Shown: in pieces, positions 1 to 24,229 of the stretch
How the letters are laid out: each line of letters starts with the position of its first letter
Numbering within the stretch: position 1 is the first letter of the stretch
IMG/VR virus record: IMGVR_UViG_3300028384_001457
Location: 1 to 24,229 of that record
Direction: 5' to 3' (one strand)
DNA: 24,229 bases
Source: a virus
The notes under the pieces: model-generated
Database searches by the model: none
The model's input: the letters and a program-made list of their open reading frames with translations, nothing else
Told to the model about the DNA's origin: nothing
Translations under genes and position numbers: made by a program

Positions 1-550
1 CAAATAAATGAGCATCTATACATCCACATGGTGCATTTTTTTCTTTTATTTGACTGATTAAAAAATTAGCTGTTACATTATTTATAGCGTATGCATGTGT
101 ACCTGAAATTCTATGTACTGGTACTACCTTTTGTGGAGCCCCTGCTTTTGTATGATTATATCTTACTGGATCAAGCACACGATAACCTAATCCAACAAGC
201 ATCATATCAGGTACGTCGATATCAGGTTTGTGTAGCATAACCGCATCATGTTCAAGTATGACAGCAGCTGCAATCTTATTTTTTACAATGTCATTCCATA
301 TCGCATGATGACTTGCAGTACACGCCGCAGCTTTTGCTTGTTTACTATGAGCAGGAAAATTAGCACCGTTCAATGGATCAAATAAACCGAGTTTTGTCCA
401 TATTTCATGCTTACTCATATTACAAAAGCCATCCCAATATTGCCATGGCATATCAACTTTGTCACACGACTCAGCTGTTATTTTTGCATACTTATGAGAG
501 ATCTCTGATTCATGACGTAAGATATAAGCTTTTTGTGGTCTAGTATTCAT
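1..550 (-). CDS. Glycosyltransferase family 25-like protein, 3' part cut by window edge
   Basis: The frame opens with ATG at 550 (MNTRPQKAYILRHE) and stays open to base 1, about 183 codons, so the C-terminus is missing. The pattern AAACTASHHAIWNDIV followed about 15 residues later by AAVILEHDAVM resembles GT25 (LPS biosynthesis) enzymes, in which a conserved His/Trp helix precedes an EDD-type metal and sugar-nucleotide site; here that site reads LEHDA. The second half has RISGTHAYAINN, like the GT25 segment that follows the active site. The start lies 11 nt inside the end of the sulfotransferase-like gene, so the two are probably translated together. The likely role is addition of a sugar to a host or virion surface glycan. 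The family call is from motif recognition only; substrate unknown. Confidence 0.6.
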   Translation of the reverse strand, partial: MNTRPQKAYILRHESEISHKYAKITAESCDKVDMPWQYWDGFCNMSKHEIWTKLGLFDPLNGANFPAHSKQAKAAACTASHHAIWNDIVKNKIAAAVILEHDAVMLHKPDIDVPDMMLVGLGYRVLDPVRYNHTKAGAPQKVVPVHRISGTHAYAINNVTANFLISQIKEKNAPCGCIDAHLF

Positions 551-1160
551 ACCCAAATAACTCACAATCTTTTTGTAAAACAACTTTCAATCGTGATAGC
601 TGATCATCATTAAAATATGTTTTATAATCTTTTTCTCGTTCGGTCTTATTAAAGACTGGAAACTTTACATCTATTCCAAATACGTCACTTAACTTTTCTT
701 CAGCTTCAATTAGATTTTCTAATTTAAAAACATCATCGACAATCTTTACATCATTTTTGTATGCGTATTTCCATTGTGGTATAAAATGAGCACCGTTTGG
801 ATTTTCATACATTGAAATGACTTTATCTAATGTAAAGTTTCTTTTCATTCTTTGATGCAGCCACTTCCATTCGCTAATTACTCTATCGTACGGATTACGA
901 ACGATTGTAAAACTATAATTTACTTGTTGCCAAAGTTTTTCTTGAATTATAGCTTCGCACGTTGCATGTTGACTTTCGTATGGAAATGATCTTAAACGAG
1001 TTGATATAATATACTTTTGTCTTTGATCGGCTGTTAAATGTCTACTTAATTCATGATGATCTACATTTAGGCCATCATCATTCAAAAAGAATATTTCAAT
1101 AGATGTACCACCAGCTTTCGGTGTATGAAAGAAAAACGCATTATGCTTCGGTATAAACAT
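540..1160 (-). CDS. Sulfotransferase-family protein
   Basis: A 206-residue protein that fits the PAPS-dependent sulfotransferase fold. The N-terminus has a strand followed by TPKAGGTSIE (residues 13-22), the expected 5'-phosphosulfate-binding loop (PKxGGTS). Residues 85-97 read TIVRNPYDRVISE, the 3'-phosphate-binding motif (VRNPYDR). Length suits a compact Sulfotransfer_2-type enzyme. The start ATG overlaps the previous stop as TAATG, indicating translational coupling to the 200-residue gene upstream. Neighbours are methyltransferases and a GT25-like enzyme, so the acceptor is probably a carbohydrate or lipid-linked glycan. No signal peptide is seen, so it should act in the cytoplasm on a precursor. 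Acceptor identity is inference. Confidence 0.75.
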   Translation of the reverse strand: MFIPKHNAFFFHTPKAGGTSIEIFFLNDDGLNVDHHELSRHLTADQRQKYIISTRLRSFPYESQHATCEAIIQEKLWQQVNYSFTIVRNPYDRVISEWKWLHQRMKRNFTLDKVISMYENPNGAHFIPQWKYAYKNDVKIVDDVFKLENLIEAEEKLSDVFGIDVKFPVFNKTEREKDYKTYFNDDQLSRLKVVLQKDCELFGYEY

Positions 1161-1762
1161 TATACAACCTCGAACATTTCAGGATATGTTTCGTACATGT
1201 GAGACAGAACAACTTCTTCATCATATACTGGATAATTATCTTTTACCCAAAATAATGTTTCATTAAAACTATCAATCGTTTCGTCACGTATACTCTTTGG
1301 TATTGCAATCACTTGACCAAGTATGTGTGTATTGAGTCTTCGAAAAGGTGTGTCTCCTAGCATAAATGGATTCTTATGCATTTTACGATATTGATTGACT
1401 ACGATTTTGTCTTTCATTTTTGATTTGATAAGATCAAAATTACGTGCTGAAACGCAATCAACCCACACCGCATCATCATCAATTTGTTTTGTTAAGAGTA
1501 TTTTACTGCACCATATACGACTAAGTTGTGTCATCGTTTCAGGCGTTACTTCAATGCCAAATTTTAAATGACAAGGTGAACGTGTAAAATCATCGATGTG
1601 TTCGCTAGCAGGAGGAGAACAGATGATTTCGGTAGGAGCAATATCTCTCTTTACATCAGTAAAGAGTATATCAACATTCTTTTTTCGTAGTTCCGTGAGA
1701 TGTTTTTTGGCAGATTGTTTTGGATTATTATCTACTGGCCAATACGCTGAAAATACTTTCAT
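1160..1762 (-). CDS. Unknown protein, possibly glycosyltransferase-like
   Basis: A 200-residue protein with no certain family. It begins MKVFSAYWPVDNN and has a central DDDAVWVDCVSARNFDLI. An acidic run followed by a W-[IV]-D motif is reminiscent of HtrL/YibB-type or other small glycosyltransferase-like proteins, in which such a motif sits at the metal site. The later NTHILGQVIAIPKSI and the acidic YPVYDEEVVLSHMYETYPE also fit that pattern loosely. The stop overlaps the sulfotransferase start (TAATG) and the start overlaps the FkbM-like stop (ATGA), so it belongs to the same surface-modification operon. No signal peptide or membrane helix is seen. The gene is well supported by its frame and couplings; the function is a guess. 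Confidence 0.45.
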   Translation of the reverse strand: MKVFSAYWPVDNNPKQSAKKHLTELRKKNVDILFTDVKRDIAPTEIICSPPASEHIDDFTRSPCHLKFGIEVTPETMTQLSRIWCSKILLTKQIDDDAVWVDCVSARNFDLIKSKMKDKIVVNQYRKMHKNPFMLGDTPFRRLNTHILGQVIAIPKSIRDETIDSFNETLFWVKDNYPVYDEEVVLSHMYETYPEMFEVV

Positions 1763-2367
1763 TTATATACAAGTTCAGTATCCATACTATCGATTTTTTT
1801 ATAGCTATATCCAATCGATGCATATAATTCACACACTTTATTTACTAAGAGAGGCTTCGAATGTTTATGTTCGAACATAATTCTTTTTGGATAGTATCGA
1901 GTTTCTTTATCTGTAAGATAAGAAAATAAATGATGCAGAATTTGATGATCACCGCCCTCAACATCTATTTTTAGAAAATCGACGGCACCAACGTTGTATT
2001 GATCAAATAATTCACCGATCGGTATTTGTGGTATTTTCTTTGATACGTATAAATGTTCCTTTTTAAATCTAATTGCGTCCGGATGCATTTCATCGATACG
2101 ACTACACCCTTTCCACCAAAACGGGAGATCATGTTCTTCTATGACCTCAGGTGGCATATAGTATATTATACTTTCTCTGCGTTTATTATCGAGAGAGACA
2201 GCAGCATTTATCTTTTGTACATTTGGTTTTTCAGGAAGTTTGTCGAGATAAAAATCTAAAGGTTCGATTGTTAATCCAATAGCAGAATGATCGCATTCTT
2301 CAATAAGTGTTCTGAAGTCGCTAGTGCCGATCTCAATAAAATCATAATCTATTTTATTGTCCACCAT
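1759..2367 (-). CDS. FkbM-family SAM-dependent methyltransferase
   Basis: A 202-residue protein. Residues 10-18 (FIEIGTSDF) form the first SAM-binding strand and loop (motif I, here EIGTSD rather than DxGxxxG). IGLTIEPLDFY contains the acidic residue after strand 2 (IEP), expected to hold the SAM ribose. VDFLKIDVEGGDHQIL matches the FkbM (Methyltransf_21) signature KIDVEGxE. Such enzymes O-methylate sugars or other small molecules. The start lies 19 nt inside the upstream methyltransferase gene, and the stop overlaps the next start as ATGA. The family is clear; the substrate is unknown but is probably glycan-related given the sulfotransferase and glycosyltransferase downstream. Confidence 0.75.
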   Translation of the reverse strand: MVDNKIDYDFIEIGTSDFRTLIEECDHSAIGLTIEPLDFYLDKLPEKPNVQKINAAVSLDNKRRESIIYYMPPEVIEEHDLPFWWKGCSRIDEMHPDAIRFKKEHLYVSKKIPQIPIGELFDQYNVGAVDFLKIDVEGGDHQILHHLFSYLTDKETRYYPKRIMFEHKHSKPLLVNKVCELYASIGYSYKKIDSMDTELVYK

Positions 2368-2885
2368 GTGGCAAATTCCTCACTTGTAGTTTCAATTTTT
2401 TTATCATATTTTTCACAAAACTCTGTCACAGCGGGTATGATTCCGTATATATGACCACGCTTTTTATTACCTTCGATATAATCGTGGCCAGAAATGATTC
2501 CATTCTTTTTTACTTTTGGATACCATGCGGCAATATCACTTGATACTGCTTCGTATGTATGATCGCCATCGAGATAAACGAAATCTATAGATTCATCTTC
2601 AAATTGTTTTGCAGCTTCAATACTAAAATCGCGGATGAGAATACCGGGTTTGATTTTTCGATTGATTTTTTCATACAAAACATCTAATGATTCTTGTGTT
2701 GAAAATTCAGAACCGGGAGGAGCATCATTATAGATTACATATGGATCAACACCATAAAACTGTGTTGGATTTAAGTTCTGCATAATAAGCTTTGAGTAAC
2801 TACCTGCCCAGACACCTACTTCAACGGCTACTTCAACATCCCCTAATTTATTTTTTACTTGATTTAACCATTGATTACGATTCAT
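2349..2885 (-). CDS. Class I SAM methyltransferase (Methyltransf_24-like)
   Basis: A 178-residue protein from the ATG at 2885; a start at 2897 is also open (four extra residues) but has no spacing for a ribosome site, whereas 2885 forms a TAATG overlap with the preceding stop and has AAAGG about 11 nt upstream. AVEVGVWAGSYSKLIM is SAM motif I (E-x-G-x-x-x-G). FYGVDPYV ends strand 2. IDFVYLDGDHTYEAV followed by KKNGIISGHDY is the DGDHxYexV...GGxxxGHDY pattern of Methyltransf_24 enzymes, which act on sugars or small metabolites. It runs into the FkbM-like gene. No signal peptide. Specific acceptor unknown. Confidence 0.75.
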   Translation of the reverse strand: MNRNQWLNQVKNKLGDVEVAVEVGVWAGSYSKLIMQNLNPTQFYGVDPYVIYNDAPPGSEFSTQESLDVLYEKINRKIKPGILIRDFSIEAAKQFEDESIDFVYLDGDHTYEAVSSDIAAWYPKVKKNGIISGHDYIEGNKKRGHIYGIIPAVTEFCEKYDKKIETTSEEFATWWTIK

Positions 2886-4114
2886 TATTTCTGCCATCCT
2901 TTTATAATATCGGCAGAGAAGTTAGCTCTTGAGAATTCCATTCTATCGACAATCTTCACTGCATCGTTGCTTAAATGATCGATCGCAACAAATCCCTCAG
3001 GTGATGTGACCTTAAATCCATTGCGAGTTCTCAGGAATGTTGACATACTACCTGCTTCGTTCATTTTATTTATAATCAATTGTTTGGCGTCTGAGAGAGT
3101 GACCATAAGCTTAAATAGATTTTCAAAATCTGCAGCTGAATACTGAGTAAAAATCTTAAGAGTCTGTGCCTGCTTTGCTTTTACAGATGCCTTGCCTTTT
3201 TCTGAAGTACGTTGAGCTGATTGCTTGCCGTAGTATTGAGTAATGTAGTCAATTAATTTACGAGCATGAGTACGTGGATTAGCTCGCTGACCTGCTCGTA
3301 CAAATGTATTATTGAATGTCTTTACTCGAAGTTTGAGCTCTTCGTTTGTTGCAATGCCATTTAAGAGACCTGCTGGTACGGCATTGAATAACACACCTGC
3401 TTCAGACAATTTCGCTGATACGGCCGCAGTCTCGGCTTTTGAGAAGGTGGCTTTTCCGGTTTCGTCTCTGTAGGTGGCGTCTGTTTGCCAGATTGAGCTC
3501 GATTGATTAAACTTTGAAGCAATATCACGTCCAAAAGAAGCCGACATTGATTCGAAAGTTGACCCTGTGTAAGTTGTATGCCACACGACTCCAATGTTAG
3601 CTCTGGAGATTTGTCTTCCAAGCGGGGAGTTGACTGGGACAGCGTAGACAATAGTATTAGGCTGAAAAGTAAAATAGGCTTGACCATCGATCTTCTCCTT
3701 TTTAACGTCACCCTTCGTGAACATTAAATCGCCTTGATAAACTCCACTCTTCACACCGAGTTTTGAAAATTCTGATAATGCGACAAGTAACTTAGCTTGT
3801 AGATCACCAGTTGTATCTGCTTTGACATCAGCTGGAGTCTTGTACACTTTTGGATTCTTATTGAATACACCTTTTTTTTTTTTAATGATTTTGCGATCAG
3901 ATTGATCTACACCAGCGAATACTGCGGGACTTCCATCCCATTTGACAGTTCGTGCTATATTTTGATTAGATGAACCAGCTAACATATCTCGTAATGAACG
4001 AAGAAAGTTAATAGCCTTGCGAGTACCTACAACACCTTCATTGAACATCATATCTTCGATGTGTTCCATGTGGGTGTTCTTTTGTTCAGTAATATACTGG
4101 TTAAACTTTTGCAT
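2885..4114 (-). CDS. Large phage protein with ligase-type nucleotidyltransferase motifs (DUF6267-like)
   Basis: A 409-residue protein of a type conserved in T4-like marine phages (recognised as resembling DUF6267). TVKWDGSPAVFAG holds KWDG at residues 58-61, the KxDG signature of motif I, where Lys takes the AMP or GMP in ligases and capping enzymes. GVYQGDLMF (124-132) resembles motif III/IIIa, SPEGFVAID (371-379) resembles motif IV (EGxV) and AVKIVDR (385-391) resembles motif V (xKxxx). The order is correct for a covalent nucleotidyltransferase, though motifs I and IV are further apart than in compact ligases. A run of 12 A residues (3872-3883) encodes KKKK just after motif I. Start at 4114 sits 14 nt inside a mini gene. 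Activity is inferred from motifs. Confidence 0.6.
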   Translation of the reverse strand: MQKFNQYITEQKNTHMEHIEDMMFNEGVVGTRKAINFLRSLRDMLAGSSNQNIARTVKWDGSPAVFAGVDQSDRKIIKKKKGVFNKNPKVYKTPADVKADTTGDLQAKLLVALSEFSKLGVKSGVYQGDLMFTKGDVKKEKIDGQAYFTFQPNTIVYAVPVNSPLGRQISRANIGVVWHTTYTGSTFESMSASFGRDIASKFNQSSSIWQTDATYRDETGKATFSKAETAAVSAKLSEAGVLFNAVPAGLLNGIATNEELKLRVKTFNNTFVRAGQRANPRTHARKLIDYITQYYGKQSAQRTSEKGKASVKAKQAQTLKIFTQYSAADFENLFKLMVTLSDAKQLIINKMNEAGSMSTFLRTRNGFKVTSPEGFVAIDHLSNDAVKIVDRMEFSRANFSADIIKGWQK

Positions 4115-4244
4115 TTATAATCTCGCTTGCTTTGTGCTTCCATACATTTGGAAATAATCCATGTACAAAACAAACAAAGGACAATGTCCACGCCCTCTGT
4201 AGATGTTGAAAGTATGTCATATTCTCTTCTTCAAGATGACTCAT
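4101..4244 (-). CDS. 47-residue DUF6356-like mini protein
   Basis: A small frame that fills the gap between the alternative oxidase and ligase-like genes. It starts with ATG at 4244, 14 nt inside the oxidase gene, and ends 14 nt inside the next gene. The protein begins MSHLEEENMTYFQHLQRAW, then LSFVCFVHGLFPNVWKHKAS. The order N-M-T-Y-x-x-H-(x)-A, a short hydrophobic stretch, then HGLFP and a basic K-A-S matches small proteins I recognise as DUF6356, found in marine bacteria and phages. The hydrophobic segment (about residues 19-31) may dip into the membrane. Tight overlaps on both sides argue it is real. Function unknown; the position next to a membrane-bound oxidase may or may not be meaningful. 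Confidence 0.6.
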   Translation of the reverse strand: MSHLEEENMTYFQHLQRAWTLSFVCFVHGLFPNVWKHKASEIINAKV

Positions 4245-4809
4245 TTGCGTACCTTAAATTGGCCTGACTATGACCACGTTCGTCTTCTCTTATGTATTTA
4301 ATCATATCAGATAGTTTAGCATCAGGTAACATATTATAGTATTCTTTTGCAATTTCTGGTGCATCAACATTCTCAATATTACCGGCTTCAATCTCAGCCA
4401 AATAATCTGTGTAGCTTCTAACTGCCTCTTCCTCGAAGTATGCAATTGTAAGATGTGCAGTACGTGGCGATATTAGATACAAGAGTAAGTAATAATGCCA
4501 AAACACCATCTGCGCTACAATAATAATAAAACGTTCGAGTGCAGTCGGATGAACGATTTCCATAAAGAACATTAAATGCTTACGTTCATTTTCGGCTTCG
4601 GCTAACAACTCATGAATCTTATGACCATTACCTCGTTGCAATCGTCGAAGACTCTTTAGATGTGTTAGCATACCACCGATCATGCCGGGTACACCGGCAA
4701 CAGTCTCGAGTACAAGTGCTCTTTGGCCGTACTTCTTACGAAAGAAAGTATCGGCAAAAAAGCGAAAGAATTTAGTCTGACTCTGGGCGAATAGGTTGCG
4801 TTTCTTCAT
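4231..4809 (-). CDS. aox: Alternative oxidase (ubiquinol:oxygen oxidoreductase, di-iron)
   Basis: A 192-residue di-iron carboxylate protein of the AOX/PTOX family, which reduces O2 to water with electrons from ubiquinol without pumping protons. All ligand motifs are present: LETVAGVPGM (E35), NERKH (E75, H78), FEEEAV (E126-E128) and REDERGH (E177, H180). The two E-x-x-H spacings match known AOX. Hydrophobic stretches at about 93-113 fit the membrane-facing helices of this monotopic enzyme. It is short because it lacks the N-terminal extension of mitochondrial forms. The start overlaps an upstream lipoprotein gene by 38 nt, and no earlier in-frame ATG is needed for the family core. It probably keeps electron flow or redox balance going in the infected cell. 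Family call is firm; physiological role is inference. Confidence 0.9.
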   Translation of the reverse strand: MKKRNLFAQSQTKFFRFFADTFFRKKYGQRALVLETVAGVPGMIGGMLTHLKSLRRLQRGNGHKIHELLAEAENERKHLMFFMEIVHPTALERFIIIVAQMVFWHYYLLLYLISPRTAHLTIAYFEEEAVRSYTDYLAEIEAGNIENVDAPEIAKEYYNMLPDAKLSDMIKYIREDERGHSQANLRYANESS

Positions 4810-4990
4810 ATAGTTTACAGTATACCTTTGTTTCTTCTACGTCGGCGCAAATGAGTGCGCCATACATTGGTGTGCATTTCTCTCTAACAACCGTATAACT
4901 ACCAAAGTCAATACATATTCTACTATCTTCTTCGACAGTTGTACATGCCGAAACTGCTAAAACATTCAATAATACCAATAATTTTTTCAT
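4772..4990 (-). CDS. Small predicted lipoprotein
   Basis: A 72-residue protein with a lysine-rich start and hydrophobic core (MKKLLVLLNVLAVSAC) ending in a good lipobox, V-S-A-C, with Cys16 as the expected lipidated residue. The mature part has four further cysteines (ICIDFG, EKCTP, LICAD, VYCKL), which could form two disulfides in the periplasm. The start overlaps the preceding stop as ATGA. Its 3' end overlaps the alternative oxidase start by 38 nt in another frame. No family recognised. A role at the inner or outer membrane surface during infection is possible but not shown. Confidence 0.65.
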   Translation of the reverse strand: MKKLLVLLNVLAVSACTTVEEDSRICIDFGSYTVVREKCTPMYGALICADVEETKVYCKLYEETQPIRPESD

Positions 4991-6369
4991 TCATAGACCT
5001 TCACGTGAACACTAGAGAGTTTTGATTGACTGCCAGCATAGTTAAACACACTATTTACGACAGCGTCCGACTTCTTACTGGCTTTATTTTTATGTAAAGC
5101 GTATAAGAAATATGTTACCCCCAGTTTCGCATGAATCCACTCGAGTTCTTTTTGAGGAATTTCCTTCATAAACTCATCTTTATTGAGTGTTGAATCCATG
5201 TCTTTTGCCATATTCCAAAACTTTGTGAGCTTTTGGCTATGAGCATTTTTTATCATTCTTGCATCTGTTTTTAAAACACCATTATCTGGTAATTTAAAGG
5301 TCGATGGTAGATATTCTTCTGCATATTCTTGTAATTTTCCCCAACCGGCTCCACCCTGTCTTGCAGTTTTACCGGTAATTTCAGCTTTTAAAGTGCCCAT
5401 TGAAGAATTAGCTCTTACATCAAGAGATCCTCTTACACCTTTATTTGTCAATATAACTTCACCGCCCTTACTACTATAAAAACTAGATCTTGCAGTTTTG
5501 CCACTTGGCAATGATGATACAAATTTTACATCGTCTGGCCGAGCAGGAGTATCATTGACTTTAGAAGTTTTAATAAACTTTTCTCTTTCTACTTTCTTTA
5601 GTGAAATACCAACTATCTTCTTATCTCGAAATCCACGTATCAATGAATTATTATATTCTTGTATAGTTTTAACTGGCATTTTTTCAATATCAAAGTTTTT
5701 ATCGATTGCCCATATATCACCCGGATTCCACTTATCATCTGTGAGTGATGTTAACTTTGAATTTCGAAAGGCTTTAGTTTTTTGCGTATATATTTTTTTC
5801 ATAATAGCATCATCACGGTGAAACGTATGATTACTGTTAATATATCCATCTGCTAATAATTTTTTAGCACCGAAATATGCTGATGCATGCCACTTTGAAT
5901 CAAGATCATAACATTGATCAAAAGAAGTACTACCTACATGAACTTTTTGATATGCAGCTTTTAATTTTGTTTTATTAATTTTAGAAAGCTCAATACTTGG
6001 CTCATTTACTATAATTTGACAATATATGCATTGTAAAGATTCTGCAATTGCGGTTTGATCTGTACCACCGCCGGCACCGGCACCACCACCAAAAATAGCA
6101 GACTTACCAATTTGAGATGAGCTAATCAATATACCGTCAGCTGTTTCAAGTTGCATAGCTTTTCCATTTATACCATCTGATATAAACTTAGCAACAGCAT
6201 CCTTATTAGCTTTATTATTTTTTAATTTGAATTCTTTTTCGTCGGCAGCATACTGCAAAGTAGTACTATTGGTGATCGCATCTAAAAGAATAGTGATGCG
6301 TTGTTCACCAGTATTACTGTTCTTTTTTCTAAGTTCGCCGGGTGCTAGTTTCTGCATGGAAAATCCCAT
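4987..6369 (-). CDS. Conserved phage protein, possible nuclease-fold protein (function uncertain)
   Basis: A 460-residue protein with no signal peptide. A glycine-rich linker (FGGGAGAGGGTDQ, about residues 92-104) separates a small N-terminal region from the main part. NPGDIWAIDKN followed about 35 residues later by KIVGISLKKVE recalls the D...(S/E)xK layout of PD-(D/E)XK nuclease-like proteins, where GISLKK strands are common, but catalytic competence cannot be judged. FQCYD, HRDD and two Cys (CIYC) are other visible features. A start at 6357 (MQKLAPGELRKK) is also possible: GGGA lies 6 nt before that ATG, while 6369 has no ribosome site. A GATAAATA box and a palindrome lie just upstream. 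The function call is weak. Confidence 0.5.
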   Translation of the reverse strand: MGFSMQKLAPGELRKKNSNTGEQRITILLDAITNSTTLQYAADEKEFKLKNNKANKDAVAKFISDGINGKAMQLETADGILISSSQIGKSAIFGGGAGAGGGTDQTAIAESLQCIYCQIIVNEPSIELSKINKTKLKAAYQKVHVGSTSFDQCYDLDSKWHASAYFGAKKLLADGYINSNHTFHRDDAIMKKIYTQKTKAFRNSKLTSLTDDKWNPGDIWAIDKNFDIEKMPVKTIQEYNNSLIRGFRDKKIVGISLKKVEREKFIKTSKVNDTPARPDDVKFVSSLPSGKTARSSFYSSKGGEVILTNKGVRGSLDVRANSSMGTLKAEITGKTARQGGAGWGKLQEYAEEYLPSTFKLPDNGVLKTDARMIKNAHSQKLTKFWNMAKDMDSTLNKDEFMKEIPQKELEWIHAKLGVTYFLYALHKNKASKKSDAVVNSVFNYAGSQSKLSSVHVKVYE

Positions 6370-6395
6370 AGAATGATTCTATGAGACTATTTATC
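6368..6395 (-). promoter_or_regulatory. Putative late promoter plus 15-nt palindrome before the 460-residue gene
   Basis: Reading the minus strand, GATAAATA occupies 6395-6388, fitting the NATAAATA form of T4-like late promoters. It is followed by ATAGAAT-n-ATTCTAT (6382-6368), a perfect 7-bp inverted repeat with a one-base centre whose last two bases are the first two of the ATG at 6369. If transcription starts about 6 nt past the box, the repeat would lie at the 5' end of the mRNA. The box overlaps the stop codon of the upstream gene. Confidence 0.4.
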
Positions 6396-6984
6396 ATGCA
6401 GCATATTGGAACCAGTCAGGAACAGGACGCTTTGACCAAACCATTTTGAAGCGATGTTGCTTGGTTTGATAGAACTTACGATAAGAACCAATGACATCAT
6501 GATGATCGATGCATTCAGGATTAGCGCCCATTGCGAGCGGCATAGGAGTAAGTTCGAGTGATGGATTAATTTTATCAGGAGGAATCATCAGCCATGGAAC
6601 AAGCGACTCTGATTTGTGATCTTTGCCATAGCGATGTGTATACTCGTCACATAATGCAATAAACATCTGTACTGCCCACTTGTAATTGCCAAGTGTTTCC
6701 ATGGCCCATAGAGTACATGGATGTTTCATATGTGCGGCTTTATAGAGTGTAGACTCACGCTCATCTGATAAAATCCAGTGCTTCTTCATACGAGGTTCAC
6801 CAGACTTTAGATAGACTTGATTGCCTTGTTTATCGAAGGCATCTACCATGGTTAGCTGGCCATCGAGAAGCCGATGAACAGTGCATAGCATCTGAGCTTC
6901 TTCGACAACCATCTTAGGTACATGCTTATCACAGTGTGACATAGCACATTCTTTTGGAGTATTTTCAATAATAAATCTGTTCAT
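6394..6984 (-). CDS. Conserved phage protein with HCDKH motif
   Basis: A 196-residue soluble protein of a type I recognise in many large phages and some large DNA viruses: an N-terminal SHCDKHVPKMVVEEAQML, a central HMKHPCTLWAMETLGNYKW, then LCDEYTHRYGKDHKS and a C-terminal RPVPDWF. Repeated His, Cys and Asp residues (HCDKH, HPC, YRYGKxH) suggest a metal or nucleic-acid site. Some databases place such proteins near pyrimidine-dimer glycosylases, but the sequence lacks the T4 DenV N-terminus, so I do not assign that activity. Upstream is a TATAAT hexamer (on the minus strand, CTGTATAATTTATATC directly before the ATG) with no clear -35. Gene confident, function unknown. Confidence 0.6.
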   Translation of the reverse strand: MNRFIIENTPKECAMSHCDKHVPKMVVEEAQMLCTVHRLLDGQLTMVDAFDKQGNQVYLKSGEPRMKKHWILSDERESTLYKAAHMKHPCTLWAMETLGNYKWAVQMFIALCDEYTHRYGKDHKSESLVPWLMIPPDKINPSLELTPMPLAMGANPECIDHHDVIGSYRKFYQTKQHRFKMVWSKRPVPDWFQYAA

Positions 6985-7010
6985 GATATAAATTATACAG
7001 TAGGTTGAGA

Positions 7011-7706
7011 TTAAAATACACAGTTGATTTCTGGATGATCTATTACATTCTTACTATCAAACTCTGTAAGACTTTTCTCTCGATATACTTCATCGGCTGG
7101 ACACATATTTTTTCTCATAATGGTCATTTCTACAGCACGCCATATTGAATCGACATCAGCCACTGCAGGATTTTCTTGTAGATTATTAAAATGTAAATGT
7201 ACTACACGATAATCTTTCTGTAAGTAATCGAGAAAATCTATAAATTTTTGACTACGATCGACACATTTAAAATCTTCAGTCTGTTCGATCGTATGGCATT
7301 CCATGACACCGCCTACACAGTTAGGATTTGACAATACGTCTCTGATAATAGACCATTCGCCGGCTTCTATATCCATTTTATAGAAGAACTTACCTTCGAT
7401 ATGGCTCATTACTTCTTGAATATTGTTTTCGTCGACATGGCAGTTATTATCGAGATAGTCAAAAGGATGATCTTTGTAATGTACACCAGCATTACAAAAA
7501 CCATATATTTTAGCATTACTGTTTTCTCGCCATGATTGTTCAAATGATATGTCATGATCTAGGCCGAGAGCAAAGAGATTATAGATTGTTGCTATGTCAG
7601 GTACAACATAACCACCATCACCTTGTCGACCAATATGAACGAGATCATTATATAAAAGCGGTCTGCTTTTTCTATATTTTTCTGGGCATTGTATTTCGTG
7701 TATCAT
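7011..7706 (-). CDS. FkbM-like methyltransferase-fold protein
   Basis: A 231-residue protein. HIGRQGDGGYVVPD (26-39) matches the N-terminal [RK]xGxxxDGGY[VL] segment of a subgroup of FkbM-like proteins; LFALGLDHDISFE then takes the place of the first SAM-binding loop and KIYGFCNA of the second strand. FFYKMDIEAGEWSII is the D-x-E-x-x-E motif typical of FkbM enzymes. It resembles but is clearly different from the FkbM-like gene at 1.8-2.4 kb. The start overlaps the upstream membrane-protein stop (ATGA). No signal sequence. It probably methylates a sugar or glycolipid precursor; substrate unknown. Confidence 0.65.
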   Translation of the reverse strand: MIHEIQCPEKYRKSRPLLYNDLVHIGRQGDGGYVVPDIATIYNLFALGLDHDISFEQSWRENSNAKIYGFCNAGVHYKDHPFDYLDNNCHVDENNIQEVMSHIEGKFFYKMDIEAGEWSIIRDVLSNPNCVGGVMECHTIEQTEDFKCVDRSQKFIDFLDYLQKDYRVVHLHFNNLQENPAVADVDSIWRAVEMTIMRKNMCPADEVYREKSLTEFDSKNVIDHPEINCVF

Positions 7707-7993
7707 GCAAATTCCCGCAACAGGGTACTAATTAGCATAAACCCTGACACGGCATTGAGCATAATAAGAGCTCGATCTTTCCAGATAACCGAAACCCATG
7801 TCCAAAGTAAAACACCAAGTGTACCAAAAATTAAATCCCACATCCTGTATTCTGGACCGGCTGATCTCATTGCGAGAGAGGCAAGAATAATGAGCGAAGC
7901 CGCCCACTTTAAGTACCAGTCAAAATTTTCAGGATACCACTTCCGATCAGGTTTGGCTCTCCCGTCGGCACGTTTCATAGGATCGCCGTTCAT
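7703..7993 (-). CDS. Small integral membrane protein (DUF6552-like)
   Basis: A 96-residue protein with a basic, Pro-rich N-terminus and three hydrophobic stretches (about 30-45, 52-70 and 75-92). The segments WYLKWAASLIILASLAMR and WKDRALIMLNAVSGF resemble a small phage and bacterial membrane-protein family that I recall as DUF6552; this is memory-based. The start shares bases with the preceding stop (TAATG). It sits in a run of five small membrane or exported proteins between 7.7 and 9.0 kb, which suggests envelope-directed roles such as superinfection exclusion or lysis control; that is inference. Confidence 0.6.
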   Translation of the reverse strand: MNGDPMKRADGRAKPDRKWYPENFDWYLKWAASLIILASLAMRSAGPEYRMWDLIFGTLGVLLWTWVSVIWKDRALIMLNAVSGFMLISTLLREFA

Positions 7994-8421
7994 TAGAATA
8001 ACTTATCAGTGATCTTATTAATTTTTCTACGAATCTTACGCTTAGCCTTATATTCAGCATCTCGCTTAAAATCATTAACAGCCCAGTCAACAAGACCTGG
8101 CTGTTTGTATTGATTACGACGCTGATTAAAACGAATAGAAGCGCGATAGTCTGGCTTACCATCCATGCCATAGATGATTGGATTGCCCATGTGATCTACA
8201 CTAACACCGTCCCAAACGAGTGTGTTAGGTGAACCGACAGCAGTTGTACCTTGAATAAGAGTACGATTTTGATTAGCACGTGCAGCCTCTACAGCAGCAG
8301 CGCCAGTAGCCTGAATATTTTTTTGTTCAGCAGTACTCGTATCAGTGTAAGTCGATGGTGTAGCAGTAGCACAACCAATCGTAGTAAATGACATAACAGC
8401 TAAAGCAATTGCAGCTTTCAT
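7993..8421 (-). CDS. Exported protein, probable lipoprotein
   Basis: A 142-residue protein from the ATG at 8421, chosen because it overlaps the upstream stop as ATGA and places AGGATGG about 9-10 nt upstream; a frame extension to 8433 (MVTY) is less likely. The N-terminus MKAAIALAVMSFTTIGCAT is a signal sequence ending in T-I-G-C, a slightly atypical lipobox. The mature part is Ala/Thr-rich (AEQKNIQATGAAAVEAARANQ), then SPNTLVWDGVSVDHMGNP, and ends in a very basic tail (KAKRKIRRKINKITDK). The tail could touch nucleic acid or anionic lipid in the periplasm. No family recognised. Confidence 0.6.
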   Translation of the reverse strand: MKAAIALAVMSFTTIGCATATPSTYTDTSTAEQKNIQATGAAAVEAARANQNRTLIQGTTAVGSPNTLVWDGVSVDHMGNPIIYGMDGKPDYRASIRFNQRRNQYKQPGLVDWAVNDFKRDAEYKAKRKIRRKINKITDKLF

Positions 8422-8600
8422 GTAAGTAACCATCCTATTGTGATGAGTGATAAGAGTGCGAAAAATCCAACACCTATCATTTTAAATACAAATCCAATAA
8501 CTTGTGAAGTAAGCCAAAAGAAGCAACCTATTACGAACAGCCAAAAGATAGCTTTAGAAGCAATAACAATAAGACCGATCGCAATAAGTATAGCGTCCAT
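8418..8600 (-). CDS. 60-residue membrane protein
   Basis: An almost wholly hydrophobic protein with two or three predicted membrane segments (residues 2-32 and 35-58) and only two lysines, no arginine. The start shares a base with the upstream stop (TAATG), and the stop overlaps the following lipoprotein gene as ATGA. Its size and hydrophobicity would suit a small holin-like or inner-membrane protein, but there is no recognisable family and the lysozyme is 12 kb away, so no holin call is made. Confidence 0.5.
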   Translation of the reverse strand: MDAILIAIGLIVIASKAIFWLFVIGCFFWLTSQVIGFVFKMIGVGFFALLSLITIGWLLT

Positions 8601-8773
8601 TACTCAGCAACTTCCTCTTCTACAACTTGAGCTGGATCTTGAAGTGTTTCATCACCGACGACCTGAGTCTGTGATTGAATCTCAGCAATCAACTCTGCCA
8701 CAAGCGAATATTGCTGTGTAGCAAGATATTGTAGTACTTTATTTACAGTTTCAACGGGCATGGACGCACGCAT
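8600..8773 (-). CDS. 58-residue conserved small phage protein
   Basis: I place the start at ATG 8773 (MRASMPVETVNKVLQYL) because AAGGAGAATAAT lies directly upstream at ideal spacing; the longer frame to 8812 would run back through the previous gene. The protein has an N-terminal helix of the form PVETVNKVLQYLATQQYSLVAELIAEIQSQ and an acidic tail (VVEEEVAE). Similar short helical proteins occur in other T4-like marine phages. Only one base separates its start from the previous stop codon, and the ribosome site is part of the previous gene's last codons. Function unknown. Confidence 0.55.
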   Translation of the reverse strand: MRASMPVETVNKVLQYLATQQYSLVAELIAEIQSQTQVVGDETLQDPAQVVEEEVAE

Positions 8774-8774
8774 A

Positions 8775-8954
8775 TTATTCTCCTTCAACAAAATTTTCGA
8801 GCCACTTCTCACCTATATCATTGACCTTTGTCATCAAATCATATATGAGTGTCACAGCTCCGTATGTAATATCCCATACAAGGGCCACTGGAAAAATAAG
8901 AAGAAACCGAAGTGTCCTCTTATTTTTTAAATTTCCAATATCTAACTTAAGCAT
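8775..8954 (-). CDS. 59-residue protein with one hydrophobic segment
   Basis: The start is set at ATG 8954 (MLKLDIGNLKNKRT) because GGAG lies 6 nt upstream (TGGAGAAACTTATG); an in-frame ATG at 8966 overlaps that ribosome site and is less likely. A basic N-terminus is followed by LRFLLIFPVALVWDITYGAVTLIYDL, one long hydrophobic stretch that could span the membrane, and an acidic end. It is the first gene after a strong promoter-like sequence at 8978-9006. No family recognised. Confidence 0.5.
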   Translation of the reverse strand: MLKLDIGNLKNKRTLRFLLIFPVALVWDITYGAVTLIYDLMTKVNDIGEKWLENFVEGE

Positions 8955-8977
8955 AAGTTTCTCCATTTGACTAGTCT

Positions 8978-9006
8978 ATTCTACTGCATCTCTCTTAGAA
9001 AGTACA
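8978..9006 (-). promoter_or_regulatory. Sigma70-like (early) promoter before the 8.95-kb gene block
   Basis: On the minus strand TGTACT (9006-9001) and TAGAAT (8983-8978) are separated by exactly 17 nt, followed by AGACTAGTCAAATGGAG leading to the first gene. The same arrangement, TTTAC[A/T]-N17-TAGAATA, occurs before uvsX and before gp43. A 12-nt palindrome (AATAAGCTTATT) sits just upstream, right after the stop of the preceding gene. Confidence 0.55.
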
Positions 9007-9037
9007 CTCTTTTTTAGACTATTTTGGAATAAGCTTA

Positions 9038-9265
9038 TTACTTCTTAAACTTTCCAATATACATGACATAGTTTTCAGCCATATCTTCAGCATAATGTAG
9101 ACTCTTATCACTAAACAATTCAACCCATTGTTCTTCATACTGTTTTGTATGTTGATTGAGTTCTCTACATCTCACAACGATGTGATGTGGATCAACTAAA
9201 ACGGATGCATTACGATTACCATCTTCTGATACAAAATCAGAAATTAAATTCTCACTCATTTTCAT
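9038..9265 (-). CDS. Small protein of unknown function
   Basis: About 75 residues from the ATG at 9265 (MKMSENLISDF); ATGs at 9277 and 9259 are alternatives. AGGA lies 3 nt before 9265 and 9 nt before 9259, so 9259 (MSENLISDF) may be the true start. The protein is soluble and charged, with a central ASVLVDPHHIVVRCRELNQ and a C-terminal YAEDMAENYVMYIGKFKK. It overlaps the end of the DUF3310-like gene. No family recognised. Confidence 0.5.
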   Translation of the reverse strand: MKMSENLISDFVSEDGNRNASVLVDPHHIVVRCRELNQHTKQYEEQWVELFSDKSLHYAEDMAENYVMYIGKFKK

Positions 9266-9539
9266 ATATCCTATCATGCTCGTACAACGCTAATAAAGAG
9301 TAGTGAATAATTTTCATCAGGTCTTTACGCCATACATCAGGCGTGTCGCCCTTCTTACCATATCTACCATTGTATTTATCTACATTGCCAAGAAAGAAAC
9401 CAAGACCGTGGCCTCGATCTACAATAACTTCACTGGATTGAAAACCACCATGACCATAGTGGCCACTATATGTAGAATCAATGTACTGCGATACTTCATG
9501 AAGTATCTCATCTTCTCTAAACTTATAGTCAATCTTCAT
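9252..9539 (-). CDS. DUF3310-like (SaV-type) small phage protein
   Basis: A 95-residue protein. SSEVIVDRGHGLGFFLGNVDKYNGRYGKKGDTPDVWRKDLMKIIHYSLLAL follows the DUF3310 pattern: E-x-I-D, then G-x-x-x-G-N-x-x-K-Y-x-x-R-x-x-K-K-G, a variable loop, D-L-x-K and an aromatic helix. That family is widespread in phages; it is sometimes called nucleotide-kinase-like but no activity is established. The N-terminus (KFREDEILHEVSQYIDSTY) is typical of the myovirus subgroup. It overlaps both neighbours slightly (11 and 14 nt). It lies just downstream of the helicase gene, so a DNA-metabolism role is plausible. Confidence 0.7.
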   Translation of the reverse strand: MKIDYKFREDEILHEVSQYIDSTYSGHYGHGGFQSSEVIVDRGHGLGFFLGNVDKYNGRYGKKGDTPDVWRKDLMKIIHYSLLALYEHDRIYENE

Positions 9540-9708
9540 AATCTTCTATACTCACAATTGTATCTTTAATAATGTCTTCGTAATCGCCATTAGATAAACA
9601 ACGCACAACGAGTCTATCACTCTGTGGATTGTTATATTTAATTTCACCAATGACAGCGAGAGGTTCACCAGTTTTCCAGTGTTTAAATGTTACTTTCTTT
9701 ATTTCCAT
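9529..9708 (-). CDS. 59-residue protein between gp41 and DUF3310
   Basis: The frame begins at ATG 9708, 10 nt inside the end of the helicase gene, and ends 11 nt inside the DUF3310-like gene. It reads MEIKKVTFKHWKTGEPLAVI, then GEIKYNNPQSDRLVVRC, with an acidic end (IVSIEDYED). The alternating hydrophobic pattern suggests a small beta barrel. Without it a gap of about 160 bases would be left in an otherwise fully packed operon. No family recognised. Confidence 0.6.
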   Translation of the reverse strand: MEIKKVTFKHWKTGEPLAVIGEIKYNNPQSDRLVVRCLSNGDYEDIIKDTIVSIEDYED

Positions 9709-11093
9709 GAATCAAATATCGTCTTATCCACTTTTTCTTTCTTTAGACCTGCACCAAACTCTGTTCTATCCATCACAGGTCCGTCATCTTTCATAATATC
9801 TTGTTGTGCAGACTGCTCAACATCATAGATCTTCATTCGAGCTCGATCAACACCGACTACGAATCGACGGTGCATACCGGGATCGTTGTAACGGTTTTTG
9901 AGCTGTTTGATGAGTAGCTGTCCAAGACTTTCGAGTTCTTCCGAAGAGATCGCGGCAAACATAAAGTCCGCAGTAGCGGGCAGTCCGAAGGATTCGCTTG
10001 TGTCCTCAAGACCCACGTCCGACGATGTGAAGCCCGTTCGATTTGTTTGCGTCGCTGTAAAGATCGGTAGGTTGTATTCAACTGCAAGTCCTCTTAATTC
10101 TTCTGCAATGGCTTTAACAAGTGTATAGCTGTTTACGTTTGATCCTCCACGAATACGAGATGATGTGCAGAGGTTTAAATAGTCAATATAGATAATATCC
10201 GGTACAAACTTTTTCTTCATCTTTAATTCATTGAGTAGATGCCTAAAATGCCCAGATCCAACAGATGCCGTAGGATATTCTTTGACGATAAGCTTACCGG
10301 TCGTTTTATTACGTATGCGCTGTATCTTAGTTTGATAGGTCTCGCGTGGGTAAGTTTCGAGATCATTCAATGGTATCGACATGAGATTGGCATCGATACG
10401 TTCTGAGATTCTTTCCTCGGCCATTTCTAATGTAATATACAACACATTCTTACCAGCCATAAGATTAGCTGCAGCGAAGTGACACATCATTAACGTTTTA
10501 CCAACACCGGTACCAGCCAAGATAACGTTAAGTGTCTTGCGAGGAATGCCACCTCGAGTAATCTTATTGAGATAGTCAATGTCGAATGGAACGCGTTCTA
10601 CCACCTTATGATAGAAGTCATATCGCGCATCGTAATCTTCAAGAAAATCATGACCGATGTGTGTATCGAATGACACCGATAGCGCGTCTGACAAGATCTC
10701 AGGCAGTGCCCCTTTATCTTTATCAGTCTTACCGTCGATAACCTGAATCGATTCCATGATGGCATTATAGATTGCTTTGTCTTGACACCATTTTTCTGTT
10801 TGTGTGATCAACCAGTCATAGTCGTTATTTGGTTGACTAATACTACCGAGAACATCAAGTGTTTCTTTATACAGATGATCGTTGAGTGTCTTATTGCCAA
10901 TATCAATCTTAAGAGAAGATATTGAAGGACAGCTATTGTAGTTTTCAAAGTACTCACGTATAGCTGCATATACTTCGCGATGTTCTGCAAGGTTAAAATA
11001 GTCTGACTTTATGTAAGGAAGTGCAGCACGAATATATTCTTCGTTATGAATAAGATTCGAGAATATTACTTCTTCCATTGAAAGATCTGTCAT
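9699..11093 (-). CDS. 41: Replicative DnaB-type DNA helicase (T4 gp41-like)
   Basis: A 464-residue RecA-fold hexameric helicase. The N-terminal domain (about 1-150) is of the DnaB/gp41 helical type. The motor domain starts near 165: GTGVGKT (194-200) is Walker A; IIYIDYLNLC is Walker B; TATQTNR is the sensor (H3) motif; LKNRYNDPGMHRRFVVGVD is the H4 region with the arginine finger. These features and the position two genes from uvsX identify it as the T4 gp41 homologue that unwinds DNA ahead of gp43. It starts on the base shared with the stop of a 30-residue gene (TAATG). T4 gp41 is of similar length (475). No primase gene is in the window. Confidence 0.93.
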   Translation of the reverse strand: MTDLSMEEVIFSNLIHNEEYIRAALPYIKSDYFNLAEHREVYAAIREYFENYNSCPSISSLKIDIGNKTLNDHLYKETLDVLGSISQPNNDYDWLITQTEKWCQDKAIYNAIMESIQVIDGKTDKDKGALPEILSDALSVSFDTHIGHDFLEDYDARYDFYHKVVERVPFDIDYLNKITRGGIPRKTLNVILAGTGVGKTLMMCHFAAANLMAGKNVLYITLEMAEERISERIDANLMSIPLNDLETYPRETYQTKIQRIRNKTTGKLIVKEYPTASVGSGHFRHLLNELKMKKKFVPDIIYIDYLNLCTSSRIRGGSNVNSYTLVKAIAEELRGLAVEYNLPIFTATQTNRTGFTSSDVGLEDTSESFGLPATADFMFAAISSEELESLGQLLIKQLKNRYNDPGMHRRFVVGVDRARMKIYDVEQSAQQDIMKDDGPVMDRTEFGAGLKKEKVDKTIFDSWK

Positions 11094-11185
11094 TAATCAT
11101 CATCTCCGCCTTTGATATTCCAACAGTATATCATAAGTGGGATACCAAGTAAAATCAGTGCTATCTCAGTACTATCTATTGTCAT
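11093..11185 (-). CDS. 30-residue single-span membrane peptide
   Basis: A mini gene between uvsX and gp41: ATG at 11185, stop sharing one base with the gp41 start. It reads MTIDSTEIALILLGIPLMIY, then CWNIKGGDDD: a short polar head, one hydrophobic helix of about 14-17 residues, and an acidic tail. The 4-nt gap to the uvsX stop and the TAATG link to gp41 support translation; no strong ribosome site is seen, so it may depend on coupling. Function unknown. Confidence 0.5.
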   Translation of the reverse strand: MTIDSTEIALILLGIPLMIYCWNIKGGDDD

Positions 11186-11189
11186 AAGA

Positions 11190-12245
11190 TCAATCATTCA
11201 TAAATTCCTCGACTTCTTCGTCTTTAATGATAGATGTATGTGCAACTGAATATGTATTCTTTACATAATCAGCGAAACCAGATTGTGTTAGAATAGGCAT
11301 CCAGAAGTCCGCAGTGTCTGTGTCTTTAGCACGAACTTTCGTACCAACCAATTCACCGGTTGATGTATCAACTCGCTGATACCATCCATTCGAGGGCTTG
11401 GCTACAAAGCCTCCTTCCATGGCAATGTCAAGGAGTCCACTCCATTTAGAAAGACCACCATTATGAGTAACAGTAACAGGAATTTTAGATTTTTCTCTAA
11501 CATGACGGGACTTCTCCACATTGATGATAAAGTTATACCCTACAACATCTTTGCCTTCTTTTTCTTGTTGTCGGCCAATGATATATATGTTATCAGCTGA
11601 GTAGTACGAACCTGTACCACCACCAACAATGTCTTTCGGGAATAGACTCATCTCTTTATACGTGTGATTTACCACGACCATTGGAATGTCTTTGAGAGTA
11701 AGATGCGGTGTAACCATACGGAACAACGACTTGATTTGTTTTGCGCGGGACATATCAGCCACAGCTTTCTCATTAAGTGCATCCTCTACTTCTTTCTTCG
11801 AAGCCAAGTTACCAATCGAATCGACAATAACAATGAGCTTATCACCACGATCAACTTGATCGAGCTGTTTCATGATATCAAATTTTAGTTGCTCAACATC
11901 AGTGATAGGAGTATGTAAGACCCTGTCACTATCGATGCCAAAGCTATCGAAGTAAGACTGAGGAGTACCAAATTCAGAATCGTAGAAAAGTAGGGCCGCG
12001 TCTTCATATTTGTCCATGTATGCTTTAGCCATGAGTAGACTAAAGGCTGTCTTAAAGTGTTTGGAAGGACCAGCCCACATCGTTAGGCCGGGAGTAAGAC
12101 CACCATCGAGTCGACCAGAAAGGGCAACATTGATAACAGGAATGGCGGTAGGAATCATGTCTTTTTGTGTAAAGAACTTCGATTCAGTGAGAACCGAAGT
12201 GTCTTTGATAGTAGAGTTTTTCTTTAGTTTAGCAAGTACGCTCAT
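11190..12245 (-). CDS. uvsX: UvsX recombinase (RecA/Rad51-like)
   Basis: A 351-residue T4 UvsX-type strand-exchange protein, close to the 391 residues of T4. GPSKHFKT (59-66) is the Walker A loop in the SKxxKT form seen in UvsX, LIVIVDSIGNL is Walker B, and VVNHTYKEMSLFPKDIVGGGTGSYYSADNI covers loop L1/L2. The C-terminus is acidic (KDEEVEEFMND), as in T4 UvsX, where the tail modulates ssDNA binding. GGAG lies 5 nt before the ATG. A promoter-like TTTACA-N17-TAGAAT sits 32 nt upstream. With gp41 and gp43 nearby, it forms the recombination-dependent replication module. Confidence 0.95.
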   Translation of the reverse strand: MSVLAKLKKNSTIKDTSVLTESKFFTQKDMIPTAIPVINVALSGRLDGGLTPGLTMWAGPSKHFKTAFSLLMAKAYMDKYEDAALLFYDSEFGTPQSYFDSFGIDSDRVLHTPITDVEQLKFDIMKQLDQVDRGDKLIVIVDSIGNLASKKEVEDALNEKAVADMSRAKQIKSLFRMVTPHLTLKDIPMVVVNHTYKEMSLFPKDIVGGGTGSYYSADNIYIIGRQQEKEGKDVVGYNFIINVEKSRHVREKSKIPVTVTHNGGLSKWSGLLDIAMEGGFVAKPSNGWYQRVDTSTGELVGTKVRAKDTDTADFWMPILTQSGFADYVKNTYSVAHTSIIKDEEVEEFMND

Positions 12246-12276
12246 GGCTTCTCCATTTGGTGAACGATAATGCTAT

Positions 12277-12305
12277 ATTCTACCACACATCTCGAGGATT
12301 GTAAA
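12277..12305 (-). promoter_or_regulatory. Sigma70-like (early) promoter for uvsX
   Basis: On the minus strand TTTACA (12305-12300) and TAGAAT (12282-12277) lie exactly 17 nt apart in the 60-nt gap before uvsX. TAGAAT continues as TAGAATATAGC. A start about 7 nt downstream would leave a roughly 25-nt leader containing CAAATGGAG, the ribosome site also seen at two other promoters in the window. Confidence 0.65.
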
Positions 12306-14042
12306 CTACATATTGACAGCTAAAATAGGATGCTGAAATTCTATATCGGCTTGCTTTAGCTCTTCATAGTCACGATGTATATCTATATGACGATATTTTC
12401 TACGGGCATTTTCTTCTTTTAAAACTTGATGATCTAACTTTACAAAACTAATGTAGTGTTGATGAGATAGATTATTAGGTTGACAAAGTATTTGATGCCA
12501 TCCTTCTTCTGCAAATTTTAATTCACCAGTATTATAGAGCTCGAACACATTTTGAGGATTAAACTGATCAGCTTTATGAATTATCATAAAATCACGAAGA
12601 CAAGTGTTTACATGTGGTAACATAATTTCTTCGTGGGCATGCCGCGGATCTAAAATATCAATTAGCTTTCTTGTAAAATGATGAAAACCTAATACAATAT
12701 TTTCATTATATGCTTTAGATATAAGAGCAGGAAGAACCTCAGCCAGTTCAGGCTGTGGCTGCGTATCATATCTCATGCGTATGACAATATCATGATCATC
12801 AATAAAATCTCTATACGCCATAGCATAAGCTAACTGCTGTTTGTTTTGATTTGCAAAACCTTTTCTATTGTTTATCACTGACAGTAAATTATGTTTCGCA
12901 GTTTCTACAGATCCAGACATAGATGAATCATTTTGCCATTTTTCTGGCAAGGCCGTAAGATCCCAATCTGAATCTCTAAATTTTCGATATATGCTAATAT
13001 ACTTTCTTATGACATCTCGCGATGAATTTAAAACAGCAGGCTCCTCATGATATCGATTAATATATGGTTTAGCAGGTTGGCCTGTCCATGACGTACAAAA
13101 GATATCAGCTTCAGGTAGCATTTCCCGCATAGCCTTAATATTTTTTTCTGGAAATGCTTCTGACTGCCGAGGTAATCTACCACTAAACAACACAGCTACT
13201 TTTAATTTTTTTTCTAGTATAGGATAATCAGGAAAATCAGTTTGCTTGAACATCAAATCTTTTCTTGTTTCTACAGGTCTATCTGCAACAAATTTTATAT
13301 CTGTAACTTTAAATGGTGGATTAAAATAAGATTTGATACCGGGTCTGAGTAAATCACTTGTTAATTTTATATGACCTTCCCAGCAGGCAGCTGGTTTCTT
13401 TTTATAGGCTTCGCATAACATTTGCCACCATCCTGATTCACCACCTTGTAATCTTTTTTGATTATGTAATTCTTCCATATAATCAATGTCAAAACGAGAT
13501 GCATGATGAATGATCAAACAGTCACCGAAATGCTGAGTAAGTTGAGGATCGAAGCTTTCACTGTTATTAGGTAAAAAACAAACAGGTCTCTTTGAATTTG
13601 CTACTGTCTCAGTATAGGTAAGTAAACATTCTAGGAGTTTATTTCCCCATTCTAAATCCCATCTAAATCGCATAATCACTGGATATTTTCTATCCAACTC
13701 ATTATGCTTTATCATTCTGCCGTGAATTAGAATTTGTTTAGATCTATGTTTACCTTTGGATCGCTCACGCAAAGATGACTCATATCTTTCTTTTTCTTGA
13801 CCTGAGACACCTTCGCGCAGTTTTTGAATGGCTACTTCATGTTGTTCTTTATATGGATTATAATGCATATCAACATCAGGAAAAAAATCAATCCAATCAT
13901 GTTGTTTTTGATTTTCGTGTTCCCAAGCACCATAATATATGTCGTAACACTCGCCAAATGAATTTTCTATTCTTTGTTTAATTTCTTCAGGATTTTTTGG
14001 CAGTAAACCTGATACTACGATAGCAGCTTTTGTTCTCTTCAT
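12306..14042 (-). CDS. Two-domain glycosyltransferase-like protein (internal duplication)
   Basis: A 578-residue protein made of two copies of one domain (about 4-240 and 280-545). Shared landmarks: KAAIVVSGLLP / KVAVLFSGRLP at the start; CYDIYYGAW / EADIFCTSW; an R-x-R-x-D site, IMRFRWD (123-129) and VIRMRYD (420-426); and a G-W pair, SGWW (203-206) and EEGWH (512-516). The next gene upstream is a third copy. Each copy opens with a beta strand and ends strand 2 with W, and the RxRxDT motif resembles the TDT/DxD site of WavE-type glycosyltransferases. No membrane segment. ATGA overlap with the upstream copy. It probably decorates a surface glycan; activity and fold are inferred. Confidence 0.6.
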   Translation of the reverse strand: MKRTKAAIVVSGLLPKNPEEIKQRIENSFGECYDIYYGAWEHENQKQHDWIDFFPDVDMHYNPYKEQHEVAIQKLREGVSGQEKERYESSLRERSKGKHRSKQILIHGRMIKHNELDRKYPVIMRFRWDLEWGNKLLECLLTYTETVANSKRPVCFLPNNSESFDPQLTQHFGDCLIIHHASRFDIDYMEELHNQKRLQGGESGWWQMLCEAYKKKPAACWEGHIKLTSDLLRPGIKSYFNPPFKVTDIKFVADRPVETRKDLMFKQTDFPDYPILEKKLKVAVLFSGRLPRQSEAFPEKNIKAMREMLPEADIFCTSWTGQPAKPYINRYHEEPAVLNSSRDVIRKYISIYRKFRDSDWDLTALPEKWQNDSSMSGSVETAKHNLLSVINNRKGFANQNKQQLAYAMAYRDFIDDHDIVIRMRYDTQPQPELAEVLPALISKAYNENIVLGFHHFTRKLIDILDPRHAHEEIMLPHVNTCLRDFMIIHKADQFNPQNVFELYNTGELKFAEEGWHQILCQPNNLSHQHYISFVKLDHQVLKEENARRKYRHIDIHRDYEELKQADIEFQHPILAVNM

Positions 14043-14833
14043 AATATGTGTTCGTTTCCTACAGTACTAAAGCATATAGATGCGATTTGATTAGGATTAC
14101 TTCGTAGTGTAACTATTCCATTCCAACATGTTCCCATGCATGTTTGTGGTACATCTTGATCTCTTATAAGTGTATCATACCACCCATTTTCAGCCCATCT
14201 GATTTCTTTATCAGCGTACTTTTGTAATGCTAAATCAGGATTAAACGTTTTTGGATTGTATGCTATGAGCCAATCTGATAAGCCTTCTGACGCATCTGAT
14301 GTGTACTTATTCCACCCAAGTGCATGTTTCTTATAATCCGCGTCGATCGTTTCAAATCCAATTGGCTTTTTATGCTCTAACACCATGTCCATAAGTGTTA
14401 AAAACATCTTTTTATATTGTGTATCAATATGAGTATCAGGTCTAACACGAAGAACTAAATCATAATCTTTATCGCGAACAAAATCGTTATACATATAGAT
14501 ATGACTTAAAAACTGCTTTACGTTATGAAATTTTCTGCGTCTACTTACTGAAGATATATCTGATATATCTTTTGGATGATATGGTCGACCTTCTTCTTTG
14601 GCCTTTCTCATCATTTCAATTGTTACTTCTATATGTGCTTTTCCACAGTGATAGTGAGGATGAGGCTCGTCATAATATACATGAAAGCCTACTTCGTTAC
14701 TTCTTTGATCTGGTCTATCCCATGTACCTAAAAATATATCAGCTTCTGGAAATATCTCTCTCCAAGTCTCATAATTTTCGCGAATATCCATGTCTTCTGT
14801 TATAAGACCGCTACATAATATTGCTACTTTCAT
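14039..14833 (-). CDS. Single-domain glycosyltransferase-like protein
   Basis: A 264-residue protein homologous to each half of the following gene: MKVAILCSGLI at the start, FPEADIFLGTWDRP (28-41), YDLVLRVRPDTHID (124-137) and RWAENGWYDTLI (212-223). The intact RPDT makes it the best candidate for a metal and sugar-nucleotide site; its relatives downstream have RWDL and RYDT. The middle VKQFLSHIYMYNDFV is a conserved helix also recognisable in the copies (KQQLAYAMAYRDFI). Both ends are ATGA overlaps, with the HAD gene before and the two-domain protein after. WavE or exostosin-like enzymes are the nearest families I can name; unproven. Confidence 0.6.
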   Translation of the reverse strand: MKVAILCSGLITEDMDIRENYETWREIFPEADIFLGTWDRPDQRSNEVGFHVYYDEPHPHYHCGKAHIEVTIEMMRKAKEEGRPYHPKDISDISSVSRRRKFHNVKQFLSHIYMYNDFVRDKDYDLVLRVRPDTHIDTQYKKMFLTLMDMVLEHKKPIGFETIDADYKKHALGWNKYTSDASEGLSDWLIAYNPKTFNPDLALQKYADKEIRWAENGWYDTLIRDQDVPQTCMGTCWNGIVTLRSNPNQIASICFSTVGNEHIL

Positions 14834-15432
14834 ACGGATATTTTGGCCGAAATTTCTTTTAGATTTATAGTTTGATATTCTGTTTGAAGTACATGAGCCT
14901 GTGATAGATAGGCCGCTTCGACACCTTGTGGTGAATCTTCAATAATAAGTGTATCTGTAGGATCTACGCCAATAGTTTTCATTGCTTTTAAATATATTTC
15001 TGGATGAGGCTTAGGAGTTACAACATCATCAGATGAAAGTACGATAGAAAAACAATTTCTTATCTTAGCTTTACGTAGACATGTATTAACAGCCATTTCA
15101 TTACTATTGCTGCATACACCGAGTTCATACTTTGTCACGAGTGAATTACAAATATCGATAATTCTTTGTTCGGGTTGTATATCATTAAGAAGAGTTTGAT
15201 AGCATTCGTCTTTCATGTTTTTAATATCACGATGTAAATGAACAGGCAAACCTTTCGCAGATGTTAACATCTTAAGTTTCTTTTCTGTCTTCTTCCCTTC
15301 GTAATGCATTCTCTCATCAGCAGAAATTACATACTTTGATGAGTAATGTTCGAGCGCCATATTCAAGGCTTTATAATGCAGAGTAACAGTGTCTACAAGG
15401 ACACCATCCAGATCAAACAATATAAGCTTCAT
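14830..15432 (-). CDS. HAD-superfamily phosphatase
   Basis: A 200-residue HAD hydrolase of the beta-phosphoglucomutase/phosphatase subgroup. Motif I is LFDLDGVLVDT (4-14, nucleophile Asp6 and acid/base Asp8), motif II is GVCSNS (Ser/Thr that binds phosphate), Lys in TPKPHPEIY is motif III, and TLIIEDSPQGVEAA holds the motif IV acidic pair. A helical cap lies between I and II. Its start overlaps the sugar nucleotidyltransferase by 20 nt, and its stop overlaps the glycosyltransferase start. It probably dephosphorylates a sugar or polyol phosphate in the same pathway. Confidence 0.8.
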   Translation of the reverse strand: MKLILFDLDGVLVDTVTLHYKALNMALEHYSSKYVISADERMHYEGKKTEKKLKMLTSAKGLPVHLHRDIKNMKDECYQTLLNDIQPEQRIIDICNSLVTKYELGVCSNSNEMAVNTCLRKAKIRNCFSIVLSSDDVVTPKPHPEIYLKAMKTIGVDPTDTLIIEDSPQGVEAAYLSQAHVLQTEYQTINLKEISAKISV

Positions 15433-16138
15433 TCATTTCTTCCTGATATAATTGTAAATCACGAGGAGTGCCAATTAGCCAAACGTTATCGGTGACATCG
15501 TATGGTACAATCTTCTTATTATCTTGTATCATCTCATTATATACAAGACTTACGTAGAATTCACCCTTCGCTCTTATATTTTTTTGCATCATCTGTTCAG
15601 CGTACTTCACGAAGTCTGATCCACGACTAAAAATATAAATTCCAACCGTTGCATCATTACTGATAACTTCTTTTTCTGCCGTGCGAGTGACAACACCATT
15701 CTCTACTTCTATATATGATGACTTTGGATCATCATCCTCATACGTAAGTATAGCGCCGTCGGCATCACCCATTGTTTGAATAAAATCTGCCCAAGACCAA
15801 TCAAGAACTTGATCACAGTTAGCGATGATAAGTGGACTATTATTATTGATAAAAGGTTTTGCAAGAAGCGCAGACTGAGCTGGTCCTTCGGTGAGATGAT
15901 CTACTTCTATAATATTACAATTACTACAAAGAGAATGAAGTAAACCATCTACATCGAACTCATCTCTTTGTTCTTCACGTACGATAAAATGATGTGTGCC
16001 ATTAATGCCGAGAGTTTCGACTGCACACTCAATCATTGTTCTACCATCGACTGGAATAAATGGCTTTGGAAGATCAAAACCTTCTTTTGCAAAACGGCTG
16101 CCAGCACCAGCCATAGGAATCACGACATTTATATTCAT
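15413..16138 (-). CDS. Sugar nucleotidyltransferase (NTP_transferase family)
   Basis: A 241-residue enzyme from the ATG at 16138, chosen because it makes an ATGA overlap with the upstream stop; a TTG start at 16162 is also open. INVVIPMAGAGSRFAKEGFDLPKPFIPVDGRTMIE carries the G-x-G-[ST]-R-x(6-10)-P-K-P signature that binds NTP, ANCDQVLDW the metal-binding acidic residue, TEGPAQSALLAKP the product-site loop. It should form an NDP-sugar or CDP-polyol from a phosphorylated substrate. Beside a HAD phosphatase and glycosyltransferases this supplies activated precursor for a surface glycan. Substrate cannot be told from sequence alone. Confidence 0.8.
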   Translation of the reverse strand: MNINVVIPMAGAGSRFAKEGFDLPKPFIPVDGRTMIECAVETLGINGTHHFIVREEQRDEFDVDGLLHSLCSNCNIIEVDHLTEGPAQSALLAKPFINNNSPLIIANCDQVLDWSWADFIQTMGDADGAILTYEDDDPKSSYIEVENGVVTRTAEKEVISNDATVGIYIFSRGSDFVKYAEQMMQKNIRAKGEFYVSLVYNEMIQDNKKIVPYDVTDNVWLIGTPRDLQLYQEEMNEAYIV

Positions 16139-16617
16139 TGTGTGTAAAAATGCTCCGCCCAATCAGTACATATTCCCCAGAATCTGGAGGTGTCAGTATT
16201 ATTTATCTCAGGCATAACAGCTACTGCTTTTGCTGCTAGCCTTGGAGGCAATTCTATACCAACATTTGCCCAAAGTACACCGCGAGATGTCATCGTAAAA
16301 TCATCGCTTTCATGCCAAAAAAAGTTAAGGTCTTGACCCGGACTCTGCATCTCTCTTCGTTGTAATCTCAAGAGTGCTTCATGATTTTTACAGTGAATCC
16401 ATAAGAAGTTACGGCGTGTGTGTAACCACTCATAATCGATCTTATATTGTGGTTCATCATGACCTAACCAATATGTGCCGTTGACGATACGTAGATCTAC
16501 CTCTACGTTCATCATATATGCTGATATAATTTTATCGATATGCTTTGGATGATTTTCTATTTCTTCATCGCGACCATTCAAATTCCCTCTATGAGAGATT
16601 ACCATCATATGATTCAC
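16135..16617 (-). CDS. Glycerophosphodiester phosphodiesterase-like (GDPD/TIM-barrel) protein
   Basis: A 160-residue protein: VISHRGNLNG matches the first GDPD strand with the catalytic HRG, and NVEVDLRIVNGTYWLGHDEP matches the second (E-x-D metal ligands, then G-H-D with the second catalytic His). At 160 residues it is shorter than full GDPD enzymes (about 240), with later barrel strands compressed (FLWIHCKN, GVLWANVG, FWGICTDW), so it may be a minimal relative. Start is GTG at 16617 (GTGA overlap with the preceding stop) or ATG at 16608 with GGTG 6 nt upstream. It heads the glycan gene set. Confidence 0.65.
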   Translation of the reverse strand: MNHMMVISHRGNLNGRDEEIENHPKHIDKIISAYMMNVEVDLRIVNGTYWLGHDEPQYKIDYEWLHTRRNFLWIHCKNHEALLRLQRREMQSPGQDLNFFWHESDDFTMTSRGVLWANVGIELPPRLAAKAVAVMPEINNTDTSRFWGICTDWAEHFYTQ

Positions 16618-17462
16618 CCGTCTAAGTTATGTCCATCCCTGTTTGGTGCATGGTCCCAATCAATCTCAACTTCTTGCATGACTTCGTCTTCAGTCATTGG
16701 TACTATTTTCGTTCGTGTTGCCAATCCAACATTACCAGCAATAATCATAGTAATGGCGAGAGGATCGAATACAGATACGAGGAGGATAATAATCCAACGA
16801 ACAGCAGTATCGAAATAGGTCCTGGCTTCTTCTCTTCCATAAATCAACTCCGCAATATATTTAAGTGGGCCAATCTCCGCTTCAAGCGCAAGCGACTGTT
16901 TTTGTAGCGGTGCGAGGTCCGTTTGAAGTTCTTCAATTCGAATGTACGCAGTATCGATCTTCTGGTTGAGTGCTTGCCTCTCTTCTGATTGACTTTCGCG
17001 TACCGCAATCGAACCTGAAGGGCCACGAATTCTGTCGTACTCAATGAGTACAGAGACTTGTTGATCCAGTTGCGTGAGTACCGTTTCTGCATCCACAATG
17101 ATTGATTGCTGCCGGCTAATCTGTCTTTCCAAGCTGTCGATTTGAAGTTCATTATTTCCACCTTGTGATATCGTTTGCTCTACATGAGCTTTCGATAGAT
17201 AACCAAAAATGCCCATCGATGTGATGAACACAAGTACGACTACAGCCATAACCATGTACGTACGAATTAAAAATGGTGCTATGCGCCAGCTTCGATATAT
17301 CCACGAAGCTGCGACAATCTTAGAAAGTTCAAGTGTAGTCGCCATGACTACAACCGACCAAAATGCTCCAGCAAAAATTGTTGCGAGACCAATAACCGAA
17401 AAATACCCACCAACTGCCGTCAACAACAATCCCATCATTAAGACGAGATGATTGATGTTCAT
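16614..17462 (-). CDS. Membrane protein with central coiled coil, conserved in T4-like marine phages
   Basis: A 282-residue protein. Three membrane helices lie in the first 92 residues (about 5-25, 28-47 with LELSKIVAASWIYRSW, and 66-90), then a long heptad-rich coiled coil (about 105-205: SLERQISRQQSIIVDAE, DTAYIRIEELQTDL, KQSLALEAEIGPLK), then a fourth helix WIIILLVSVFDPLAITMIIA (about 222-243) and an acidic tail. The segment IFAGAFWSVVVMATTLELSKIV is well conserved in related phages, as I recall. A role in membrane or host-envelope attachment is possible; no function is established. Coupled to both neighbours (TAATG upstream; stop overlaps the GDPD-like start). Confidence 0.6.
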   Translation of the reverse strand: MNINHLVLMMGLLLTAVGGYFSVIGLATIFAGAFWSVVVMATTLELSKIVAASWIYRSWRIAPFLIRTYMVMAVVVLVFITSMGIFGYLSKAHVEQTISQGGNNELQIDSLERQISRQQSIIVDAETVLTQLDQQVSVLIEYDRIRGPSGSIAVRESQSEERQALNQKIDTAYIRIEELQTDLAPLQKQSLALEAEIGPLKYIAELIYGREEARTYFDTAVRWIIILLVSVFDPLAITMIIAGNVGLATRTKIVPMTEDEVMQEVEIDWDHAPNRDGHNLDG

Positions 17463-17770
17463 TAGTCCTCCAGTATTTGCATTAACTTTAGTTTGAATGC
17501 ATTAATTTTATCGACACGATCAGTACCCGGCCAATAAATGTATTCTTTATCAGGCTGTGATGCAAGATTAGACAATAAAGGCTGAATCGCCTTATACATT
17601 GTCTGAGCTTTATTTCTCCATTGCTCGGCCTGTTCCATCCACTCTTCTGTGTCTTTGTCAGAAGTAGCTACAGCTGTTCGCAATTCCTGTACTTCGTTCA
17701 TCTCGTCTGCATCAACGAGCGAAAATCCAAAGTCGAAATTGTCTAATTCTAGTGATGTCTTATCTGTCAT
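17462..17770 (-). CDS. Small conserved phage protein with coiled-coil centre
   Basis: A 102-residue soluble protein. The acidic N-terminus contains DNFDFGFSLVDADE, followed by a helix (EVQELRTAVATSDKDTEEW, EQAEQWRNKAQTMY) and a C-terminal block IQPLLSNLASQPDKEYIYWP, then DRVDKINAFKLKLMQILED. The YIYWPG-DRV-KI end is a recurring signature of small T4-like cyanophage and pelagiphage proteins of unknown role. It overlaps QueC-like (ATGA) and the membrane protein (TAATG). Confidence 0.6.
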   Translation of the reverse strand: MTDKTSLELDNFDFGFSLVDADEMNEVQELRTAVATSDKDTEEWMEQAEQWRNKAQTMYKAIQPLLSNLASQPDKEYIYWPGTDRVDKINAFKLKLMQILED

Positions 17771-18357
17771 ATCACACTCTCTTTTCTATGTGCAAATCCT
17801 TCAAGTTGATTGTAATGTTCACACTTTATACATTTGCCGCATGGATTATCTCTATCAACATGACAATAAGCTAAATATTTTTTTACTTCATCTGGTATCA
17901 TATCATATTGTTGTTGTTTTGTTAACCTAGCAAGCGGTGACACCAATTGTACCGGACCTCGCTTTTTAGCTGCAATCCATCTTAGTTGTAAAATCATATC
18001 AACAACGGCCTGACCATATCCGTTTGCATCGATATGATCGTCAATATTCATGCCACCCCACATCTGATCTGGTTCCCATCTACTGGCAATGACACCTGCA
18101 ATAGGTATATACTGCGCAGCATCTACTAAATCTTTTACAGGTTCTTCAACTTCATCACCTTCGAACTCAAATTTGTAGACAATACATTTCACACCTAAAA
18201 CTTCGCACATTTTCTTTACATAAGGTGTTTCTTGTCGTGATAATGGACCGTACTCAATATGCAATGACATCATATCATGACCTTGTTCGATACCATGAAC
18301 AAGCGCAGCAGTTGATTCTACTCCTGCGGTATGACCAACTAAAATTTTTAAACTCAT
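17767..18357 (-). CDS. QueC-like PP-loop protein with divergent ATP motif
   Basis: A 196-residue PP-loop (adenine-nucleotide alpha-hydrolase) protein. It resembles 7-cyano-7-deazaguanine (preQ0) synthase QueC: LHIEYGPLSRQE has the strand-2 position, SPLARLTKQQQYDMI matches the P[LF]xxxxKxxxxxxG region, and the C-terminus has C165-x7-C173-x2-C176-x2-C179, the QueC zinc site with identical spacing. But the ATP loop reads HTAGVEST (9-16) where QueC has SGGxDS, so Asp is replaced by Glu and the first Ser is missing. The start overlaps the gp43 stop (ATGA). It may make preQ0-type bases for DNA or act on another substrate. No queD, queE, folE or dpdA partner is in the window. Confidence 0.6.
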   Translation of the reverse strand: MSLKILVGHTAGVESTAALVHGIEQGHDMMSLHIEYGPLSRQETPYVKKMCEVLGVKCIVYKFEFEGDEVEEPVKDLVDAAQYIPIAGVIASRWEPDQMWGGMNIDDHIDANGYGQAVVDMILQLRWIAAKKRGPVQLVSPLARLTKQQQYDMIPDEVKKYLAYCHVDRDNPCGKCIKCEHYNQLEGFAHRKESVI

Positions 18358-20891
18358 AAGAAAAAATCCTCAAGGGTTGCAACTTTCTCTGACTTCCAAC
18401 CGATAGCATGAAGTATGATCTCGATCGGATCGAGATAGCCTTTGACAAATTGTGTATCATAGTCAATGTACTCGTTGAGATTAAATTCTCGTGGTAGTAC
18501 ATCAGGACATGATATTACAGTGTCGTGTATTGGATTCGGCTTACTGAGATAGCTGAATTTAATTTTTTCACCACTCTTGACTACTTCATATTTCTTAGTC
18601 AGGTTATATTTATCTAAGTACCAGTTATATAGAAGGGCGCCCTTGACCTGAATAGGTGTTGCTTTTTTGTAGATTGTCTTGCTATCTGCATACGTGCCGG
18701 GATAAGGTTTGCCTTGGGCATTCTTTTCCCACTTCACAAAGTTGCAACTACGAGGAAATGCTACCTGCTCGAATGATAGTGTTTTGAACTCTTCGCGAAT
18801 CTTGGCGATATATGCCTGCACTGTTGTTTCATCGGTAGTCATAAGAAGTTTGAGTGTTTGCTTAATGTAATCACGGCATACCGCTGGAGTACTTGATCGA
18901 ATAGCTTCGATGCCCATCATCTTCAACTCAGGTTCATTGTATCGCACACCTTCTGAATCCCATACGTGCATGATGTATCGCTTCTTGGCAGTCCAGATAG
19001 CTTTGTCAGCGATGTTCTCACGTTTCATGAACATCTTCTGTGCGTATGCATTGGCATAATCTGCAAGTTCTTGATATGATCGATCAATGAATGGTTCGAC
19101 TTGTTGTTGTGCAACTTTATCAAGAAATTCAACTGGATCTTTTGGTTGCGTCATTTCAATCAACTTATCGAATGACACATACACAGAATCGGTATCGATT
19201 GCAATAACATAGTCTCGACCTTTCGTCTTTAGAATGCTGTTGAGCCATGCATTGATTTTCTTTTCGATCCATCGAATGGATAGCTGACCGGCCATTGTAA
19301 TGGCTTCGGCATTCTCGTTATCGAACCATCGAAAGTATTTATTGGCAAGTGCACCATAAGCTGAGTTCAGCTGAATCTTCTTGGCATGTTGCAGGTTATG
19401 ATAACGAGAGATGTCAATCTCGAGTTGTTTGGTTGGATTCTTCTGATATTCTTGTTTTGCCTCGAGCATCTTCTTCTTGTATAACACACGGTCATCGTAC
19501 ATCTTCTTCATAAGAGCAGGTAAGAAGCCTAGACGGTCACGACGATATATCTTACCATTCGGTGTCATCGTTACATTAAATTGTTGAAGTTCTTTTAGAT
19601 CAAGTTCTTCATTAAGTAGTGTATCAACCGAAGCTTTGGCAGTGATCGAGAACAGATCGTCAAATTTATTGAGAGCCGTATCAGGTGAGATATTGTATTG
19701 CTGAATCAAGTGAGGATACAGAGAGTTAAGGTCGAATGACATTACCCAATTGTGTATGCCAACAATTGGTTCTTTAACGAAGCCACCTTCGATGCGACGA
19801 TCAGACATAGGCGGCCGTTTCATTGATACCACTTTATTCTGATCCATGAGATAGTTGTGAATAATCACATCCCATATCAACACGGATGCAAGTGCATCAT
19901 TGAAGTTGACTTTGGCATCATAAGCAATCGTAAAGATCTGCTCGAGAAATCCAAGTTTCTCTTCTAGCTCGAAGATGAGGTCAGTATCTCTGATGTTGTA
20001 TTCGATAAACTTTTGATAGTTGTTCTTGTACAACTCGTGTAGATTACCATATTCGCTGTAGTCTATCTTTTTGGTGCCGAGTTCTGTTTCGGCAATAAAG
20101 TCAAGGCGATATGACTCACGAGGTTGTAGTCGAAACTTTTTGTAGACTGCCAAGTAATCGAGAGCAGAGATACCAAAGAGTTGATACGTTTGTGATTGCT
20201 TGTCGCTACCTTGACGAAAGACACGCTTCTCTTTGACAATGCCCCATGGAGACATACGCTTGACTGCATCCTCACTACAAATTTTAGTGATGCGATTGAC
20301 AAGATATGGTATGTCAAAGAATTCTGTGTTCCAACCAGTTACAACATCAGGATCCATTTGTTGCCAAATGTCGAGAAACTTATTGAGAAGATGATACTCA
20401 TGCTTACACTTGATGTAGTAGAGATTCTCTTCGTCATGAGTAAAGTCACCACAACCAAGTACAACTTTGAGATTGCGGCGACGAATGGCAATTGCTGTGA
20501 TTTCTTTGTCTGCATCTTCAGGCTCAGGAAAGCCGTCGTCTGATGCCACCTCGATATCGATGTTCACTACATTGATCTTCGATGTATCCGGATCTTGTCG
20601 TTTGAAGTTATCATATATAAAGGTGTAAGGATAACGGTCAAGGCCGAATACATTAAAACCTTCAACCTCTTCGTACTTCTTGAGAAAATCTCTGGCATCA
20701 CGAATGGAATCGAAATCCTTACGTTGCACTGGATTGCCGTGAATATCGGTGTATCCAGTCTCCGCATTACTAGGAACGAAATGATATGGTTCATAAGGAA
20801 TCCGACGCTCAAGTCTCTGACCGTCTGCACCAAAACCACGTACGTACAAGTTTTGACCGTACTGTAAAACGCTTGTGTAAAATTCTGTCAT
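18354..20891 (-). CDS. 43: Family B DNA polymerase (T4 gp43-like)
   Basis: An 845-residue replicative polymerase with 3'-5' proofreading, near the T4 length of 898. Exo I is NIDIEVAS with D112 and E114 (same numbering as T4), Exo II is TGWNTEFFD (D193), Exo III is YNIRDTDL (D302). Polymerase motif A is FDLNSLYPHL (386-395), motif B is KKIQLNSAYGALANK (504-518) and motif C is IDTDS (565-569). The C-terminus ATLEDFFL fits a clamp-binding tail, like the gp45-binding ends of T4 and RB69 polymerases. All catalytic residues are intact. The start has no ribosome site and lies only 6 nt after the -10 hexamer of a promoter-like sequence, so the transcript may be leaderless. Stop overlaps the QueC-like start. 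Confidence 0.97.
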   Translation of the reverse strand: MTEFYTSVLQYGQNLYVRGFGADGQRLERRIPYEPYHFVPSNAETGYTDIHGNPVQRKDFDSIRDARDFLKKYEEVEGFNVFGLDRYPYTFIYDNFKRQDPDTSKINVVNIDIEVASDDGFPEPEDADKEITAIAIRRRNLKVVLGCGDFTHDEENLYYIKCKHEYHLLNKFLDIWQQMDPDVVTGWNTEFFDIPYLVNRITKICSEDAVKRMSPWGIVKEKRVFRQGSDKQSQTYQLFGISALDYLAVYKKFRLQPRESYRLDFIAETELGTKKIDYSEYGNLHELYKNNYQKFIEYNIRDTDLIFELEEKLGFLEQIFTIAYDAKVNFNDALASVLIWDVIIHNYLMDQNKVVSMKRPPMSDRRIEGGFVKEPIVGIHNWVMSFDLNSLYPHLIQQYNISPDTALNKFDDLFSITAKASVDTLLNEELDLKELQQFNVTMTPNGKIYRRDRLGFLPALMKKMYDDRVLYKKKMLEAKQEYQKNPTKQLEIDISRYHNLQHAKKIQLNSAYGALANKYFRWFDNENAEAITMAGQLSIRWIEKKINAWLNSILKTKGRDYVIAIDTDSVYVSFDKLIEMTQPKDPVEFLDKVAQQQVEPFIDRSYQELADYANAYAQKMFMKRENIADKAIWTAKKRYIMHVWDSEGVRYNEPELKMMGIEAIRSSTPAVCRDYIKQTLKLLMTTDETTVQAYIAKIREEFKTLSFEQVAFPRSCNFVKWEKNAQGKPYPGTYADSKTIYKKATPIQVKGALLYNWYLDKYNLTKKYEVVKSGEKIKFSYLSKPNPIHDTVISCPDVLPREFNLNEYIDYDTQFVKGYLDPIEIILHAIGWKSEKVATLEDFFL

Positions 20892-20897
20892 GGATCT

Positions 20898-20926
20898 ATT
20901 CTACTAAGAAACAAGGGAAAAGTAAA
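20898..20926 (-). promoter_or_regulatory. Sigma70-like (early) promoter for gp43
   Basis: On the minus strand TTTACT (20926-20921) and TAGAAT (20903-20898) are separated by exactly 17 nt in the 38-nt gap between divergent gp43 and lysozyme. The gp43 ATG begins 6 nt after TAGAAT, about where RNA should start. It matches the uvsX and 8.98-kb promoters. Confidence 0.6.
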
Positions 20927-20929
20927 CCA

Positions 20930-21376
20930 ATGAATAGGGAAAAAGTGTACGATCAATTGAAGATCGACGAAGGAGTAAAGTATGAAATTTATCTGGATCA
21001 TCTTGGGTACAAAACCTTCGGAGTGGGACATCTCGTGCGTGAGTCAGATCCAGAACATGGATACGACGTCGGCGAACCAGTATCCGTTGAGCGAGTACTG
21101 GAGGTGTTTGAAGGCGATCTCGACTTGGCTATAAGTGAGTGTACTGCTTTGTACGGAGTTGATGTGTGGGAAGGCTTCCCGGGAGAAGTACAAGAAATTC
21201 TTGTTAACATGATGTTCAATCTAGGTCGTACTCGCTTATCAAAATTCAGAAAAATGAATGCGCATCTTATTTGTGGCGAATGGCCAAGTGCAGCTGTTGA
21301 AGGTCGTGATTCTCTCTGGTATCGTCAAGTGACTAACAGAGCTGAGCGACTTATGACTCGTCTCGAGAACGTATAA
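20930..21376 (+). CDS. T4-type lysozyme (GH24 endolysin)
   Basis: A 148-residue muramidase from the ATG at 20930 (MNREKVYDQLKIDEG); an upstream frame to 20786 runs antisense to gp43 and is rejected. KIDEGVKYEIYLDHLGYKTFGVGH gives Glu14, Asp23 and Thr29, the same spacing as the T4 lysozyme triad (E11, D20, T26). NMMFNLGRTRLSKFRKMNAHL and DSLWYRQVTNRAERL match the C-terminal lobe, and RQVTxRAxRL is the family's closing motif. T4 lysozyme is 164 residues. It lacks a signal peptide, so a holin is needed. It is the only plus-strand gene in the window, facing away from gp43. AAGGGA upstream is a weak, distant ribosome site. Confidence 0.93.
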   Translation: MNREKVYDQLKIDEGVKYEIYLDHLGYKTFGVGHLVRESDPEHGYDVGEPVSVERVLEVFEGDLDLAISECTALYGVDVWEGFPGEVQEILVNMMFNLGRTRLSKFRKMNAHLICGEWPSAAVEGRDSLWYRQVTNRAERLMTRLENV

Positions 21377-21449
21377 CCTTCTCACTCAGGTAGAATGTAA
21401 GACCGCCTGCGATCATTGGCAGCATCATAATTACGAGTAGACCTAGCAT
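21351..21449 (-). CDS. 32-residue membrane peptide overlapping the lysozyme 3' end
   Basis: The frame begins at ATG 21449, 5 nt after a GAGG ribosome site, and reads MLGLLVIMMLPMIAGGLTFY, then LSEKVIRSRDES. It has one hydrophobic helix (residues 2-20) and a charged tail. The stop at 21351 lies 26 nt inside the convergent lysozyme gene. A GC hairpin sits directly upstream. Single-helix peptides of this size occur among phage lysis and envelope proteins, but no family is recognised. Confidence 0.5.
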   Translation of the reverse strand: MLGLLVIMMLPMIAGGLTFYLSEKVIRSRDES

Positions 21450-21461
21450 AATATCCTCACA

Positions 21462-21479
21462 GCGGGGTTATTGCCCCGC
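21462..21479. terminator. GC-rich hairpin between convergent genes
   Basis: GCGGGG-TTATTG-CCCCGC is a perfect 6-bp stem with a 6-nt loop. On the plus strand it is followed by ATTTT, so it could end lysozyme transcription. On the minus strand it contains the stop codon of the 123-residue gene and has no T tract. A weak terminator or an mRNA-stabilising hairpin are both possible. Confidence 0.45.
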
Positions 21480-21839
21480 ATTTTCCCATATTGTATCGAC
21501 TCGAGCTTTTTGTTTGTTGAGTTCTATTTGTTGTTCTCTCAACTCATCTTCGAGTACTTTTATATCATCCATTCTGTCTTTTATACTTTCGATTGCAGCA
21601 TTCTGCATCATATCATCTGGTAGCGCACCTAATTCTCCAAGTGGCCACTTAATTCTAAAGTTTGAATTCTCGTCGATGAATGTAGATTGTACAGCAACTT
21701 GACGCTCAAGTATACTAATACGATTTACTAAACCAAAATACCCCATTACTATACCAACAGTAAAAACTAGCAATGCTATAAGATTACGAATAGGAATCGT
21801 CACATGTGTCTGGTCTGACACTCTTACGGTATCTTCCAT
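21468..21839 (-). CDS. Membrane-anchored coiled-coil protein
   Basis: A 123-residue protein with a polar N-terminus, one membrane helix (about residues 20-40, LIALLVFTVGIVMGYFGLV), a short linker (FRIKWPLGELGALPDDMMQ) and a C-terminal coiled coil (about 82-118). The W-P-x-G-E-L-G-x-L-P-x-D segment recurs in similar proteins of T4-like marine phages. AGGA lies 7 nt before the ATG, and an AATAAATA late-promoter box lies about 42 nt upstream. The topology suggests a periplasmic or cytoplasmic coil tethered to the inner membrane, spanin-like in outline, but it lacks a lipoprotein partner here and the call is left open. Confidence 0.6.
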   Translation of the reverse strand: MEDTVRVSDQTHVTIPIRNLIALLVFTVGIVMGYFGLVNRISILERQVAVQSTFIDENSNFRIKWPLGELGALPDDMMQNAAIESIKDRMDDIKVLEDELREQQIELNKQKARVDTIWENAGQ

Positions 21840-21879
21840 CTTTCTTTCCTATGTTTTTTAAATTGGCATAACGAATATA

Positions 21880-22152
21880 TTATTTATTTGTAATTGGAGC
21901 TTCAGATGTTTTATTCATTTTTTCATACTGTGATGAATATTTAGACAGGATTATTTCATCCCCATTTGTATGGCACCAGATAGGTGGTCGGAATCCTACC
22001 TTGAATTCCCAATGATCATCTTTAAGCAAGGACTCTGCGACGACATTACCTTTTTTATCTCGCATCGCACCAACTCCACCGATAAGTTCGATGTTTTGGC
22101 CGCCGTAAGGATTCCAAACTTCATTCATTAATAAGATGCATTCTGCTAACAT
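21880..22152 (-). CDS. Unknown small protein
   Basis: About 90 residues from ATG 22152 (MLAECILLMNEVWNPYGG); a TTG start at 22164 is also open but GGA sits 7 nt before 22152. The protein contains QNIELIGGVGAMRDKKGN and HWEFKVGFRPPIWCHTNGDEI, with a polar tail. The N-terminus is somewhat hydrophobic but not a signal peptide. Its stop overlaps an AATAAATA box. No family recognised. Confidence 0.5.
   Translation of the reverse strand: MLAECILLMNEVWNPYGGQNIELIGGVGAMRDKKGNVVAESLLKDDHWEFKVGFRPPIWCHTNGDEIILSKYSSQYEKMNKTSEAPITNK
21881..21888 (-). promoter_or_regulatory. Putative T4-type late promoter box
   Basis: AATAAATA on the minus strand fits the NATAAATA form of T4-like late promoters. It lies at the stop codon of the upstream gene and about 42 nt before the ATG of the 123-residue membrane protein. 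Such octamers also occur by chance inside genes in this AT-rich sequence, so position is the main support. Confidence 0.35.
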
Positions 22153-22168
22153 AATTCTATCCAAAAGA

Positions 22169-22188
22169 AAGGGGCATTGCTGCCCCTT
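22169..22188 (-). terminator. Rho-independent terminator
   Basis: On the minus strand AAGGGGCA-GCAA-TGCCCCTT forms an 8-bp perfect stem with a tetraloop, followed by TCTTTTGG. It lies 3 nt after the stop of the 76-residue exported protein, so it should close the hsp20 transcript. Confidence 0.75.
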
Positions 22189-22191
22189 ATT

Positions 22192-22422
22192 TTATGCTTC
22201 ATTGTTTTCGTCTTCATCGCTTTCTTCCAACTTTGCAAGTGCAGCTTTTTCCATTGCTGCATCAAAGTGCCAAGTTTTCGAAAAAGCATCGTAACGGTGT
22301 GTTTCGTTAATAGCTAACAATACTATACGTATCTGTCGAGCTACTACGACCATTTCTTCCATATCAGATGCTTGTGCGAATGAAGAGAAAAAACATAGAG
22401 CCGCGATGGCCAGTTTTTTCAT
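22192..22422 (-). CDS. Small exported protein
   Basis: A 76-residue protein with a Sec signal (MKKLAIAALCFFSSFAQAS; probable cleavage after AQA) and a short helical, acidic mature part (VVVARQIRIVLLAINETHRY, AALAKLEESDEDENNEA). The ribosome site AGAGGAC lies in the last codons of hsp20, one base before the start, so it is co-translated with the chaperone. A terminator follows. Function unknown; probably periplasmic. Confidence 0.65.
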   Translation of the reverse strand: MKKLAIAALCFFSSFAQASDMEEMVVVARQIRIVLLAINETHRYDAFSKTWHFDAAMEKAALAKLEESDEDENNEA

Positions 22423-22423
22423 T

Positions 22424-22855
22424 TCAGTCCTCTGTTAGCAATTGTTTTCCAATGGGAATTTTGCGAGGACGCTTTTCTTCTGGAAGTTCTACTTTCAGGT
22501 CAATGACTAGTAGACCATTCTTGAAGTCAGCTCCATCCACTACAACGTGTTCGGACAGACGGAACGTTCGTGTGAATCTCTTTGTAGAGACTCCTTTGTG
22601 CAGGTATTCTACATCACTTTTAGGCGGTTCACCTTTGATGATGAGTATCCCCTCCTTCAACTCTACTTCAATCTCGTCCTTCCCGTAGCCAGCTAAAGCT
22701 AGTTCGATACTATACTCTGTCTCACTGTGCTTGACTACGTTGTGCCTCGGGTATGTATTATCACCAACTTGTTGCAGCTTAGTGATCTCATCCCAGAGGT
22801 GGTCGAATCCGATAAAGCTAGAGGTAGGGAACGTAAAATGTTTAGTCGTAACCAT
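22424..22855 (-). CDS. Hsp20 (alpha-crystallin) small heat-shock protein
   Basis: A 143-residue IbpA-type chaperone from ATG 22855 (MVTTKHFTFPTSSFIGFDHLW), chosen for the AAGGAG about 10 nt upstream; a longer frame to 22912 would enter the tmRNA region. The alpha-crystallin domain runs from about 33 to 122: YSIELALAGYGKDEIEVELKEGILIIKGE, RFTRTFRLSEHVVVDGADFKNGLLVIDL, with the A-x-x-x-N-G-L-L signature. Small Hsp20s are common in T4-like marine phages and are thought to hold unfolded proteins during virion assembly. TATAAATA 60 nt upstream suggests late transcription. Together with tmRNA this forms a protein quality-control pair. Confidence 0.92.
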   Translation of the reverse strand: MVTTKHFTFPTSSFIGFDHLWDEITKLQQVGDNTYPRHNVVKHSETEYSIELALAGYGKDEIEVELKEGILIIKGEPPKSDVEYLHKGVSTKRFTRTFRLSEHVVVDGADFKNGLLVIDLKVELPEEKRPRKIPIGKQLLTED

Positions 22856-22917
22856 AGTGGTTTTCTCCTTTTTTATTAAGCAAGAATTATGTGACCCGAT
22901 TATCGGCATCACGCACC

Positions 22918-22925
22918 TATTTATA
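22918..22925 (-). promoter_or_regulatory. T4-type late promoter box before hsp20
   Basis: TATAAATA on the minus strand is a perfect match to the T4 late promoter octamer. It lies in the loop of a 6-bp hairpin (GCACCT...AGGTGC, 22913-22932) near the 3' end of the tmRNA coding piece, so it could give a separate hsp20 message with a leader of about 55 nt. Confidence 0.55.
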
Positions 22926-22968
22926 AAGGTGCCTCGTTTGGCGACGAGGTGAGGCAGACCTCGCGGGA

Positions 22969-23013
22969 TTAGGCAGCTAGTGCGAAATCACCGTAGTAGT
23001 TGTCATCGTTTGC
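22969..23013 (-). other. tmRNA tag reading frame
   Basis: The frame GCA...TAA encodes ANDDNYYGDFALAA and stop. It starts with the AND resume sequence and ends with the ALAA degron read by ClpXP and related proteases. It follows AAAAATAGTT, close to the bases before the E. coli resume codon. Confidence 0.95.
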
Positions 23014-23101
23014 AACTATTTTTGTTTGACCCTGTTTAACGTCAGCATCATTGACGATTCTCCACTTGCTTTCAGTCGCCCGTCGAATCCATTACGCCCC
23101 C

Positions 23102-23185
23102 ATCATAAGCTGACTCTGAAACTTGGGAGTCTATCTCCAAGTACAACCCAACACTAGACCCATGTAAGATTGCGAGTCAGCTTAT
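23102..23185 (-). repeat. tmRNA intervening segment bounded by a 12-bp inverted repeat
   Basis: ATAAGCTGACTC (minus strand 23185-23174) and GAGTCAGCTTAT (23116-23105) are perfect reverse complements that bracket the segment between acceptor and coding pieces. The first A of the left arm is the last base of CCA. A second hairpin (CTTGGAG...CTCCCAAG with one bulge) lies inside. The repeat would extend the acceptor stem and hold the precursor together before cleavage. Confidence 0.85.
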
Positions 23186-23243
23186 GGTGGAGGCGGGCGG
23201 AGTCGAACCGCCGTCCGCACTTCCTAATACAAGCTTCATCGAA

Positions 23244-23360
23244 TTAGTTATTTATTTTTTCGTAGTAATCTCTTTCACATTTACCACTACAAAACTTAGC
23301 GAAGATAATGACTGCAGTAAACAGCTTACCACATCCTTCACACTTACGCTTCTCCGCCAC
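23244..23360 (-). CDS. 38-residue Cys4 (zinc-binding) mini protein, GTG start
   Basis: The frame begins with GTG at 23360, 9 nt after GGAGG in the end of the peroxiredoxin gene, and overlaps that gene by 17 nt. It reads MAEKRKCEGCGKLFTAVIIF, then AKFCSGKCERDYYEKINN. C7-x2-C10 and C24-x3-C28 form a treble-clef-like or zinc-ribbon-like Cys4 site, with basic residues next to the first pair. The stop lies right before the tmRNA acceptor region. Such mini zinc proteins often bind nucleic acid or protein partners; function here is unknown. Confidence 0.65.
   Translation of the reverse strand: MAEKRKCEGCGKLFTAVIIFAKFCSGKCERDYYEKINN
23249..23256 (-). promoter_or_regulatory. Putative late promoter before tmRNA
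   Basis: AATAAATA on the minus strand, inside the last codons of the Cys4 mini gene. With T4-type spacing, RNA would begin near 23243, just ahead of the acceptor piece. Confidence 0.4.
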
Positions 23361-23880
23361 TCTTAAGAGCCTCCAAAATATTTTGTGGTGATGTCTCTCC
23401 GTAGGGATCATCTTTAGCGTTATGTGCTCGCCCGGGTTCTTCGAACCATTCAGTTACCTCGCCATTTTTTACGACCATTGCGTAGCGCCATGATCTCTGA
23501 CCAAAACTAAGATTATCTTTCGATACGATCATATTCATGCCGATTGTAAAAAGACCAGATCCATCAGGAATGAGTTTCACGTTTTCAAGATTATTGGCCT
23601 TACCCCATGCATTCATAACAAAGCTGTCGTTTACTGATAGACAATAGATATCGTCAATTCCTAGTTCATAAAACTCAGGTGCTAAACGTTCAAAATCTGG
23701 TAATTGGAATGTTGAGCACGTCGGTGTAAATGCACCGGGCAAAGAAAAAACTAAAACATTACGACCTTTGAAGATCATATCAGTTGTAAGTTCTTCCCAT
23801 CGATATGGATTGTCACCTTCTATTGAATCATCTCTTACACGAGTATTGAATATAAGAGTTGGAACGGTCATTCCCTTCAT
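23344..23880 (-). CDS. Peroxiredoxin, Prx5 type
   Basis: A 178-residue thiol peroxidase that reduces H2O2 and organic peroxides. VLVFSLPGAFTPTCS holds the peroxidatic Cys55 in the P-x-x-x-T-x-x-C motif, preceded by the Prx fold strand. Cys80 lies 25 residues later, the same spacing as Cys47 and Cys72 of human PRDX5. There is no C-terminal resolving Cys, so it would act as a 1-Cys enzyme or use glutathione or glutaredoxin. GQRSWRYAMVVKNG carries the catalytic Arg. AGGAG lies 6 nt before the ATG (MKGMTVPTLIF). A phage antioxidant enzyme beside Hsp20 and tmRNA suggests a stress block. Confidence 0.92.
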   Translation of the reverse strand: MKGMTVPTLIFNTRVRDDSIEGDNPYRWEELTTDMIFKGRNVLVFSLPGAFTPTCSTFQLPDFERLAPEFYELGIDDIYCLSVNDSFVMNAWGKANNLENVKLIPDGSGLFTIGMNMIVSKDNLSFGQRSWRYAMVVKNGEVTEWFEEPGRAHNAKDDPYGETSPQNILEALKSGGEA

Positions 23881-23889
23881 GTTTTTCTC

Positions 23890-24201
23890 CTATCTACGCA
23901 TGCGCGAGATATCTTCAGCATGCTGTTGATCTATAACTGGTACTGCATTTGATTTGTGCATCGTAGCGATGCCTTTGACAAGTGTGCCTGTATACTTTTG
24001 AGGTTCGACTCTAGCTGTCGTGCCTGTCATATCGGCTGACTTATATATAACACCTTCATCACGGCGCGGTGGTGCCGCTTTGGTTTGCATTGGTTTAAAT
24101 GCTGGCTTATACTTGCCATACACTTCACCCTTAGCCTTTTTAGCTTTGCGCTTTCGGCCGTGCATATCATATGAAAGAGTGTTAGTGAACATCATACCCA
24201 T
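23890..24201 (-). CDS. Small basic conserved phage protein
   Basis: A 103-residue protein rich in Lys and Arg. The N-terminus MGMMFTNTLSYDMHGRKRKA is followed by KKAKGEVYGKYKPAF, and a C-terminal block (YTGTLVKGIATMHKSNAVPVI, HAEDISRMRR). Proteins with an N-terminal T-N-T-L-S-Y-x-x-x-G-R-K-R-K and this C-terminal block are common in T4-like marine phages. GGAG is 7 nt before the ATG. No domain recognised; nucleic-acid binding is possible from charge. Confidence 0.65.
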   Translation of the reverse strand: MGMMFTNTLSYDMHGRKRKAKKAKGEVYGKYKPAFKPMQTKAAPPRRDEGVIYKSADMTGTTARVEPQKYTGTLVKGIATMHKSNAVPVIDQQHAEDISRMRR

Positions 24202-24229
24202 AATAAATCTCCATTTGACTGGAGTCTAT
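24202..24229 (-). promoter_or_regulatory. Leader, probably of a TAGAATA promoter cut by the window edge
   Basis: The minus strand reads ATAGACTCCAGTCAAATGGAG before the first gene. The promoter at 8978-9006 is followed by TAGAATAGACTAGTCAAATGGAGA, so the two leaders match except for a 2-nt insert. The -10 box TAGAAT would continue past the edge. Confidence 0.4.

Follow-up and report, generated by a model that had tools for sequence, protein, structure and literature searches.

A complete, circularly permuted two-piece tmRNA gene in a T4-like phage genome fragment

Bacteria use tmRNA to free stuck ribosomes and to mark unfinished proteins for destruction. Two-piece versions of this RNA are already known from aquatic phages: a survey of 18,146 phage genomes identified 53 two-piece tmRNAs, 50 of them in samples of marine or aquatic origin, and considered that they might sustain hijacked translation or recycle host protein (Buchholz et al. 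2022, PMC9004378), and the phage entries in the tmRNA database number 79 (PMC11915505). We found matches to the Rfam model for permuted tmRNA (RF04321, tmRNA_permuted) in T4-like phages of Stenotrophomonas, Xanthomonas and Methylophilales. Three of the permuted tmRNAs (L073, L074 and L076, in phages DLP6, Marzo and X1) belong to T4-like phages of Gammaproteobacteria, hosts that are expected to have one-piece tmRNA; the tmRNA is annotated in the Marzo record but not in those of DLP6 and X1. The preliminary description of the locus studied here called a permuted tmRNA in a phage unusual; with 53 such phages published (PMC9004378), it is no new kind of finding. Rather, the locus adds another member, and a well-resolved one, to the little-studied phage-borne two-piece tmRNAs.

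The window, meaning the whole stretch of DNA that we analyzed, is an entire IMG/VR virus record of 24,229 bases and a fragment of a T4-like phage. In accordance with the phage context proposed earlier, it carries a T4-like DNA polymerase, UvsX and helicase, and the deposited phages nearest to it in UvsX are C48C1 (66%) and phages of Xanthomonas and Stenotrophomonas (57–61%). Elsewhere in the window, positions 4231-4809 (-) weakly match phrog_4235, a phage plastoquinol terminal oxidase (E 4e-4), and may encode an alternative-oxidase-like auxiliary metabolic gene, and glycosyltransferase-, HAD phosphatase- and nucleotidyltransferase-like frames, judged by translation, lie amid the replication genes at 12306-16162 (-).

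ARAGORN called a permuted tmRNA at 22878-23277 (-) with the tag ANDDNYYGDFALAA as the sole RNA gene in the window, and RF04321 matched positions 22969-23245 (-) at 107.9 bits (E 1.6e-20) against a gathering score of 47. The model of ordinary tmRNA, RF00023, matched in two parts, with model positions 236-374 at 23290-23185 followed by positions 1-139 at 23101-22960. Since these halves occur in swapped order, the acceptor piece precedes the coding piece, which is the permuted layout. When the Rfam subtypes were included, the window was reported under RF04321 and RF00023 only. Judged from its sequence, the window carries a complete, circularly permuted two-piece ssrA gene, as the preliminary description had claimed. 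The limits given there, 22911-23243, were close to the limits supported here, about 22930-23245 (-), and the 317-nt precursor has a fold z-score of -4.7.

The anatomy described earlier (a 7-bp acceptor stem with G3-U70, a T arm, an encoded CCA and a tag) was borne out by direct reading of the sequence and by the ARAGORN tag (Table 1). The acceptor stem, GGGGGCG/CGCCUCC, comprises 7 bp and includes G3-U70, and the T stem, GGCGG/CCGCC, closes the loop UUCGACU. The 5′ end of the acceptor piece, AUUCG-N-UGAAGC, is kept in 11 related phage tmRNAs. Within the spacer, an outer helix formed by UAAGCUGACUC and GAGUCAGCUUA adjoins the acceptor stem with 10 of 10 positions paired, and the predicted fold places further hairpins inside it. 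A pseudoknot 5′ of the tag, PK1, was read by eye. Because a scan near the tmRNA gene found no intrinsic terminator, the 3′ end of the tmRNA is inferred.

Table 1. Features of the tmRNA locus in the window, and copies of the tRNA-like element in related records (coordinates prefixed with the record).
Feature	Coordinates	Strand	Basis
Hsp20 gene, downstream of tmRNA	22424..22867	-	PF00011, phrog_432
T4-late-promoter-like site TATAAATA, 5 bases downstream of tmRNA, ahead of hsp20	22918..22925	-	comparison with relatives
Coding piece (acceptor 5′ strand GGGGGCG, D-loop, P2 5′ strand, tag frame, pseudoknot)	22930..23101	-	RF00023 1-139; RF04321; 3′ end predicted
H-type pseudoknot 3′ of tag: S1 GCGAGGU/ACCUCGU, S2 UGCCUC/GAGGCA	22930..22964	-	S2 pairing in most relatives
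Tag frame ANDDNYYGDFALAA, resume codon GCA, stop TAA	22969..23013	-	ARAGORN
Spacer, 83 nt	23102..23184	-	between acceptor and coding pieces
Acceptor piece (P2 3′ strand, T arm, acceptor 3′ strand, discriminator A, encoded CCA)	about 23185..23245	-	RF04321 alignment; RF00023 236-374
Possible 38-aa four-cysteine ORF, between peroxiredoxin and tmRNA	23244..23360	-	translation; stop codon overlaps acceptor piece start
Peroxiredoxin gene, upstream of tmRNA	23344..23880	-	PF08534, phrog_2281
Element inside tmRNA spacers	L055:10321-10416, L067:224-319, L125:1979-2074, L126:143-238		
Element starting at or a few bases from phage tRNA ends	L115:259-358, L130:2808-2909, L136:1005-1111		
Element alone, upstream of tmRNA	L092:5673-5771, L114:6254-6352, L118:8443-8541		

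To place these features among relatives, we gathered further loci above the model cut-off from uncultivated phages and four deposited phages, and compared the structures of 17 distinct phage tmRNA sequences together with the window, 18 in total. All seven pairs of the acceptor stem, with U70 opposite G3, are formed in all 18, and pairs 4–7 covary; the T stem has 5 of 5 pairs in 17 of the 18. The P2 pairing survives a switch from A-U to U-A in most relatives, and the pseudoknot that follows the tag is likewise present in most of them, with an S2 that varies in sequence and mostly still pairs. In every one of the 18 sequences, 9–10 of the 10 pairs in the spacer's outer helix are formed, compared with 7.3 when strands of different phages are cross-paired and 5.4 in shuffled spacers. 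Tag lengths in the relatives (10, 12, 13, 14 and 15 residues) differ by whole codons and remain in frame, and the tags keep an AND (at least AN) start and an AA end, with the exception of Xanthomonas phage X1, whose ARAGORN tag ends in YA. At the level of sequence, the comparison thus establishes the anatomy of the phage tmRNA together with its conservation and covariation.

From this anatomy we infer expression, processing, charging, tagging and a benefit to the phage. A single precursor RNA would fold such that the spacer forms a hairpin stacking onto the acceptor stem. Host tRNA-processing enzymes would excise this spacer, and an acceptor piece of ∼61 nt would remain joined to a coding piece of ∼172 nt via the acceptor stem and P2. 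The host alanyl-tRNA synthetase would charge this RNA via G3-U70, and host SmpB and EF-Tu would deliver it to ribosomes stalled on broken mRNA, where ANDDNYYGDFALAA, whose last residues, ALAA, form a ClpXP-type signal, would be added to the stalled products and host proteases would become involved. With mRNA being degraded during infection, such a tmRNA could keep ribosomes free for phage proteins. A phage smpB gene, a search for which the preliminary description had suggested, was not found (PF01668) in the 24-kb window or in 14 related records (15 in total, most of them fragments), so the tmRNA probably relies on host SmpB. The phage C48C1, among the closest deposited phage genomes, is without a permuted tmRNA, and the gene would therefore be non-essential in this phage type.

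The RNA could instead act mainly by binding host SmpB and EF-Tu, thereby blocking or competing with host trans-translation rather than tagging productively. Mycobacteriophage DS6A provides a precedent, since it has a tRNA-like domain only and a molecule of this type inhibits the host's tmRNA (PMC4131195; PMC11915505), and the failure to find SmpB in those 15 records, mostly fragments, would also fit. However, tag frame, resume codon, stop, degron-like end and pseudoknot have all persisted as the sequences diverged, and a decoy would need none of them, which makes this reading improbable. We consider it highly probable, on sequence grounds, that the ssrA of this T4-like phage is a working two-piece trans-translation RNA that uses host factors and has probably passed from phage to phage.

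The surroundings of the gene bear on this passage between phages. In relatives with 94–97% identical Hsp20, the alignment to the window reaches base 22925, and the tmRNA is absent from that place. In the phage record G002 (L055) the tmRNA lies ∼7 kb from the hsp20-side place, behind a phosphatase-like gene, and G049 (L067) shares those upstream neighbors. Since the tmRNA occupies a different place in these relatives, the gene has moved within this phage group. In the window as well as in G002, the tmRNA start touches the stop codon of the frame before it. Promoter-like sites of the form TATAWATA occur at the same place as that of the window in L002 (TATAAATA) and in L055 and L004 (TATATATA), and judged by count alone such sites are not above chance in the window. 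As a separate observation, an abiF RNA (RF03085) is located directly 5′ of a phage tmRNA in L050 (1772-1809 (-), 50.8 bits) and in L097 (1783-1819 (-), 56 bits).

The closest tmRNAs are those of G049 and G002, which are 90% and 83% identical to that of the window and carry the tags ANDDNYYGDYALAA and ANDDYYQDYALAA, respectively; other phage tmRNAs are 68–72% identical. In both genomes the tmRNA adjoins the phosphatase-like gene (HAD-type by translation), whereas that of the window lies between peroxiredoxin and hsp20. A blastn search of the whole tmRNA against 50,697 phage records returned no match, and the coding piece alone gave weak partial matches only, so the family model was needed to find relatives. 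Plasmids yielded short matches only, a degenerate pattern for the exact tag hit no other viral contig, and neither of two exact patterns of the 5′ coding segment hit a cellular genome when one genome of each bacterial species was scanned. Scores against the Rfam subtypes are mixed among the near relatives, with L098 passing the alpha cut-off (53.6 versus 50) and L055, L067 and L092 scoring as beta below the cut-off, and therefore indicate no single cellular lineage. The preliminary description had taken the gene to be a capture from a host with permuted tmRNA; its nearest relatives are instead phage tmRNAs, and permuted tmRNA occurs in gammaproteobacterial phages as well. The gene may have been captured from an alphaproteobacterial host of this phage, but most likely it moved from one related phage to another and was not acquired anew from the phage's own host.

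That the gene is a recently captured host copy without a selected role, a passenger or an integration-site leftover, would accord with the use of bacterial ssrA as prophage integration sites (PMC9004378) and with its differing position among related phages, but is very unlikely given that the gene is complete and not a fragment, that the two exact-pattern scans, covering one genome for each bacterial species, gave no cellular match to its 5′ coding segment, and that it is kept in related phages despite 10–32% sequence drift. Because the gene shifts place in related T4-like genomes yet retains its structure and tag frame, ribosome rescue looks selected rather than passively captured.

The spacers of some relatives hold a tRNA-like element of ∼100 nt (UUGAUCU...AAGAUC, a variable hairpin and a T-arm-like GUGGG...AUCCCAC), present as one copy per record and composed of stems resembling an acceptor stem and a D arm, a shrunken anticodon hairpin, and a further hairpin resembling a T arm. 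Besides the copies at phage tmRNAs and tRNAs (Table 1), it occurs in or near tRNA arrays of other uncultivated phages. Across 14 aligned copies the covariation score is 0.48, whereas shuffles give 0.14 and slid versions no more than 0.12. Seven loci outside the model building match at 40–69 bits, having been found beforehand with a pattern from the same motif. Short versions resemble tRNAs whose anticodon hairpin is reduced, three of which ARAGORN identifies as tRNAs. Searches against Rfam returned no family for the element at E below 0.5–1, and blastn of three copies against deposited phages found none. The covariation supports an element family, absent from Rfam. The G002 and G049 spacers both contain the element, while that of the window does not: treated as a decayed copy, it scored 2.4 bits, which gives that idea no support. 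Kinship with the T4 stable RNAs rnaC and rnaD was also considered and dropped, as the element model (R1) had no match in T4. We tentatively suggest, at less than even chances, that in the close relatives the excised spacer is a tRNA-like RNA, such that tmRNA maturation would set free another functional RNA, with the spacers of phage tmRNAs acting as docking sites for such elements. The comparison raises the question of why phage tmRNA precursors retain long structured spacers, some with a tRNA-like RNA.

Among described systems, the Methylophilales phage Melnitz and the pelagimyophages (PMC9004378) resemble the window in having a permuted tmRNA in a T4-like aquatic phage, with an RF04321 match, a tag ending in ALAA and a long spacer with an outer helix. 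Unlike the window, in which Rfam found no riboswitch, Melnitz carries a glutamine riboswitch at the 3′ end of its tmRNA (PMC9004378), and its spacer is 142 nt rather than 83 nt and its gene lies in another genomic place. The spacers of Melnitz (L075) and L053, of 142 and 151 nt, each contain an open frame that has a ribosome-binding-like site and extends into the coding piece; for the Melnitz frame, no homologue was found beyond the four Melnitz isolates. Stenotrophomonas phages DLP6 and Marzo and Xanthomonas phage X1 likewise are T4-like, with a permuted tmRNA and a UvsX related to that of the window. In contrast to the window, DLP6 and Marzo score above the cut-off for beta_tmRNA (RF01850), and their tags, which end in IAA, and their spacers differ from its own. 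With the cellular families alpha_tmRNA (RF01849), beta_tmRNA and cyano_tmRNA (RF01851), the window shares gene order and the tRNA domain.
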